The notes below the pieces were generated by a model. That model made no database searches. It saw nothing but the letters and a program-made list of their open reading frames with translations, and was not told the origin of the DNA. A DNA stretch of 64,000 bases from Rhodohalobacter sulfatireducens (GTDB taxonomy: Bacteria; Bacteroidota; Rhodothermia; Balneolales; Balneolaceae): positions 62,001 through 126,000 of the forward strand of contig NZ_JAKLWS010000008.1 of NCBI RefSeq assembly GCF_022012475.1, read 5' to 3'. Below, in pieces: positions 1-64,000 of the stretch (its first letter is position 1; every line of letters begins with the position of its first letter). A program made the translations under genes and the position numbers.

Positions 1-660
1 CAGGTTGTAGGAATATTGATTACCAAAAAATGTATAGTTGAATATTAACTCCGAATCACCTTCCAGAGCCAATCGATACGACAATTCAGCACTTTCCCCA
101 CCGCTGATCTCTATCGTTTCGGTTTCGGTAAGCGGCTCAAATACAAGCTTATCTGTTTCAATATTGAAATTCTGACTGGATAGAAATCCAAGCGAATAAG
201 CAGAATGTGCGGTATTTCGAATCATTTGAACCTGTTGTTGATCCCAGGTCTGGTGATCTTTTAATATAATTCTTGATGGCCCAGCACCGAGATTGGTCAT
301 CTCTATGGAATATTTTTCGGTTTGAACCATCGTGTATACCGTGTCGGCAAAACTGGCCGCACTAAATGCGCCCATATTCAATTCTCTTTGTGTCTCACCA
401 ATTATTGGAGAACCCTGATTTTCGGTCTGCTCGGAATCATCACCCTGAGGTTCTGTTCTATCTGTTTGATTAGCAGTATCCTGGTTTGCAGCAATCAGAG
501 AATCACTCTGTTGCTCAGCTTGTGCAGCGGCAATACTGTCTTGGGTTGCCTGTTCGGCTTGTCTGCGAGCGAGTTCTTCTTCACTGGGCATTGTGAACCA
601 CGCCCACGCGATCGTTATCACAAAAATTAAAAGAAGACCGGTTACGGTGTTTCTATCCAA
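1..660 (-). CDS. yidC: Membrane protein insertase YidC, N-terminal part (runs off left edge)
   Basis: Only the first 220 codons lie in the window. YidC inserts and folds inner-membrane proteins, alone or with SecYEG. The frame begins at a TTG (660-658), four bases after the rnpA stop, with LDRNTVTGLLLIFVITIAW giving the N-terminal membrane helix (about residues 5-22). A Gln/Glu/Asp-rich periplasmic linker follows (about 25-90), then the start of the periplasmic beta-sandwich domain (VQTEKYSIEMTNLGAGPSR). This architecture is that of Gram-negative YidC. The order rpmH-rnpA-yidC is the classic one, although the small yidD gene often found between rnpA and yidC is missing here. The conserved C-terminal five-helix insertase domain is outside the window, so its intactness cannot be judged. 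Confidence 0.9.
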   Translation of the reverse strand, partial: MDRNTVTGLLLIFVITIAWAWFTMPSEEELARRQAEQATQDSIAAAQAEQQSDSLIAANQDTANQTDRTEPQGDDSEQTENQGSPIIGETQRELNMGAFSAASFADTVYTMVQTEKYSIEMTNLGAGPSRIILKDHQTWDQQQVQMIRNTAHSAYSLGFLSSQNFNIETDKLVFEPLTETETIEISGGESAELSYRLALEGDSELIFNYTFFGNQYSYNL

Positions 661-664
661 AGTA

Positions 665-1147
665 TTAAACCTGTTTAGTTTCGCTGTTGGTGTTCGTTAC
701 GGATCGAGTGTCTGCTTTCAACTGACGAGGTTCAAAATGTAATAAAGCCTCTCGCACCTCTTTTAACATTGGAAGCATTTCTTCTTGAACCTGGCCGAAT
801 GAAAGTTCGGCTTTTCGGGCTAAAAAAGCTCCATGAAATCCAAACTGTTTGCTTGAAAAAAGATCTTGTACGAAATCCTGGTGGATTCGATACACTTCTC
901 TCATGAGTCTTTTTGCTTTATTTCGTTGAACCGCGCCGGGAATGATCTTTTTAGGAGCTATGAACCCGATCAAACAACCTTCGGAGGGATCGTTATACAA
1001 TCTGTATCTAAACTGGATTGAGTCGGAAGTTAGCACGGTTGATTTTTCAAACAGACGTTGGAAGTTACGCCGGCCGCGTAAAATTTTTGATCGTGGTAAA
1101 GATTGATCAGGTTTGTCACTATCAGACCTATTTGGGTCCTTTTTCAT
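665..1147 (-). CDS. rnpA: Ribonuclease P protein component
   Basis: Protein subunit of RNase P, which binds the catalytic RNA and pre-tRNA and helps remove 5' leaders. 160 residues, longer than the usual 110-130 because both ends are extended and polar. The family signature is clear: the RNR-like helix reads [13 protein letters not shown] (about residues 74-86), preceded by the [14 protein letters not shown] and GFIAPKKI segments. The ATG at 1147 lies inside rpmH, so the two genes overlap by 20 bases. No ATG, GTG or TTG that keeps the conserved N-terminus was noticed further downstream. Its stop is four bases before the yidC start. Transcribed with rpmH from the gap upstream of 1283. Confidence 0.93.
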
Positions 1148-1283
1148 TACTTGTTGTAAGCTTGTGTCGCCCTTTTCTGCGGCGGCGTTTAATCACATCT
1201 TTTCCGCTTTTGCTTTTATTGCGCTTACGGAATCCGTGTTTATTCGCTCTCTTTTTCTTACTTGGTTGGTATGTACGTTTCAT
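1128..1283 (-). CDS. rpmH: 50S ribosomal protein L34
   Basis: Small basic ribosomal protein of the large subunit. The 51-residue product begins [18 protein letters not shown] and continues with an Arg/Lys-rich stretch ([13 protein letters not shown]), the L34 family pattern; the usual length is 44-52. It ends NEKGPK. The gene lies directly upstream of rnpA and overlaps its start by 20 bases in another frame. In many bacteria dnaA lies on the far side of rpmH; here secA, pointing away, takes that place. Confidence 0.96.
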
Positions 1284-1719
1284 AACCAGAATTTGGTCTA
1301 AAATTCAATGTCCTGTTTTTCGATAGACTCCAAAAATAAGAAGAAAATTATTAAAACCGAATCCCTTATTTCACAAAAATTTTCAGCAATTTGTTTCCGG
1401 GTAATGGCTGATTGACAGTTGTCAACATTTAGTGGTCAATTTAATGTTTTATATAAAAACTTATTGATGGCAAATGGGTATCTCGTTTGCTCCATCCTGA
1501 ATTTGCCCGGTAATTACTTGGTTGACAATTTTACCTACTCTCAACTGCTTTTTTGTAGTTTCACCACAAACCCCAATCTTTCTGTCATTATTACGTTAGG
1601 ATAATAAATTAAAACACTGGCATAATTATTGTAGCTTTATTAATCCTCCTGAAGCTTGTTGAACACTGGAATTATTAGCTGTAACTTGCTTAACTGAATT
1701 TTAAACGCTTCTTACTTAT
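1284..1719. other. Divergent intergenic region between rpmH and secA
   Basis: 436 bases with no convincing gene. It must hold the promoters for rpmH (minus) and secA (plus). Visible structure: an inverted repeat at 1412-1425 (TTGACA, two bases, TGTCAA) and a second TTGACA at 1522-1527. I could not pair either with a well-spaced -10 element, so neither is called as a promoter. There are no TTATCCACA-type DnaA boxes, so this gap does not look like the replication origin despite its place next to rpmH. Short open frames here (to about 60 codons) have no recognisable features. Confidence 0.5.
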
Positions 1720-4700
1720 ATGTTAGAATATATATCAAAATTTCTCACCAGCATTTTCGGAACAAAGAGCGAAAGAGATCTAAAGAAAATCTGGCCCATT
1801 GTTGACGAAATCAAAAGCTATGAAGACGAAATTAAGGCTCTTTCGGATGAAGAGCTGAAACAAAAGACCGAGGAATTTAAACAGCTCATCAAAGACAGGA
1901 CACAGGAAGTCACAGATGAGATTAATGAAATTAAGGAAAAGATGGATTCGAACGATGAGTCTATCACGCTTGCCGAACGCCGGGAATTTTCTGATATAAT
2001 TGAAGAACTTGAAGAAGAATGGCTTGCTATACTCGAGGATACGCTTGAAGAGATCTTACCTGAAGCTTATGCTGTTTTAAAAGACACATGCCGTCGTTTT
2101 GTTGGCAAATCCTGGAAAGTTGCCGGTACGGAAACGGAGTGGAATATGGTTCCTTACGACGTTCAGCTCGTTGGTGCCGTTTCCATGCATAACAGCAGTA
2201 TTGCCGAAATGAAGACGGGTGAAGGTAAAACACTCGCAGCTATTTTCCCGGCCTACCTGAATGCACTTGCCGGGCGCGGTGTACATATTGTAACCGTAAA
2301 CACATATCTCGCCCAGCGAGATGCCGAATGGAATGAGCCGCTTTATAACTTTCACGGCCTTACGGTTGACTGCATCGACCGATATGATCCGAATACGGAG
2401 GCCCGCCGAAATGCATATAAAGCCGATATAACCTATGGAACCAACAACGAGTTCGGTTTCGACTATCTCCGTGATAATATGGTTGTTGAAGAAGATCAAC
2501 TTGTACAGCGGGGGCATCACTTTTCAATCATTGATGAGGTGGACTCTATTTTAATTGATGAAGCCCGAACACCACTCATCATTTCCGGCCCTGTTCCCCA
2601 ATCAAGCGGACAACAGAAGTACGAAGAGATGAAGCCACGGGTTGAGTCTCTTGTAAGTGCTCAGAAGAAGTTGGTGTCATCTCTCGTAAGTGAGGCTGAA
2701 AAACTTTATGAAGAGGGTAATGAAGAAGAAGCCGGATTAGCTCTCTACCGGGCGGAACGAGGATTTCCAAAAAACAAGAAGTTCCGCAAGATGATGCAGG
2801 AAGCTCATTATCAACGGTTGGTTCAACAAACCGAAAGCTTTTACCTGGCCGATAATGCAAAGAAACTCCCATATGTTGATGAGTATCTTTTCTATGCGGT
2901 GGACATGAAACAGAAGTCCATCGAAATGACTGAAAAGGGCCGTGAGTTTATTACAAAAGATGAAGAAGGAGACCAGTTCTTTGTTATACCTGATCTTGGT
3001 ACAGAAACCTCGGAAATTGAAGAGAAGATGGAAACTCTCGAGAAGGAAAAAATTGAAGAGATTCAATCTAACGATGAGTTCAGCGACGATTATAAAGAGA
3101 AGAAAATTGAGGAAGCCAAGGCAGAGGTAAAACAGGAGAGAGAAAAAAGATTTAATGAACTTCACAGATTATTTGCTGAACGCGGGGACAGGATCCATAC
3201 CGTTAACCAACTCCTGAAGGCCTACACACTTTTTGAGAGAGAATCAGAATATATAGTCCAGGACGGCAAAGTTCAGATTGTAGATGAGCACACAGGCCGG
3301 GTTCTTTCCGGTCGGCGATATTCAGATGGACTCCACCAGGCGATTGAGGCTAAAGAGGAAGTAAAAGTAGAGGCTGCCACACAGACCTATGCAACGGTTA
3401 CATTGCAGAACTTCTTCAGGATGTATCATAAACTTGCGGGTATGACAGGTACTGCCGCTACTGAAGAGGGCGAATTTAATGAAATTTATGACCTTGATGT
3501 TACTGTTATTCCAACAAACCGCCCAATCATTCGGGATGACAAGGAAGACCTTATTTTCAGAACCAGGCGTGAAAAATATGCTGCTACTATAGACCGAATT
3601 CGGGAGTATAGAGAAAAGGGGCAACCCGTACTTGTGGGTACCACAAGCGTGGATGTATCAGAAACGATCAGCCGAATGTTGAAACGAGCAAAAATCCCTC
3701 ACGATGTACTGAATGCAAAACAACATGCACGTGAGAGTGACATTGTAGCTCATGCCGGACAGGTGGGTGCAGTTACGGTGGCTACAAACATGGCGGGGCG
3801 TGGAACAGATATTAAACTGGGCAAAGGCGTAAAAGAGAAAGGAGGCCTTGCAATTTTAGGTACAGAACGGCACGAATCGCGCCGAATTGACCTCCAGCTC
3901 CGCGGTAGAGCCGGCCGACAGGGAGACCCGGGTGAAAGTCAGTTTTTTGTCTCCCTGGAAGATGACCTGATGACGCTGTTTGGCGGTACAGACAGAATTG
4001 CCAACATCATGGAGAAATTGAATTTTGATGAGGGCGAAGTTATCCAGCATCCCTGGGTCACAAAATCCCTGGAGCGAGCGCAGAAAAAAGTAGAACAGAA
4101 CAACTTCAGTATTCGTAAGAAACAGCTTGAATATGATGATGTTCTAAACAACCAGCGTAATGTAGTTTATGCACGTAGAAAGCACGCTCTCTTGGGTGAT
4201 CAGCTTCAGAGCGATATTTTTGACATGCTCGAAGATCTCATTGAATCACTCGTTGAGCAGTATTACCCAAATGGCGAGTTTGAAAAACTGCGCGATGAAG
4301 TGTTACGCCTGCTTGCCGTAGATGTTGATTTGGATCTCGATCAGTGGGCTATCCAGGGTGAAGATGGGATGGTAGACCTGATTATTGAGAAAGCATACGA
4401 GGCATACCGAAAGAAAGAACAACTGGTAGCTGAGCCTCTTTATAATATTGTTCAGAGAATTCAGGAATCAGATGCTGAAAAGAAACCGTCGAAGATCCAG
4501 GTGATCTTTACAGATGGTATTCGGCGAATGAGAATTATCGTGGATGTTGAGAAAGCGGAGAAAAACCAAGGGCGCGAAGTAGCACGATCGCTCGAAAAAA
4601 CAGCAATTCTCTCAACCATCGACAATAAATGGATGGAACACTTGCGTGAACTCGATTCTGTAAAAGAGGGTATTGGCCTCCGTTCATTCGGGCAGAAAGA

Positions 4701-5124
4701 TCCACTTCTGGAATACAAGAAAGAAGCTTTTGAGATGTTTAAATCGCTGATTGATGAAATCAACCGGGAAGCTATTTCGCTGATCTGGAAAGCCATTCCC
4801 GAGATGCAGGCCGACCCCGACAAGCTCAAACAAGCTCGCAAGGAAGCCGGCAAATACAACATGGACAAGGCTAAAACCCAACATGCCGATTCAACTAATA
4901 TGGGCCTGAAAGGTATGCTCCAGCAAGGCAACGGAAGTGACGGTAATCAACAAAATGCCTCAGCACCCGGAGAAAAACGGCAACCCGTTACAGTTGAAGA
5001 AGAACCCGGTAGAAATGACTATGTAAAGGTTCAAAATATGAGCACGAACCAAGTAAAAGAAGTGAAGTGGAAATACGCCAAGAAAATGGTTGATGAGGAA
5101 GGCTGGGTAGTTATTGAGAAATAG
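1720..5124 (+). CDS. secA: Preprotein translocase ATPase SecA
   Basis: Motor of the general secretion pathway; drives unfolded preproteins through SecYEG. 1134 residues, longer than the roughly 900 of E. coli, as is common in the Bacteroidota/Chlorobi group because of extra helical, Lys/Glu-rich stretches (about residues 310-500) in the first nucleotide-binding/preprotein region. Seen: Walker A MKTGEGKT (about 164-171), DEVDSILIDEARTPL (DEAD-box Walker B), GMTGTA, ATNMAGRGTDIKLG and LRGRAGRQGDPG of the second motor domain. The C-terminus (VKVQNMSTNQVKEVKWKYAK) lacks the Cys-rich zinc tail of proteobacterial SecA. ATG at 1720 is followed at once by the conserved N-terminus (FGTKSERDLK). Single-gene unit, divergent from rpmH. 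Confidence 0.97.
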   Translation: MLEYISKFLTSIFGTKSERDLKKIWPIVDEIKSYEDEIKALSDEELKQKTEEFKQLIKDRTQEVTDEINEIKEKMDSNDESITLAERREFSDIIEELEEEWLAILEDTLEEILPEAYAVLKDTCRRFVGKSWKVAGTETEWNMVPYDVQLVGAVSMHNSSIAEMKTGEGKTLAAIFPAYLNALAGRGVHIVTVNTYLAQRDAEWNEPLYNFHGLTVDCIDRYDPNTEARRNAYKADITYGTNNEFGFDYLRDNMVVEEDQLVQRGHHFSIIDEVDSILIDEARTPLIISGPVPQSSGQQKYEEMKPRVESLVSAQKKLVSSLVSEAEKLYEEGNEEEAGLALYRAERGFPKNKKFRKMMQEAHYQRLVQQTESFYLADNAKKLPYVDEYLFYAVDMKQKSIEMTEKGREFITKDEEGDQFFVIPDLGTETSEIEEKMETLEKEKIEEIQSNDEFSDDYKEKKIEEAKAEVKQEREKRFNELHRLFAERGDRIHTVNQLLKAYTLFERESEYIVQDGKVQIVDEHTGRVLSGRRYSDGLHQAIEAKEEVKVEAATQTYATVTLQNFFRMYHKLAGMTGTAATEEGEFNEIYDLDVTVIPTNRPIIRDDKEDLIFRTRREKYAATIDRIREYREKGQPVLVGTTSVDVSETISRMLKRAKIPHDVLNAKQHARESDIVAHAGQVGAVTVATNMAGRGTDIKLGKGVKEKGGLAILGTERHESRRIDLQLRGRAGRQGDPGESQFFVSLEDDLMTLFGGTDRIANIMEKLNFDEGEVIQHPWVTKSLERAQKKVEQNNFSIRKKQLEYDDVLNNQRNVVYARRKHALLGDQLQSDIFDMLEDLIESLVEQYYPNGEFEKLRDEVLRLLAVDVDLDLDQWAIQGEDGMVDLIIEKAYEAYRKKEQLVAEPLYNIVQRIQESDAEKKPSKIQVIFTDGIRRMRIIVDVEKAEKNQGREVARSLEKTAILSTIDNKWMEHLRELDSVKEGIGLRSFGQKDPLLEYKKEAFEMFKSLIDEINREAISLIWKAIPEMQADPDKLKQARKEAGKYNMDKAKTQHADSTNMGLKGMLQQGNGSDGNQQNASAPGEKRQPVTVEEEPGRNDYVKVQNMSTNQVKEVKWKYAKKMVDEEGWVVIEK

Positions 5125-5446
5125 AAATTAAAAGCACCTTCATCAGTTTCGAAATCGTAAAAGCTTTATAACCAACAGCCTTTACACTCAATCTTTCGGT
5201 TCTTAATCAGTAGAAACAAATTCATTAAACGGTCTTTGCTTCATTCATCCTCAAGTCGGAATGATACCGGGTTCACCCATCGCCCCTTATTTGCGACTAC
5301 TGTGTAGCCACCCGTTTAGAATGGGGTAATTCCTTGATCGCAATATTTTGAATTAGGATCATCATTGAGATATTTCACCCGCATGAAGTGAAACCACTTT
5401 TAGAGCATAGATCCTATTCAGAATTACCTACATACTTCGTATCTAT
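5125..5446. other. Intergenic region with a coding-like relic on the minus strand
   Basis: 322 bases between the stops of secA (plus) and the cation exchanger (minus). No full gene. On the minus strand 5241-5315 reads as 24 open codons (tail GYTVVANKGRWVNPVSFR then LEDE and stop) that look like the end of a protein, but no start or body precedes it. It may be a decayed gene or a repeat. No clear intrinsic terminator was found for secA. Confidence 0.35.
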
Positions 5447-6538
5447 TCAATTCTCGCCCTTCGATTCGAACACCTTTGCATACTTACGCCTCCAGTTCCA
5501 CTCGGTAATCGTATGATACAGAATTGTAATAATAGCAACAGGTATCACAAAAAAGACCATAATATTAATAAATACATCCAGGAACCTATGATCTGTTGAT
5601 GACAGGAACAGATAAAAGATATAGGCAAAATAAAACATCAGAAAAATGCCGCCTTCCCACCTGACAACTTTATGACCGGTATAAAAAATTGGGAGGCAAG
5701 CAATGGATGCAGCGATCAGTACCGGGAAATCAAATGATAGCAATGCATCCTGGATGGGAATCAGCTCACTCGAAAATATTCCGGCGAATCCAAGTACTGC
5801 AAGCATATTCAATATATTACTACCTATTACATTTCCAACCGCAATATCCCTCTCGCCCCGATAGGCCGCCACAAGTGATATTACAATTTCAGGAAGGGAA
5901 GTACCAATCGCTACGACCGTCAAACCAATTATAAGTTCACTAACCCCGGCCATTTCAGCAAAAATCAGGGAACTGCTTATTAACCACCTTGCTCCCGTAA
6001 TTAAAAGAACAAAACCTGTGATTGTTAAAACAACATTTACAACCATGTTACCTGTTTCATCTTTCTCTGGGTTCACGTCAGGAATAGAAATTTCACCCTT
6101 TTGGCGCACAAGAAATAACAGGTAGATCATTAACAAAACAACCAGAAGAAGACACTCCCAAAACCCTAGGGCCCCGTTGTAAGAAAGAAAGAAGAGTAAA
6201 ATCGTGATACCGATCATAATAGGGGCATCCCACTTGATCAGATTCTTGTGAACTTTTAACGGTATAAACAAAGCTGATAAACCAAGAATAAGCAGGGTAT
6301 TGCTAATATTGCTGCCAATAATATTACCAAGCATCAAGTCTGTTTGACCGTCTATAGTTGCCTGTACACTTACTGCTAATTCTGGTGCGCTTGTACCGAA
6401 AGCAACAACGGTAAGAGCAATAATAACTTTAGGAATCTTAAGTTTCAGAGCAATTTTTGAGACATACCGAACCAGAAGTTCAGCCCCTGAAATTAGAGCA
6501 GTAAGTCCAACGATAAACCAAAGCAGTGGAATTAGCAC
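5447..6538 (-). CDS. Na+/Ca2+ antiporter family (CaCA) inner-membrane exchanger
   Basis: 363 residues, about ten or eleven hydrophobic helices in two homologous halves. The two alpha-repeats that form the ion path are plain: LTVVAFGTSAPELAVSVQAT (about residues 42-61) followed by MLGNIIGSNISNTL, and LTVVAIGTSLPEIVISLVAA (about 206-225) followed by GNVIGSNILN. Glu and Ser/Thr in GTSxPE are the ion ligands of the family. This is the YrbG-like group that exchanges Ca2+ for Na+ or H+ with or without K+. The true ion is not predictable from sequence. The start is a GTG at 6538, the only usable start after the in-frame stop at 6551-6553. A helix and a basic tail follow the second repeat. Confidence 0.88.
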   Translation of the reverse strand: MLIPLLWFIVGLTALISGAELLVRYVSKIALKLKIPKVIIALTVVAFGTSAPELAVSVQATIDGQTDLMLGNIIGSNISNTLLILGLSALFIPLKVHKNLIKWDAPIMIGITILLFFLSYNGALGFWECLLLVVLLMIYLLFLVRQKGEISIPDVNPEKDETGNMVVNVVLTITGFVLLITGARWLISSSLIFAEMAGVSELIIGLTVVAIGTSLPEIVISLVAAYRGERDIAVGNVIGSNILNMLAVLGFAGIFSSELIPIQDALLSFDFPVLIAASIACLPIFYTGHKVVRWEGGIFLMFYFAYIFYLFLSSTDHRFLDVFINIMVFFVIPVAIITILYHTITEWNWRRKYAKVFESKGEN

Positions 6539-6682
6539 GGATAAAAAGGATTAGTGACAGGAAATAGAACGAAATATTAAAAATTCCGAAAATTTAAATT
6601 TTTTTTGAATCTGAATGCAACATAACTCACGCATCGGCGTACTAATCATCATAAGATGTTTTGGTTAAAGAAATGTAAATGA

Positions 6683-6719
6683 AACCCTGTGTTGTGAAAG
6701 ACACAGGGTTCTTTTTTTT
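6683..6719. terminator. Rho-independent terminator, downstream of glutamate dehydrogenase
   Basis: Nine-base stem AACCCTGTG (6683-6691) with CACAGGGTT (6702-6710) and a 10-base loop. It begins two bases beyond the glutamate dehydrogenase stop, so it probably ends that minus-strand transcript. The best T-tract (eight T, 6712-6719) is on the plus-strand side, while the minus-strand side has only a broken TTTCATTTAC. It would therefore act best on transcription coming from the left. Confidence 0.7.
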
Positions 6720-6720
6720 A

Positions 6721-8124
6721 TCAAGGAAAAATGCCCATCTGCTCATAAAGCTTACCAACTTTGTTGATGGCACTGATGAACGCTGCCGTTCTTAGATCAA
6801 CACTGTGTTTCTTTCTGAGTTCATTAATCTCGTTATAGCTGTTTACCATCGTATCTTTTAACCCGGATTCAACTAAATCTACTTCACTTCCACCATGAGC
6901 CAGCAGTTCCAGCTCCTTACTTGTAAATTTCCGCTCAGATACCGTCTCTATAACTGAAAGAATTTTCCTGAAACTATCTTCTTCGAACCGTCTTTCTAAT
7001 CGACCAAACCTAACGTGTTGGATATTTTTTAACCACTCAAAGTAGGAAACCGTTACACCCCCGGCATTCAGGTAATTGTCCGGAATAATCAGAGCTCCAT
7101 TCTTTTTGATGATTTCATGAGCCTCTGACGTTGTAGGGCCATTAGCAGCTTCGGCAATAATTTTGGCTTTTATATTGGGGGCATTACTCTCTTTTAGTTG
7201 ATTTTCGAGTGCGGCCGGCACAAGTATATCGCATTCGGCCTCCAGAACAGCACTGTTATTTTTAAGTGTTTTTGATCCCTCAAAACCAGTGATGCCCCCA
7301 GTCTCTTTCTTGTATTCCATCAGTTTGGCAAGATCAATTCCATCTTCGCTGTAGATAGATCCGTCCATTTCGGCCACTCCGACCATCACTGCTCCCGCTT
7401 CTTCAAGATACTTCGCAGCATGATAACCTACATTACCAAGTCCCTGCACAACAAATGTTTTGCCTTCAATTCCGGGTTCAAGCCCCAAATCTTTCATATC
7501 CTCTTCGTTAATACATGCCTCCTGAACACCAAAAAAAACACCACGCCCGGTGGCCTCCGTTCGACCGCGTATTCCACCTTGCCCTATTGGTTTACCCGTA
7601 ACACAAGCTTCCGCATTGATGTCTGAACTTATTTGGCGAAATGTGTCTAAAACCCAACCCATCTCTTGTGCACCTGTACCGTAGTCTGGTGCCGGAACAT
7701 CAGAACCGGGACCTATAAAATTCTTTTTGTATAGCTGAAATGTATATCGACGGGTAATTCTCTCCAGTTCCCCTTCCGAATATTTCGACTTGTCAATTCT
7801 TATCCCCCCTTTCGCACCGCCAAAAGGCACATCAACAACTGCACATTTATAGGTCATGAGTGATGCAAGCGCCATCGTCTCATCTTCATTCACCGTCATG
7901 CTGTACCGTATTCCACCTTTTGTAGGCAGTTTATGATGACTGTGCTCTACACGCCATCCGTGGATCACCTCAATCGAACCGTTGTCTCTCTCAAGCGGAA
8001 AAGTAATGTGCAAAACATCATTGCATTGCTTCATCTGTTCTAACAGACCCTTATCGAACGTGGTATAAGCAGCAGCCTTATCGAACGCTTTGTTTACCTG
8101 CTCAAAAAATTTGTAATCACTCAT
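6721..8124 (-). CDS. gdhA: Glutamate dehydrogenase (Glu/Leu/Phe/Val dehydrogenase family)
   Basis: Catalyses reversible oxidative deamination of glutamate to 2-oxoglutarate with NAD(P), linking nitrogen and carbon metabolism in the cytoplasm. 467 residues. Seen: substrate and catalytic region KGGIRYSMTV (about residues 69-78) and VDVPFGGAKGGIRID; the PAPDYGTGAQEMGW segment; Rossmann domain with FVVQGLGNVGYHAAKYLEE (about 225-243); EAANGPTT and IPDNYLNAGGVTVSYFEW near the end. The ATG at 8124 gives MSDYKFFEQVN. Coenzyme preference cannot be read with confidence. Monocistronic by spacing (74 bases from the upstream 2H gene), followed by a hairpin. Confidence 0.95.
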   Translation of the reverse strand: MSDYKFFEQVNKAFDKAAAYTTFDKGLLEQMKQCNDVLHITFPLERDNGSIEVIHGWRVEHSHHKLPTKGGIRYSMTVNEDETMALASLMTYKCAVVDVPFGGAKGGIRIDKSKYSEGELERITRRYTFQLYKKNFIGPGSDVPAPDYGTGAQEMGWVLDTFRQISSDINAEACVTGKPIGQGGIRGRTEATGRGVFFGVQEACINEEDMKDLGLEPGIEGKTFVVQGLGNVGYHAAKYLEEAGAVMVGVAEMDGSIYSEDGIDLAKLMEYKKETGGITGFEGSKTLKNNSAVLEAECDILVPAALENQLKESNAPNIKAKIIAEAANGPTTSEAHEIIKKNGALIIPDNYLNAGGVTVSYFEWLKNIQHVRFGRLERRFEEDSFRKILSVIETVSERKFTSKELELLAHGGSEVDLVESGLKDTMVNSYNEINELRKKHSVDLRTAAFISAINKVGKLYEQMGIFP

Positions 8125-8198
8125 TTTTCTCCTAAGATAGTTTATGGTAGCATTCTGTTTATTGTCGGGATAATGATATCCACTTTCAAATCAAATGT

Positions 8199-8684
8199 TC
8201 AAACCAGTTTCCACGTTTTTAGCATTCTCCAATCCTCCGGTGTTCCTTTACACTGAACTAAGCCAAGCCGATTAATGAATACTTGCCGGGGTGCTTCTTC
8301 TTCTATTTTTCCAATATCATGTGATATTTTACTGCAATCTAACCTGCTATACAGGTATGAGATGTGCGGATATTCCTTTTTGGCAAAATCTCCATTGAAA
8401 GAATTATCTACTTTTTTATGAAACTCCTGAAGTTCCGGTGTAGATCGAATACTGTGAGTTAACTTTTGGTATGGATTTGATGAACACCGTACGGAGTCTG
8501 TATTTAATTTGAAAGAAGAGATATCACTTATAAAAGCATTTATTGCTTTATTGATATTCTCTATTGACCAATCCGGAGTTCCGGCAAGTGTAATGTGGGG
8601 AGTGAAAAGAACAGACTGATAGGAACCGGCCAATCTTTGAATGATAGACTGGCATTGCGCGGTTGATTTATCATCTAACATCAA
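8199..8684 (-). CDS. 2H phosphoesterase superfamily protein, cyclic phosphodiesterase-like
   Basis: 161 residues from a TTG at 8684. Two HxT/S motifs, the catalytic pair of the 2H fold, are present: FTPHITLAG and YPHISYLY, about 83 residues apart. The SNPYQKLTHSI and TPELQEFHKKVD segments resemble eukaryotic-type cyclic phosphodiesterases, which open ADP-ribose cyclic phosphate or nucleoside 2',3'-cyclic phosphate. Substrate is not known here. Oddity: the frame stays open upstream with YSLWLMLD, which looks like the conserved first strand of the family, yet no ATG, GTG or TTG lies between the stop at 8733-8735 and the TTG at 8684. An ATT at 8705 or ATC at 8726 would be the only near-start codons. 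Either the start is non-standard or the N-terminus is truncated. Confidence 0.7.
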   Translation of the reverse strand: MMLDDKSTAQCQSIIQRLAGSYQSVLFTPHITLAGTPDWSIENINKAINAFISDISSFKLNTDSVRCSSNPYQKLTHSIRSTPELQEFHKKVDNSFNGDFAKKEYPHISYLYSRLDCSKISHDIGKIEEEAPRQVFINRLGLVQCKGTPEDWRMLKTWKLV

Positions 8685-8743
8685 CCATAAAGAATAATTG
8701 TCAATATATGGAAGATCAGCAGCGATCGAATTCTAATTTGGCG

Positions 8744-9019
8744 TTAACTCGCCTTTGCATCAACTTGGTCTGATGTATGAATGCTGAAGACATTGAATAG
8801 AAATAGAAAAGCAATAGAACCGATTGCAGCGTACATCAAAGGAGCAAATAGTCCAAACCAAATAGAAATGACACCGATTATTACGGATCCAACAGCTCCC
8901 CATACTACATTACCAACCATGCCAATTCCGCGTTTAATCATCGCAAGGTCAACTAAAAACCCAACAAGCAGGCCTATAGAAATCAACCAATAGATAACAA
9001 CGGTGTTCAATTCTTCCAT
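8744..9019 (-). CDS. Small membrane protein, GlsB/YeaQ/YmgE-like
   Basis: 91 residues, three hydrophobic helices (about 7-27, 33-53, 57-77) and a short polar tail. The pattern of small residues (GFLVDLAMIKRGIGMVGNVV, then GAVGSVIIG) resembles the transglycosylase-associated GlsB/YeaQ/YmgE family, whose members are stress-linked inner-membrane proteins of unknown biochemical role. Similarity is judged by eye and is moderate, so this could be an unrelated three-helix protein. ATG at 9019. It sits upstream of the 2H gene on the same strand, and is divergent from dinB. Confidence 0.55.
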   Translation of the reverse strand: MEELNTVVIYWLISIGLLVGFLVDLAMIKRGIGMVGNVVWGAVGSVIIGVISIWFGLFAPLMYAAIGSIAFLFLFNVFSIHTSDQVDAKAS

Positions 9020-9112
9020 GAATCAATCGAAGTTTTTGAATTATCTTTCATTTACAAGCACAAAGGTACAAATTTTATCTTTTTATTCCTGTAGAACAGG
9101 TTAATTTTTTTT

Positions 9113-10213
9113 ATGGAAATTTCAGAAGATCATATCCGAAAAATCATCCACGTGGATATGGATGCGTTTTATGCCTCCGTGGAACAGAGAGATTTCCCGC
9201 AATACAGGAATAAGCCGGTAATTGTAGGCGGTTCACCCCAAGGCAGAGGAGTTGTGGCTGCGGCCAGTTACGAAGTTCGAAAGTATGGCGTCCATTCTGC
9301 GATGCCGGCTGCCAGAGCGGTGAAACTTTGTCCACACGCCATTTTTGTAAAACCACGATTCGATGTGTACAAGGAGGTCTCTGAAAAGATCCGGGAAATC
9401 TTTTTTGAGTATACTGATCTCGTTGAACCGCTCTCGCTGGATGAAGCCTACCTGGACGTGACGGAAAATCACAAGAAGATTCCATCAGCTACACTGATTG
9501 CAGACCGCATCAAAAAGCAGATTAAGCAACAAACCGGTTTGACCGCCTCTGCCGGTGTTGCCTTTAATAAATTTCTCGCAAAAATAGCATCCGACCTGGA
9601 TAAGCCGGATGGACTCAGCGTTATCACTCCGGATAAGGCTGAAGAATTCATCGAACAGCTTGAGATCGGGAAGTTCTTTGGGGTTGGCAAAGCTACTCAA
9701 CGGAAGATGGAATCGCTGGGTATTCGAACCGGGGCTGATTTAAAAGAGTGGGATGAAGTAGACTTGGTGAAACAGTTTGGGAAATCCGGTCATCATTACT
9801 ATAGAATTGTTCGGGGAATTGACAAACGGCGTGTCAAAACAGATCGAACACGCAAATCGATTGGCAAGGAGCGTACATTTTCTGAAGATGTTTCCGACCT
9901 CGAATGGATTCGTGAGTTCCTGACCGAGCTTTCCGAAAAGATATCTCAATCGATGGAGAAAATTGGGGCTGCGGGTAAAACCATCACCCTAAAAGTTCGT
10001 TATGAAGATTTTGAGACAGTTACACGGAGCTACACACTTCATCATTACACAGATGATGCAAATGAGCTGGCTGAAGTCGCAATTCGACTATTGGAAGAGA
10101 CCGAAGCCGGTGCGCGGGAGGTTCGCTTGTTGGGGATCTCCGTTTCCAGTTTGAACTTGAGAAAAAGCGGAGTTATTGGGAAACAGCTTGAGATTCCGTT
10201 TGAGGGGTTTTGA
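9113..10213 (+). CDS. dinB: DNA polymerase IV (Y-family translesion polymerase)
   Basis: Error-prone lesion-bypass polymerase. 366 residues, full length. Catalytic acids: D15 in IIHVDMDAFYASVEQ, and D110/E111 in SLDEAYLDVTEN. Steric-gate region AFYASVEQ has Tyr-Ala after Phe19. Thumb helix-hairpin-helix motif about residues 185-215 (FFGVGKATQRKMESLGI), then little-finger domain RKSIGKERTFSEDV. The end, GKQLEIPFEGF, is close to a beta-clamp-binding peptide (QLEIPF; consensus QLxLF). Single gene on plus. No LexA-type box was recognised in the 93-base gap in front. Confidence 0.96.
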   Translation: MEISEDHIRKIIHVDMDAFYASVEQRDFPQYRNKPVIVGGSPQGRGVVAAASYEVRKYGVHSAMPAARAVKLCPHAIFVKPRFDVYKEVSEKIREIFFEYTDLVEPLSLDEAYLDVTENHKKIPSATLIADRIKKQIKQQTGLTASAGVAFNKFLAKIASDLDKPDGLSVITPDKAEEFIEQLEIGKFFGVGKATQRKMESLGIRTGADLKEWDEVDLVKQFGKSGHHYYRIVRGIDKRRVKTDRTRKSIGKERTFSEDVSDLEWIREFLTELSEKISQSMEKIGAAGKTITLKVRYEDFETVTRSYTLHHYTDDANELAEVAIRLLEETEAGAREVRLLGISVSSLNLRKSGVIGKQLEIPFEGF

Positions 10214-10221
10214 ACTGTACG

Positions 10222-10246
10222 ACGGTCAGCCTGGCCGTTATTTTTA
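10222..10246 (+). terminator. Terminator after dinB
   Basis: Six-base stem ACGGTC (10222-10227) with GGCCGT (10233-10238), one G-T pair, five-base loop, followed by TATTTTTA. It starts nine bases after the dinB stop. A moderate rho-independent terminator. Confidence 0.55.
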
Positions 10247-10270
10247 AACCTGGAAAAGGGTTCTTTATTA

Positions 10271-10287
10271 TCGGGCAAGCTGCCCGA
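10271..10287. repeat. Short perfect hairpin between convergent genes
   Basis: TCGGGCA (10271-10277), loop AGC, TGCCCGA (10281-10287). It lies between dinB and the Mur ligase stop, without a T-tract. It resembles the small REP-like palindromes seen in other gaps of this window. Confidence 0.45.
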
Positions 10288-10296
10288 TGTACATTG

Positions 10297-11976
10297 CTAC
10301 GAATTATACGTATCCGGCAAATCATTCTCGTACAGAACAACGTCCCCTTTCTGTCCTTCACTATTCAGCAAATCGTTGGCTTCAAAGAGCGATTTGACGA
10401 TCCTCACCTCTTTGTCACTTCCTTTTTCAGTTGATTGAATTCCTCTCAAAATTGGTTTGGTCCGCTCCTCTCCTACAAGGATCGCCACATCTACCTCGGA
10501 TTCTCCAATCTTTTTCCCAAACTCCTCGTTTTTGTCTGCTTCTTTTTCACCCAGTTCGATCATTCCCGGTGTTATGATAAATTTTCTGCCCTGCTGAAAT
10601 GAGCTTAGCACGTCAACCGCATTAGCTGCACCCACGGGGTTTGAATTAAACGCATCATCAATGACTACAAAACCGTCCCGATATTTCAATTCTAAACGAT
10701 GTTCAACCGGCTCCAACCTTGATGCTGCAAGAGCGATGGTTTTCAAACGGATATCAAACTCTCTGGCTACAGCTGCCCCTAACAACATATTTTGGATGTT
10801 ATGGTGGCCCAATAGCCTTGTCGTCACTTTCTCGTTCCCGACCAACTCTCCATCTTCGTTGTACCATTCCATCAAGAAAGAGGTGCCTTCGGGTCCGGTT
10901 TGAATATTTGATGCTCGAATTGCCCCATCTTTCCCAACAAAAACAGTTTTCACGTCTTCGCGAAGTTCCGACATTTTTCTGACGAGCGGATCATCTCCAT
11001 TTAAAACGAGTGTTCCCTCTTTTTTCAACTCCCTGGCTAATGTTGCTTTCTCATAAGCGATGACATCCTGAGAGCCAAATGTTTCGAGATGAGCAATACC
11101 TACATTTGTAATCACTGAAACATCGGGTTGGGCAAGATCACACAACTCTTTGATGTTACCTTCGTAGCGAGCACCCATTTCCAGGATGAGCACTTTATGA
11201 GATGCCTCAAGCTGATTGTTTATCACTTTACAAATTCCCATCGGAGTGTTATAACTTCCGGGTGTAGTACATACGCTCATCCGCTCTTTCAGGAATGCAT
11301 CAATTACAAATTTGGTGCTGGTTTTCCCGTAACTTCCGGTAATCGCAATCACTTTCAGATGCGGAAGTGATGCAATCTTTCTCTTAGCCTGCTTTTTGAA
11401 TCCGTATTGAATATAGATTTCAACCGGTTTAAGAACCCATCCAAATATCCATACAAAAGCGGGAATGAGCATATCTACTAAAACCATTCCAAAACTCATA
11501 AAATATGGCTCAAGCTCTACGAACGGTTCAGCAAAATCGCGTAATCGTAATACCTGGTATCCTAAATCAAGTAAAACATACCACAGAAAGAATAGAAAAA
11601 TTGCGATAGGTATCGACAGTCTAAACATTCTTGCTGTAAAGACAAGCGGCTTCTTCTCCTTTTCTTCCCGATATCTTGATGTACTTGTGAACCAAAACAG
11701 CGCAAATGTGCCCATGATAATTGCGCCTGACGTGAGCGTAACCCGGTCGGCCAAAAGGTACACCATCACCAAAATGACAATATTGAACAGCAGATGCTCT
11801 ATCGTAACTCCTTTCGAAAATAGATGTGTAGAAAACCACTGCCTAAATTCGTGGGTTTTATAACCAACTTGCTGGAACATCTGCAGGTGGTATCTAAGAC
11901 GATAGATTGAGTGACGGATAAAAACAGCGATTAACAAAAAAACAAACCCGTTTACGAGTAGCGTATAAAATTCCAA
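10297..11976 (-). CDS. Mur ligase family protein with N-terminal membrane domain (MurF-like)
   Basis: 559 residues. The C-terminal two-thirds form an ATP-dependent amide-bond ligase of the Mur family: ATP loop AITGSYGKTSTKFVIDAF (about residues 213-230), TPGSYNTPMG, EMGARYEGNIKELCDL, NVGIAHLETFGS, DDAFNSNPVGAANAV and PGMIELGEKE, most like MurF. The MurF UDP-substrate-binding N-domain is replaced by about 200 residues with four or five transmembrane helices and an amphipathic segment (YHLQMFQQVGYKTHEFRQWF). Similar membrane-anchored Mur ligases occur in other phyla; their substrate is often unproven. It may act on a lipid-linked peptidoglycan precursor or another envelope polymer. TTG start at 11976; no ATG noticed just upstream. 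It is divergent from a sugar nucleotidyltransferase. Confidence 0.75.
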   Translation of the reverse strand: MEFYTLLVNGFVFLLIAVFIRHSIYRLRYHLQMFQQVGYKTHEFRQWFSTHLFSKGVTIEHLLFNIVILVMVYLLADRVTLTSGAIIMGTFALFWFTSTSRYREEKEKKPLVFTARMFRLSIPIAIFLFFLWYVLLDLGYQVLRLRDFAEPFVELEPYFMSFGMVLVDMLIPAFVWIFGWVLKPVEIYIQYGFKKQAKRKIASLPHLKVIAITGSYGKTSTKFVIDAFLKERMSVCTTPGSYNTPMGICKVINNQLEASHKVLILEMGARYEGNIKELCDLAQPDVSVITNVGIAHLETFGSQDVIAYEKATLARELKKEGTLVLNGDDPLVRKMSELREDVKTVFVGKDGAIRASNIQTGPEGTSFLMEWYNEDGELVGNEKVTTRLLGHHNIQNMLLGAAVAREFDIRLKTIALAASRLEPVEHRLELKYRDGFVVIDDAFNSNPVGAANAVDVLSSFQQGRKFIITPGMIELGEKEADKNEEFGKKIGESEVDVAILVGEERTKPILRGIQSTEKGSDKEVRIVKSLFEANDLLNSEGQKGDVVLYENDLPDTYNS

Positions 11977-12063
11977 ATTCTGTAAATCGAAGATTAATAG
12001 ATTATTAGCAGGTCGAATTAGATTCCTTAATCCTTTATATTAGCCATGCTTGGGTACTAACTT

Positions 12064-12114
12064 GCACCCCGAAGTGTCGGGATGCTAAGATGGTTCAAGT
12101 TACTTACTTGAACC
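12064..12114. repeat. Two adjacent palindromes in the Mur ligase/nucleotidyltransferase gap
   Basis: First hairpin: GCACCCCGA (12064-12072), loop AGTG, TCGGGATGC (12077-12085), one mismatch. Second: GGTTCAAGT (12092-12100), loop TACTT, ACTTGAACC (12106-12114), perfect, followed by four T. Both stand in the 291-base divergent gap 11977-12267, where terminators are not expected, so these look like REP-type elements or a leader structure. Confidence 0.45.
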
Positions 12115-12168
12115 TTTTAAGGTGTTAATTGAACAACCTTACAATTAAATGAATGTATAAGATATAAA

Positions 12169-12243
12169 AAACATCTGCGAGAAGATGTTTCATAACTGAA
12201 CGAAAAATCAGCCGGAAAGTTTTCACTTAAATTTGGCTTTCCG
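12169..12243 (+). promoter_or_regulatory. Possible structured 5' leader of the nucleotidyltransferase gene
   Basis: Two further inverted repeats just upstream of the ATG at 12268: AAACATCT (12169-12176) with AGATGTTT (12183-12190), and CGGAAAG (12213-12219) with CTTTCCG (12237-12243). They could fold in the mRNA leader. No known riboswitch class is recognised. Confidence 0.25.
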
Positions 12244-12267
12244 CAAATCAAAAAAACTATTTGACGC

Positions 12268-13266
12268 ATGAAATTGATTATCCCTATGGCCGGCAGAGGA
12301 ACACGGGTTCGGCCTCATTCTCACACAACCCCCAAACCATTATTACCCGTTGCCGGGACTATGATTGTCGAACGGATCGTGGAAACTTTTGGCCGCACAC
12401 TCGACCGAACTATTGATGAGATAGTTTATATACTCGGGCCCGATTTTGGCCAGGAGATCAAAGATACACTAAAAAAAATGAGTGATCGACAAAATGCCAA
12501 AGCTACATTCCGTGTACAGCACGAGGCTCTCGGAACTGCACACGCCGTTTACTCGGCAAAGGAAGATCTCGACGGTGAAGTCATCATCGTTTTTGCGGAT
12601 ACTCTTTTTGACTCATATGACAAAGTATCTGTTGAGGATGCGGACAGCGTAATCTGGCTGAAAGAAGTTGAAGATCCGTCAAGGTTTGGTGTAGCTGTTC
12701 ATGAGGGAAACAAAATCACCGACTTCGTTGAAAAACCCAGCGAACCAATCTCAAACCTTGCCATTATCGGCGTTTATTATTTCAAAGAAGGAAATGACCT
12801 TCAAAAAGAGATTGAGTACCTGTTGGAAAACAGAGTGACCGGCCATGGCGATGAATATCAGCTGACTGACGCGCTGGATCGCCTGTTGAAAGACGGCAAA
12901 GTATTCAAAAAAGCTACAGTTGATGAGTGGCTTGATTGTGGTACTCTGCCCGCATGGCTCGAAACCACCGGCGAGATCTTAAAGAAAGAGAAGCATGATT
13001 ACGATTCTTACGAGGATACCATCATCCATCCGCCTGTATTTATTGGAGACGATGTAGATATCAACGGTAGTGAAATTGGTCCGAACGTGAGTATCGAAGC
13101 CGGTTCAACCATTCACAACAGCACCATTAAAAATTCGATTATCCAGGAGCAGGCCACCATCGAAAACTCCGATCTTGAGAAATCAACCATCGGTAAGCAC
13201 GCTCAAACCAAGCGAGCGAAGGGCACGTTTCACATTGGGGATCACTCCATTATTAAGCAGCGGTAG
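12268..13266 (+). CDS. Sugar nucleotidyltransferase with left-handed beta-helix tail
   Basis: 332 residues. The N-terminal domain (1-235) is a nucleotidyltransferase: IPMAGRGTRVRPHSHTTPKP holds the GxGxRxxP..TPKP signature with the phosphate-binding Arg and catalytic Lys. FADTLF gives the metal-binding Asp, followed by DFVEKP and DEWLDCGT. The tail (about 250-332) has hexapeptide-like repeats (PVFIGDDVDINGSEIG, SIEAGSTIHNSTIKNS), giving a short left-handed helix. Such enzymes activate a sugar 1-phosphate with dTTP or UTP. The exact sugar and nucleotide cannot be fixed, glucose-1-phosphate thymidylyltransferase-like being closest. Its divergent neighbour is a Mur-type ligase, which makes an envelope role plausible but unproven. 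Confidence 0.82.
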   Translation: MKLIIPMAGRGTRVRPHSHTTPKPLLPVAGTMIVERIVETFGRTLDRTIDEIVYILGPDFGQEIKDTLKKMSDRQNAKATFRVQHEALGTAHAVYSAKEDLDGEVIIVFADTLFDSYDKVSVEDADSVIWLKEVEDPSRFGVAVHEGNKITDFVEKPSEPISNLAIIGVYYFKEGNDLQKEIEYLLENRVTGHGDEYQLTDALDRLLKDGKVFKKATVDEWLDCGTLPAWLETTGEILKKEKHDYDSYEDTIIHPPVFIGDDVDINGSEIGPNVSIEAGSTIHNSTIKNSIIQEQATIENSDLEKSTIGKHAQTKRAKGTFHIGDHSIIKQR

Positions 13267-13316
13267 ATGATTAATAAGTTCTTTGGCTGTTAGGTCCATC
13301 TTGACTGTCCCGATCT

Positions 13317-13332
13317 TTCGGTAGCTACCGAA
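13317..13332. repeat. 16-bp perfect palindrome
   Basis: TTCGGTAGCTACCGAA, between the nucleotidyltransferase gene and the toxin-antitoxin pair. The half-site CTACCGAA recurs, in opposite arrangement, in the palindrome at 20448-20472. Confidence 0.5.
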
Positions 13333-13477
13333 TTGTATTTGAGTCGCAATACTCAGGACGATACTCTAAGGTTATTCGGCAAGCGAAAAAGGGAATCGCC
13401 AGCCACAACTATTAGACGATTCGTTGTAAATAGCCCAGCATTTCATTAAAATATTATGTGGTTATTGTCAGCCGCAT

Positions 13478-13507
13478 TTTATCAAATTTTTATCATCAAC
13501 TTTATCA
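13478..13507 (+). promoter_or_regulatory. Three phased TTTATCA repeats before the antitoxin gene (candidate operator)
   Basis: TTTATCA occurs at 13478-13484, 13489-13495 and 13501-13507, that is at 11- and 12-base steps, ending three bases before the antitoxin ATG. Helically phased direct repeats there fit an operator for autoregulation, which is usual for toxin-antitoxin operons. No binding protein is shown by the sequence. Confidence 0.35.
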
Positions 13508-13510
13508 CTT

Positions 13511-13747
13511 ATGGATAACCCGTTAAAACATCGATTAATCGATAAAATTTTATCGACAAAAAATGAAGAAGTGTTGTCGGCAATCGATCAGCTTTTGGAT
13601 TCAGTAGAAAAACAATCTGAGAATGTATCATTAACAAAGGAGCAAAAAATGATGCTCGAGATGAGTGAAATAGATTTACAAAAGGATGAAACAATTTCTC
13701 AGGATGAGTTGGACAAAGAAGATCTTTCATGGCTGAACGCTCAGTAA
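13511..13747 (+). CDS. Putative antitoxin of a RelE/ParE-type module
   Basis: 78 residues, acidic, mostly helical: KHRLIDKILSTKNEEVLSAI, a middle LTKEQKMMLEMSE segment, and a C-terminal ISQDELDKEDLSWL that probably wraps the toxin. Small acidic proteins of this pattern commonly precede RelE/ParE toxins in Bacteroidota-like genomes. The frame overlaps the toxin start by 19 bases, showing translational coupling. No obvious helix-turn-helix or ribbon-helix-helix motif is visible, so DNA binding is uncertain. Confidence 0.75.
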   Translation: MDNPLKHRLIDKILSTKNEEVLSAIDQLLDSVEKQSENVSLTKEQKMMLEMSEIDLQKDETISQDELDKEDLSWLNAQ

Positions 13748-14037
13748 CATGGACTAAGACTGCCGCCAAACAACGTCGTTCTATACTTGCCTATTGGGTT
13801 GATAAGACAAACTCTGCTGATTATTCCATTAAACTTATAAGGCTGACAAGAGAACGTATTCAATACTTGGTTGAACATCCCTATTCTGGTCGAAAAGCTG
13901 ATTTTCCACGAACCAGAGTCGCATCATTAGGACATTACAGTATATTTTACAAAGTACTCGATGATAAGATTATCATAACGGCATTTTGGGATAACAGGCA
14001 AGATCCGAAGAAACTTTATAAGCTACTTACATCATAG
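13729..14037 (+). CDS. RelE/ParE superfamily toxin
   Basis: 102 residues, basic. Typical fold order: a first strand (RSVTWTKTAAKQ), two helices (RRSILAYWVDKT, KLIRLTRERIQYLVEHP), then PYSGRKADFPRTRVASLGHYSIFYKVLDDKIIITAFWDNRQDPKKL. The PxxGR and the YSIFYKV..IITAFWDNRQDP core are the plasmid-stabilisation toxin signature. Such toxins cleave ribosome-bound mRNA (RelE) or poison DNA gyrase (ParE); this one looks more ParE/RelE-mixed and the target is not predictable. It overlaps the antitoxin by 19 bases. Module class II. Confidence 0.85.
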   Translation: MAERSVTWTKTAAKQRRSILAYWVDKTNSADYSIKLIRLTRERIQYLVEHPYSGRKADFPRTRVASLGHYSIFYKVLDDKIIITAFWDNRQDPKKLYKLLTS

Positions 14038-14104
14038 AAATAGAATATACTGTTAACATCATTACTTGTGAATTGCTTATTTGATGTATTGATGGCTTCC
14101 TCGC

Positions 14105-15040
14105 TCAAATAAAATCATCCAGATCCCGATTCTTGTTGGCTCCTTTAAGCACATCGTGAATGTCCTCGTGGGGTTCTTCGGGTTCGAGATGGAGGGTAAC
14201 AACCGCATCACTGTGAATGGCATCGATTAACCTTCGTTCCAGAATCGTAGCATCATGATGGGCTTTTTTAAGACTTACATCCGGCTTGAATTCAACATGC
14301 AATTCAACCCAGGTTGTTTGACCGGAGGTGCGATGCCTAAGATGATGCCAACTGCTTATGGTGCCGGGCAACTCATCTTCCAAAATTGCTAACAATGCAT
14401 CATGAACCTCCGGATCACGCGTATCCATAATTCCTTTTACGGAATATTTGATGAGCTTAAAACCTTCATAAAAGATGAATAGTGCAATGGAAATACTCAC
14501 AATCGTATCAAGGTAGATCCATCCAATCCACTGAATCAGCAGAAGTGTGATGATGACGCCCGCACTGGTCCATACATCGGTTAAAACATGCTTTCCATTG
14601 CTTTTTACGATAACATTATTTTCCTCTTCACCAACTTTTCGGAGGTAAAGACCCAATACCAGGTTGATTGTTGCAGCTAAGCCAACCAGGTACATCCCCA
14701 TACCCAAATTCTGGAGTTCAAAGCCAAATATAAGGTTTTGTATAGCCAGGTAGAGTATCGAGAAAGCTGCGAGAATGATTACAGCACCTTCAACCCCAAC
14801 CGATAAAAATTCGATCTTTTCATGACCATAGAGATGATCTTCATCGGCCGGTTTCATGCTCAGAAAAAACCCGTATAACACAAAACCAACGGCAAATACA
14901 TGTACCACAGACTCTGCCGCATCAGACATGGCCGTCGTGGAATCTGTTAAATAATAAGCAACCAACTTTGCACAGAGTGACAAAAATGAGATCAGAAAAC
15001 TGATCGTCAGAGCCTTCCGGGCACGATTTTGATTATACAT
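14105..15040 (-). CDS. Cation diffusion facilitator (CDF) metal transporter
   Basis: Exports divalent metals (Zn2+, Fe2+, Mn2+ or similar) in exchange for protons. 311 residues: six membrane helices (about 10-200) and a cytoplasmic domain (about 205-311) that dimerises. Ligand positions of the transport site appear as E43 and H47 (ESVVH in helix 2) and H151/D155 (GKHVLTDVWTSAG in helix 5). E and H at the first pair differ from the D/D set of FieF, so specificity is open. HLYGHEKIEFLS is the usual helix 2-3 loop. His-rich cytoplasmic end: WHHLRHRTSGQTTWVELHVEF. Stands alone; convergent with the toxin gene. Confidence 0.9.
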   Translation of the reverse strand: MYNQNRARKALTISFLISFLSLCAKLVAYYLTDSTTAMSDAAESVVHVFAVGFVLYGFFLSMKPADEDHLYGHEKIEFLSVGVEGAVIILAAFSILYLAIQNLIFGFELQNLGMGMYLVGLAATINLVLGLYLRKVGEEENNVIVKSNGKHVLTDVWTSAGVIITLLLIQWIGWIYLDTIVSISIALFIFYEGFKLIKYSVKGIMDTRDPEVHDALLAILEDELPGTISSWHHLRHRTSGQTTWVELHVEFKPDVSLKKAHHDATILERRLIDAIHSDAVVTLHLEPEEPHEDIHDVLKGANKNRDLDDFI

Positions 15041-15190
15041 CGCTCTTTGATTCTATATTGAAGATGGTAATCGTTAATTAAAATTAAAGATTTGAACTTT
15101 AAAGTTTGACTGAAACTTTAAACCCTAATTAGTTCTGAATGCTTCGTTGAATGTTTTTATTTTTACAAGCTAACAAAAAATTGAATTGCT

Positions 15191-16609
15191 TTGATCGATA
15201 TTCCAGAGAAACATAAAACAATTTTTAAAACTATAGGTGAAGCTGCGGACTCTTTAGATCAACGAGTGTTTGTAGTTGGGGGGTATGTGCGTGATTACTA
15301 CCTGCAAAACCGGGATTCAGAAACCAAAGATATCGATTTTGTAACAGTAGGCTCGGGTATCCAGCTTGCCAAAAAAGTAGCCGAAAAGCTGAATACATCC
15401 ACTATTTCGTTATTTAAACAATTTGGAACCGCCCAGGTGAAATATGGGGATATGGATCTTGAATTTGTGGGTGCCCGCAAGGAAAGTTATCGAAGGAATT
15501 CACGTAAACCTATTGTGGAAGACGGCACACTCGAAGATGATCAGCTTCGCCGCGATTTGACAATTAATGCACTATCGTGGTGTTTAAATCCTGATTCTTT
15601 TGGAGTTCTTCATGACCCTTTTGAAGGCATTCAGGATCTTCAAAATGAGATCATTCGCACGCCTATCGACCCTGAAAAAACTTTTGACGATGATCCCCTT
15701 CGGATGATGCGAGCTGTTCGATTCGCCACTCAATTGGATTTCTCAATTGAGGATGAAACGATGAATGCCATCAAAAAAATGGCCCCAAGGTTATCCATCA
15801 TTTCTAAAGAACGAATCATCGATGAGCTGAATAAAATCGTGATGGCCCCCACACCCTCCATAGGGTTTGCACTTTTGATGAAATCCAATTTGTTAAACCA
15901 ATTTTTCCCTGAAATGGTGAATCTGAAGGGGATAGATGAGAAAAAAGGGCAGCGCCATAAAGACAATTTCTGGCATACTCTAAAGGTTCTGGATAATACT
16001 GCCGAAGTCAGCGAAAATCTATGGCTTCGATGGGCGGCAATCATGCACGATATCGCCAAGCCTGTAACAAAGAAATTCATTAAAGGAACAGGGTGGACTT
16101 TTCATGGACACGATGCCGTCGGGGCAAAATGGGTACCGCGAATTTTCAGGCGGCTTGGTCTCCCCCTAGATGAGCGTATGAGATATGTAAAAAAACTGGT
16201 TCGTCTCCACCTGCGCCCAATTGCACTTGTATCTGATGAAGTCAGCGATAGTGCAGTACGACGATTAATCTATGAAGCCGGGGATGAAATTGATGACCTG
16301 ATGACCTTATGTCGTGCAGATATCACCAGTAAAAATGAATGGCGAGTACAAAAATATCTCCAAAATTTTGATCGGGTTGAAAAGAAAATTGAAGAGGTGG
16401 AGGAGAAAGACCGAATCCGAAAATGGAAAAATCCCATCGGTGGTGAAGAAATTATGGAAACCCTGGATGTAGAACCCGGGCCAATTGTGGGTGAAGTAAA
16501 AGAGACCATAAAAAATGCTATCTTAGACGGGGAAATTGCAAACAATCATGATGAAGCCTATCAATATCTACTTCAAATAAAAGATCAGTTTCTCAAAAAG
16601 AAAGATTAA
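15191..16609 (+). CDS. cca: CCA tRNA nucleotidyltransferase with HD domain
   Basis: Adds or repairs the 3' CCA of tRNA. 472 residues. Head/neck: VFVVGGYVRDYYLQNRDS (about 27-44) with the metal-binding acids in KDIDFVTVG, then RRDLTINALSWCLN (template recognition). Body: FDDDPLRMMRAVRFATQLDF. An HD phosphohydrolase domain follows: RWAAIMHDIAKPVTKKF (about 282-298) with GHD and LVRLHLRPIAL. The start is a TTG at 15191, since an in-frame TGA lies at 15182-15184 and the conserved N-terminus begins soon after. The next gene starts 15 bases after the stop, so cca, the SemiSWEET gene and ispE may share a transcript. Confidence 0.92.
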   Translation: MIDIPEKHKTIFKTIGEAADSLDQRVFVVGGYVRDYYLQNRDSETKDIDFVTVGSGIQLAKKVAEKLNTSTISLFKQFGTAQVKYGDMDLEFVGARKESYRRNSRKPIVEDGTLEDDQLRRDLTINALSWCLNPDSFGVLHDPFEGIQDLQNEIIRTPIDPEKTFDDDPLRMMRAVRFATQLDFSIEDETMNAIKKMAPRLSIISKERIIDELNKIVMAPTPSIGFALLMKSNLLNQFFPEMVNLKGIDEKKGQRHKDNFWHTLKVLDNTAEVSENLWLRWAAIMHDIAKPVTKKFIKGTGWTFHGHDAVGAKWVPRIFRRLGLPLDERMRYVKKLVRLHLRPIALVSDEVSDSAVRRLIYEAGDEIDDLMTLCRADITSKNEWRVQKYLQNFDRVEKKIEEVEEKDRIRKWKNPIGGEEIMETLDVEPGPIVGEVKETIKNAILDGEIANNHDEAYQYLLQIKDQFLKKKD

Positions 16610-16624
16610 CTTCTTCAACTATTT

Positions 16625-16882
16625 ATGGATTACCACACAATTATCGGTTTAGCTGCCGGATTTTGTACTACAATTGCCTTCCTTCCTCAAGCTCTTAAAA
16701 CCTGGAAGACAAAATCAGCCAAAGATCTCTCTTTGAGCATGTATTCAGTTTTTTGCACGGGAATCGTATTATGGCTTACCTATGGAATTATGATTCAGGA
16801 TATGCCGATCATTCTTACAAATGTTGTTTCCATGATTCTGGCATCAAGTATTCTGTATTTTAAATTAAGCTTTAAAGAGTAA
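16625..16882 (+). CDS. SemiSWEET sugar transporter
   Basis: 85 residues, three transmembrane helices forming one SWEET repeat, which dimerises to move mono- or disaccharides down their gradient. The family hallmarks are clear: GFCTTIAFLPQALKTWKTKS (PQ motif in helix 1), the SAKDLSLSMYSVFCTGIVLW stretch (S..S...F..G...W), and a third helix LTNVVSMILASSILYFKL. Sandwiched between cca and ispE with 15 and 13 base gaps. Confidence 0.92.
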   Translation: MDYHTIIGLAAGFCTTIAFLPQALKTWKTKSAKDLSLSMYSVFCTGIVLWLTYGIMIQDMPIILTNVVSMILASSILYFKLSFKE

Positions 16883-16895
16883 TCAGATCGGTTTT

Positions 16896-17762
16896 ATGTG
16901 GATTGCCAACTCATACGCAAAAATAAACCTTGGACTTCATGTTTTGGAGCGCCTGCCAACCGGTTATCATAGCATCGAAACCGGATTTTGTTTTATTGAA
17001 TGGAATGATCGGTTTGAAGTAAATGAGAGTAATTCCTACGATTTGACTCTCTCCAACCCATCTATTCCTATTGATGAAAGAAATCTGATCACGCAGGCGT
17101 ATAATGCCTTCGATCGCTATATAGGATTGACTAATCACTACTCATTTAATGTCAAAAAAAATATCCCTGCAGGTGCCGGCCTGGGTGGTGGAAGCAGCAA
17201 TGCTGCATTAACACTTCGCATTTTAAATAAACTGGAAAAAACCGGTCTTTCAAGCGATGAGCTGATTGATCTGAGCCGGGATCTCGGGGCAGATATCCCC
17301 TTCTTTGTAAAAGGGAAACCTGGTCTTGGAACGGGGTTGGGTAATGAAATTGAACCCATGGATATTCAACCTGATGGGTGGATCCTGACTGTCTACCCTG
17401 ATTTCGAATCATCTACAGCAGAAGCGTACCAGCAGTGTGAACCGAACCCAAACCCTGAATTTTCTATCAAACGAATTTTAACAGAGGAGGAATTGGAGGA
17501 GTGGCGATATCTTCTGCAGAATGATTTGGAACCTCCCGTTATCGCCCGTAATCACCTGATAGGCAACATCAAAGATCAACTTTATGATTTTGGTGCGGCT
17601 TATTCAGCCATGAGCGGAAGCGGTTCTTCAGTTTTTGGGATTTTTGAACAGGATTTTGTTGCAATTCAGGCGTATGAGTCGTTTCATAAGCTTGGATTTG
17701 CTACAAATTTAACAAAACCCGGATTCACGCCCGATCACGGAATTTATTTAAAGGAAGTTTGA
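16896..17762 (+). CDS. ispE: 4-diphosphocytidyl-2-C-methyl-D-erythritol kinase
   Basis: GHMP kinase of the MEP isoprenoid pathway; phosphorylates the 2-hydroxyl of CDP-methylerythritol in the cytoplasm. 288 residues, normal length. Seen: AKINLGLHVLERLPTGYHSI near the start (active-site Lys, His), glycine-rich ATP loop PAGAGLGGGSSNAALTLRIL (about 90-109), LGADIPFFVKG, and AMSGSGSSVFGIFE as the third GHMP motif. ATG at 16896 gives MWIANSYAKINL. Last gene of a likely cca-SemiSWEET-ispE transcript. Confidence 0.95.
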   Translation: MWIANSYAKINLGLHVLERLPTGYHSIETGFCFIEWNDRFEVNESNSYDLTLSNPSIPIDERNLITQAYNAFDRYIGLTNHYSFNVKKNIPAGAGLGGGSSNAALTLRILNKLEKTGLSSDELIDLSRDLGADIPFFVKGKPGLGTGLGNEIEPMDIQPDGWILTVYPDFESSTAEAYQQCEPNPNPEFSIKRILTEEELEEWRYLLQNDLEPPVIARNHLIGNIKDQLYDFGAAYSAMSGSGSSVFGIFEQDFVAIQAYESFHKLGFATNLTKPGFTPDHGIYLKEV

Positions 17763-17841
17763 AGTATTATATTTGAAAACTATAACAGCGCTAGCTTATG
17801 GCCTGTGCTATTTGAACCTAAAGAGATTACAAATTAGTGGA

Positions 17842-17870
17842 TGTCATTTTGAACTTGATTCAGAATGACA
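17842..17870. repeat. REP-like hairpin (TGTCATTYTGAA family)
   Basis: TGTCATTTTGAA (17842-17853), loop CTTGA, TTCAGAATGACA (17859-17870), one mismatch that still pairs as G-T in RNA, followed by TTCAAAAAAA. It lies between ispE and glgP. Short TGTCATTCTGAA-type inverted repeats are widespread in Bacteroidota-like genomes; it might also serve ispE as a weak terminator. Confidence 0.5.
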
Positions 17871-17907
17871 TTCAAAAAAATTTAAAATGATTTAAACGTT
17901 TAATTAC

Positions 17908-20367
17908 ATGACAAAAAAGAAAAATATTGACCCCCGAAGCGGAATGGATATCGATTCTTTCCGGGAGGATATAAAACAGCATCTTAAATATACACTCTCA
18001 AAAGACACCTTCTCCGCAACAGAGTGGGATAATTACCGCAGTGTGGTTTTGGCGGTTATGGATCGATTACATGAGAGATGGATTGATACACAGCAGCAAT
18101 ATTATGATGACAATGTAAAGCGTGTGTACTATCTCTCGATGGAATACCTGATTGGGCGACTCCTGGACAATATGCTCATTAATCTCGGACTCCAGGATGT
18201 AGCCGCAGAAGCGATGGAAGATGTTGGACTGGATTATGATGAAATCCGAACCACAGAGTGGGACGCCGGACTTGGTAACGGGGGTTTAGGCCGCCTTGCA
18301 GCTTGTTTTCTTGATTCCATGGCAACACTCGGAATTCCGGCTACAGGCTATGGAATTCGTTATGATTATGGAATTTTTTATCAATCTATCCAAAATGGAT
18401 ACCAGGTTGAAAAACCGGATCTGTGGTTGAGATATGGAAATCCCTGGGATATTGTCCGCCCGAAGATTCAGTATGATGTTCCATTTTATGGAAATTCGCA
18501 TGCTTACCATGATGAAGATGGCGAGTTGCAATTCGAATGGCAAAACACACATGATGTACTCGCAGTAGCTTACGACACACCAATCCCCGGTTTTAAGAAC
18601 AATGTGGTCAATAACCTGCGCCTCTGGAAAGCAACCTCTTCCTCTTCGATCGACCTGAAGAGTTTTAACCAGGGTCAGTACATTGATGCCGTTCGGGATA
18701 CGCAGTTGAATGAAAATATTTCGCGCGTTCTCTATCCAAATGATAAAGTGTTCGTGGGGCAGGAACTTCGTCTGAAACAGGAGTTTTTCCTCGTTGCCGC
18801 ATCCATGCAGGATATCTTACGGCGATTCAAAAAAACAGAAGATGACTGGAGAAACTTGCCGAATAAAATTGCCATTCAGTGTAATGACACTCATCCAAAC
18901 CTAGCTATTCCTGAGCTGATGAGATTTTTGGTGGATGAAGAGGACCTCCCCTGGGACACAGCCTGGGATATTACAACAGAAACGATGGCCTACACGAATC
19001 ATACTTTACTCCCCGAAGCACTTGAAAAATGGCCTGTATCCCTGCTTAGAAATCTTCTTCCACGACATCTCCAGATTATTTATGAGATCAACAGCCGGTT
19101 CCTTGAGAAAGTACAGGCAAGTTCGGGTGATGACCGTGGCAAAGTGAGCCGAATGTCGATTATTGGTGAGGGTGAAGACCCCGTCGTTCATATGGCGCAT
19201 CTTGGAATTGTTGGATCTCGAAAAATAAATGGCGTAGCTGCACTTCACAGCGATCTTTTGAAGAAAACCCTCTTCCGTGATTTTTATGAGATGTTCCCCG
19301 AGCGCTTCACCAATAAAACGAACGGTATTACACCTCGCAGATGGCTGCGACAGTGCAACCGTGGGCTTTCAGACCTGATAACCGAGAAGATTGGTGAAGA
19401 TTGGGTGACACACTTGGATCAACTGAGACAGATTGAGGAGTTCGCTAAAGACCAAGACTTCGTTGAAAAATTTGTTGAAATCAAACAGGAAAATAAACAA
19501 CACCTTGCGGATTACATTAAAGAGAAGCGAGATATTGATGTTGACATAAACTCCATGTTCGACATCCAAATTAAGCGGATTCATGAGTATAAACGTCAGT
19601 TCATGCTAGCTCTTTATGCCATTACATTGTATAACCGCATCAAAGAGAATCCGGACCTGGATATTGTTCCTCGCACGATTCTCGTTGCAGGAAAAGCAGC
19701 GCCGGGCTATACAATGGCAAAGCTGTTCATTAAACTGATGAACGACGTTGGTGAGAAAATCAACAACGACCCCGAAGTAAACAGCAAGCTGAAATTCATC
19801 TTCCTCGCAAATTACAGCGTTACACTCGCTGAGAAAATGATTCCTGCCGCAAACCTGTCCGAGCAGATCTCAACAGCCGGGTTTGAGGCATCCGGTACCG
19901 GTAATATGAAGTTTGCCCTCAACGGTGCACTTACCATTGGTACCCTGGACGGAGCGAATGTGGAGATCAAAGAGGAGGTTGGAGATGAAAATATTTTCAT
20001 CTTTGGAAAAACTGTGGATGACGTAGACAAACTCCGTCACCAGGGATACAACCCCTGGGAGTATTATGAGGGACATCCCGAACTCAAAAAAGCGATCGAT
20101 CAAATTCGGGATGGCTTCTTTAATGATGATAAAGAGCTTTACCACCCAATTGTGGACTCCTTACTTAACAAGGGTGATTATTTCCTTGTTCTGGCTGATT
20201 ATGAAGCGTATATCAACAAACAAGCCGAAGTGGATGAACTCTATAAAGACCAGGATGAATGGAACAGAAAAGCGATCTTGAATACGGCTCGTGTTGGGAA
20301 ATTTTCTTCCGACCGTACGATTCGGGATTATGCCGAAGAGATCTGGCGCGTAGAGGTTGATCGTTGA
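17908..20367 (+). CDS. glgP: Glycogen/starch phosphorylase
   Basis: Pyridoxal-phosphate enzyme releasing glucose 1-phosphate from alpha-1,4-glucans. 819 residues, the usual length. Seen: YYLSMEYLIGRLLDNMLINL (about 72-91), GLGNGGLGRLAACFLDS, WRNLPNKIAIQCNDTHP, RIHEYKRQFM, and the PLP site EASGTGNMKFALNGALTIGT with the Schiff-base lysine at K668. The last residues (ILNTARVGKFSSDRTIRDYA) are also standard. No other glycogen genes flank it, so storage metabolism genes are dispersed. It is followed by a strong inverted repeat. Confidence 0.97.
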   Translation: MTKKKNIDPRSGMDIDSFREDIKQHLKYTLSKDTFSATEWDNYRSVVLAVMDRLHERWIDTQQQYYDDNVKRVYYLSMEYLIGRLLDNMLINLGLQDVAAEAMEDVGLDYDEIRTTEWDAGLGNGGLGRLAACFLDSMATLGIPATGYGIRYDYGIFYQSIQNGYQVEKPDLWLRYGNPWDIVRPKIQYDVPFYGNSHAYHDEDGELQFEWQNTHDVLAVAYDTPIPGFKNNVVNNLRLWKATSSSSIDLKSFNQGQYIDAVRDTQLNENISRVLYPNDKVFVGQELRLKQEFFLVAASMQDILRRFKKTEDDWRNLPNKIAIQCNDTHPNLAIPELMRFLVDEEDLPWDTAWDITTETMAYTNHTLLPEALEKWPVSLLRNLLPRHLQIIYEINSRFLEKVQASSGDDRGKVSRMSIIGEGEDPVVHMAHLGIVGSRKINGVAALHSDLLKKTLFRDFYEMFPERFTNKTNGITPRRWLRQCNRGLSDLITEKIGEDWVTHLDQLRQIEEFAKDQDFVEKFVEIKQENKQHLADYIKEKRDIDVDINSMFDIQIKRIHEYKRQFMLALYAITLYNRIKENPDLDIVPRTILVAGKAAPGYTMAKLFIKLMNDVGEKINNDPEVNSKLKFIFLANYSVTLAEKMIPAANLSEQISTAGFEASGTGNMKFALNGALTIGTLDGANVEIKEEVGDENIFIFGKTVDDVDKLRHQGYNPWEYYEGHPELKKAIDQIRDGFFNDDKELYHPIVDSLLNKGDYFLVLADYEAYINKQAEVDELYKDQDEWNRKAILNTARVGKFSSDRTIRDYAEEIWRVEVDR

Positions 20368-20376
20368 TAAGCTTTT

Positions 20377-20409
20377 AGCCGTCTGACCGCTCCAAGCGGT
20401 CTGACGGCT
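20377..20409. terminator. Strong hairpin after glgP (terminator or REP element)
   Basis: AGCCGTCTGACCGC (20377-20390), loop TCCAA, GCGGTCTGACGGCT (20396-20409): a 14-base stem with one mismatch, starting nine bases after the glgP stop. There is no T-tract directly after it, so it may be a REP-like element with transcript-stabilising or rho-linked function rather than a simple terminator. Confidence 0.5.
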
Positions 20410-20447
20410 CCTACTTCAGAGAATTCTTTTACTGAAACTTTTTTACT

Positions 20448-20472
20448 CCTACCGAAGGTAACCTTCGGTAGG
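20448..20472. repeat. 25-bp near-perfect palindrome
   Basis: CCTACCGAAGGT (20448-20459), centre A, ACCTTCGGTAGG (20461-20472). Its arms contain the CTACCGAA half-site also seen at 13317-13332. It lies in the gap between glgP (plus) and a hypothetical gene (minus). Confidence 0.55.
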
Positions 20473-20566
20473 CAATTCTGAAGCCCTGCTTCATATTAAG
20501 GAATCACTAAAGCTGTAAAAGGCAAATCGAATCTAACTGTTTGCACTGCCAAACGCCTCACTCTCT

Positions 20567-21262
20567 CTATGGAATTTTCCTCTTAAAACGTTCCCGCAGC
20601 TCAACAATGTATATTCCCAGGTGATCACGAACTTCCTTTCCCCGCTCATAAAACTCTTGAAAGGTTTCCTGGTCAAGTAAATCTTTATTTCTCAACTGCT
20701 GAAGTGCCTTCAGCATGCGATTAGCAGCATTCAGGCCTCGTTTACAGTTTGCAATATTACCGCCTAAGGATTCCAATTCGAATCCCATTCCAAACCCACC
20801 GGTGATTTTAGCCGGAGGTATGATAACCGATCTTGCAAATAGATGGATCGACTCATCATTCTCATTCTCAAACCGATTTTCAATGAGGTTTATACAGTCA
20901 ATCGAAAATTCATACGCTAACTGATAAACAGGCAGATTTTCGAGGCTGTTGATTTCATAAGATTCAAAGCCTGTCGATTGTTTCCATTCCTCCCCCTCTT
21001 CTATAAAGTCAACATCCAAAAATTCATCCCATTTGTCATCATCTTCCGTTTCATCCAACAGATGATCCCACCCCATCTTTTTTGCGATGATGTTATCCCG
21101 ATCCGGGTGATCCAGGTACTTTTCAAAAAGTTGCGAATATTTTTCTGTACGTTTATCGGCCTCTCTCATAAATTCTTCCCACTGAAACTCATCCCAGATT
21201 TCAGGTTCTTCATGATTTCCAAAAGAAGATTCTTCGTTAAATTCACTCATAGTTTTTTTCAT
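20567..21262 (-). CDS. Hypothetical protein, possible four-helix-bundle domain
   Basis: 231 residues, no signal peptide. The first half is very acidic (WDEFQWEEFMREADKRTEKY, DETEDDDKWDEFLDVDFIEE). The second half (about 112-231) reads LPVYQLAYEFSIDCINLI, then LFARSVIIPPAKITGGFGMG and GLNAANRMLKALQQLRNKDL, which resembles by eye the 23S rRNA intervening-sequence/four-helix-bundle family, whose function is unknown. The match is suggestive only. ATG at 21262 or an inner ATG at 21250. Isolated gene flanked by palindromes on both sides. Confidence 0.6.
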   Translation of the reverse strand: MKKTMSEFNEESSFGNHEEPEIWDEFQWEEFMREADKRTEKYSQLFEKYLDHPDRDNIIAKKMGWDHLLDETEDDDKWDEFLDVDFIEEGEEWKQSTGFESYEINSLENLPVYQLAYEFSIDCINLIENRFENENDESIHLFARSVIIPPAKITGGFGMGFELESLGGNIANCKRGLNAANRMLKALQQLRNKDLLDQETFQEFYERGKEVRDHLGIYIVELRERFKRKIP

Positions 21263-21377
21263 TATTAGGTTTATTTGTATGAACCGAAAATGAGGAAATC
21301 CTTACAATATTTGTGAATATTCATTAGCGCCAACTTAGAAAAGCGAATAAACCGGTAGTTGAGTATCGGATTTGTGT

Positions 21378-21400
21378 GTTCCGATGTGGGGCATCGGAAC
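21378..21400. repeat. Short hairpin upstream of the hypothetical gene
   Basis: GTTCCGATG (21378-21386), loop TGGGG, CATCGGAAC (21392-21400); perfect 9-base arms. Confidence 0.45.
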
Positions 21401-21432
21401 GAGTAGAGAAGAGTGAACTTAATAAGGTTTCA

Positions 21433-21456
21433 GGCACAAGCGAGGACGCTTGCACC
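21433..21456. repeat. REP-like element, copy 1 (GGYRCAAGCG family)
   Basis: GGCACAAGCG (21433-21442), loop AGGA, CGCTTGCACC (21447-21456). A second copy lies at 51082-51104. It stands between the hypothetical gene and the tonB stop, 33 bases from the latter. Confidence 0.6.
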
Positions 21457-21488
21457 ATTCTACATGCAACTTATACCATTCGATAAAG

Positions 21489-22319
21489 TTACTCCAGGAC
21501 AAACCTAAACGTAATGGTACCCCATTGAGGTTCTTGGGGTACTCCTGATGGAAGACGAGAAAAACGCCAGCTTCGAAGAGTTCGCATCACTTCGCGCTCC
21601 AGTTCAGGATTCATTTTTTTGAGGGGTATGACTCGTCCGAGTGAGCCATCCGGGTGTACTTCAAACCGGATGGTAATGACAGCTTCTTCGTTTGTTTGAT
21701 TATTCGGAAGCGGCTGCACCATCGGGGTTCGGTTTAATTCTCCCTCCCATTGCAGATCATAGGGAGCAGACTTATCGGGTGTATTTCCGGGACCTTGATC
21801 CACGTTTGGATCACCGGATATTCCCCGTTCATCTCCACTGTCTTCAACACCTTCTTCAATTTGTTCGTCTTCTTGTGTTTGCGGAGGCACTACTTCCTCA
21901 ACCACTTCTTCGGTCTCCTCTTCATTCTCAGGGTTGATCACATCTGTTTCCGGTGTTTCTACTGTCTCTTCTTCCGGGATCTCCTCTTCCTGGTCAGGCA
22001 GATCTACAGGTTTCGTGGTTTCCTCAACCGGGTTTTGGGGCGTCTCGGCAGGCTGAGTAATCTCAGGATCCACTTCTTCCGGTTCCACTTCGGAGGGATT
22101 TGGCCGGGTTGCAACTTGCTCATTTTGAACCTCAGACTGCTGAGCAAGCGTACCGCTCCTAAACTCTCCAAGAGTAACCTCCATGAATGCGGCACGGTTC
22201 ATATCTGGTTCAATCGTATAAAGTATCGCGATGATCAGAATAACAATATGGATTGCCGCTGTTATTCCAACTCCAAAACGATCTTCCTCGTCAATATGGC
22301 TTTTAATCCATTCCAGCAT
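21489..22319 (-). CDS. tonB: TonB family energy transducer
   Basis: 276 residues. A cytoplasmic start (LEWIKSHIDEEDRFGVGITA), one membrane anchor (about residues 18-38), a long Pro/Glu-rich periplasmic spacer (about 60-185, many PEE, EEVDPE, ETPE repeats), and a C-terminal TonB domain (about 195-276: EEAVITIRFEVHPDGSLGRV, VMRTLRSWRFSRLP). It carries energy from ExbB/ExbD to outer-membrane receptors. Last gene of an exbB-exbD-tonB set; five bases separate it from exbD. The neighbouring barrel at 24881-26608 and the SPOR protein upstream raise the alternative of a Tol-Pal-like envelope role. Confidence 0.88.
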   Translation of the reverse strand: MLEWIKSHIDEEDRFGVGITAAIHIVILIIAILYTIEPDMNRAAFMEVTLGEFRSGTLAQQSEVQNEQVATRPNPSEVEPEEVDPEITQPAETPQNPVEETTKPVDLPDQEEEIPEEETVETPETDVINPENEEETEEVVEEVVPPQTQEDEQIEEGVEDSGDERGISGDPNVDQGPGNTPDKSAPYDLQWEGELNRTPMVQPLPNNQTNEEAVITIRFEVHPDGSLGRVIPLKKMNPELEREVMRTLRSWRFSRLPSGVPQEPQWGTITFRFVLE

Positions 22320-22324
22320 ACATT

Positions 22325-22729
22325 TTAATTTCTCTCTGTCGCCATGATAATATTCATATTCAAAGCCTTCCCGATATTCATTGCGCGAACGGCGTCATCC
22401 ACGCGTGCATCACGGTCGGCACGTACTACTAACGAAGCACCAGGCTTTTCCTGATATGCCTGTCTGATTGCATTCGATAGCGAGATGCGATCAACCTGCT
22501 CTCCATCCACAAAAAAGTTTCCTTCCGGGGTTACTGCTACGGAAATTTGCTGAGCCTGTGAACTCACACTCGATTCTGCCCGTGGGACATTCACCCTGAT
22601 TCCAAAATTTGTAACGAATGAAGAGGTTAACAGGAAAAAAATCAGGAGCAAAAGTATGATATCCGTTAAAGAGGATTGGGAAAACATGGAAAGAGGTTCC
22701 ATGACATTCCGGTCTTCACGAAAATTCAT
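22325..22729 (-). CDS. exbD: ExbD/TolR-type biopolymer transport protein
   Basis: 134 residues. One N-terminal membrane helix (about 18-40, SSLTDIILLLLIFFLLTSSF) carrying the family Asp (D22) that takes part in proton flow, then a periplasmic domain (VNVPRAESS, VTPEGNFFVDGEQV, LVVRADRDARVDDAVRAMNI). Pairs with ExbB to power TonB or Tol. The ATG directly follows the exbB stop codon with no gap. Confidence 0.93.
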   Translation of the reverse strand: MNFREDRNVMEPLSMFSQSSLTDIILLLLIFFLLTSSFVTNFGIRVNVPRAESSVSSQAQQISVAVTPEGNFFVDGEQVDRISLSNAIRQAYQEKPGASLVVRADRDARVDDAVRAMNIGKALNMNIIMATERN

Positions 22730-23455
22730 TTATACCTCCTGGCCTTGACGATTTTTCTTTGAAGGTGCCTGCAAAAGGTCCACGAAATCAGCTGAAGCAT
22801 TTTCAAGCTCAAAAATCATCCGATTGATCTTTCCAAGCAGATAGTTGTAGAAACCATAAGCAATAATACCCACAACCAAACCGGTGGCGGTTGTAATAAG
22901 AGCTTCCCAGATCCCCCCGGCCAAAACACTTGGATTCACATTTCCCTGGAGTGATTGTATATCCATAAATGCTCGAATCATACCTGTTACGGTACCGGTA
23001 AAACCGATCAGTGGGGCAACACCTGCAATCGTCGCCAGCCAATTCATTTTCTTTTCAAGAAGATAGATCTCTTTTTTACCGGCGTTGTGAATCGCATCTT
23101 CAATATTGCTGATGGGACGTCCCAATCGCCGAATACCGGCTTTTAAGATTCTTGCAAGTGGTTTATCAAACTGTTCGCAATATTGAATTGCACGCTCCTG
23201 GCTACCCGATTTTAACAGTGTTTCTATACTGTTGAGGGTTTGGTTGATATCCATTTTTGAATTTTCAAGTGTTCTCCAACGCTCGGCAATTACATATATC
23301 GCAAGGATGGAGAGAATGAAAAGTGGAATCATCAGAAGGCCGCCCTGGGATAAAATGTCGAAGAATGACATGGTAGACTCCTCCTGGAGCATTTCAGCAA
23401 GTGTATCGGCTTCAGTGGTCTGAGCCTGGAGTAGGAAAATGTAGATGATATTCAT
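22730..23455 (-). CDS. exbB: MotA/TolQ/ExbB proton channel family protein
   Basis: 241 residues with three membrane helices (about 33-57, 139-165, 184-208). The conserved channel region reads LATIAGVAPLIGFTGTVTGM (about 139-158) and GIWEALITTATGLVVGIIAY (about 184-203). Forms the proton-conducting pentamer with ExbD. An N-terminal extension of about 30 residues precedes helix 1. Eight bases separate it from the SPOR gene upstream; exbD follows without a gap. Confidence 0.93.
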   Translation of the reverse strand: MNIIYIFLLQAQTTEADTLAEMLQEESTMSFFDILSQGGLLMIPLFILSILAIYVIAERWRTLENSKMDINQTLNSIETLLKSGSQERAIQYCEQFDKPLARILKAGIRRLGRPISNIEDAIHNAGKKEIYLLEKKMNWLATIAGVAPLIGFTGTVTGMIRAFMDIQSLQGNVNPSVLAGGIWEALITTATGLVVGIIAYGFYNYLLGKINRMIFELENASADFVDLLQAPSKKNRQGQEV

Positions 23456-23463
23456 GAAGGTTG

Positions 23464-24675
23464 TTAATTGATACGTATTCTTTGAATGAAGTTTTGAGTA
23501 CTATATGGTGTAGGTAATTGAGTTGTGGCTTGCTGTGCATCACCAAGTGTTTCAAACTGGCCTACACTAACGCGCCAAACATTGTTCTCATATACCGTTC
23601 TTGAAGATAAAATTACTCGATAACCGTCAGCACGAAGCTGTTCGGCAGCTTGCTGTGCATTACTTTCATTTCTGAATGAGTGGACAACGATGGAGTACCC
23701 GCTGTTAGCTTCCTCAATAACTGAACCGTTCAATCCGTAAATGGCTTGATCGGTCTCAGAAGCAGAAACCCCGGTATTCGATACCACTTCACTTTCTGTA
23801 CCTTGATTCGCCCCTGGTTGTTCCACAGAAGCTTGGTTATCGGCAGTCATCTCTTGATTTAATCCCGTTTCCTGATCACCGGTTTGGGATTCAGGCGGAT
23901 CTAATGCATTGGCCTCGCTATCATTATCGTCTGAACTCGGTTCCATTTGGGATACCGGGGTTTGAGCTGTCTCCACTGAACTTTGTGATTGTGTTCCGAT
24001 ATAGTAAAAATAGCCGCCGATCAAAACTGCAATCACTACAATGGCGATCAGAATAAATACACCTGTATTATCTTTTTTCTTTACAGGTTCCCTTGAAACG
24101 GGTTTAATATCTTCTAATTTAGTTCGCTTTTCCTCTTCCTCTGCTACCGGTTCTTCAAGTGGTTTAAGAGCTTCATCAGAAAATGGATCCGTGATAGTAT
24201 CTTCATCAGTTTCATCTATTCCTTCACTGCCTTCATCATCCTCATCTAAATCAAAAGGGGCTTCTTCTTCAGCCTTCTTAGTTTTTTTGATTTCTTCTTT
24301 TGGTGCTTCAGGTTCTTCAAATGAAGAAGCAAATGGATCCTCGTCCACTTCTACCGAGCCTTTATCTATCTTTTCTTCAATATCTTCATCAGCATCAGAA
24401 ATAGAGGTGTTTCTTTTTGGCTTTAGCTCAACAGGTTTCATTCCTGCATACTTAAAGCTTATTTCGGTACTTAATTCATCGGCCGGATCGAATCGCAGCT
24501 CGCCCTCTTCATCAAAGTAAAAATGGCCAAACTCTTTTATCTCTAACGCTTTACCCCGTTTTGCAGCATCTAAAATCCGCTCAATTAGCTGATCTAATTG
24601 AGCTTCAATTTCCTCCTCGTTCATGCTGGTTTTTTCAACCAGCAGATCAACAAGCTGCTTTCTATCAATTGTCAT
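23464..24675 (-). CDS. HU-like / transmembrane / SPOR domain protein
   Basis: 403 residues from the ATG at 24675; a TTG further up at 24711 is possible but less likely. Residues 1-80 resemble half of an HU/IHF fold (MTIDRKQLVDLLVEKTSMNE, then KALEIKEFGHFYFDEEGELR) with a shortened DNA-binding arm. Then come about 120 very acidic residues, one membrane helix (about 206-227, GVFILIAIVVIAVLIGGYFY), a Gln/Ser/Glu-rich periplasmic linker, and a C-terminal SPOR domain (about 325-403, GYSIVVHSFRNESNAQQAAE, VWRVSVGQFETLGDAQQATT). SPOR domains bind denuded septal glycan. This predicts a cytoplasmic HU-like head and a periplasmic septum-binding tail. The start overlaps the small HU-like gene by 11 bases. 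Confidence 0.85.
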   Translation of the reverse strand: MTIDRKQLVDLLVEKTSMNEEEIEAQLDQLIERILDAAKRGKALEIKEFGHFYFDEEGELRFDPADELSTEISFKYAGMKPVELKPKRNTSISDADEDIEEKIDKGSVEVDEDPFASSFEEPEAPKEEIKKTKKAEEEAPFDLDEDDEGSEGIDETDEDTITDPFSDEALKPLEEPVAEEEEKRTKLEDIKPVSREPVKKKDNTGVFILIAIVVIAVLIGGYFYYIGTQSQSSVETAQTPVSQMEPSSDDNDSEANALDPPESQTGDQETGLNQEMTADNQASVEQPGANQGTESEVVSNTGVSASETDQAIYGLNGSVIEEANSGYSIVVHSFRNESNAQQAAEQLRADGYRVILSSRTVYENNVWRVSVGQFETLGDAQQATTQLPTPYSTQNFIQRIRIN

Positions 24676-24874
24676 AAGAGATTCTGATATTTGATTTAAA
24701 TTCAAGAACATCTTCCGGTGGCATCATGACAACTTTTCCATTATCGAATGTTCTCTGATGTTGTTCTCTGTGAACAACTTCAAATTGCCCTAATCCCTCC
24801 AACTCAACACGATTTTTGTTGACAAACTGCTCCCTCATTACATCCTTAAAAGCTATTAAGAATTCTCTGTTCAT
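24665..24874 (-). CDS. Small HU/IHF-like protein
   Basis: 69 residues, shorter than the 90 of HU. VELEGLGQFEVVHREQHQRT followed by FDNGKVVMMPPEDVLEFKSN matches the HU beta-sheet, the start of the DNA-binding arm and the last helix; the N-terminal helix pair is reduced to about 20 residues. It ends inside the next gene (11-base overlap), so the two HU-like proteins are translationally coupled and could form a heterodimer, one of them membrane-tethered. That is inference. DNA binding is likely but unproven because of the short N-terminus. Confidence 0.75.
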   Translation of the reverse strand: MNREFLIAFKDVMREQFVNKNRVELEGLGQFEVVHREQHQRTFDNGKVVMMPPEDVLEFKSNIRISYDN

Positions 24875-24880
24875 AAATTT

Positions 24881-26608
24881 CTAAAATAGAAACGTCAAAC
24901 CAACAAAGCCCTGGAACCCTCGTTCCTCGTATCCTTGCCAGAGTTCATAATTGTCGTTCAATAAATTAACAAGTTTGCCGTAGACACCGAATTGATCGGT
25001 TAAAGATAACTCAAAACGTCCGCCAATCAAGAAATAAGAATCTATACTATCTCCAATGTGATCTTTCCTGCCGCCTGCAAACTCTCCCCATCCTTCCAGC
25101 AGCAGATTGTCTTTGGCTCGTAAAGATAGAGCTGCATTAATTCCGACCGTTTCTGTATACGGAATACGATCATCATTTGACAGCGTTGGAATTTGCCAGT
25201 AACCGTCGGCACTAAACCAGAGCACATCAGCTTTCAAATCCTGCGTAAAGCCGCCATAAACTTTAAAAATTGAGGCATCCCGGAACTGCGCAGTATAGTA
25301 CCCGGCATCGATGTCTGCTATTTCCATCGGCTCACTTTCACGGCTATAATAGAGATAATTTTTAATATCCTGAAAAGAAGCACCGCCTACAATTTTGGTT
25401 CCTGCAAACGGTTCCATCTCCAGTTCTCCCAGTGCCCGCATTTCATACTGGTGTTCTATCGCAGAATTTACATTAAAAAACCGATTTTCGCTTCTTATAT
25501 CTGAATAGGTTTGATAGGAAGGTGCAGCAGACGCTTCCAAATTTATCTCCAGACCCCGGAACAGGGTATGCTTAATTTGGGCTTTCGGGGAGAAGTACAC
25601 GGTAAAATCGTTTACGGCATCGGTAACACCGCTGGCTCCAAGGCTCACCTGGACATCCGTTTTATAGTTAAAAAGTCGCTCATAACTCGCCGAGAGTGTG
25701 TTTACGGACCATGAATAACTATCTGAGAAAAGAGGGCTTGTTGAACCAATTTCAGTTTGAAGATTTAAAGAATGAATTTCATACAGGTTATTACCCAAAC
25801 GGGAATAGTCAGCTTCAAAGGTTCCTCCCGCCTCTGTAGCGGTTTCCTCAAACGCACTCAAACCGGACGTTGTGGAATATTCATCAAAAAAGCCACTTGC
25901 GGAAACAGTTGTACCGGACATGGAAGTAGATGCAACCTCAACATCTGCCGAGCCCTTAAAACCCAGCCGGGTGATTTTTGTATTCGTATCCAGCAATTCT
26001 TCAACATCGGTATCTAATTGCAGTTGGTGATTAAAATCGGAAATTGCACCGGCTTTTATTATCAGGTTGGTGCGATCAGAAATTCGATTAAATGACTTGA
26101 GTTTTGCATCTGCAAACCTGTACGACGTGTTAACTGATTCATCGTGTCCGTCGGAAGATGTGAAGTGAATATCCGTTGAAATCCAGTTACTTTCACTCAA
26201 TTTAGCTGTTGCAAATGCATCCACTTCCGGGGTGATATAACTACCCACTCCGGCTCGTATAAATGCATTTTTGGGCATCGCATAGTCAAGCATATCATAG
26301 TCAGGCGGATCTGGCCGGCTCAGCTGGCCGATTGGGAGATTGGCTACAACCGTCTCTTCATCTTCAATAAACGGCATTCGATTTGGATCGATCTGGAAAA
26401 CTCTCGGGCGGGGGTTGAAACCTAAAATCGGCTGGCGACGAAGGCCGGGAAAACGTGCCTGGAATTGACTTCGAATCTCAATATCCTGTGGATTGATATC
26501 CGGCAGCAATGACTGATCTTGTTCACTTTGAGCTTGCTGGGCAAAAACCGGGCTCACACAAAAAAGGGAGGTTAATAATAGGATTCCAAAGATAATGCCT
26601 TTTTGCAT
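24881..26608 (-). CDS. Outer-membrane beta-barrel protein, TonB-dependent-receptor-like, no clear plug
   Basis: 575 residues from the ATG at 26608 (a TTG at 26650 would add 14). Signal peptide MQKGIIFGILLLTSLFCVSP, cut near VFAQ-Q. After a proline-rich stretch (residues 30-100: FPGLRRQPILGFNPRPRVFQ) the remainder alternates polar and hydrophobic residues as in barrel strands, ending GFQGFVGLTFLF with the C-terminal Phe of outer-membrane barrels. The last third (FGVYGKLVNLLNDNYELWQG) recalls TonB receptors, but no carboxypeptidase-like or plug domain precedes it. Seven bases before the HU-like gene. Confidence 0.75.
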   Translation of the reverse strand: MQKGIIFGILLLTSLFCVSPVFAQQAQSEQDQSLLPDINPQDIEIRSQFQARFPGLRRQPILGFNPRPRVFQIDPNRMPFIEDEETVVANLPIGQLSRPDPPDYDMLDYAMPKNAFIRAGVGSYITPEVDAFATAKLSESNWISTDIHFTSSDGHDESVNTSYRFADAKLKSFNRISDRTNLIIKAGAISDFNHQLQLDTDVEELLDTNTKITRLGFKGSADVEVASTSMSGTTVSASGFFDEYSTTSGLSAFEETATEAGGTFEADYSRLGNNLYEIHSLNLQTEIGSTSPLFSDSYSWSVNTLSASYERLFNYKTDVQVSLGASGVTDAVNDFTVYFSPKAQIKHTLFRGLEINLEASAAPSYQTYSDIRSENRFFNVNSAIEHQYEMRALGELEMEPFAGTKIVGGASFQDIKNYLYYSRESEPMEIADIDAGYYTAQFRDASIFKVYGGFTQDLKADVLWFSADGYWQIPTLSNDDRIPYTETVGINAALSLRAKDNLLLEGWGEFAGGRKDHIGDSIDSYFLIGGRFELSLTDQFGVYGKLVNLLNDNYELWQGYEERGFQGFVGLTFLF

Positions 26609-26720
26609 AATTGAGATGATTCTGTAGGCTTTTAAACAAATTTGCTTCAAATATGAGCTTTTAGAATATATAACTTTTAAAGATACGATTTGTTCACTGA
26701 AAATTTAACAAGTATCCGTA

Positions 26721-27719
26721 TCAGGCGTTTTTAAGTGTGTAATATTTATCCCACCACAACGAAAGTGGGCCAATTAACAATACGGTTGCAATTGTTGCTG
26801 CATGAGTCACCGTAGCATATGTCAATGCTTCAACCAGCGGTACCTCGTATAATAAATGTAAACTTTGCTGAATAAAAAGGTGATAAGAACCAACGGCACC
26901 CGGAGTCGGAACACTTACACCTAATGATGAAACGATGGTGATAACAATACCATCGCTGAATGTAAGTCCGTAGACGTCTTGCATACTCATCATATAAAAC
27001 GGCAAATAGGTCATAAAAATATAGCCGGTCCATATTCCGGCTGTGTATAACAAAAAAGCCGGCCATTGCTTAATTCGCCGGAGAGATATCATCCCTTCAC
27101 CAAACGATTTGGCAGCATTGATAACCTTTATAAGCACCGGATTTTCAATGATTTGTTTCTGATCTAAGAATATCATAAACCTGTAAAACAGAATCATACC
27201 GATCCCTATTATAATGAATACAATCGGAATCCAGATATATTGTTTCCATGACCAGTTTTCTAAACCAAATACGGTCTGAAGTATTTCAAAATCACTGACG
27301 AGCAAAAATGAGATCACTACAATCAAAAAAAACATCGTTAACAAATCGAAAAACCGTTCGGCTACAATCGTGCCGATTAGATTTCCGCTGCTGATTCCCT
27401 CCTTTCTTGCCACATAAACCGGCCTTGAAATTTCACCAAGCCGAGGCACAAACGTATTGACTACATATCCCAGCATCACACCTGCAAAAAGAGTAGTTCG
27501 ATTGATTTTCTGCCCGTGATCAACCAAAAGCAACCGCCAGCGTTCGGCCCGTAAATAGTGGCTCAGAGGTAATACAATCAAAAAAAGTGGAAGCCAGTAA
27601 AACGTAACATCCGAAATTTTATCCCAAAGTTCTGCAAATTGAACATTTCGAAATGCCAGCCAGAGAAAGAGTCCGCCTATTAGTACAGAACCGGTAATTT
27701 TCAGGAGCTTTGACTTCAT
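26721..27719 (-). CDS. Lysylphosphatidylglycerol synthase TM-domain (flippase-like) membrane protein
   Basis: 332 residues with about eight membrane helices. The family pattern is seen in LRAERWRLLL, GVMLGYVVNTFVPRLGEISR with PVYVARKEGIS, a conserved VAERFFDLLT, and VSVPTPGAVGSYHLF near the end. Proteins with only this domain, without the aminoacyl transferase, are thought to move or bind lipids; substrate unknown. The start ATG shares one base with the lolA stop (TGATG), so the two are coupled. Confidence 0.85.
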   Translation of the reverse strand: MKSKLLKITGSVLIGGLFLWLAFRNVQFAELWDKISDVTFYWLPLFLIVLPLSHYLRAERWRLLLVDHGQKINRTTLFAGVMLGYVVNTFVPRLGEISRPVYVARKEGISSGNLIGTIVAERFFDLLTMFFLIVVISFLLVSDFEILQTVFGLENWSWKQYIWIPIVFIIIGIGMILFYRFMIFLDQKQIIENPVLIKVINAAKSFGEGMISLRRIKQWPAFLLYTAGIWTGYIFMTYLPFYMMSMQDVYGLTFSDGIVITIVSSLGVSVPTPGAVGSYHLFIQQSLHLLYEVPLVEALTYATVTHAATIATVLLIGPLSLWWDKYYTLKNA

Positions 27720-28357
27720 CAGGAATCGTGGCGTAAATCGATCTCCTCTGCATCTTCGGGGTACTGAAACTGAAATATTTCAGGAGTTTTTTGGATGAAT
27801 GAGCCTTCGTTAAACGTTGTAACCAGCTCGTTTTCAACCTGATCGATCGCAACAATACGGGTTGGAATACCGGAGGGATTCAAAAAGATAGACACACTCA
27901 TAAAGATTGAGAAGGGATCGTCCGAGGTCAGTTCAATGACGGTTTGATTCTCTTCACTTTGCTCTTCAACAGAGTAGGAATCATCCACACCCTGGAGCAT
28001 CCTTGAGGGTGCAAAATCGTCTTCCTCTTCAATATAATCGCTTGTAATGACCCTGTTTTTTGTGCTGTCGTAAACTTTTGAGATCTCGCCATCAACAAGC
28101 ATGACACTTTCGCCACTTCTCATTTTATACTGTTCTTTCCCAACCCAAATCCTTCCTTCAGTAATTTGTTGATCACCTGTGAAAGTATCGTTGTATTCGT
28201 GGATAAAATCGGATTCAAAAACCAGGCCATCCTCAAATTTTTGCTTCAACTGTTCAAATTGAGGTGTATCCTGTGCAACCCCAAGTGCCGGGGCAAGTAC
28301 AACCATCAGAAGCAGAATCGTAATCTGTTTAAATACCAAGTTCATCAAATATCTCAT
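27719..28357 (-). CDS. lolA: Outer-membrane lipoprotein carrier protein LolA
   Basis: 212 residues; signal peptide (FKQITILLLMVVLAPALGVA), then a LolA-like half-barrel (FEQLKQKFEDGLVFESDFIH, GRIWVGKEQYKMRSGESVML, ENELVTTFNEGSFIQ). It ferries lipoproteins across the periplasm to the outer membrane. The ATG at 28357 lies inside the end of ftsK (29-base overlap); an ATG at 28345 is equally good for the signal peptide. The SDPFSIFMSV loop is not the usual LolA text, but overall order and length fit. Confidence 0.85.
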   Translation of the reverse strand: MRYLMNLVFKQITILLLMVVLAPALGVAQDTPQFEQLKQKFEDGLVFESDFIHEYNDTFTGDQQITEGRIWVGKEQYKMRSGESVMLVDGEISKVYDSTKNRVITSDYIEEEDDFAPSRMLQGVDDSYSVEEQSEENQTVIELTSDDPFSIFMSVSIFLNPSGIPTRIVAIDQVENELVTTFNEGSFIQKTPEIFQFQYPEDAEEIDLRHDS

Positions 28358-30818
28358 CCAGTTCTTCCTCTTCAGAAATTTTCACGTCACGCGCGGTACT
28401 TCCTTGAAACGGCCCGACAACCTCGGCATTGTACAGCTGGTCGATAATTCGCCCTGCCCGGTTATAACCGATTTTTAATTTTCGCTGCAGTAAGGAAACA
28501 GATCCCTGCTGATGCAAAACTACAAGCTTGGCAGCTTCTTTAAACAGTTCGTCAATTTCATCCAGCGGATCGGGAATTCCGGGCTCCTCTTCTTCAATGA
28601 CAGGCAAGTGAAATGGTTTTTTATATCCTTTCTGGTTTCCGATGTAGGATGTAATTTTCTCAACTTCCGTCGTAGATACATAGGCGTTCTGTATACGAGT
28701 CATTCCCGCCCCGTTTGAGAAAAGCATATCACCACTTCCCACAAGCTGGTCGGCTCCACCGGTATCCAAAATCGTACGCGAATCCACTTTTGAAGCTACC
28801 TGGTAAGCCATTCGCGCCGGAAAATTAGCCTTGATTGTTCCTGTAATTACGTTTACAGATGGACGCTGCGTAGCCACTACCAGGTGAATTCCAACGGCCC
28901 TTGCAAGCTGAGCAATCCGGGCTATCGGCTCTTCGATCTGTTTACCTGCGGTCATCATCAGGTCGGCCAGCTCATCTATCACAACTACAATGTAGGGAAG
29001 ATGCCTGTGACCAAGCTCTTCGTCCAGCTCATCATTGTCGAACTTTTTATTGTAAGCTTTAATGTCACGAACCATCGCCATTTTGAGCAGATCATAACGC
29101 TCGTCCATCTCTTTTGTGATGCTTTGAAGCGTTTCAAGAGCGGTATCCGTATCGGTAATAATCGGTTCTTCAGAACCGGGCAGAAATGCCAGGAAGTGAT
29201 TTTGAATATTCCGGTAAAGCGATAGCTCAATCTTCTTCGGATCGATGAGTACAAACTTTAAGTCATCGGGATGGCATTTATAGAGCAAGCAGGTAATGAT
29301 TGTGTTGATTCCAACCGTTTTTCCCGACCCCGTAGCCCCCGCAATCAGCAAGTGAGGCATTTTGTTGAGATCCACCATATACACTTCGTTCTCAATAGTT
29401 TTACCCAGCGCAATGGGTAGTGCAAATTCGGTCTCAACAAATTTCTTGGTATTCAGAACGGTTTTAATATAAACCGTCTCACGTGTTTTGTTTGGAACCT
29501 CAATTCCTACGGCAGATCGGCCCGGAATCGGGGCCATGATACGTAATCCATGAGCCGCTGTTGCCATCTTCAGGTCGTTTGCATAACTCTGAATCTTACT
29601 GATTTTCACATCCGGTGCGGGCTCAATTTCATAGAGCGTAACCGTAGGGCCCACAATGGCGTTGATACTGAGAATCTCGATCTTGTGCCGTTTCAGCTTC
29701 TCGAGAATAATCTTCTTGTTTATTTTGATCTCCTCGAGATCTACATCATTCCCTTCGTTGGGCGGAGAGTCCAACAGATCCACCTGCGGGAATTTATATT
29801 TGATGACGGGAACTTCTTTTGCTTTCTGCTTATTCTTTCGATCTAACTCTTTTGCACTTGCCTCTTCATCGCCTTCACCTACAATCACCGAAATTTCAAC
29901 ATCATTATCCTCTGAATTGGGATCGACCTCTGAATCAGTTGCCCGTTCAAGAACCGCTCTTGGTGGTTTATTTTCAAGATCGGCACTTTCTTTTTTCCGT
30001 TCCAGCTCCCGCTTGCGATCTCTCTCCTGCGACTGCTCAACTATTTCATCAATCGTTCGTTCGCGCCGCTCCTCTTCTCTCTGTTGTGAGGAATTCTTCT
30101 GAGCCTCTTCGGCCCTTCGCTGGCGCTCTACCCTTGTTGTAGGTTGTGTTTGGGTTTGAGATTGTGGCTGTGGACTATCCTTCTTTTGGGGTTTCAATCG
30201 GTTCAGGAAATCCAAAGAGAAATTCGGAGACCACCCCTGTATACGATCAATACTTTTTTGGATATCGCGATCAATCAAAATAAAGAGAGACACAAACAGG
30301 AGAACAAAAAGGATAATGATCGATCCAATGCCTGTGAGGTTCTGCAGTATGCTTGAAAAATAGATCCCAGAGTTCCCACTCCAGGCTGCAGAGTATGCTT
30401 CGTAACGGTTATAGAACCAACCTGCCGTTGTTGATAAAAGAAAAATCATCCACAGACCATAAGCAACCGTCCATGCCATCTCGCTGATGGATTCCTGCCT
30501 GAGTACAATCCATCCAATGGAAAAGATAATGACCGGAATTAAAATGCTTACATATCCGAACAGAGTACTGACAAAAAAGTAGGAGATATAAGCCCCGAAT
30601 ACACCCAGCCAATTATTTACTCGAAGCGCCGGCCCCTGGTCTACCTGCAGCAAACTATCGTATGAGATCGATTGCACGATAGCATAGTCATCGGGGTGGT
30701 AAGAGGCAATACTGAGCAACAGGAGCACAGAGATTGCCATGATCAGGATTCCGGTTACCTCCATTTTTCGGGAGTAGTCGAAGCCTTGAAACAACGTATT
30801 TGAACCTTTTTTAGCCAT
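28329..30818 (-). CDS. ftsK: DNA translocase FtsK/SpoIIIE
   Basis: Septum-anchored DNA pump for chromosome segregation and dimer resolution. 829 residues: about four N-terminal membrane helices (20-190), a charged coiled linker rich in Arg/Glu (about 215-330), and the motor. Seen: GATGSGKTVGINTII (Walker A, about 494-508), VVVIDELADLMMTAGKQIEE (Walker B), VATQRPSVNVITGTIKANFP, and a C-terminal winged-helix gamma domain (LLQRKLKIGYNRAGRIIDQL, about 765-784) that reads KOPS-like sites. ATG at 30818 overlaps the end of comB by eight bases. Heads the lolA to tonB gene run. Confidence 0.96.
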   Translation of the reverse strand: MAKKGSNTLFQGFDYSRKMEVTGILIMAISVLLLLSIASYHPDDYAIVQSISYDSLLQVDQGPALRVNNWLGVFGAYISYFFVSTLFGYVSILIPVIIFSIGWIVLRQESISEMAWTVAYGLWMIFLLSTTAGWFYNRYEAYSAAWSGNSGIYFSSILQNLTGIGSIIILFVLLFVSLFILIDRDIQKSIDRIQGWSPNFSLDFLNRLKPQKKDSPQPQSQTQTQPTTRVERQRRAEEAQKNSSQQREEERRERTIDEIVEQSQERDRKRELERKKESADLENKPPRAVLERATDSEVDPNSEDNDVEISVIVGEGDEEASAKELDRKNKQKAKEVPVIKYKFPQVDLLDSPPNEGNDVDLEEIKINKKIILEKLKRHKIEILSINAIVGPTVTLYEIEPAPDVKISKIQSYANDLKMATAAHGLRIMAPIPGRSAVGIEVPNKTRETVYIKTVLNTKKFVETEFALPIALGKTIENEVYMVDLNKMPHLLIAGATGSGKTVGINTIITCLLYKCHPDDLKFVLIDPKKIELSLYRNIQNHFLAFLPGSEEPIITDTDTALETLQSITKEMDERYDLLKMAMVRDIKAYNKKFDNDELDEELGHRHLPYIVVVIDELADLMMTAGKQIEEPIARIAQLARAVGIHLVVATQRPSVNVITGTIKANFPARMAYQVASKVDSRTILDTGGADQLVGSGDMLFSNGAGMTRIQNAYVSTTEVEKITSYIGNQKGYKKPFHLPVIEEEEPGIPDPLDEIDELFKEAAKLVVLHQQGSVSLLQRKLKIGYNRAGRIIDQLYNAEVVGPFQGSTARDVKISEEEELDEIFDELGI

Positions 30819-31548
30819 CAGTAAGGGTAATCATCCCTTCTTTAAGTCGCGGAAGCATATCGGTTATATCAACCTGGCAGCAATAATCAATATCACTTGT
30901 ACCGATGATATCCTTAAGCCGCGTTGCATGATTTGATTGGTGAATTACTGTAGATATATCATCACCAAATTTATCGTATAAACCAAATGCAACTTTTGCA
31001 CCATCTCGCGAGCCATTCGGTAAGCTGCCATTGCACAGTAAATGTATAATATTGCCCGCCAGCAACATATCTTCAAATGCCAATCGACCCTTCCAACCTG
31101 CACATACCAAAACAATCTCGTTTTCCTGCTTTTTCAGCTCATCTACAATAGCACTCACATTCAGGAAAGAAGCGATATAGGTTTTGGAAGAACCCAATGA
31201 TTTTTTGATGGCTTTGGTGCCATTAGTTGTATTAAAGATCAGGTTTTTGCCTTCTACAATCTCTTTCAAGTACTCGAGCGGCGAATTACCAAGATCGTAT
31301 CCCTCAATTTTTTCGCCGTCTTTTTCACCGCAAAGCAGGTAATTGTCTGAATCTACATTCTGTGCAATCTTACTTGCTTCACCCATATCGCCTACAGGAA
31401 TAATGGCTTTGGCACCATTCATAAAGGCTGTTACTATGGTGGAAGACGCACGAAGTACATCTATAATTACAACTGTTTTATCCCTTAACTCATCTTCCTG
31501 GAAGGAGTGTAATGAGTAAAATACATCTATAGTCTCAATATTTACCAT
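30811..31548 (-). CDS. comB: 2-phosphosulfolactate phosphatase family protein
   Basis: 245 residues from the ATG at 31548 (a TTG lies six bases further up). ComB removes phosphate from 2-phosphosulfolactate in sulfolactate and coenzyme M formation; bacterial homologues occur in organisms that do not make coenzyme M. Seen: TVVIIDVLRASSTIVTAFMN (about 24-43), NSPLEYLKEI, FNTTNGTKAIKKS, VLVCAGWKGRLAFEDMLLAG. All fit the family. Mg2+-dependent acid residues (D30, E, D) are kept. No other sulfonate genes are visible nearby, so the real substrate is unclear. Overlaps ftsK by eight bases. Confidence 0.88.
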   Translation of the reverse strand: MVNIETIDVFYSLHSFQEDELRDKTVVIIDVLRASSTIVTAFMNGAKAIIPVGDMGEASKIAQNVDSDNYLLCGEKDGEKIEGYDLGNSPLEYLKEIVEGKNLIFNTTNGTKAIKKSLGSSKTYIASFLNVSAIVDELKKQENEIVLVCAGWKGRLAFEDMLLAGNIIHLLCNGSLPNGSRDGAKVAFGLYDKFGDDISTVIHQSNHATRLKDIIGTSDIDYCCQVDITDMLPRLKEGMITLTDG

Positions 31549-31567
31549 CTGCAATAATACTTATTTA

Positions 31568-32677
31568 TCAATTTAAAAAAGGTGGTTTAACGACGAGAGC
31601 CGGAACCTGATCTTTCCTGATCTTTATGAATATTTTTTCGCTTTCAACGGCTTTTTCCGTTTTCAGATAACCCATCCCAATACCTTTATCTAAAGAGATA
31701 GAATGTGTTCCACTCGTCACAAAACCAATTTTTGATCCGTAATTATCCCGAATTTCGTATCCGGATCGTGGTATTTTCCTCTTCTCCTGAACTTCGAAGC
31801 CCATTAATTTTCGGGTGGCTCCCTCCTCTTTTTGCTGAAGCAACCGTTCTTTGCCAATAAAATCTCCTTTATCGAACTTTGTCAGCCAGCTCATTCTTGC
31901 TTCGATCGGGGTCGTATCTTTGTTGATATCATTTCCATAAAGAGCAAATCCCATTTCGAGACGCAATGTATCCCTCGCTCCCAGTCCTGCGGGTTCAATG
32001 TTGAACTCTTCTCCAACGTCCAAAATCTCATTCCAGATTTTTATGATATCTGCTTTTTCAATGTCTACATATAATTCAAATCCCTTTTCCCCGGTGTATC
32101 CGGTGGCTGAAATAATGATATCTTCCTGGCCGCTTACAATTCCCTTTTCAAACCTGTAAAACCGGATGGATTCTACATCGGTATCCGTCAGTTTCTGCAG
32201 AATATCTACAGATTTAGGGCCTTGCAGTGCAATCAATCCCATATTATCAGAACGGTCTTCTACAACTGCATCCATATCATGATGACTCTGAATCCAATCA
32301 AAGTCTTTTTCGATATTTGAAGCGTTTACAACCAACATATATTCATTTTCTTGCAACATATAAACCAAAAGATCATCAACAATTCCTCCATTTTCGTAAC
32401 ACATGGCTGAGTATTGCGCTTTTCCCGGCTCCAGCGTCGAGGCGTCATTAATGGTCACTTTTTGAATGAGCGCCAGTGCATCAGGGCCGGAAATAAAAAA
32501 CTCGCCCATATGTGATACATCAAAAACGCCCGCATGTTTCCTGACGGCATTATGCTCCTGTTTTATTCCGGCATATTGTACAGGCATTTCAAATCCGCCA
32601 AAGTCAGTCATTCTTGCGCCAAGATTCTCATGCTCTGAGTGAAGGGGGGTTTGTTTAGTCATGGTATTGGTTTGCAT
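31568..32677 (-). CDS. gcvT: Aminomethyltransferase, glycine cleavage T protein
   Basis: 369 residues. Transfers the methylene group of the lipoate-bound intermediate to tetrahydrofolate, releasing ammonia. Seen: [80 protein letters not shown] and the C-terminal [23 protein letters not shown] at 32677 or 32662. No gcvH or gcvP is adjacent in this window, and no glycine riboswitch was recognised in the 255 bases upstream. First gene of the long minus-strand run. Confidence 0.95.
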
Positions 32678-32700
32678 AATACTGCTAACTCCGTTGAAAT

Positions 32701-32820
32701 TTAATTAGACACCATATTTTTAATGTCATTGGCAATATGGTAGTAAGAATCTCTGATTTCAGATCTTAAATATTGTCGAAACGTCTCGTTGTTGATCTTT
32801 TCTTGCTCCAAGTTAACCAA
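32701..32820 (-). CDS. Possible small protein upstream of gcvT
   Basis: 39 codons from a TTG at 32820 (or 30 more from a TTG, 32811) ending 23 bases before the gcvT start. The reading LEQEKINNETFRQYLRSEIR then DSYYHIANDIKNMVSN is helical, charged and protein-like, and sits in the same strand as gcvT. There is no ATG start before an in-frame stop, so it could equally be the relic of a longer gene. Function unknown. Confidence 0.25.
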   Translation of the reverse strand: MVNLEQEKINNETFRQYLRSEIRDSYYHIANDIKNMVSN

Positions 32821-32932
32821 TCTTAAAATCTAATCACAGCTAATTGAAACGTATGGATCCAATATACCGTTTAGTTTGCCACTCAATCTACTTATCTTTG
32901 AAAGGTAAAAACTTTAAGACTTAAATGAAGAT

Positions 32933-34066
32933 ATGTCTATCCACAAAGAAGAGGTAAAAAGTGCCCTTTCCCAGGTACTTCATCCAACGTATAGTAAAGA
33001 CCTGATAACACTGGGCTTAGTTCAGGATTTAATCACACAGGACAAATACATCTCTTTTACGCTTGAGCTACCCAAAAAAGATGATCAACTGGCAAGCAAG
33101 CTTAAAAAGGATTGCGAAAAAGCAGTAAAAAAGTTCATTGATCCCGAAGCTGTAGTTGATATAACGATTGGTATCAATATATCAAAACAGCGTGAGCTAG
33201 AAGGAAACGGTGGTGATGATCAGCAACAGCAACAAAAGAAAGAGCAGCAGGTTCTTTCCGGTGTGAAGAATGTAATAGCAGTGGCTTCCGGAAAAGGTGG
33301 TGTGGGTAAATCTACAATTGCTGCAAATCTGGCTGTTAGTATTGCGCAAACCGGAGCAAAAGTTGGCCTTTTGGATACAGACATCTACGGGCCGAGTATT
33401 CCTACGATGTTCGGGGTTTCTGAGCGGCCAAATATTACGACTCAAAAAAAGCTTGTGCCCATTAAAAAACATGGAGTACACTTGGTTTCCATGGGTTTTT
33501 TAGTTGATACCGACCAAGCCATGATTTGGAGAGGCCCTATGGTAACCAGTGCCGTAAAACAGTTCATGCAGGAAGTAGAGTGGGGGGAACTCGATTACCT
33601 TATTTTAGACCTCCCGCCCGGAACCGGTGATATTCAACTAACCATCGTTCAAACCGTTCCGCTGACAGGTGCTGTAGTGGTTTCCACTCCCCAAAACGTT
33701 GCATTAGATGACGCACGAAAAGGAGTTGCCATGTTTGGAAAAGTGAATGTTCCTGTTTTGGGTATCATTGAAAATATGGCGTATTTCGTTCCTGAGGACA
33801 TGCCCGAGAAAAAATATTACATCTTTGGTAAACATGGAGCCCGCAATCTTGCAAAAAAACTGGAAGTTCCATTCCTGGGAGAAGTTCCACTTCGGGATAA
33901 CGTTCGGAAAACCAGCGATTCCGGTACACCCATTGTAGCTGATGATCCAACATCGGCCTCCGGTATCTGTCTCAAAGAGATCGCAAACCGTGTTCAACAA
34001 ACGCTTGCTATCCGAAATAAAGAGCAGGGAGAAACGGAGAAGATTGATATTAAAATTCGGCCATAA
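32933..34066 (+). CDS. Mrp/NBP35-family iron-sulfur carrier P-loop ATPase
   Basis: 377 residues. N-terminal DUF59 (MIP18-like) domain (about 5-85), Gln-rich linker, then a ParA-like ATPase with the deviant Walker A ASGKGGVGKSTIAAN (about 120-134), DTDIYGPSIPTMFG, WGELDYLILDLPPGTGD. Family members carry and transfer Fe-S clusters. The two bridging cysteines (CxxC) that usually follow the ENMxYF motif are absent: GIIENMAYFVPEDMPEKKYY has none, and only two scattered Cys exist in the protein. This variant is seen in Bacteroidota-like Mrp. ATG at 32933. Likely co-transcribed with the thioredoxin gene 20 bases on. Confidence 0.93.
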   Translation: MSIHKEEVKSALSQVLHPTYSKDLITLGLVQDLITQDKYISFTLELPKKDDQLASKLKKDCEKAVKKFIDPEAVVDITIGINISKQRELEGNGGDDQQQQQKKEQQVLSGVKNVIAVASGKGGVGKSTIAANLAVSIAQTGAKVGLLDTDIYGPSIPTMFGVSERPNITTQKKLVPIKKHGVHLVSMGFLVDTDQAMIWRGPMVTSAVKQFMQEVEWGELDYLILDLPPGTGDIQLTIVQTVPLTGAVVVSTPQNVALDDARKGVAMFGKVNVPVLGIIENMAYFVPEDMPEKKYYIFGKHGARNLAKKLEVPFLGEVPLRDNVRKTSDSGTPIVADDPTSASGICLKEIANRVQQTLAIRNKEQGETEKIDIKIRP

Positions 34067-34086
34067 CCTTTTCAATTATATTCAGC

Positions 34087-34692
34087 ATGGCCGACGAATC
34101 AACGAAAAAACAAAACAGATGGAGACGCTCCCTGATTGAGTGGGGAGTACTCATATCTATAGTCCTTTTTCTTTACCTGACCGGTTTGCATACTCAGGTT
34201 ATTGGAACTCTTCAAAGAGGTCTTTTGGCAACGGGACTCATCAAACCGGATATTCCTGAGCAGATTGACGGCGCTGCATCAGCGAATCTCGATTTTTATT
34301 TCAAAGATGAGGAAGGCACGGTGCGCTCACTTAAAAATTTTGAGGGCGACGTAATTTTTATGAATATCTGGGCTACTTGGTGTCCGCCGTGTATCGCAGA
34401 GATGCCTTCGATAAATTCTCTTTATGAAGATTTAAAATATGAAGATGGCATTTCATTCGTCATGGTATCGGTGGACGAAGATTTTTCTGAAGCTCAAAAT
34501 TTTATGAAAAGCCGCGGTTTTGACCTGCCGATCTATCACTATCGAACCAAAGTTCCCGGAACTTACCAGAGTAGAGAAATTCCAACCACTTATGTGATAT
34601 CCCCGGATTCAAAAATTGTTTTAGAAAAACGAGGATATGCAAAATACAATACAGATGAGTTCAAAGGGTTTTTGATAGATTTGGCAAGATAA
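34087..34692 (+). CDS. Membrane-anchored TlpA/ResA-like thioredoxin
   Basis: 201 residues. A cytoplasmic start (MADESTKKQNRWRRS), one membrane anchor (about 17-36), then a periplasmic thioredoxin fold with the catalytic WATWCPPCIAEMPS (C99, C102), and cis-proline loop REIPTTYVISPDSKI. TlpA/ResA proteins reduce disulfides, often in cytochrome c maturation; this window holds one cytochrome-type protein (51126-53312) but no maturation genes. Follows the Mrp gene by 20 bases. Confidence 0.9.
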   Translation: MADESTKKQNRWRRSLIEWGVLISIVLFLYLTGLHTQVIGTLQRGLLATGLIKPDIPEQIDGAASANLDFYFKDEEGTVRSLKNFEGDVIFMNIWATWCPPCIAEMPSINSLYEDLKYEDGISFVMVSVDEDFSEAQNFMKSRGFDLPIYHYRTKVPGTYQSREIPTTYVISPDSKIVLEKRGYAKYNTDEFKGFLIDLAR

Positions 34693-34934
34693 AAAGGAAA
34701 TCATCCGATGAATTCGGAGCCAAAAAAGAAGAGCACAAATAAAAAAAGAACCGGATCACATCTTTATAACTTTTCGGTTTGAAAGAGTTACGAAAGCGAA
34801 GCCGCGGCAAATTTTCCGGCTTCAATGCCAATCCCGCCGTAGCGTTCTTAACATCTGTGCTCAATTGTAATTAGCAGAATTCCGCAGCATTTGTCAAGTC
34901 CCCGCAAGCATTATTTTCCCACAACTTTTCCACC
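34693..34934. other. Gap with a coding-like relic between convergent genes
   Basis: After the thioredoxin gene comes an A-rich stretch (about 34693-34760). On the minus strand 34788-34847 reads ERYGGIGIEAGKFAAASLS and stop with an in-frame stop just before it: it looks like the end of a larger protein but has no body, so a decayed gene or a repeat is likely. No terminator with a T-tract was found. Confidence 0.3.
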
Positions 34935-34963
34935 AAGTTATCCACAAAAAGTGTGGATAACTT
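34914..34963. promoter_or_regulatory. DnaA-box cluster (inverted pair of TTATCCACA)
   Basis: Two perfect consensus DnaA boxes face each other: AAGTTATCCACA (34935-34946), AAAAG, TGTGGATAACTT (34952-34963), giving 12-base perfect arms. A near box TTTTCCACC lies at 34926-34934 and TTTTCCCACA at 34914-34923. The cluster is nine bases beyond the stop of the minus-strand protease gene, in a gap between convergent genes, which would also allow a terminator role although no T-tract follows. It may be an origin or a DnaA titration site; dnaA itself is not in the window. Confidence 0.55.
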
Positions 34964-34972
34964 CCGGATATC

Positions 34973-36658
34973 TTATCTCACGAACATCAGTTTTCCAGAT
35001 TTAGCTGCTCCATTTACAACAATTCGATAGATATAAATTCCGCTGGAGAGTCCGCTCATATCAACGGTTTCTGCGTATCTTCTGGCATCAAGATCTGCAT
35101 CAACAATTGGCCGCAGGTATTGGCCCGAAACTGTAAATAGATCTAATTTAACGCGTGATCTTTCAGAGATGGCGAATTCAATAACCGGATTCTCCGTATT
35201 GTATGAGTTGTTCACTACAAATGGATTTGGATAACTTTGATCAAGCTCAACCAGTTGATCGGTACCTAAGGACTCCCCTTCTAAAGAAATCATATAGGGG
35301 GAAGGAAGGTTGCTGGCATCGTGGTTTATAGACAATACAGCCTGGTGCCTTTCATTTGTAGTCGGATCATATTCTACTGTTACTTCTTGAGAGCCTCCCG
35401 GTGCGATGGAAAAGGAAGAATTACCCGAAATCGAAAACTGATCGCTATTTACCGATAGAGAACCGGTTAATGGAGCTTCGGCGTCATCCCGGTTGCTAAT
35501 AACAAGTGTTGTTTCTGCCGTATCACCGGAGTTCAATACTCCAAAATTTAAAGATGTTTGATTTGTAACGAGAATACCGGATGGTATTAAACCGATACAT
35601 CCTTCGCCAAGGGGCCATCCCATATCACTCAATACTCCGCAAAACAGCGGACCGGGAGTATGAACTGCAAAAGTTCGGTCAATAAAAGGGAGCATTAGAG
35701 CATTTATGGATCGACGAAATGCAGTTTGGTCAAAATGAGAATAACTGGATCCCTCATCGAATGGATCCGGAGAATATAGTTTTGCCCGGTTTACTCTTTG
35801 CCCCATTAAAGTTCTGTTGGCATCCTGGCCGTCAAAAAAGATTCCTTCCTGTTCACCGACAAGCGCGCTGTACAATTTCGATGAAGGATTTGGATAGGTC
35901 GATTCATCGATCAATAAATTATAGTCACCATCCACTACAAATCTATCATAGATAAGAGGGTTCAATTCATTGTTTCCAACTCCCCATTCCGCTATATCTG
36001 TCTCATTATCACCACTCATGCTTCCCAAAAAACCAAGCCCGTGCCCTATTTCATGCAAAACCACCGTAACAAAATCCGACCTGTTTTCGGGCACTTGTGC
36101 ATCTGTTCCAAAATACCAATCACTGAAATTGCATTGAACATTCATGTCGATGTCATACTCAACATTATCCAATTGATCGCGAATGGGCTGTCCTGTTAAA
36201 GCACTGAGCTGAGCCATTGAATACCAAGTGTCTGGCTCACCGGCGCCGGAAATCTGCACAATCTGAGACGGCTTGGCACTCCCAAGTGTATTCCCCTCCA
36301 GTTCAACCCAATTTGCATTTACCTTGATAGGAACTTCTGAAGAGATGTGCTCCGACCAGATCGACAAAGCGAATTCAAAAGCTGTGATAGCTTCTTCAGG
36401 CCACACATCTCCATCGCAGGAGCTAAAATAGTCTACCTGGAATGTTGATTGAGCTTTATTTTTAACGCGATTTAAAACTTCCTCGCTCGATTGAATAAAA
36501 AAATTAGCATTGACATTCGTAGGTGGAAGCTTGCAAACATGTTTAGTAGAGCGGGAATCAATAATCTCAAAATTGTTGGAGGGTAGCCCCTGTCCATTTA
36601 ACAGGGAAATCGAGACAATCGGACAAAGTAGTACAAGAAAGACGAGTTTTCTGAGCAT
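34973..36658 (-). CDS. Secreted HEXXH metalloprotease-like protein with type IX sorting tail
   Basis: 561 residues from the ATG at 36658 (MLRKLVFLVLLCPIVSISLL signal peptide; a TTG at 36700 would add 14 useless residues). The catalytic-type domain (about 60-350) has VVLHEIGHGLGFLGSMSGD with H202/E203/H206; a third His of metzincins at the expected place is Gly, so the third ligand is unclear. Next an ASPM/Ig-like domain (about 355-460; LNFGVLNSGDTAETTLVISN), and a C-terminal sorting tail (YPNPF, VKLDLFTVSGQYL, SSGIYIYRI, GKLMFVR). Paralogous to 37413-39635. Probably exported by Sec, then the type IX system. Substrate unknown. Confidence 0.8.
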   Translation of the reverse strand: MLRKLVFLVLLCPIVSISLLNGQGLPSNNFEIIDSRSTKHVCKLPPTNVNANFFIQSSEEVLNRVKNKAQSTFQVDYFSSCDGDVWPEEAITAFEFALSIWSEHISSEVPIKVNANWVELEGNTLGSAKPSQIVQISGAGEPDTWYSMAQLSALTGQPIRDQLDNVEYDIDMNVQCNFSDWYFGTDAQVPENRSDFVTVVLHEIGHGLGFLGSMSGDNETDIAEWGVGNNELNPLIYDRFVVDGDYNLLIDESTYPNPSSKLYSALVGEQEGIFFDGQDANRTLMGQRVNRAKLYSPDPFDEGSSYSHFDQTAFRRSINALMLPFIDRTFAVHTPGPLFCGVLSDMGWPLGEGCIGLIPSGILVTNQTSLNFGVLNSGDTAETTLVISNRDDAEAPLTGSLSVNSDQFSISGNSSFSIAPGGSQEVTVEYDPTTNERHQAVLSINHDASNLPSPYMISLEGESLGTDQLVELDQSYPNPFVVNNSYNTENPVIEFAISERSRVKLDLFTVSGQYLRPIVDADLDARRYAETVDMSGLSSGIYIYRIVVNGAAKSGKLMFVR

Positions 36659-36911
36659 CTGTTTGTGATTCAAAACTGCAAAGGGTTTGTCCAAGATCAA
36701 TATTTGTTTAAAAATAATGCTGAATGTTCGTAATTAATCGGCAATCCTTCAATCCCTAAATCTTTGTGAACGGTGAATGGTACGGTTTTTCATGGTAAAC
36801 TTTTAGATATTTAGGAAGGTGTATTTGGCTTTTTTAAACGCTCGTGAGCTGATTTCAGTTTACAAACTGGAAAGAATGTAAAAAGCAAAATCTTCATATA
36901 AAGGTTTAAAA

Positions 36912-37409
36912 ATGAATATCAAAGAGAAGAGATCTGCATTTACAAAGGTGATTGGCCTAATTTTATGGATTGGAATCTGTTACCTCGTTGCCTGGACCGG
37001 CACTTTAGTTTCGCCCGGAATTGCCTCAGCTGAATGGTATAATGCGTTGAACAAACCATCCTGGAATCCACCCAGCTGGCTGTTCGGCCCGGTCTGGACA
37101 ACACTCTACACGCTCATGGGAATCGCGGCTTGGTTGGTTTGGAAACGGTTTGGCTTTCGGCATGCAAAAGCTGCATTGGTTGCGTTCCTTGTTCAACTGT
37201 TATTGAATGGACTCTGGTCTCAACTCTTTTTTGGGCTGAAGGCGCCCGGCTGGGCTTTCCTGGAAATATTTTTCCTCTTAACAGCAATCTCTGTTACAAT
37301 CTATCTTTTCTCAATGAAGGATAAAATAGCAGCCTGGTTGATGAGTCCATACCTGCTATGGGTAGGTTTCGCCACAGTTTTGAACGGTACAATCTGGTGG
37401 ATAAATTGA
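36912..37409 (+). CDS. tspO: TspO/MBR family membrane protein
   Basis: 165 residues, five membrane helices. Family marks: WYNALNKPSWNPPSWLFGPV (about residues 42-61) with WTTLYTLMGIAAWLVWKR, LLLNGLWSQLFFGLKAPGWA and a closing WVGFATVLNGTIWW. TspO binds porphyrins and sterol-like ligands and takes part in stress and tetrapyrrole regulation; its direct function is debated. It lies on the plus strand between two paralogous minus-strand secreted proteins. The preceding 211-base gap shows no special structure. Confidence 0.93.
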   Translation: MNIKEKRSAFTKVIGLILWIGICYLVAWTGTLVSPGIASAEWYNALNKPSWNPPSWLFGPVWTTLYTLMGIAAWLVWKRFGFRHAKAALVAFLVQLLLNGLWSQLFFGLKAPGWAFLEIFFLLTAISVTIYLFSMKDKIAAWLMSPYLLWVGFATVLNGTIWWIN

Positions 37410-37412
37410 ATC

Positions 37413-39635
37413 TTATTTTATGATCGCCATCTTCTGCACTTCCATAAAATCGCCGGCCACAAAACGAATAAAATAGGTGCCTGAGGCATAGGCATTCGCC
37501 TGTATCCTTTCAAAATAGACACCTGCAGGTCGTTCTCCATCCACTATAGTTGCGACTCTTCTTCCTACAGAATCGAAAAGATCTAAACGCACGTCACTGG
37601 ATTGCGATAACTCAAAACGAACAGTCGTAGAGGCATTAAAGGGATTGGGGTAGTTGGGTAGAATAGCCGTTTCCTGTACAACCGTTGTAAATTGCTGGGG
37701 ATCAGTATACTCACTCTCACCCCCCACATTTGTTGCTTTAACACGCCAGTAATAGATTTTAGCGTATTCCAAGGGAGTATTAAGAGTAACCGTTTCTTCC
37801 TCGCTCGTTAGTTCTATTAAAGTTTCAGAAGTAAAATTCTCATCATCTGACACCTGGATAACATATTCAAACGCTCGCAGACTTTCTTGCCATGTAAATA
37901 CTGTACTTACCTGTACTTGCCCCTCATTATCCATTGGCGAGGATAACGTTACAGGCTCGGGTTTCTCAATAATGGTTGTGAAGGAACGCGTTTCACTCCA
38001 TTCTCCAACGCCTGCAGAATTGATACCTCGAATTCTCCAAAAGTATGTGGTGGAAAAGTCAAAGTTTTGTGTTCTGGAAAAACGCGTTTCGTCCACAGTT
38101 CTATTGAAGGTGAGAGGCGAAAAATCCTCCTTTTTAGAGATATGAATTTCGTACTCCTCGGCCCTGTTGTCAGATTGCCAGCTAAGTTGAAAACCGGGTC
38201 GCACTTGGGTAGCACCATTTTCAGGCGCAAACAGAGTAATAGCTCTTGGTGGCCTCTGTGCAGTTCTGAACCTGAATTTTGAGCTAAATTTACTATTCCC
38301 GGAAGCACTCACGGCCTGAACCCGCCAAAAATAAAGTGAACTGAATTCAAGATCTTCGTTGACTACAAATGAATTGTTTGAAATTGTTTGATCAACTAAC
38401 AGTTCATCAAATGAAAAATCCGATGCCAACTGAATCCTGTACTCAGTCGCGCCTTCAACCGGATTCCATGCAAGTGTTGGATTGGTGGAATTGTTCCCCT
38501 GACCATTGAACGGACTCGCAAGATTTGGCCGGTCTAAAAACCCTTCTTCAGGAATTAAATCGATACAGGCCTGCCCCAGGGGCCATCCCATATCCTGTAA
38601 AAGGCCGCAAAACACCGGGCCCGGACTGTGAATAGCCAAGGCCTGATCGAGCTGTGGCCGCATTAATGCATTCTCAGTATTTCCAAATGTAAACTGATCA
38701 AAGTGCGAATAGCTCGATCCCTGTGCCCAAGGTGAGGGTGAGTAAAGTGGTATGCGCATATCATCATTGGCAAATTCAGCTTCTGTTCCGCTAAAGTATA
38801 CACCTCCGTCTCTCCCAACCAAAGCATCATACAGGTCATTCGAAAATTTAGGAAAGAGATTCTCATCAATTAACTCCCGGAAACTGCCTTCAAGAGTAAA
38901 CTGATCAAAAACAATTGGGAAAGACCCACCATTCTGAGTTCGAACTCCCCAATTAGCAATTTCAGAATTTCGATCACCACTCATACTCCCGGTAAAACCA
39001 ATTCCATGGCCAATCTCATGCAGCAGAACCGTTACAGCATCCAGGGTACCCGAAGGAGGATTTGCATCTGTTTCAAGATACCAATCGGGAAATTCACAGT
39101 TCATATCCACAACGATGTCGTAATTTATATCATCGAACTCCTCTACAAGGTCTAGCTCCGTGAGAGCACTTGCCTGCGCAATCGTATAGAACGTATTTGG
39201 AAATACACCATCACCGGTTAGGGAAAAAAGAGTGGTTGGACCGGCCCTTCCCAAAATATCTTCACCCAGTGCTACCCAATTGGCTTCAATTCGAATGGGA
39301 ACTGTACTATCAAGGTGAGATTCCCATATACTTGCTGCATATTCAAAAGCTGTTTGAGCCTGCTGCGGCCAAACTTCGCCATTACAATTACTTTTATAAT
39401 CCAACTGAAACGTAGCGTTTTTGGCAGCATTCGGAATATTTTTTCTGAGTGATATTTCCGGCGCATATTTATAGTGAGCATCAATATCCGTCGGGTGAAA
39501 AATACAAATCTCGGCATGATCTTGTTCATCCAGCTTGATGTACGTATCCGGCTGTATTTGTTGACTAAATACTGAAAGGGGCAGGAAAATAAAAAACAGA
39601 AATAGTGATGGAAATCGAAATAGAGAGAACTGCAT
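37413..39635 (-). CDS. Secreted HEXXH metalloprotease-like protein with FN3 repeats and type IX sorting tail
   Basis: 740 residues. Signal peptide (FRFPSLFLFFIFLPLSVFSQ). The N-terminal domain (about 60-375) is a clear paralogue of the protein at 34973: QTAFEYAASIWESHLDSTVP, VLLHEIGHGIGFTGSMSGD (H206, E207, H210), SSYSHFDQFTFGNTENALM, CGLLQDMGWPLGQACIDLIP. Then three fibronectin-type-III-like repeats (about 385-655), each with a YFWRVQA-type end strand (YFWRVQAVS, YFWRIRGIN, YYWRVKATN), and a sorting tail (YPNPFNASTTVRFEL, SGTYFIRFVAGDF). The FN3 repeats replace the single Ig-like module of the other copy. Stop lies three bases from the tspO stop (convergent). Confidence 0.82.
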   Translation of the reverse strand: MQFSLFRFPSLFLFFIFLPLSVFSQQIQPDTYIKLDEQDHAEICIFHPTDIDAHYKYAPEISLRKNIPNAAKNATFQLDYKSNCNGEVWPQQAQTAFEYAASIWESHLDSTVPIRIEANWVALGEDILGRAGPTTLFSLTGDGVFPNTFYTIAQASALTELDLVEEFDDINYDIVVDMNCEFPDWYLETDANPPSGTLDAVTVLLHEIGHGIGFTGSMSGDRNSEIANWGVRTQNGGSFPIVFDQFTLEGSFRELIDENLFPKFSNDLYDALVGRDGGVYFSGTEAEFANDDMRIPLYSPSPWAQGSSYSHFDQFTFGNTENALMRPQLDQALAIHSPGPVFCGLLQDMGWPLGQACIDLIPEEGFLDRPNLASPFNGQGNNSTNPTLAWNPVEGATEYRIQLASDFSFDELLVDQTISNNSFVVNEDLEFSSLYFWRVQAVSASGNSKFSSKFRFRTAQRPPRAITLFAPENGATQVRPGFQLSWQSDNRAEEYEIHISKKEDFSPLTFNRTVDETRFSRTQNFDFSTTYFWRIRGINSAGVGEWSETRSFTTIIEKPEPVTLSSPMDNEGQVQVSTVFTWQESLRAFEYVIQVSDDENFTSETLIELTSEEETVTLNTPLEYAKIYYWRVKATNVGGESEYTDPQQFTTVVQETAILPNYPNPFNASTTVRFELSQSSDVRLDLFDSVGRRVATIVDGERPAGVYFERIQANAYASGTYFIRFVAGDFMEVQKMAIIK

Positions 39636-39750
39636 ATATTCTAAATTAAAGCCTTCTTTTATAGCAGTTCAAAATACATAAATACTTTAAAAAGTATAGT
39701 CCAAGTACCTAATTGTTCTTCTTCGTTTCCAAAAGCGAACATAGTTGTTA

Positions 39751-40881
39751 TTATGAGAATCGATCTGCGAGCCTGTTAATCAAGTATCCGCTCTCTTTTA
39801 ATGCTTGTGAGGCAAAGCTTCCGAAGAAATCGGTAACAGATTCAAACTCCCTCACAAATCCTTTTTTGTCGTCTTTTTCAACCATTTCCATCAATTTTTT
39901 TTGATGATTAAAAAAGGAGAGCAACAGATCGCGACGCTCTTTATTTGAGAACACAATATCTGCGTATAATTCTGCATCCTGGGCAAAAATCCGGCCCGTC
40001 ATCATGAGTTCTGCCCTGTAAATCGGACTTGAATACTCCAACATTTCTGCCGGGTTCAAATCATACTCTTTCATGAACGATCCGTGCAAGAGTGCAACGA
40101 AGTGGCGAAGACCCTGTACCAGGTGCATCACATGATCGTGTTTTTCGGGATTGGCTTCAATAATTCTCATTCCCCAAAGTTCGCACTGATTTTTAAACCA
40201 ATCCGCTTTCTCCGAATCCCGGCCTGCACAGAATACCATCAACTGCTTGGAAAGATTTGGAACATCGGGCCCATGCATTGGGTGAAGCGACACGACAGGA
40301 CCATCATGCTCCTCCAGCATCGCTTTCAGCGGTTCAGATTTGTTACTTGTAAAATCAGCCAAAATAGTTTCCGGCCTCAGTTTTGGAGCTATTCGTTTGA
40401 TGACATCCGTAGTGACATGAATCGGCACCGTTACAATCACCAAGTCCAGCTTGGGGATCATCTCCTCCAATTCGTACCAATTCCCTTTATCGATACTGTA
40501 AGCAATATGTCCGCTGCTTTCGGTAAATTTCCTGTAAAGAGCTCCCATCCCGCCCTCACCGCCAACATATAAAATGTGTTTCGGCTCCGATGTGGACCGG
40601 GGAAATGTATCAGCCGACTGTGCTGCACGCGAAGCCGCCATAATCATTCTCAAAAAATCTTCCGCCCAGTCAGGATCCAATCCCCGGGATTTTGCTTTTT
40701 CGCGAAAAGCATCTGTTTTTTCATGCTCGCGGCGAGCTACGAACACTGGAAGCTGTTTCTCCACCTTTCTTTTGAGCACATCCTGAACAACCTCCTTACG
40801 CTGCTGAAGGAGATCTAATATTTGATTATCGATCTGATCAATCTTAATTCGCTCTTCCTTCAATTCCTTCTTATCAACCAT
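39751..40881 (-). CDS. tyrA: Fused chorismate mutase / prephenate dehydrogenase (T-protein)
   Basis: 376 residues from the ATG at 40881 (a TTG at 40890 is upstream). Residues 1-90 form an AroQ chorismate mutase (RIKIDQIDNQILDLLQQRKE, KRKVEKQLPVFVARREHEK), and about 100-376 the NAD-dependent dehydrogenase: HILYVGGEGGMGALYRKFTE, VIVTVPIHVTTDVI, PVVSLHPMHGPDVPNL, and MHLVQGLRHFVALLHGSF. It turns chorismate into 4-hydroxyphenylpyruvate on the way to tyrosine. The order mutase-dehydrogenase and length match E. coli TyrA. HPMHGPD differs by one residue from the HPMFGPD of E. coli. Alone on the minus strand. Confidence 0.94.
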   Translation of the reverse strand: MVDKKELKEERIKIDQIDNQILDLLQQRKEVVQDVLKRKVEKQLPVFVARREHEKTDAFREKAKSRGLDPDWAEDFLRMIMAASRAAQSADTFPRSTSEPKHILYVGGEGGMGALYRKFTESSGHIAYSIDKGNWYELEEMIPKLDLVIVTVPIHVTTDVIKRIAPKLRPETILADFTSNKSEPLKAMLEEHDGPVVSLHPMHGPDVPNLSKQLMVFCAGRDSEKADWFKNQCELWGMRIIEANPEKHDHVMHLVQGLRHFVALLHGSFMKEYDLNPAEMLEYSSPIYRAELMMTGRIFAQDAELYADIVFSNKERRDLLLSFFNHQKKLMEMVEKDDKKGFVREFESVTDFFGSFASQALKESGYLINRLADRFS

Positions 40882-40994
40882 AGTATTCAATAAAACTAAA
40901 TGCTGAGCTTTTTTACACTTTATTTCTGTTAAACCTTCAAACGATAAAAGTTAAAACTATCTGCGCGATATTGGTAAAAAACATTCTCGGGAAT

Positions 40995-42977
40995 TTATAA
41001 CCTCACTTCAAACCTCACCATATATCCAAATCCATCAACTGAACCGATGGGATGACTTTGCAAATCTCTGTTTAGAAGATTATTTAACATGAACACTACT
41101 CTCAACCGCTGCTCCCAAAACCATTTAGCGAAAGTAAGATCCATATTTACTCCCGGTGAAACAGTGTTGTTGAATCGGTATAGCTGGAAAGGAAATTGAA
41201 CATTAAAAGATCGGTTGAGCTCGCCGTCCAGCCTTCTGTATTCTTCCCAGACAGTTTTAGTTTGATACTCCACGTTTAATCGCATCTCCAAATCTGGGTA
41301 GGGATGAAAAACGGTGGTATGCCTGATGATATAATCCGGAATCGTTTTCCAATATCTTTCATAGGCTGGTGTACCCTCAAGAGTTTTTGTTCTGTAAAAC
41401 CCAAAGGATTGATAAAGCCTCTCCGACCAATCCAACTCCGACTTTAATGACAACCGTAAACGATGACCGCTATTCCCGGGAAATAAAAAATAACCCCCAG
41501 GCAGTGTACTCAATTCTATGTAATAATAAGCATCCTGGTATGGGATATTGAACTGCTTATGATCGTAATAAGTAGCCTTTATTGTAGTTTTTATCTTTTC
41601 TGAAAATAGAAACTGATGCTGATGTGATATCTTTGACAATTCCGTACTTGGTATTTCTATTGGCACGAAATTGTCAATTTTCAATTGATCCAGAAGATAA
41701 TAGCCGTTGGCAACCCATTCATCGAACGGATTAGCTATTTCAGGTAAAAGTTCAGCGTAAGAACCTGCAAAACCTGTGCTCCAATAATCAGTGAATTCAA
41801 AATTTAAAAATCCCTGAAGTTGTAAAGGCATCTCATTATCATGGAACGTCAAAACTGTGGTTGAACCGAAGGTTAACCTCGGACTCATTTGTATGGTTTG
41901 ATCAAAGAAAATATCCAAATACTTTTGTTCATCATCTTCAATACCACTCGCTTCCAAATCAACGATTTTATATTCTGAACCGAGATCTATCTCAAAACTA
42001 TTGGTTTCCAGGAAGAGAGATACCCTTCCGATCTCTTCCACTTTTTTCCAATCAAACTCCTCTCCAAATCGATTCCTCCGGTAGCCTGTCCCTTTCTCCC
42101 TGTACTGAGCCATAGCCCGAATTCCAAAGTTTTCAGTGAATGAGAATTCTCCTGTCGCCGATAGCTGTTCCGACATTAAATCCGTGGGGATCTCTCGCCC
42201 CAACGGCTGAAAAAACAGAAAATCTTCACTCTCCGATTGTATTCCCTGAACCCGGAAATGGAGACGATCCGTTTTAACTCCGGTTTCAAGAAGGCCCAAA
42301 AGAGCAGATGAACGGCCATCCGGCCAGTCCGACTCCTCAGGAAAACCTATCAAATTCCGTATTCGAAGCTGCACAAATGGATTTGAATTCAGGAATGAGA
42401 GTCTTTGAATATTCCCTTTGGAGTACCATGGGCCAAATTTCAATGAAAATCCTCCATCCAGCCAATGGCCAAACCGGTCGATATTTGGACTCACATTTTC
42501 GGAATCAAATATCCAGGGACCGGGCTCCTGGGAATTATGCCCTAATTGGGTTGATGAATAGATCGATAAACCATCTTTTAAATCGCCCGATTGTAATTTT
42601 AGTAACCCAGAATGATAGGGCACTCCCGCGGCAACGCCCATTCCGTTCATCGTATTTATCTTAGCAATTTGATTAAGAGGAACCGGCAGCACCTGCGGAA
42701 AATTCATCCCGAAATAAGTAGGATCAACTGGAATACCGTCGAGCAAATAGCCGGGTTGAGGGCCATAATATCCAAAATCACCTGTATTCACTTTATAGGA
42801 TATGCGGTCCAGTGAGAAATAGGTCCACCCTGAGTCCCAAAATAGATCCTCAGTACGCACAATCATTTCGGTTTGGATGGAGTCTTGAGCCGAGGAGTGA
42901 AATTTCGGCTCAGAAGGTCTGTCTACAGATGGTTTTGCAAACAGAATGAGTGACATGTAGAGTACTTTTAAGATCAT
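40995..42977 (-). CDS. TonB-dependent-receptor-like outer-membrane protein
   Basis: 660 residues. Weak signal peptide (MILKVLYMSLILFAKPSVD); a short plug-like region (about 55-130: YFSLDRISYKVNTGDFGYYG, QPGYLLDGIPVDPTYFG, INTMNGMGVAAGVPYHSGL) follows, then a long series of barrel strands ending FGYMVRFEVRL. The plug is much smaller than the usual 150 residues, and no TonB box is obvious. So a receptor for a small ligand, or an OMP family that lost energization, are both possible. The ATG overlaps the stop of the preceding barrel gene by four bases (ATGA), so both make one unit. Confidence 0.72.
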   Translation of the reverse strand: MILKVLYMSLILFAKPSVDRPSEPKFHSSAQDSIQTEMIVRTEDLFWDSGWTYFSLDRISYKVNTGDFGYYGPQPGYLLDGIPVDPTYFGMNFPQVLPVPLNQIAKINTMNGMGVAAGVPYHSGLLKLQSGDLKDGLSIYSSTQLGHNSQEPGPWIFDSENVSPNIDRFGHWLDGGFSLKFGPWYSKGNIQRLSFLNSNPFVQLRIRNLIGFPEESDWPDGRSSALLGLLETGVKTDRLHFRVQGIQSESEDFLFFQPLGREIPTDLMSEQLSATGEFSFTENFGIRAMAQYREKGTGYRRNRFGEEFDWKKVEEIGRVSLFLETNSFEIDLGSEYKIVDLEASGIEDDEQKYLDIFFDQTIQMSPRLTFGSTTVLTFHDNEMPLQLQGFLNFEFTDYWSTGFAGSYAELLPEIANPFDEWVANGYYLLDQLKIDNFVPIEIPSTELSKISHQHQFLFSEKIKTTIKATYYDHKQFNIPYQDAYYYIELSTLPGGYFLFPGNSGHRLRLSLKSELDWSERLYQSFGFYRTKTLEGTPAYERYWKTIPDYIIRHTTVFHPYPDLEMRLNVEYQTKTVWEEYRRLDGELNRSFNVQFPFQLYRFNNTVSPGVNMDLTFAKWFWEQRLRVVFMLNNLLNRDLQSHPIGSVDGFGYMVRFEVRL

Positions 42978-43570
42978 TTCAGAAAGTTCTCCATTCCATC
43001 TGATGTATTAAAAATAAATGTAAAACCGGCTGTTCCCATCCACTCGGCATACGGAATTTTAAAACGGGTTTGATTGATGGCAGCCGACGAATAAAACTCC
43101 AGCCTTTCATTAATTCTGTATTGAATACGGAACAGTACTTCATATGAAAATTCACTTTCAAACCGACTGAACTGATACTCATCACGATAGGTCGCTTGTT
43201 CATCAAAAATCATATAGCGGCTACCAAACCGAATTCCCGGAACAATGGAGAGGTCTTTCTCACCTGATACATAATGTGTATAGTTCCATCCGGCAAAAAT
43301 ATAGGTGGAGTTAAATCCTGAATCATCGAATTGGAGTTCATTATACCTGGTGTACCGCGCCCCGATTTCAAAATTGCCAAAATAATATGGCGTGGTGAGT
43401 TCGAATCCAAAACCTCCGGTGGGAGACCAGCTTTTTTGAACTGTATTTCCACCCAAAACAGCATTACCTGTAAGTGTGAATTTCAACTCACTGAAAGCAT
43501 CCTGTGAATGGATAAAGTGACTCCACCCTGAAATGAATAGAATAATTATAGTTAGAAATATTTTTCTCAT
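42974..43570 (-). CDS. Small outer-membrane beta-barrel protein
   Basis: 198 residues from ATG 43570, which opens the signal peptide MRKIFLTIIILFISGWSHFI (cut near IHSQ-D). The mature part alternates as barrel strands (FGFELTTPYYFGNFEIGARY, YIFAGWNYTHYV, FEFYSSAAINQ-like). It reads like an eight-strand barrel. ATGs at 43591 and 43582 and a TTG at 43648 are also open. The stop overlaps the start of the receptor-like gene by four bases. Function unknown. Confidence 0.7.
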   Translation of the reverse strand: MRKIFLTIIILFISGWSHFIHSQDAFSELKFTLTGNAVLGGNTVQKSWSPTGGFGFELTTPYYFGNFEIGARYTRYNELQFDDSGFNSTYIFAGWNYTHYVSGEKDLSIVPGIRFGSRYMIFDEQATYRDEYQFSRFESEFSYEVLFRIQYRINERLEFYSSAAINQTRFKIPYAEWMGTAGFTFIFNTSDGMENFLK

Positions 43571-43885
43571 ATCCTGCCGCATAAAGACCATCACAATACG
43601 ATGGATAATATGACAAACCCACGGATTTGTTTCACATCTTATTTTCAATTAGTAACAGTAACCAGAATCGACAAAAGCATAACCAAATTCTGTCTTCATA
43701 TGTAGTTATTTATATTTTCATATAAACATGAGAATAACAAGTTTAAAGTCCATACCAACTCTTCTCTCATTCCGATTGATACTCTACATACTTTCTACAG
43801 GCCTATTTTTTAATACTTACCAAGATGCCTTATTTTTAGTGCAGTAAATGAATTAAATCAAAATAAAACTTACACTTACAAAATT

Positions 43886-44242
43886 ATGAAATTAGTAGAC
43901 CCATCAGGTAAAGAGGTAACCAGCAAAGAGAATAAGCAGGCAAAAGAGTTAGAGAAACAACTCGATTCTAAAATTGAAAAATTGCTTGAACCGGTCATTA
44001 ATAAGATCAAACTATCGGGAGCTCAAATTCCCCAGCAACAGTTTATGCAGTTGACTTCAGCGGCTCAGCAGATGTTATTTAACCGAATGGTATTCAACCT
44101 ACTCATTAAGTCCGGAGTAGAAGATATTTCTGAAGTACTGACTGAGGATGATGTTGAGGAACTTTCCACCAGTCTTAAAAATCAACTCCAGGTTGTGGAT
44201 CCATCTGAGCAGCAAGGAAACCCCCAAAGCGATCAGCCTTGA
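43886..44242 (+). CDS. Hypothetical helical protein
   Basis: 118 residues, no signal peptide or membrane helix. Lys/Glu-rich start (GKEVTSKENKQAKELEKQLD), a central helical pair (KIEKLLEPVINKIKLSGAQI, QLTSAAQQMLFNRMVFNLLI), an acidic stretch (EDISEVLTEDDVEEL) and a Gln/Pro/Ser tail. Not recognised. ATG at 43886. A strong terminator follows 44 bases on, so it is likely a separate expressed gene. Confidence 0.65.
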   Translation: MKLVDPSGKEVTSKENKQAKELEKQLDSKIEKLLEPVINKIKLSGAQIPQQQFMQLTSAAQQMLFNRMVFNLLIKSGVEDISEVLTEDDVEELSTSLKNQLQVVDPSEQQGNPQSDQP

Positions 44243-44285
44243 TTCATGATCAATGAAATAATTTCAATCATAAATCGATAGATTC

Positions 44286-44319
44286 AATCCGCATCGCAAA
44301 ACCCGGTGCGGATTTTTTA
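44286..44319 (+). terminator. Rho-independent terminator
   Basis: Stem AATCCGCA (44286-44293) with TGCGGATT (44307-44314), 13-base loop, then a run of six T (44313-44318). It ends transcription of the 118-residue hypothetical gene. Confidence 0.8.
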
Positions 44320-44418
44320 TTGCTGTATTATTACCATTCCACAGTTGGCCTAAACGTTCACTCAAAAATGAATGTTTTTAAAGTAACTCGATGAAACTCT
44401 AAATTGAACACAATAGCC

Positions 44419-45846
44419 ATGACAAGAGGAGAAAATTTTATCAACGGAACATGGAGAGAAGGCGGTAACGGTACACTGGATATGATTAATCCGTCGTACG
44501 ATTCTAAAATTGGCGAAATTGCACGCAGTAGTGAAGCGGATGTGAATGATGCTGTTTCCGCTGCCCGTGATGCCTATAATGGTGAATGGGGGAGTACCGA
44601 TGCGGTTGAACGCGGACGTTATCTACACAGAATCTCGCAAATATTAGATGATCATGCAGATGAATTAGCTGAACTTGAATCGAAAGATACGGGCAAACCA
44701 CTTTCTCAGGCCAAAGGAGATGCCAAACTGATTGCCCGCTATTTTGAATTTTATGCCGGTGCCGCCGATAAGCTTCACGGTGAAACAATTCCCTATCAAA
44801 ATGGATATACAGTCTATACTCAAAGAGTGCCGTACGGTGTAACCGGACATATTATACCCTGGAATTATCCACTGCAGATGACGGGGCGAACGTTGGCTCC
44901 TTCCCTCGCTGTTGGGAATTCGGTAGTATTTAAACCGGCTGAGGATGCATGCCTGGCGGTTGTGAGAGCATTTGAACTGATTGATGACGTTGATCTGCCG
45001 GCCGGAAGCATCAATTTGGTTACCGGAACCGGCGAAGAAGCAGGATCAGCCCTCGCCAATCATCCCGGAATTGACAAACTATCCTTTACCGGATCTCCGC
45101 GGGTGGGCGCTCAGGTTATGAAGCAATCAGCCGACCACATACGACCGGTCGTACTCGAACTGGGTGGAAAATCCCCGCAGGTTATTTTTGAGGATGCCGA
45201 TGTGGATGACGCCCTTCCAGTAGTAGTCAATGCAATTATCCAAAATGCAGGGCAAACCTGCTCAGCCGGCTCTCGATTGGTGATCCACCGGGATATTCAC
45301 GATTCATTTATTGATCGGTTGATTGAGCGATTCAACAGTATCACAGTTGATGTTGCGGAAAAGGATCCGGACATTGGGCCCATCATCAATAAAAAGCAGT
45401 TAGAGCGAATTGAGAAGTTTGTTAACAGTGCCGTTGAAGGAGGTGCAGAGATCTTAGCCCGATCACAAAAACCCAAGGGCGATGGATATTTCTATCCGCC
45501 CACTCTTTTAGGCTCAATTGATAACAACAGCGATATTGCGCAAAAAGAGGTATTTGGCCCGGTTCTCACAGTTCACACATTTCAAGATGAGAAGGAAGCC
45601 ATTCAAATTGCAAATAATGTTGAGTATGGGCTGGTGGGAGCTGTCTGGACTCGTGATAATGGTCGTGCTCACAGGGTATCGAATGCCATCAGGGCAGGGC
45701 AGGTTTATGTGAATGGCTATGGCGCCGGCGGTGGTGTTGAACTGCCTTTTGGCGGGATGAAAAAGAGCGGTTTTGGCCGTGAAAAAGGATTCGAAGCCAT
45801 GCATGATTTTAGTGTAGTAAAGACAACAGTTATCAATCACGGGTAG
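44419..45846 (+). CDS. NAD(P)-dependent aldehyde dehydrogenase, betaine-aldehyde-type
   Basis: 475 residues from the ATG at 44419; a TTG at 44404 would add five. Complete ALDH: FINGTWREGGNGTLDMINPS at the start, IIPWNYPLQM (about 145-154), LSFTGSPRVG, LELGGKSPQVIFEDAD with the general-base Glu, and the catalytic Cys281 in QNAGQTCSAGSR, then PVLTVHTFQD and PFGGMKKSGFGREKG. Text is closest to betaine/4-aminobutyraldehyde dehydrogenases, but substrate cannot be fixed. No choline or betaine genes are adjacent. Confidence 0.92.
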   Translation: MTRGENFINGTWREGGNGTLDMINPSYDSKIGEIARSSEADVNDAVSAARDAYNGEWGSTDAVERGRYLHRISQILDDHADELAELESKDTGKPLSQAKGDAKLIARYFEFYAGAADKLHGETIPYQNGYTVYTQRVPYGVTGHIIPWNYPLQMTGRTLAPSLAVGNSVVFKPAEDACLAVVRAFELIDDVDLPAGSINLVTGTGEEAGSALANHPGIDKLSFTGSPRVGAQVMKQSADHIRPVVLELGGKSPQVIFEDADVDDALPVVVNAIIQNAGQTCSAGSRLVIHRDIHDSFIDRLIERFNSITVDVAEKDPDIGPIINKKQLERIEKFVNSAVEGGAEILARSQKPKGDGYFYPPTLLGSIDNNSDIAQKEVFGPVLTVHTFQDEKEAIQIANNVEYGLVGAVWTRDNGRAHRVSNAIRAGQVYVNGYGAGGGVELPFGGMKKSGFGREKGFEAMHDFSVVKTTVINHG

Positions 45847-45955
45847 AAAATTTTATTCTATTACTGTAGAGCTCTCTAAATAGATAGTGTAGAGTTCAAT
45901 ACCATAATTTTCTTTCATATTTTACGTAAAAGGAGCTAATCAAACAGGGAACACT

Positions 45956-46876
45956 ATGAAGACTTTATTTACACACGCCGTTGTAGCATTAGATCATTCG
46001 CAGGCCAGCGATATTATCCTGGATCAACTGCCATACCTCAAAGAGTTGGGATTGAAGAAGGTAACTTTAATTACAGTTGTTTCAGTTGCCTACACAGATG
46101 ATGAAGGAGAGGTAGAAACCGATTTGACTCCATATGAAGATAAATTGGAGAACTACAAAAAAAGAATGGAAAATGCCGGACTTGCAGCAGAAATCGAGAT
46201 AATATCCGGTTCATACGCTTTCCCGCCAACCGAGATCATGAAAACAGCCGATGAAAAGAATGCGGATCTTATCATTATCGGGAACAGAGGGCACAGTATG
46301 GTACAGGAGATGCTTCTGGGAAGTACCGCAACGGAGGTTTTACAGCGCTCTCATCTTCCTGTTTTACTCCTGAATATGGATATGGAGTACGTGGATGAAG
46401 ATGAAAAGGAGAGGCATTTGGTTGTTCATCATTCCTTTGAAAATGTTCTCAGTCACGTTCTCCACGCAACCGATTTTTCTGATACAGCCGACCGTGCATT
46501 CAAGGTAGTTCAGGATCTTGATGCAAAGGGTAACGTTGGTAAAGTTTCGCTCATTCATGTCCAGGGACATCACGCACTGGCACTAAGTGATCCCATCAGC
46601 CACGACGAATTGATGAAGATGAATGAGGAGAACCTGGAAGAGATGCGGAACACGCTTTCTGACAGTACTCGCGAAGACTCCGAAATAATTATCACTTTTG
46701 GAACACCCGGGAAGGAGATTATTCAGACTATTGAAGAGCGTGGGATTACGTTGGCGGTATTGGGAAGCCAGGGGAAAGGGTTTGTCCACGAATTTTTCCT
46801 TGGCGGGGTGAGTACCCAGGTCACGCGCTTCAGCAAAATACCTGTTTTATTAATTCCGGCGGAAAGAGAACAATAA
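45956..46876 (+). CDS. Universal stress protein with two UspA domains
   Basis: 306 residues, two tandem Usp folds (about 1-145 and 165-306). Domain 1 has the ATP-binding pattern IIGNRGHSMVQEMLLGSTAT (G-2x-G-9x-GS), domain 2 the similar LGSQGKGFVHEFFLGGVSTQ, where Gly-Val replaces Gly-Ser, so the second site may not bind ATP. Role: stress survival, mechanism open. The following AbgT gene is convergent, with no strong terminator seen. Confidence 0.9.
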   Translation: MKTLFTHAVVALDHSQASDIILDQLPYLKELGLKKVTLITVVSVAYTDDEGEVETDLTPYEDKLENYKKRMENAGLAAEIEIISGSYAFPPTEIMKTADEKNADLIIIGNRGHSMVQEMLLGSTATEVLQRSHLPVLLLNMDMEYVDEDEKERHLVVHHSFENVLSHVLHATDFSDTADRAFKVVQDLDAKGNVGKVSLIHVQGHHALALSDPISHDELMKMNEENLEEMRNTLSDSTREDSEIIITFGTPGKEIIQTIEERGITLAVLGSQGKGFVHEFFLGGVSTQVTRFSKIPVLLIPAEREQ

Positions 46877-46903
46877 TTTTTTCTTTAATTCGGGAATAAA
46901 TGA

Positions 46904-48628
46904 TTACATGCCTTCTTGTAATTCAGGCGATATGCTTTCAATCATATAATAGGTAGGCGCTTCGGGACCCACGGGAAAACCCAAACCAAATACCCAGACA
47001 TAGAACAGAATCATCCATCCAAGGAAGAAGAATATACTATACGGAAGCATCATAGAGATAATAGTTCCGATTCCGAGATCTTTATCATACCGGTTGGCAA
47101 ATGCCAGGATCAGCCCGAAGTAACTCATCATTGGCGTGATGATATTCGTTACTGAATCGCCTATTCGATATGCAGCCTGAATCACCTCCGGGCTATATCC
47201 GATTAGCATAAGCATTGGAACAAATATCGGCGCGGTAACCGCCCACTGTGCTGACGCCGATCCAAGCATTAAATTCACAGACCCCGAAACAAGAATAAAA
47301 CCGATAAAGATGATTGGGCCTGTCATACCAATATCCTGCAAAAACTGAGCTCCTTTAACGGCAAATATTTGGCCTAGATTACTCCACCCAAAGTAGGCTA
47401 CAAACTGAGCAGCAAAAAATACGATGACAATATAGAGTCCCAGTGTAGACATTGCCTGGGACATCCCTTTAATGACATCGCGATCGTTTTTCATAGTTCC
47501 CATTACCCGTCCGTAAACAAATCCCGGGATAAGAAAACAGATGAAAATAAATGTTACAATACCATCTAAAAACGGAGAGTTCAGCATTTCTCCTGTCTCA
47601 GGATTTCTCAATACGCCATTTTCCGGAACTATTGTTAAAGCCAAAACAACAAACATCAGGAGAACGGATAATCCAGTCCACTTTAAAGCTTTGATCTCTT
47701 GAGCTGACAATGGATCCATAGAAGCTTCTTCAGAGAGATCTTCCATTGCCATCTCTTCGCTATAAGTTCCAAGTTTGGGTTCAACTATTCTCAGCGTTAC
47801 AAATGTCCCCAGCCCAGTAATCAAAAATGTGCTGATAAACATAAAATACCAGTTTACAGCTGCATGGATTGAATACTCGGGATCGATCAGATTTGCCGCC
47901 TCCTGTGTGAGGCCGGCAAGAAGCGGATCAATTGTTCCTATAAGGAGATTTGCACTATATCCTCCCGAAACACAGGCAAAAGCACATGCCAGTCCGGCAA
48001 GCGGATGCCGGCCCATAGAATGAAATATCACAGCCGCAAGCGGAACTAAAACAACATACCCCATCTCTGAGGCAGTATTGGATACGACGGCTGCGAAACA
48101 GATGGCAATAGTAACCAGGTTCTTCGGAGTGATCACAAAATTTATCACCCGGTAATATATACCTGCAAACCCACCCTTATCTGTTCCTTTTGGTTTAAAA
48201 GAAGCTGCTTTTAAGACAATCCCGCGAATACAAGCCCCAATAAGTCCCGAATGTTCGGCGACACCTACACCCAGAAGGGCCACAAGCACTACACCCAAGG
48301 GAGCAAAACTGGTAAAATTGTCTACCAGGTTTACAACGATTCTTCTCAAACCCTCTCCGTTTAAGAGACTGACCGGTTCTATAATTCCATCCGGAGCTCT
48401 TCCCGGTGCACCTTCCGGCCTTGGATCCGGTGCCGACCAATCAAGCCAGTCCGCAATGCCACTGAAAAGAACTACCCCAAGGGCAAAAAGTGCGAACAAC
48501 GTAACCGGGTGCGGTAATAAATTTCCCAGCCACTCAACGAAGTCAAGAAATCGCGTGAAAAGTGTTTTTTTGTCGTCTCTTTCCGGAGGTGTAGTTTTTT
48601 CAATATTCCTTTTTTTGGTACTTTCCAT
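46904..48628 (-). CDS. AbgT family transporter
   Basis: 574 residues, about eleven membrane helices. Founding member AbgT imports p-aminobenzoyl-glutamate, while MtrF-type members export sulfonamides and antimetabolites. Seen: FTRFLDFVEWLGNLLPHPVT near the start, VLVALLGVGVAEHSGLIGAC, VVSNTASEMGYVVLVPLAAV (about 190-210), GSASAQWAVTAPIFVPMLML (about 456-475) and RIGDSVTNIITPMMSYFGLI, all family hallmarks. The cytoplasmic N-terminus of about 30 residues is charged. Direction of transport and substrate unknown. A small membrane protein gene lies 75 bases upstream on the same strand. Confidence 0.92.
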   Translation of the reverse strand: MESTKKRNIEKTTPPERDDKKTLFTRFLDFVEWLGNLLPHPVTLFALFALGVVLFSGIADWLDWSAPDPRPEGAPGRAPDGIIEPVSLLNGEGLRRIVVNLVDNFTSFAPLGVVLVALLGVGVAEHSGLIGACIRGIVLKAASFKPKGTDKGGFAGIYYRVINFVITPKNLVTIAICFAAVVSNTASEMGYVVLVPLAAVIFHSMGRHPLAGLACAFACVSGGYSANLLIGTIDPLLAGLTQEAANLIDPEYSIHAAVNWYFMFISTFLITGLGTFVTLRIVEPKLGTYSEEMAMEDLSEEASMDPLSAQEIKALKWTGLSVLLMFVVLALTIVPENGVLRNPETGEMLNSPFLDGIVTFIFICFLIPGFVYGRVMGTMKNDRDVIKGMSQAMSTLGLYIVIVFFAAQFVAYFGWSNLGQIFAVKGAQFLQDIGMTGPIIFIGFILVSGSVNLMLGSASAQWAVTAPIFVPMLMLIGYSPEVIQAAYRIGDSVTNIITPMMSYFGLILAFANRYDKDLGIGTIISMMLPYSIFFFLGWMILFYVWVFGLGFPVGPEAPTYYMIESISPELQEGM

Positions 48629-48703
48629 TGCGTTGGAATAGGTTTTTTGCCTTAAAAGATAGGTTCAGGAGATTTAATAAAATTATTTACATCATATCGA
48701 TTA

Positions 48704-49063
48704 TCATGATGCTTTTATTGTATTGGCGGGTTTAAAAACCTGTTTAAATAGAGTTCCTGTAAGTGTAGCAATACCTCCGACAAGAGCTGCAATTAAAAAT
48801 GTGGCCAACAGAATAATCCAATGAGATCCGATACCCATCATCTCTGCGATCCTGGATGAGAGGATTGAGTCGTTGGCAATATCGATGTAGAGAGCCTGCA
48901 AGAACCATGCAAATCCACATGCGAAAAACCCGGTTATGAATGCTCTGAATCCACCCTCCAACAACCAGGCCCCAAAAATCAACCCCGGGATAACGATTCC
49001 CCACCAGGGCAGGAAAAGTGTTAAAAACCAAGAAAAAAACAGAATTGCGATGAAAGCGCGCAT
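48704..49063 (-). CDS. Small integral membrane protein of unknown function
   Basis: 119 residues, about four hydrophobic helices (about 2-18, 22-40, 44-62, 82-103), ending with a basic TLFKQVFKPANTIKAS tail. Not recognised. ATG at 49063 (MRAFIAILFFSWFLTLFLPW). Upstream of the AbgT gene by 75 bases on the same strand, divergent from the E2 gene. It may be co-expressed with the transporter but no functional link is shown. Confidence 0.7.
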   Translation of the reverse strand: MRAFIAILFFSWFLTLFLPWWGIVIPGLIFGAWLLEGGFRAFITGFFACGFAWFLQALYIDIANDSILSSRIAEMMGIGSHWIILLATFLIAALVGGIATLTGTLFKQVFKPANTIKAS

Positions 49064-49289
49064 TGAAATATTGTTTATTCAAAAATCTTATTGATAATAT
49101 GGCTTTGAGGTTAAAACTCAAACACAAAACCAGCTGATGGAATCACCTAAACAGAAATCATTTCCCTTTATGAATAGATCTTTTGTACGACACCTTCATT
49201 TTGATCTGATATCGATTATTCTGATCTTAACAGGTACTATTTTCAAGATGAAAATAGTTCGTAATATTTAAAATAAAGTGGTCTGAATC

Positions 49290-51038
49290 ATGGCAAAGGT
49301 TGAAGTTGAAATGCCCCAAATGGGAGAGTCCGTTATGGAGGGAACCGTTATCGAATGGAAAAAGAAGGTAGGGGATGCGGTTGAAGTGGATGAAACACTC
49401 CTTGAGATCGCAACGGACAAGGTAGATACAGAAGTACCTTCACCTGAAGCCGGGGTTTTAGTAGAAATTTTGGTTGAAGAAGATGAAACTGTAGAAGTAG
49501 GCCAGGTCATTGCCGTGATCGATACAGAAGGAGAACCTTTCGAGAGCAGCGATGATTCATCAACTAGCGACGAGGCTAAAGATGAAACGACTGAAGAACC
49601 AGATGAATCAGAACAAGAGGAAAAAACAGAAGAACCTGTTGAGTCCGATACATCGTCCGACGGCCAGGATGAGGGAGAACGCATTGAAGTTGAAATGCCG
49701 CAGATGGGCGAATCTGTAATGGAAGGAACGGTTATTGAATGGGCCAAAGAAGTAGGCGATAAAGTTGAAGTGGATGAAACACTTCTTGAGATAGCCACAG
49801 ATAAAGTTGATACTGAAGTCCCCTCCCCTTCTGAAGGATATCTCGCTGAAATTTTAGTTGAAGAGGGTGATACAGTTGAAGTTGGACAAACTATTGCCAT
49901 CATAACCACAGGAAAACCTTCTGGTGCTTCAAAAACAGCGGAAAAAGAACAGAAAACCGAAAAAACCTCAGCAACCAAACAAACAAGTAATGGGAAAGCC
50001 AAAAGTGCTGAAAAAGTAGCTGACGGTACCTCCAAACCACAGCGGAAAGGGTCCGACGGCCGTTTCTATTCACCCTTAGTGCGATCTATTGCCAGTGAAG
50101 AGGGTATCAGCCAGGAAGAGCTCGAATCCATTGAAGGAAGCGGTAAAGACGGTCGCGTTTCGAAGGAGGATATTCTCTCCTATGTTAAAGATAAAAAAGC
50201 CGGGAAAATTGAAACATCACCTGCCGCAGAAGGAAAAGAAAAAATTGCAAAAGCAGCCGGGAAAACCGGAGAGAAAGGTAAAATTTCGGCCGGAGAGCTG
50301 AATGTGCAACGTCCTCACGAAAATGTAGAGATTGTTAAAATGGATCGTATGCGGAAGGTGATTGCCGAGCACATGGTGCGATCTAAGCAAACATCAGCAC
50401 ATGTTACCACCTTCAGCGATGTGGATGTGAGTAACATTGTGAAGTGGCGTGAGGCTAACAAACAAAAATTCTACGAACAGACGGGGCTCAAACTTACATA
50501 CACACCGATATTTCTGGAAGCATTTATACAGGCAATCGGTGAATTTCCACTGATAAACAGCTCAGTAGACGGAGATGAAATTCATCTCAAAAAAGATATC
50601 AACTTTGGCCTGGCAGTTGCGCTGGGTGAAGGCGGAAAAGGCGGGCTGATTGTTCCGGTTATCAAACAGGCTCAAAATAAGAACCTGGCCGGCATTGCGA
50701 AGGCAGTTCACGATTTAGCTAATAAAGCTCGAAACAAAGATCTCAACCCTGATGACCTTGTAGGCGGAACTATTACCCTAACAAATTACGGAAGCGTTGG
50801 CAACCTGATGGGAACACCGATTATCAATCAACCCCAGGTAGCTATTCTGGGGACGGGTGTGATCGAAAAACGCCCTGTCGTTCTGGAAACCGACCAGGGA
50901 GATGTAATTGCAATCCGCCATAAGATGTACTTATCGATGAGTTACGATCACCGAATTATTGATGGAGCCCACGGTGGTGCATTTATGAGCCGGGTAAAAG
51001 AACTACTCGAAAATTTCGATACAGACCGTGCGATTTAA
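49290..51038 (+). CDS. 2-oxo acid dehydrogenase E2 (dihydrolipoyl acyltransferase)
   Basis: 582 residues, complete multidomain E2. Two lipoyl domains, each with ATDKVDTEVPSP (lipoylated K44 and K172), joined by an acidic linker rich in Glu/Thr (about 85-125); a peripheral subunit-binding domain (about 250-295; FYSPLVRSIASEEGIS and SGKDGRVSKEDIL); Ala/Lys/Gly linker; catalytic acyltransferase core (about 345-582) with SYDHRIIDGAHG giving His554 and Asp558, plus the TFSDVDVSNIVKWR trimer helix. It serves a pyruvate, 2-oxoglutarate or branched-chain complex; which one is open since no E1 or E3 gene is nearby. Promoter probably in the 226-base gap before it. Confidence 0.94.
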   Translation: MAKVEVEMPQMGESVMEGTVIEWKKKVGDAVEVDETLLEIATDKVDTEVPSPEAGVLVEILVEEDETVEVGQVIAVIDTEGEPFESSDDSSTSDEAKDETTEEPDESEQEEKTEEPVESDTSSDGQDEGERIEVEMPQMGESVMEGTVIEWAKEVGDKVEVDETLLEIATDKVDTEVPSPSEGYLAEILVEEGDTVEVGQTIAIITTGKPSGASKTAEKEQKTEKTSATKQTSNGKAKSAEKVADGTSKPQRKGSDGRFYSPLVRSIASEEGISQEELESIEGSGKDGRVSKEDILSYVKDKKAGKIETSPAAEGKEKIAKAAGKTGEKGKISAGELNVQRPHENVEIVKMDRMRKVIAEHMVRSKQTSAHVTTFSDVDVSNIVKWREANKQKFYEQTGLKLTYTPIFLEAFIQAIGEFPLINSSVDGDEIHLKKDINFGLAVALGEGGKGGLIVPVIKQAQNKNLAGIAKAVHDLANKARNKDLNPDDLVGGTITLTNYGSVGNLMGTPIINQPQVAILGTGVIEKRPVVLETDQGDVIAIRHKMYLSMSYDHRIIDGAHGGAFMSRVKELLENFDTDRAI

Positions 51039-51081
51039 ATACGACTCTTGATGGCTTCTATCTTCTACCGTAAAAATGTTT

Positions 51082-51104
51082 GGCGCAAGCGTCTCGCTTG
51101 TACC
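51082..51104. repeat. REP-like element, copy 2 (GGYRCAAGCG family)
   Basis: GGCGCAAGCG (51082-51091), loop TCT, CGCTTGTACC (51095-51104); arms match with two differences that pair as G-T in RNA. Same family as 21433-21456. It lies in the apparent 5' extension of the PQQ dehydrogenase frame, which argues that the true start is downstream. Confidence 0.6.
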
Positions 51105-51125
51105 GATTACGGCAATTTGTCACAA

Positions 51126-53312
51126 GTGAGGATATTTACGTCATCTACATGGTATCTTCTGATTCTATTTGTCTTCTCATCCTTTCTGTTTTCATGTACC
51201 GAGAAAATTAACAAAATCGGCGCATCAGAAGACTGGAAAGTTTCCCTTGGTGACAAATACAGCAGCCAGTATTCACATCTCGATCAGATCACCCGCGAAA
51301 ATGTGGATCAGCTTGAAGTTGCCTGGACCTACCGCAGCGGTGATGCAGATACCCTGGCAAATTCTCAAATCCAGGCCAATCCTCTGATTATCGACGGGAC
51401 TCTTTATTCCACGACTCCCCGCTTGAATGTTGTTGCTCTCGATGCCGCAACGGGCAACGAAAAGTGGCGGTTCAACCCCTTCCCTGATTCACTTGAAATT
51501 CAAACCTGGCTGAATGTAAATCGCGGGGTTACCTATTGGGAAAACGGTAACGACAAACGCATTCTGTTTACTGCCGGGCCTGAACTTTATGCAATTGATG
51601 CGTCCAACGGTGAGCTTGTTGAATCGTTTGGAGAGGAAGGCACAAGCAGCCTGAAAGCCGGATTCCCGGGCCGTGCAGAAGATCTTTACGTCGTTACGAC
51701 ATCCCCCGGAATTGTATTCGAAAACTTGATCATCATTGGGTCTCGTGTTTCAGAGGGATCGGATGCGGCACCGGGCGATATACGTGCATTCAACGTTCGA
51801 ACCGGGGAACTAGAATGGACATTTCATACGATCCCACATCCCGGTGAATTTGGTTATGATACCTGGGAAGACCCTGATGCCTGGCAAAAAATGGGAGGAG
51901 CCAATAGCTGGCCGGGAATGGCTTTGGATGAAGAACGCGGTATTGTTTACGTCCCAACAGGCTCTGCCTCTCCTGATTTTTACGGTGGAAATCGAAAAGG
52001 ATCTAACTTGTTTGCCAACTCCCTGCTGGCATTGGATGCTTCAACTGGTAAACGAATCTGGCATTATCAAACCGTTCATCATGACTTATGGGATCGGGAT
52101 CTGCCCTCAGCCCCCAACCTTGTAACGGTCACGCACGATGGTGAGGAGATAGACGCCGTATCTCAAACCACAAAAACAGGTTTTATCTTTCTGTTTGATC
52201 GTGAAACCGGCGAGCCTCTTTTCCCTATTGAAGAAACGGAAGTGCCCACGGATACAAATTTGGAAGGTGAAGAAGTTTGGCCCACCCAGCCAATACCTGT
52301 CAAACCTGAACCTATGACCCGTCAGCACCTGCCCGACTCGGCAATCAATCCGTACGTTTCTGAAGAGATACAAGCGGATTTGAAAAACCAGTTACAAACT
52401 CTGAATCGAGCACATATGTATGAACCGCCATCACTTAAAGGTACATTAATGGTTCCAGGTTACGATGGGGGTGCAGAATGGGGTGGCAGTGCATTCGATC
52501 CTGAAACCGGAATTCTATATGTGAACAGCAACGAAGTGCCGTGGACACTTACGATGGTTCCAGCTGAAACCCAATCAAGAGGGTCAGCCGAAAATTCAAT
52601 TGCATTTGGGCAGAGCACTTATATGAGCTACTGTATCGCATGTCATGGACCGGACCGCCAAGGAACAGGAAATAACCCAACCCTGATCGGTGTAGACGAT
52701 TTGTATACTCCCCAAGAAATGCTGGAACTCATTAACACAGGCCGGCGAATGATGCCCGGCTTCAATCACCTTTCTGAGAATCGAAAGAAATCTGTTGTCA
52801 ATTTTCTTATTGATGAAACTCATTTTGATGTCGATTTTACCGAATCAGATAAACAGGAGTTGACAGCGGAGTCCGAGTCCTCTCCATATGTTATGACAGG
52901 CTACAACAAATTTCGAACACCTGAGGGATACCCCGCCAGCAGCCCGCCATGGGGTACGCTGAATGCCATTAATTTGAATACGGGCGAATATGTATGGAAA
53001 ATTCCATTTGGTGAATATCCTGAATTGGCTGAGCAGGGAGTCCCAACAACGGGAACTGAAAATTACGGCGGCCCCGTTGTAACCGCAGGTGGCGTACTCT
53101 TTATTGCAGCCACACTTGACGAAAAAATCCGGGCATTCGACAAAGAAACAGGCAATCTGTTGTGGGAATATAAGCTTCCGGTAGCCGGATACGCCACTCC
53201 CAGCGTATATTCAGTAGATGGAAAACAATACGTGGTAATTGCCTGTGGAGGAGGAAAACTCGGAACTAAATCAGGAGATTACTATATCGCTTTTGCCCTT
53301 CCAAATTCATAG
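51126..53312 (+). CDS. PQQ-dependent dehydrogenase with inserted cytochrome c domain (lipoprotein)
   Basis: 728 residues from a GTG at 51126. The frame is open back to a TTG at 51048/ATG at 51051, but that stretch holds a REP-like hairpin and no signal sequence. GTG gives VRIFTSSTWYLLILFVFSS and the lipobox LFSC, a lipoprotein signal. The body is an eight-blade PQQ propeller (QLEVAWTYRSGD, LDAATGNEKWRFNP, GDIRAFNVRTGELEWTFHTI, LDASTGKRIWHYQTVHHDLW) interrupted by a c-type cytochrome domain (about 490-580) with CIACHG (C503, C506, H507) and an axial Met region MMPGF; the last blades follow (KETGNLLWEYKLPVAGYATP). It oxidises a sugar or alcohol, electrons passing to heme. PQQ synthesis genes are not in the window. 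Confidence 0.88.
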   Translation: MRIFTSSTWYLLILFVFSSFLFSCTEKINKIGASEDWKVSLGDKYSSQYSHLDQITRENVDQLEVAWTYRSGDADTLANSQIQANPLIIDGTLYSTTPRLNVVALDAATGNEKWRFNPFPDSLEIQTWLNVNRGVTYWENGNDKRILFTAGPELYAIDASNGELVESFGEEGTSSLKAGFPGRAEDLYVVTTSPGIVFENLIIIGSRVSEGSDAAPGDIRAFNVRTGELEWTFHTIPHPGEFGYDTWEDPDAWQKMGGANSWPGMALDEERGIVYVPTGSASPDFYGGNRKGSNLFANSLLALDASTGKRIWHYQTVHHDLWDRDLPSAPNLVTVTHDGEEIDAVSQTTKTGFIFLFDRETGEPLFPIEETEVPTDTNLEGEEVWPTQPIPVKPEPMTRQHLPDSAINPYVSEEIQADLKNQLQTLNRAHMYEPPSLKGTLMVPGYDGGAEWGGSAFDPETGILYVNSNEVPWTLTMVPAETQSRGSAENSIAFGQSTYMSYCIACHGPDRQGTGNNPTLIGVDDLYTPQEMLELINTGRRMMPGFNHLSENRKKSVVNFLIDETHFDVDFTESDKQELTAESESSPYVMTGYNKFRTPEGYPASSPPWGTLNAINLNTGEYVWKIPFGEYPELAEQGVPTTGTENYGGPVVTAGGVLFIAATLDEKIRAFDKETGNLLWEYKLPVAGYATPSVYSVDGKQYVVIACGGGKLGTKSGDYYIAFALPNS

Positions 53313-53347
53313 GTTTCAAAAAAGATCTCCGCATAAATAAATAATTT

Positions 53348-54196
53348 ATGGACGTATTTTCTGAAATTGATTCTATAAGATCATTCATCAAAAAAAAGAA
53401 GACAGAAGCGAAAACAATTGGATTTGTTCCCACGATGGGTTCACTCCATGAGGGTCATCTCTCACTGATAAAAATTGCTGCAGAAAAGGCTGATGAAGTA
53501 ATTGTATCAATCTACGTTAACCCTGAGCAGTTTGGGCCGGATGAAGATTTCGAACAGTATCCGCGTGAGTTGGATTCCGATCTGGAAAAGTGTGAAGAGC
53601 TTGGTGTCTCAGCAGTATTCACGCCTTCGGATGAGAACATGTATGGTTATACACAATATCTTCGGATTGAGATCGATAAATTGAACAGATACATTGACGG
53701 AGGATCTAGACCCGGATTCTTTGAGGGCATATTATTGGTAGTTAATAAACTGTTTAACATCATTGAGCCGGATTTTGCCGTATTTGGACAAAAGGATATC
53801 CAGCAGTTTATTATCCTCCAGCAAATGGTCACGGAGTTCAATCACGGTGTTGAACTGGTAATGGGGCCTATTATTCGGGCAAACGACGGATTGGCCCTAA
53901 GCAGCCGAAATGCATACCTTAGCGAAGAGGAACGACAAAAAGCTCCGAGTTTATACAGAAGCCTCCAATATATTGAAAAACAGATTGCCGGAGGGGTTGA
54001 CAAACCAAAGCTTTTGTTGGCACATCAGAAGAGCGAATTGGAAGCAAAAGGTTTAGAAATTGATTATCTTAATCTTTTTGATAAAAAAACGTTAAAGCCT
54101 GCGGAAACGTTAATTAAAGATGAACAATATATTATAGCCGGTGCCGTATGGTTAGGAGTTACCCGGCTTATAGACAACATTTTGATTGAATTATAA
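53348..54196 (+). CDS. panC: Pantothenate synthetase
   Basis: 282 residues. Joins pantoate and beta-alanine with ATP to make pantothenate (vitamin B5), via a pantoyl-adenylate. Seen: IGFVPTMGSLHEGHLSLIKI (about 24-43, HxGH motif), VSIYVNPEQFGPDEDFEQYP, FGQKDIQQFIILQQMV (KDxQQ), GLALSSRNAYLSEEERQ, all invariant in PanC. ATG at 53348, 36 bases after the PQQ dehydrogenase stop. panD follows after 12 bases. Confidence 0.97.
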   Translation: MDVFSEIDSIRSFIKKKKTEAKTIGFVPTMGSLHEGHLSLIKIAAEKADEVIVSIYVNPEQFGPDEDFEQYPRELDSDLEKCEELGVSAVFTPSDENMYGYTQYLRIEIDKLNRYIDGGSRPGFFEGILLVVNKLFNIIEPDFAVFGQKDIQQFIILQQMVTEFNHGVELVMGPIIRANDGLALSSRNAYLSEEERQKAPSLYRSLQYIEKQIAGGVDKPKLLLAHQKSELEAKGLEIDYLNLFDKKTLKPAETLIKDEQYIIAGAVWLGVTRLIDNILIEL

Positions 54197-54208
54197 GATT
54201 TTTTTGAT

Positions 54209-54625
54209 ATGAAACTTTCGATGTTCAAATCCAAACTACACCAGATGAAGGTCACCGAGGCCAACCTCATGTATGAAGGGAGCATCACAATTGATGAAGA
54301 CCTGTTGGATATGGCCAACATCCTTCCGTATGAAAAAGTCTCAGTAGTGAATATCACGAACGGTTCACGGCTTGAAACATACACTATTCCCGGTGAGAGA
54401 GGCAGCCGAATCTGTTGTATGAATGGTGCTGCCGCCCGCCTGACTCAGGTTAATGATCGAATAATTGTAATTTCATTCGCTGAAATGGAACCTGAAGAGG
54501 CACAAAATCATAAACCTACTGTGGTAGTTGTGGATGAAAACAATGAGCCTCAAAAAATTCTTGAACAAAATGTTCACGGAAAATCATTTGATCTCGAGAG
54601 CGGCCTAATTGAGTCGCCTAATTAA
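54209..54625 (+). CDS. panD: Aspartate 1-decarboxylase proenzyme
   Basis: 138 residues. Self-cleaves at G24-S25 ([12 protein letters not shown]) to give the pyruvoyl cofactor, and makes beta-alanine for PanC. Conserved [34 protein letters not shown] and NGAAARL (Asn72-type) are present. A C-terminal extension of about 20 residues follows the usual length. panC-panD operon; a strong terminator follows. Confidence 0.96.
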
Positions 54626-54643
54626 ACGATGTTGTTTAGATCG

Positions 54644-54684
54644 AAAAAAAAGCCCGTTCTGATTTTTCGTAACGGGCTTTTTTG
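54644..54684. terminator. Rho-independent terminator after panC-panD
   Basis: AAGCCCGTT (54650-54658) pairs with AACGGGCTT (54671-54679), 12-base loop, followed by TTTT and another T-run; the left side is preceded by an A-run, so it can work in both directions between panD (plus) and the M20 gene (minus). Confidence 0.85.
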
Positions 54685-54822
54685 ATTTTTTAAACAGCAT
54701 ATCTTCTTATAACGTTATTGGATGAGTATAGATGAACACAACAGTGTTCAACTCGTTAACTCATCTGTTGAACGTCCATGAGCCATTTTCATCCCTCACT
54801 GTCCCATGAAAGAAAGATTCTG

Positions 54823-56204
54823 TCACTCCACAAAATCAGGGAGAATTTCAAAAAACCTGGCGGAGGTTTTAATTCCTCTCTGGAAGTCCTTCAAAGAGAA
54901 GCTTTCATTGGGTGAATGAAGTGCATCTTTTGTAAGACCAAAACCCATCAGGATTGAATTCACACCCAAAACTTTTTTAAAATCGGCCACGATTGGTATA
55001 GATCCACCTTCGCGGGAAAATAATACCTCTTTTTGATATACATCCTCAAAAGCTTTTGCGGCAGCTTTCAACCCATAATAATCCAGGTCGATAACAATTG
55101 GATATCCGCCGTGATGCTCTTTTACTTCTATCTCTACCGTATCGGGAGCTAGCGACGAGACATACTCTTTAAAAAGCTTCGCTATTTTATTGGGATCTTG
55201 GTTTGGCACCAGTCGCATACTCACTTACTCACTTTGGCGCCGGCTTTGGCAGGTAATACTGTCTTGGCACCTTCGCCCTGGTATCCGCTCCACAAACCAT
55301 TTACATCCAGGGAAGGACGAGCCGTTGTTCTTTCGTGCGTATTGTAGCCCTCTTCACCATCAACTTCATTTAGATCAAGATTTTTTTTGAATGCCTCTTC
55401 ATCAAACGGGAGTTCATGAATTGCCTCTCGCTGTTCTTCCGTTAACGGCTCAACATCATCATAGAATCCCGGTATACTGATTTTACCGTTACCGTTTTTC
55501 AATTTTGATACAATTTCACACAAAAGGTTTGCTGGATTTTCTACAGCCCCCCCGTAAACTCCCGAATGCAGGTCTCTGTTCGGGCCTGTCACTTCGAGTT
55601 CCATGTAAGCCAATCCTCTCAGGCCATACGTAATTGACGGCTGATCTTCACCGAACATAGCGGTGTCAGAAATCAGGACCATATCACATGAAAGCAGATC
55701 TTTATGTGCTTTGATAAAAGGAATCAGGTTTGGTGAGCCGATCTCCTCCTCCCCTTCAAGAATAAATTTAACATTCACCGGAAGCTCTGTGCCGGTTTTC
55801 ATATACGACTCGATTGCCTTGATATGCGTGAATGACTGTCCTTTATCATCACTCGCACCACGAGCATAAACCCGTCCATTTTTTACAGTCGGTTCAAAAG
55901 GCGGGGTATTCCAGAGCATATCCGGATCCGATGGTTGAACATCATAGTGCCCATATACGAGAACTGTAGGTTGATCGTCATGTTGGCACTTTTCAGCTGT
56001 AACAATAGGGTGGCCGGGGGTCTCATGCATTGTCACACGATCCAGCCCAATACTCTCAAATTGTTTAGTTAGAAATTTAGCGGCCTCCTTAACATCGTCT
56101 TTATTTTGTGAGGAGGTGCTAATGCTCGGGATACGAAGCAGTTCAAATAGTTCTTCTCGGAATTTTTTTTCGTTTGCGTCTATATATTCTTGCAGCTTAT
56201 TCAT
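54823..56204 (-). pseudogene. M20-family dipeptidase broken by an 8-bp tandem duplication
   Basis: The two halves sit in different frames. 55221-56204 gives the first 327 residues (start ATG 56204, MNKLQEYIDANEKKF): zinc and catalytic motifs VYGHYDVQPSDPD, ASDDKGQ, LEGEEEIGSPNL, GPNRDLHSGVYGG; it ends LPAKAGAKVS and then K-stop. 54823-55224 gives the rest (MRLVPNQDPNKIAKLF to DALHSPNESFSLKDFQRGIK, with the last zinc His). Removing one copy of the octamer at 55219-55234 joins them into a normal reading frame of about 457 residues. Such enzymes hydrolyse dipeptides. All key residues are kept, so disruption is recent, phase-variable, or a sequencing error. Confidence 0.85.
55219..55234. repeat. 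Tandem octamer duplication that shifts the M20 frame
   Basis: ACTCACTT occurs twice in a row (55219-55226 and 55227-55234; AAGTGAGT on the coding strand). Eight bases shift the frame by two. Deleting either copy restores codons GCC AAA GTG AGT ATG CGA (AKVSMR). Confidence 0.9.
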
Positions 56205-56222
56205 TACAAAATGAGGATTCAA

Positions 56223-56685
56223 TTCAGTTTCATATAATAGATAGATGATTAAGACTGTGTTTTAGTCTCAACCACGAAATGTAAGCAATTGATGGCAATT
56301 TTGCCCACTACCGATACACTGTTTAAGCATTAAAAAAAGATTACGCCTGATCTATTCATCGTGCCAATGGCACTCTCGATTCCTTAGCATTTTTTTAATC
56401 CCCGAAATAAATTCCGGGGTTACAAGATCTTTTATCCGCTAAGCGGATTTATTAAATCTTTTAATGAGTCACTCCTGGCTTTAACAATGTAAGTTCAATA
56501 AGATTCAATTTTTCATTCTTGCCAGTTTGAAGTTTAGAGCTACACCACTTTTGATTCAAAAAAAGCAGCTATAGCTGCGACCAGTTTTGTAACCCGGGGA
56601 GATTGGAACAAAAAACTAAAGTGCCGTCAGGTACGGCAGGTACTTGATTAGTTAATAACTACTCAGTCTTCAACATCAGTAAAGA
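56223..56685. repeat. Non-coding region packed with unrelated short palindromes
   Basis: 463 bases without a gene. Inverted repeats: GTGCCAATGGCAC (56361-56373); CCCCGAAAT/ATTCCGGGG arms (56400-56419); ATCCGCT A AGCGGAT (56434-56448) within a longer imperfect hairpin to about 56460; GCAGCTATAGCTGC (56565-56578, perfect); TGCCGT CAGGT ACGGCA (56622-56638). They have different sequences. They resemble decayed REP/MITE-like elements; some may stabilise or end transcripts of the upstream DUF1684 gene. Confidence 0.5.
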
Positions 56686-57612
56686 TCAATCATGTAATCC
56701 CTGCCAGTTTTCAGGCCTTTTTTCACCTGCTGTAATGGCTACTTCCAACCTGTTTTGAAGTGGCGGGAGCTGGCAGGTGGTAAATACATTAAAAGCACAT
56801 GGCGGATTGTAGGTCTTATTGAAATCGATATTGGTGTACTGGCTTCCCTCTTCCGGGTTATCTACGTACATATATCGTCCGGCTTGGTAAGTCTCTGTTT
56901 TATTAGTTTGATCGCCAACAATTATAAACATATCATCATCGCTGTCAATAGCATCGAGTGTATAAATCTCTCCATCAATTTTAAATTCTAACACACCGGG
57001 CGAGGCAACCTCCATTTCCTGACCCAAAACATTTATAATAGACATTGTAGTACCCTCAGGATTTGGAATGAAAAGTGCTCGTCTGTTCCACTTTTCCTCA
57101 ATTGGATATGACTCAAACCCTGAAAATTGGTCAGCCTGTTCATTATTCTTATTGAATAACCGGATTCCAACTAATTCCCCTCTTTTTATTATAAACCACT
57201 CAAGATTTTCATGCACTACATGCGGAGTTTCTTCATTTTCTCCATCAAATAAAACTATGTCAGTGACAGGTTCACCCTCATGTGTAATCTTAACTCCATC
57301 TGCCACATTCATTGTTACACGGCCATTTTCGAATACAATGGTGCCTGCTTTTTCGGGAATGGTTTCATCGGGAAATTGAATATCCAGGTCTTCTCCGCTC
57401 CCAAAACTGTTAACCCCTTCATTCAGCCAAAACATCCCATCAAGGCGAAGCCATCCGGTTGGAGATTTTAGGCTCTCTATACGATCCTGTTTCCAGGCTT
57501 TTACCTGTTGAATATAATTTTCAGGAATTTCAGCCTGGCCTAATTGTTTTTTCTGGCAGGCAGATAATACTATCAAAACAATAACAAAAAATACTGAAGA
57601 TAACCTATACAT
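56686..57612 (-). CDS. DUF1684 family lipoprotein
   Basis: 308 residues. Lipoprotein signal MYRLSSVFFVIVLIVLSACQ with the lipobox LSAC (Cys19). The body carries DUF1684 text: VKAWKQDRIESLKSPTGWLR, MFWLNEGVNSFGSG, and the end FNKTYNPPCAFNVFTTCQLP followed by NRLEVAITAGEK. Members are common in Bacteroidota and actinobacteria, function unknown. ATG at 57612. The neighbour downstream on the same strand is the broken M20 dipeptidase, beyond a palindrome-rich gap. Probably anchored in a periplasm-facing membrane leaflet. Confidence 0.85.
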   Translation of the reverse strand: MYRLSSVFFVIVLIVLSACQKKQLGQAEIPENYIQQVKAWKQDRIESLKSPTGWLRLDGMFWLNEGVNSFGSGEDLDIQFPDETIPEKAGTIVFENGRVTMNVADGVKITHEGEPVTDIVLFDGENEETPHVVHENLEWFIIKRGELVGIRLFNKNNEQADQFSGFESYPIEEKWNRRALFIPNPEGTTMSIINVLGQEMEVASPGVLEFKIDGEIYTLDAIDSDDDMFIIVGDQTNKTETYQAGRYMYVDNPEEGSQYTNIDFNKTYNPPCAFNVFTTCQLPPLQNRLEVAITAGEKRPENWQGLHD

Positions 57613-58064
57613 GAAGAGGGCAAGTTGAACATTTATTTGAAGATAAAAGATAGATGAGTAAGTGTTATCACATTTCTATGATAAAAAAATATCGTATTCA
57701 CATTCCAATCTTTGAATTATCATAAGTATTAACAGCGTAAATTACACTTCTTAGTGCATATTGCAGATTAAGTTTCACTAATTGACTTTAACTTTTGACC
57801 CACTCATACACTAATAATGAACTAGGGAGTAAAAAAACAAGAAGAGAGATATATAGTGAAAGTAGTTTAAGGATTTCAGGATTGATTAATTCTTAGATAA
57901 GTGAAATTTACGATCAAAGAAAAATCCTTTTTTGGAAATGCTCAGTGCATTGGGTTCATTTTTTATTTATTCATCCAAATCATTAAATCACTATTTAGAT
58001 ATCGGAATCCACAGAAAACATTCTTTTCGATCAAAATATCTTTTATCTTCAACCCTTCTTATTT
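57613..58064. other. A+T-rich divergent intergenic region before hisF
   Basis: 452 bases between the start codons of the DUF1684 gene (minus) and hisF (plus). Strongly A+T-rich, consistent with promoters for both. I see no gene, no strong hairpin, and no sure -35/-10 pair. No His-rich leader peptide was found before hisF. Confidence 0.5.
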
Positions 58065-58835
58065 ATGCTAACACGAAGAATCATACCATGTCTCGATATA
58101 AAAAACGGTAGAACCGTTAAAGGGGTGAATTTTGTCGGCCTCCGGGATGCCGGTGATCCGGTAGAGCTCGCACAGCGTTATACCGAAGAGGGAGCAGACG
58201 AACTTGTTTTCCTAGATATTACTGCCACAAAAGAGAAACGGAAGACTCTTGTAAAATTAGTAAAGGATATTGCATTGCATATCAATATTCCTTTTACCGT
58301 AGGCGGAGGAATTAAATCGGTCGAGGAGATCGAAGAGATTTTGAAAGCCGGGGCAGATAAAGTATCTCTGAACAGTGCAATTGTTCGTGATTCCAATTTA
58401 ATTACACGAGCCTCAGACGAGTTCGGTTTCCAGGCGATTGTTGCCGCAGTAGATGCAAAAAGGCGAGCAAACAGGCACTCATGGGAAGTATTCGTGAAAG
58501 GAGGTTCAGAACCGACAGGATTGGATGCACTTGACTGGATGGAAAAAACAGAACAACTTGGTGCCGGTGAAATCCTGCTAACCAGTATGGATCGCGACGG
58601 CACTAAATCGGGCTTTGACCTGGAACTTTTGAAAGCCGCAAATAATCGACTTTCAATCCCTGTAATTGCCAGTGGAGGCGCCGGAACAATTCAGCATTGC
58701 TGTGATGCGGTATTAATCGGTAATGCCGATGCCGTGTTAGCTGCCAGCATCTTTCATTTTAGAGAGATTGAGATCTCGGACCTGAAGGCTAAAATGGCAG
58801 AAGAAGGAATTAGCGTACGAATTATTAATAACTAA
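58065..58835 (+). CDS. hisF: Imidazole glycerol phosphate synthase, cyclase subunit
   Basis: 256 residues, (beta/alpha)8 barrel. With HisH it forms imidazole glycerol phosphate and AICAR in histidine synthesis. Start [20 protein letters not shown] carries the catalytic Asp11. The second Asp (about 131, [10 protein letters not shown]), [20 protein letters not shown] and the phosphate loops ([13 protein letters not shown]) are present. ATG at 58065. hisE follows after nine bases, while the remaining his genes are not in this window, so the pathway is at least partly dispersed. Confidence 0.97.
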
Positions 58836-58844
58836 ACAACAGAT

Positions 58845-59144
58845 ATGGCTACCAAAGAAGAAGTTGAATTTTTATACGACCTCGAACGATTACTCGTCAC
58901 CAGACGAATAGAAAAACCCAAAGGATCTTATTCAACAAAACTCTTTAAGAAAGGAATTGACAAAATTGCTCAAAAATTAGGAGAAGAAGCCGTCGAAACC
59001 ATCATCGCCGCAAAGAATAAAAAGGATGCTGAACTGATCGGTGAAACGGCTGACCTGATTTACCACATGCTTGTGTTGTTGGTTGAAAAGGAAATTCCTC
59101 TTGATCGGGTGATCCAGGAGATGATGCTCAGGAGCAAGAAATAA
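58845..59144 (+). CDS. hisE: Phosphoribosyl-ATP pyrophosphatase
   Basis: 99 residues, all-alpha MazG-like fold. Second step of histidine synthesis; cleaves pyrophosphate from phosphoribosyl-ATP. Seen: SYSTKLFKKGIDKIAQKLGE (about 26-45), EAVETIIAAKNKKDAELIGE with the metal-binding Glu/Asp, ETADLIYHMLVLL. In many bacteria this is fused to HisI; here it is a separate protein. ATG at 58845. Confidence 0.95.
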   Translation: MATKEEVEFLYDLERLLVTRRIEKPKGSYSTKLFKKGIDKIAQKLGEEAVETIIAAKNKKDAELIGETADLIYHMLVLLVEKEIPLDRVIQEMMLRSKK

Positions 59145-59321
59145 AAGTTGAAAAAAATTCACAATTCGTTGAGAAACACTCAAACCTAATTAGACAACTT
59201 ATAAAAATTCTTTATCCGAACATTTTGGAGTGTTTATATATAAGTACCTAATTTATAGGAACATAAGTCGCAAAATAATCGTTATGTAATTATGAATAGA
59301 TAAATCAATTCATCTTACTTA

Positions 59322-62300
59322 ATGATTCTTCGAAAATTATTTCTGATAAATTTAGCGATAATTTTTACCCTGATTCCTTTCACTGCGGAGGCCCAATATT
59401 TTGGACGCACTAAGGTCCAATATGAGGATTTTGATTTTAAGATTCTGCATACAGAGCACTTCGATATCTATCATTATCCCCAAGAAGCTGAAGCGACTGC
59501 AGATCTTGGAATACTGGCAGAGCGATGGTACAAACGGCATTCGGTAACACTGGATCACTCCTTTAAATCGAAAAACCCATTGATTATCTATGCCAACCAC
59601 GCTGATTTTCAACAGAATGATGTTGTTCCCAGTGTAGGTGTTGGAACCGGCGGTGTAACTGAAGGCATGCGAAACCGGGTGATCATGCCCTTTGCCGAGG
59701 CGAACAGCAGTACAAACCACGTACTGGGCCACGAACTTGTTCATGCCTTTCAATATGATATTGCCCGACAAGATAAAATCGGAGGAATTCGAGCTACAAG
59801 TCAATTGCCATTATGGTTCATGGAGGGAATGGCTGAGTATCTATCCGTGGGTGCAGAAGATCCCCATACAGCCATGTGGATGCGTAGTGCCCTTTTGAAT
59901 GACGACTTGCCGTCGATTAAAGATCTTTCTAATCCACAGGAATATTTTCCATACAGGTACGGACATTCTGTTTGGGCATTTATTGCCGGGCAGTCTGGAG
60001 ATCAGGCCGTCTCGAAATTATATTTTAGATCTGCACAGAATGGCCTGGAAAAAGGCTTTAAACAGGTACTTGGTATATCCCGCGATTCGCTTTCAACTCT
60101 ATGGCACAATTCGATTCGGGAAAAATATTCTGATGACATTGAAGATCGGACACGTCCAACTGAAGTTGGCGAATTGGTTCTTGGCAAGGAAAATAATTCC
60201 GGAACCATGAATATCGCTCCAGCACTGAGCCCGAATGGTGAGTATGTGGTTTTTATATCTGAGAAAAATGTTTTCTCCATTGAACTCTTTCTGGCTGATG
60301 CACAGTCGGGGGAGATCATACGGAAACTTACATCAACAAATACTGATCCACACTTGAATGCACTTCGGTTTATTGAATCATCAGGTAGTTGGTCTACGGA
60401 CAATGATACATTTGCTGCCGTAGTTTTTGCAAAAGGCGATAATCAAATTGCACTGATCAATGTGCATAGCGGAGATGTTGAACGCCGGCTCAGTTTTGGT
60501 GATGTGGATGCAATTACAAACCCGTCATGGTCACCCGATGGAAGCAAGATTGCGTTTTCGGGTGCTGATGGCGGATATACCGACTTATATGTTTATAACC
60601 TTGAAACAGATTCGCTCAAAAATATCACGAATGATCGGCATTCTGATCTGCAGCCAACATGGTCTCCCGATGGTCAAAAAATTGCTTTTATAACCGACCG
60701 GGGAAGTGAAACCGACTTTAAAAAAATGTTATTTGGCAATATGAACATTGCCGAACTGGATATTAAAACAGAAGAAATTAGAATGCTTCCGGAGTTTGGG
60801 GAAGCTAAACATATCAATCCACAATACAATGAAGACGGCTCTTCACTTTACTACATATCTGATTATGAAGGGTTTAGTAATATATTTAGATATGATTTTG
60901 CAACAGGTCAACAGTATCGCGTTACAAATGTGAGTACGGGAATTTCAGGGATAAGTAAACTCTCCCCCGCCTTTACCGTTGCCTCGAACACCGGAGAGAT
61001 GCTTGCAACCGTATTTGATGATTCCAACTACAGTATACAGCGGATCGATGAAAATAAAATGGAAGGTGAACTGTTGGGAAGAGAAAGTACCTTTGTAGAA
61101 TCCGATCAGCTACCCGGATCAGGCCCTCCGGGAAATCAAATTGTTCGAACCTATTTGAACAAACCAATAACTGATCTGCCCGATGATACATCTTTTGGTC
61201 TTTCCGATTACACACCAACTCTTCGACTGGATGGCATCAGCGGAGGTGCCGGTGCCGGTGTTTCCAATCAGTTTGGAGTAGGTGTTGCAGGTGGTGTTAC
61301 TGCGAGCTTCAGTGATATGTTAAATCAGCATCAGCTTGTATCCACGCTACGCATACAGGGGCGTATACAAGATATCGCTGGCCAGGTATCGTACCTCAAC
61401 CGGGATAATCGATTTATATGGGGTGGTTCTGTGACTCACCAAACATACAGGAGCTCCCGGACAGGTGTCTCACAAAATGACACTACAACCGTAGATGGTG
61501 AACCTGTCGTAGCCCCTCAATCCGTAATTCGTTTAAACCAAAGAATATTTCGCGAACGCGTAAATGCGCTGGGAATGTATCCGCTTTCGAGTACGCAACG
61601 GTTTGAATTTTCAGGCGGATGGACACATCTCTGGTACCAGTTCGAACGAGAACAGATCTATTTTTCTCCCAGGGGAATTCCATTTAAACGAGAGACATCT
61701 GAATCAGCTATTGAAGAACCTGATCCTTTAAATCTATTTACAAGTTCGGTCGCGTATGTACAGGATAATTCAGTTTTTGCATTTACCGGGCCTATCCAGG
61801 GACACCGAATGCGGTTGGAAGCTGAACAGACGTTTGGATCTCTCAGCTATCTGACTGCCACGGCCGACTATAGGAAATATTTCTATTTGGAACCACTCAC
61901 GCTTGGATTTCGAGCTCTTCACTACGGACGATATTCGGGCGATTCCGAGGACGGACGATTAAATCCCATTTTTCTTGGAAATGAACGGTTTGTACGCGGA
62001 TATAACATAGGTTCATTTTCAGCTCGCGAATGTCGTGATTCTGCCGGAAACACCTGCCCTGAAATTGAGAGACTTTTTGGTAGCCGACTTGCCGTAGCCA
62101 ATGCAGAGTTGCGATTGCCAGTTCTTGGGGTAGAAGATCTTGCACTCTTTCGCTCGAGAACAATTCCTACCACCCTATCTGCATTTTTTGATGGTGGATT
62201 GGCATGGTCTGACTCCAAAAGTCCCGATTTTCGATGGACCACAAACGAAACATCAGACAATATTCCCGTATTCAGTACAGGGCTCAGTTTAAGAGTGAAT

Positions 62301-62399
62301 GTACTCGGTTATCTCATCACTGAGTTCTATTACGCCGTGCCATTTCAAAGACCTGATAAAAGCGGATACTTCGGATTCCAAATCTCTCCCGGCTGGTAA
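59322..62399 (+). CDS. Peptidase-MA-like / TolB-like propeller / Omp85-type barrel fusion protein
   Basis: 1025 residues. Signal peptide (LFLINLAIIFTLIPFTAEAQ, about 6-25). Residues 30-270: peptidase-like domain with a gluzincin motif VLGHELVHAFQYDI (H137, E138, H141) and FMEGMAEYLSVGAE, whose E may be the third ligand, typical of peptidase-MA-like domains. About 290-600: repeated TolB/PD40 propeller blades (NPSWSPDGSKIAFSGADGGY, QPTWSPDGQKIAFITDRGSE). About 650-1025: outer-membrane barrel with the Omp85 motif RFVRGYNIGSF and end YFGFQISPGW. It would sit in the outer membrane with a peptidase and propeller in the periplasm or outside. Substrate unknown. Confidence 0.82.
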   Translation: MILRKLFLINLAIIFTLIPFTAEAQYFGRTKVQYEDFDFKILHTEHFDIYHYPQEAEATADLGILAERWYKRHSVTLDHSFKSKNPLIIYANHADFQQNDVVPSVGVGTGGVTEGMRNRVIMPFAEANSSTNHVLGHELVHAFQYDIARQDKIGGIRATSQLPLWFMEGMAEYLSVGAEDPHTAMWMRSALLNDDLPSIKDLSNPQEYFPYRYGHSVWAFIAGQSGDQAVSKLYFRSAQNGLEKGFKQVLGISRDSLSTLWHNSIREKYSDDIEDRTRPTEVGELVLGKENNSGTMNIAPALSPNGEYVVFISEKNVFSIELFLADAQSGEIIRKLTSTNTDPHLNALRFIESSGSWSTDNDTFAAVVFAKGDNQIALINVHSGDVERRLSFGDVDAITNPSWSPDGSKIAFSGADGGYTDLYVYNLETDSLKNITNDRHSDLQPTWSPDGQKIAFITDRGSETDFKKMLFGNMNIAELDIKTEEIRMLPEFGEAKHINPQYNEDGSSLYYISDYEGFSNIFRYDFATGQQYRVTNVSTGISGISKLSPAFTVASNTGEMLATVFDDSNYSIQRIDENKMEGELLGRESTFVESDQLPGSGPPGNQIVRTYLNKPITDLPDDTSFGLSDYTPTLRLDGISGGAGAGVSNQFGVGVAGGVTASFSDMLNQHQLVSTLRIQGRIQDIAGQVSYLNRDNRFIWGGSVTHQTYRSSRTGVSQNDTTTVDGEPVVAPQSVIRLNQRIFRERVNALGMYPLSSTQRFEFSGGWTHLWYQFEREQIYFSPRGIPFKRETSESAIEEPDPLNLFTSSVAYVQDNSVFAFTGPIQGHRMRLEAEQTFGSLSYLTATADYRKYFYLEPLTLGFRALHYGRYSGDSEDGRLNPIFLGNERFVRGYNIGSFSARECRDSAGNTCPEIERLFGSRLAVANAELRLPVLGVEDLALFRSRTIPTTLSAFFDGGLAWSDSKSPDFRWTTNETSDNIPVFSTGLSLRVNVLGYLITEFYYAVPFQRPDKSGYFGFQISPGW

Positions 62400-62693
62400 T
62401 TTTTTCGAGATAGAATTTACTAAGGCAATTACGAAACGTCGGTAGCGTTATTTATCTGTCACAGAAACGTAATCTCTTTACATTTTTTGAATTCTCTCCT
62501 GCGTTATTTTATATCGAAAATGGACCTCAATATTCATCAAATAACTATTCTTTAAACCGTTATTATTCATTCATAGCTTTATTTCTAAAAAAGTTCGAAA
62601 TTTAAAGCTTGCGTCATTATCATATTTAAACCGGCTGGATTCCGTTTATAAAAATGTAGTTCTGTAATAAATAAGGTATTTTTTTTTTATTGT

Positions 62694-64000
62694 ATGGCAA
62701 ATGTGGAAACAGATATCCGTGATCAGGTTGATCAATATGCCCTCGACAAGAAGCAGACGAGTGGTTTACGGGGATTGCTGCGCCTATGCCATAAACACCT
62801 GGAAGAAACAGACGATGAGCTCATAACCAGAGCATTTAAGCTTTGTTGCAAATCTCATGAAAATGTAAAACGCGCATCAGGAGAGCCGTACTACAAGCAC
62901 CCACTTGAAGTGGCAAAAATTATGGCGGAGGAGTTTAATCTTGACGATATCTCCGTAGCTGCGGCCCTATTGCACGATACAGTTGAGGATACAAGCGTAA
63001 AACTTCAAGATATAGAAGAGTTATTCGGATCCACGGTAAAACATATTATTGACGGGCTTACAAAAATTACGGGCGTTTTTGAAAACCGGGATACCAAGCA
63101 GGCTGAGACATTTATGAAGCTTCTTCTGTCGATGGCTGAAGATATTCGTGTTATCCTGATCAAGTTCGCTGATCGGCTTCACAACATGCGAACCATCCAG
63201 CACTTGCCGAAACAAAGGCAGCTGAACAAGGCTACGGAAACTATTGAATTGTATGCGCCTCTCGCACACAGATTTGGACTCTTCAAAATAAAGAATGAAT
63301 TTGAGGATCTTTGTTTCAAGGTAATCGATCCGAATTCATATAAATTCCTGGTTCGAAAATTAAGGGAGAAACGCGAGTCGAGAGAAGCCTTTATTGAAGA
63401 GTTCATGAAACCGATTAAAGAGGAGCTCGAAAATCAGAATTTCTCTTTTGAGATTAAAGGCCGGCCGAAGCATATTTATTCCATCTACAGGAAGATGCAG
63501 AATCAGCAAAAGCCGTTTGAGGAGATTTATGACCTGTTTGCCATTCGCATTATTCTTGAAGATCCGCACACTAAGGAGGATTGCTGGAGGGTTTATTCAG
63601 TCATCACTGATTGGTACACCCCTATTCCAAAAAGATTTCGTGATTTTATTTCGGTGCCCAAAGCGAACGGCTACCAATCTCTTCATACAACCGTTATTAC
63701 CAAAAAAGGGCGAAAAGTAGAAGTTCAGATTCGTACCCGTAAGATGGACAATATTGCCGAACAAGGTTTGGCCGCACACTGGAAGTACAAGGAGGGGAAT
63801 AGCGGGGAAAGCAGCGAACTTGATAAATTTGTGAATTGGGTTCGGGATGTTCTGGATACTCCGCGACCCGATGCGGCAACCGAATTTGTAAAGGACTTCC
63901 AGCTTAATCTATACCAGGACGAAATTTACGTCTTTACACCCCAGGGTGAGTTGAGAACACTTCCAAATGGTGCTTCCGTTATTGATTTTGCATTTGATAT
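62694..64000 (+). CDS. Bifunctional (p)ppGpp synthetase/hydrolase Rel/SpoT, N-terminal part (runs off right edge)
   Basis: 435 codons are visible from the ATG at 62694. HD hydrolase domain (about 60-190): LLHDTVEDTSV with H94/D95, and DRLHNMRT. Synthetase domain (about 240-385): RPKHIYSIYRKM, YDLFAIRIILED, VPKANGYQSLHTTV and the EVQIRTRKMDNIAEQGLAAH stretch. The TGS domain begins (LYQDEIYVFTPQGEL). Both halves look intact, so it makes and breaks the stringent-response alarmone. Whether it is called relA or spoT is a matter of convention. The regulatory C-terminus is outside the window. The 294-base gap 62400-62693 before it shows nothing clear beyond A+T-richness. Confidence 0.95.
   Translation, partial: MANVETDIRDQVDQYALDKKQTSGLRGLLRLCHKHLEETDDELITRAFKLCCKSHENVKRASGEPYYKHPLEVAKIMAEEFNLDDISVAAALLHDTVEDTSVKLQDIEELFGSTVKHIIDGLTKITGVFENRDTKQAETFMKLLLSMAEDIRVILIKFADRLHNMRTIQHLPKQRQLNKATETIELYAPLAHRFGLFKIKNEFEDLCFKVIDPNSYKFLVRKLREKRESREAFIEEFMKPIKEELENQNFSFEIKGRPKHIYSIYRKMQNQQKPFEEIYDLFAIRIILEDPHTKEDCWRVYSVITDWYTPIPKRFRDFISVPKANGYQSLHTTVITKKGRKVEVQIRTRKMDNIAEQGLAAHWKYKEGNSGESSELDKFVNWVRDVLDTPRPDAATEFVKDFQLNLYQDEIYVFTPQGELRTLPNGASVIDFAFD

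Follow-up and report, generated by a model that had tools for sequence, protein, structure and literature searches.

What do two perfect, inverted DnaA boxes do in the gap behind a protease gene, in a stretch of genome that lacks dnaA? The window, by which we mean the whole 64,000-nucleotide stretch of Rhodohalobacter sulfatireducens DNA analysed here, contains such a pair, which a first-pass annotation had read as a possible origin or DnaA regulatory site, with a terminator for the protease as the simpler alternative. Its description of the letters was accurate. The exact word TTATCCACA occurs at 34938-34946 (plus strand) and 34952-34960 (minus strand) within perfect 12-base arms (AAGTTATCCACA at 34935-34946 and TGTGGATAACTT at 34952-34963, 5 bases between them), two near boxes lie alongside (TTTTCCACC at 34926-34934 and TTTTCCCACA at 34914-34923), an A-rich stretch is present near 34720-34750, and dnaA is absent from the window, its place being contig C92. 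These two are the only exact 9-mers among the 27 window matches with at most one mismatch; because 18.7 such matches are expected and 9 of 100 shuffles reach 27, lone near-boxes in the window are unremarkable. Genome-wide, a count that had been proposed as a check, the exact 9-mer TTATCCACA occurs 88 times and its reversed control word 46 times. A close inverted pair (0-20 bp apart) is found at a single place in the 5.10 Mb of the genome and in 3 of 98 genomes, this one included. The same palindrome after many other genes had been named as part of a refutation of the earlier reading: the palindrome itself is unique in the genome, and it is the box array that recurs, at other copies of an RNA. 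The boxes are very probably not a replication origin. They stand directly upstream of an uncatalogued, multi-copy cloverleaf small RNA gene of the Balneolaceae, an arrangement that points to control of a small RNA by DnaA, the initiator of replication.

At E<=0.01, a DNA search with positions 34715-34970 gave matches in 41 of 98 genomes, although for some of these they were short ones only. The longer matches lay mostly in non-syntenic places and many stopped at box 1; local searching across the relatives' loci extended the element to ~210 bp. In an alignment of 35 copies, read in RNA sense, the boxes TGTGGATAACT, TGTGGAAAAGT and TGTGGGAAAAT are followed after ~17 bp by TTGAC, after another ~18 bp by TAnnTT and then by the RNA, which ends in CCGGU and U7 and is ~120-130 nt long in the family. 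In the window the element comprises the following parts:

34952-34960, minus strand: outer inverted DnaA box, TTATCCACA, centre ~-94 relative to the predicted RNA start; kept in G000 and G005 and decayed in G012
34938-34946, plus strand: DnaA box 1, exact TTATCCACA, which reads TGTGGATAA in RNA sense; centre ~-80
34926-34934, plus strand: DnaA-type box 2, TTTTCCACC, 12 bp from box 1, centre ~-68
34914-34923, plus strand: DnaA-type box 3, TTTTCCCACA, 11 bp from box 2, centre ~-57
34892-34897, minus strand: -35 element TTGACA (TTGAC in 32 of 35 copies)
34868-34873, minus strand: putative -10/-7 element TAATTA (TAnnTT in the family), not a sigma-70 TATAAT
34741-34862, minus strand: cloverleaf small RNA, ~122 nt, predicted 5' end at 34862 and 3' end in U7 (34747-34741)
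34741-34753, minus strand: predicted 3' half of a terminator, CGGUUC then U7

We take TAnnTT to be a Bacteroidota-type -7 element. The promoter at 34868-34897 was not reported by a consensus promoter scan; its -10 is weak and matches no recognised consensus. The A-rich stretch near 34720-34750 is the other-strand view of the U-run that closes the RNA gene. A similar inverted pair stands ahead of a copy in G120.

RNAalifold, applied to 34 of the 35 copies (alignment A1, plain MAFFT, with the second L201 copy left out), gave a four-way junction of 31 pairs, 24 of them with changes on both sides. The arms are a 7-bp closing stem (GAGUACA/UGUACUC or GAACACA/UGUGUUC, for instance), a stem capped by C-UACG-G, the stem AAGCUG/CAGCUU and a third arm. 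Cells at these positions were paired in 94.3% of cases, and both-side changes occurred in 170 cells, compared with 53.9 in shuffles (0/500) and at most 28 when slid; the excess of compensatory pair changes over shuffles is that of a structured non-coding RNA. Among 83 sequences fitted to the structure, in an alignment that leans towards it, 29 of 31 pairs varied on both sides. Folded by itself, the window copy adopts this cloverleaf too, with ordinary energy (z -1.35). Three relatives gave z of -0.6 to -1.5, and two others reached -3.7 and -6.3, but with best folds that differ from the cloverleaf. Folding energies are thus mostly unremarkable, and the structure rests on covariation. The covariance-model match on the window copy runs from 34871 to 34736 with 114.7 bits. 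With Rfam 15, nothing in the window reached a gathering score and nothing of note appeared in the region at E<=10; on 14 loci with copies it found only TPP beside two of them and nothing on the cloverleaf. The window element is almost certainly a structured RNA gene.

Searched across the class, covariance model R1 matched 45 of 244 genomes and model R2 matched 50 of 244, all of the latter in the family of the window's genome, f1, with 1-5 copies each, sometimes in tandem. Judging by named neighbours (Rhodohalobacter halophilus and Balneolaceae MAGs among them), f1 is the Balneolaceae. The window's own genome carries three copies, on C127 (the window copy), C54 and C50; G018 and G006 are among the genomes in which the covariance-model search found none, and many relatives have no copy at the window locus. 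The order Mrp-like gene, TlpA-like gene, RNA, protease is conserved in G005, G012 and a public MAG contig (L098), in which the triple box is intact, and the second copy of the genome has syntenic counterparts in G005 and G012. These copies at least were therefore inherited in place and are not freely mobile. Family-wide there is no consistent neighbour gene. Beyond the RNA locus, translations of 34973-36700 and 37413-39635 give paralogous proteins with HEIGHG metalloprotease motifs, and a TspO-like gene, also named from its translation, lies between them at 36912-37409.

We classed 81 of 83 model matches by their 140 upstream bases, dropping one match in L252 (on the opposite strand over another match) and one in L235 (a weak neighbour). 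Class A comprises the 40 copies that carry a TGTGNAWAA box, which in most of them lies at -74/-75 or -85 relative to the model start. Class B comprises 28 boxless copies with two YYACA words 20-24 bp apart, mostly 23; ten copies belong to neither class, and three have too little upstream sequence, one of them showing boxes. Among random 140-mers from the same loci, 81 of 4080 contain the box and 115 of 4080 the YYACA pair. Six copies found by R1, a model built without upstream sequence, had upstream sequence and lay outside its building set, and so serve as an independent test; all six have the box, four of them exact and in sense orientation. Of the earlier ideas, that of a DnaA regulatory site is the one that stands: the boxes resemble an operator placed in front of a small RNA promoter, and their spacing is fixed in those 40 of 81 copies. 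Class B copies bear no DnaA box at all, and the RNA core is therefore independent of DnaA. Three tandem copies in L235 (G034:C1:948800-950900) have neither promoter class.

The operator consists of three DnaA-type boxes, sometimes four, in rigid 12/11(/11) bp phasing, the last ~17 bp before TTGAC. Exact TGTGGATAA is present in 32 of the 35 aligned copies and the 12-bp doublet in 27. A search of 98 genomes located this doublet at 35 sites, spread over 25 of the genomes; 28 of the sites belong to RNA copies. Five of the seven others were inspected: two lie in a permease-like frame, two precede a gene for a 24-residue peptide and one is unclear, and the remaining two resemble the permease-frame ones in their letters. 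Judged from sequence, the fixed place of the boxes relative to the promoter fits a DnaA-controlled promoter.

Class B copies (L239-L254 and L268-L279, for example L274 476-719 and L244 571-827) carry their YYACA words at ~-85 and ~-62 from the model start, in place of the DnaA boxes. Their spacing, mostly 23 bp, is reminiscent of the direct-repeat sites of LytTR regulators. A TPP aptamer follows the RNA after 14-74 nt on the same strand in 22 of 28 class B copies, in 4 of 10 unclassed copies and in one cut copy. Of these 27 aptamers 12 reach the Rfam gathering score, and the core letters CUGAGA are found in all five shown. Class B thus has the appearance of a cloverleaf linked to a TPP sensor within its own putative transcript. 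Within the examined stretch, 10 of 28 class B copies have a convergent gene as their neighbour and 3 a gene in the same direction, while for 15 the next gene is not visible; often, then, no same-direction gene is seen behind a class B copy. Tandem cloverleaf-plus-TPP units occur in L247, L269 and L278. Behind one class A copy in G004 (L172 1170-1369, minus strand) lie a cobalamin riboswitch (113 bits) and a gene that its translation suggests is TonB-receptor-like.

Five genomes, that of the window among them, encode a conserved peptide of 24 residues, M[KR]xWKxLxFKxxLLVxxxIVxxTG or a near variant, with DnaA boxes no more than ~230 nt ahead of it (L007, G000:C33, start 1580, plus strand; also L016, L015, L255 and L256). 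A copper P-type ATPase gene adjoins it in two of the five. The two other close inverted pairs among the relatives, in G003 and G041, do not belong to copies of the RNA; each precedes the peptide by a copper ATPase gene. The peptide gene is a possible second target of DnaA.

Each of the readings that compete with a DnaA-controlled RNA gene has some points in its favour. An origin, main or alternative, would be in keeping with the inverted exact boxes and with the T-rich stretch that lies beside the boxes in many copies. All 30 dnaA loci examined, however, carry the exact TTATCCACA two or more times ahead of the gene, with conserved spacings, and an 11-bp doublet, TGTGGATAA-NNN-GTKGRAAA, was located 47 times, in 43 of 98 genomes; where dnaA could be placed, 25 of 29 doublets precede the DnaA_N match by 334-416 bp. 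The likely oriC is therefore upstream of dnaA on C92 and not in the window. That oriC-like region has the same exact TTATCCACA, beside TTTTCCACA, but in an 11-bp phase as against 12 bp in the RNA operator, so that the two arrays are similar and not identical, and the model searches report no copy of the cloverleaf family there. GC skew, computed for C127, the one contig of this genome so analysed, and for 220 kb of a relative's contig, is weak evidence; on C127 it takes no sharp turn where the boxes lie, and the site does not adjoin dnaA. With the dnaA-linked array elsewhere and a multi-copy element whose arrays are each tied to an RNA, we rejected the origin reading, to which we give next to no credence. 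The proposed terminator for the protease gene ending at 34973 was rejected too and is highly improbable: perfect 12-bp arms with a 5-base loop do stand directly after the stop codon, but the GC-rich hairpin with U-run of an intrinsic terminator was not found there, the palindrome having no U-run on either strand and the terminator scan reporting nothing. Most other copies, moreover, lack the inverted partner and retain the boxes.

A titration or reactivation site of the datA or DARS kind, in which the boxes would sequester DnaA and the RNA would be incidental, could explain intergenic multi-box arrays found several times per genome. We consider this unlikely: the array moves with the RNA, its distance from TTGAC and from the start of the RNA is the same across unrelated loci, and class B RNAs bear a different upstream motif at comparable distance. 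A protein other than DnaA that recognises a TGTGGAWAA-like site has a somewhat better, though still low, probability. Boxes 2 and 3 of the window deviate (TTTTCCACC and TTTTCCCACA) and the operator phase is unlike that of the oriC doublet, but box 1 is the exact word repeated upstream of dnaA at every dnaA locus examined. The element might also be a cis-acting attenuator or riboswitch, with a ligand deciding read-through by a choice between closing stem and terminator. In the window copy AACCG...CGGUU could pair, and this pairing would exclude the closing stem, whose 3' strand overlaps the possible terminator hairpin; TPP aptamers adjoin class B copies, as the cobalamin riboswitch does L172. 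We nonetheless regard it as improbable. The window copy has no same-direction gene downstream, the TlpA-like gene at 34087-34692 lying on the strand opposite to the RNA, and of 40 class A copies 27 have a convergent gene next, 11 a gene in the same direction and 2 none (approximate counts). The window copy and those 27 therefore have the setting of a trans-acting small RNA; the 11 that precede a same-direction gene may act as leaders.

These results favour a reading in which positions 34741-34963 are a stand-alone minus-strand small RNA gene with its own operator, regulated and probably activated by DnaA; as a whole we think this quite probable. The RNA and the operator are well supported, and DnaA binding, the sign of control, expression and targets are what we infer. 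DnaA is the likely regulator, judging from the boxes. It would bind along one face of the helix, at box 1 and cooperatively at boxes 2 and 3, and from ~-57, -68 and -80 (outer box ~-94) would help RNA polymerase at the promoter. Upstream sites of this kind usually activate. With box centres at such distances an activator fits better than a repressor, and we lean slightly towards activation. If DnaA is an upstream activator, RNA output would follow its level or nucleotide state. The RNA itself probably acts in trans, and might do so through loop pairing or protein binding.

DnaA-regulated promoters as such are already known, and the RNA family was previously uncatalogued. As far as the available part of a review of such promoters goes (PMC8203912), DnaA is both activator and repressor, dnaA autoregulation is among the cases, and the boxes likewise lie upstream of the promoter; the words sRNA, small RNA, non-coding and noncoding are absent from its text. 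The regulated gene here differs in being a multi-copy structured RNA. Another likeness is CcnA of Caulobacter, a non-coding RNA with a cell-cycle role and ties to CtrA, whose gene lies at the origin and has three weak DnaA boxes, according to the accessible portion of its description (PMC8959179). By that same partial description the present family is set apart, with copies at scattered loci and strong, phased boxes ahead of the promoter. Trans-acting riboswitch RNAs are called rare in the excerpted text of another source (PMC7266159), and to go by that excerpt class B alone is alike, in that its aptamer belongs to an RNA for which no cis gene is obvious; it differs in joining a cloverleaf to the TPP aptamer, and the window copy is aptamer-free. 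A word search of a Bacillus DnaA-binding paper (PMC4447404) found no small-RNA words. In the open-access literature, nothing recognisable as the cloverleaf family came up under DnaA with small or noncoding RNA, TPP with trans-acting sRNA, Balneola origin or structured RNAs in Bacteroidetes, and no paper on a Balneolaceae small RNA was found.

More tentatively, the Balneolaceae may have a DnaA regulon whose main output is RNA, made up of trans-acting class A cloverleafs together with the 24-residue membrane-like peptide. The same core, under a second control in class B, would be joined to TPP aptamers in RNAs that seem to stand alone, so that a single module would signal the state of the replication initiator as well as thiamine status to one shared target. 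DnaA is mainly known as an initiator and as a regulator of protein genes; here a conserved RNA family carries the initiator's sites, at scattered loci and with rigid spacing. If true, this would connect replication control with gene expression directly, through an RNA.
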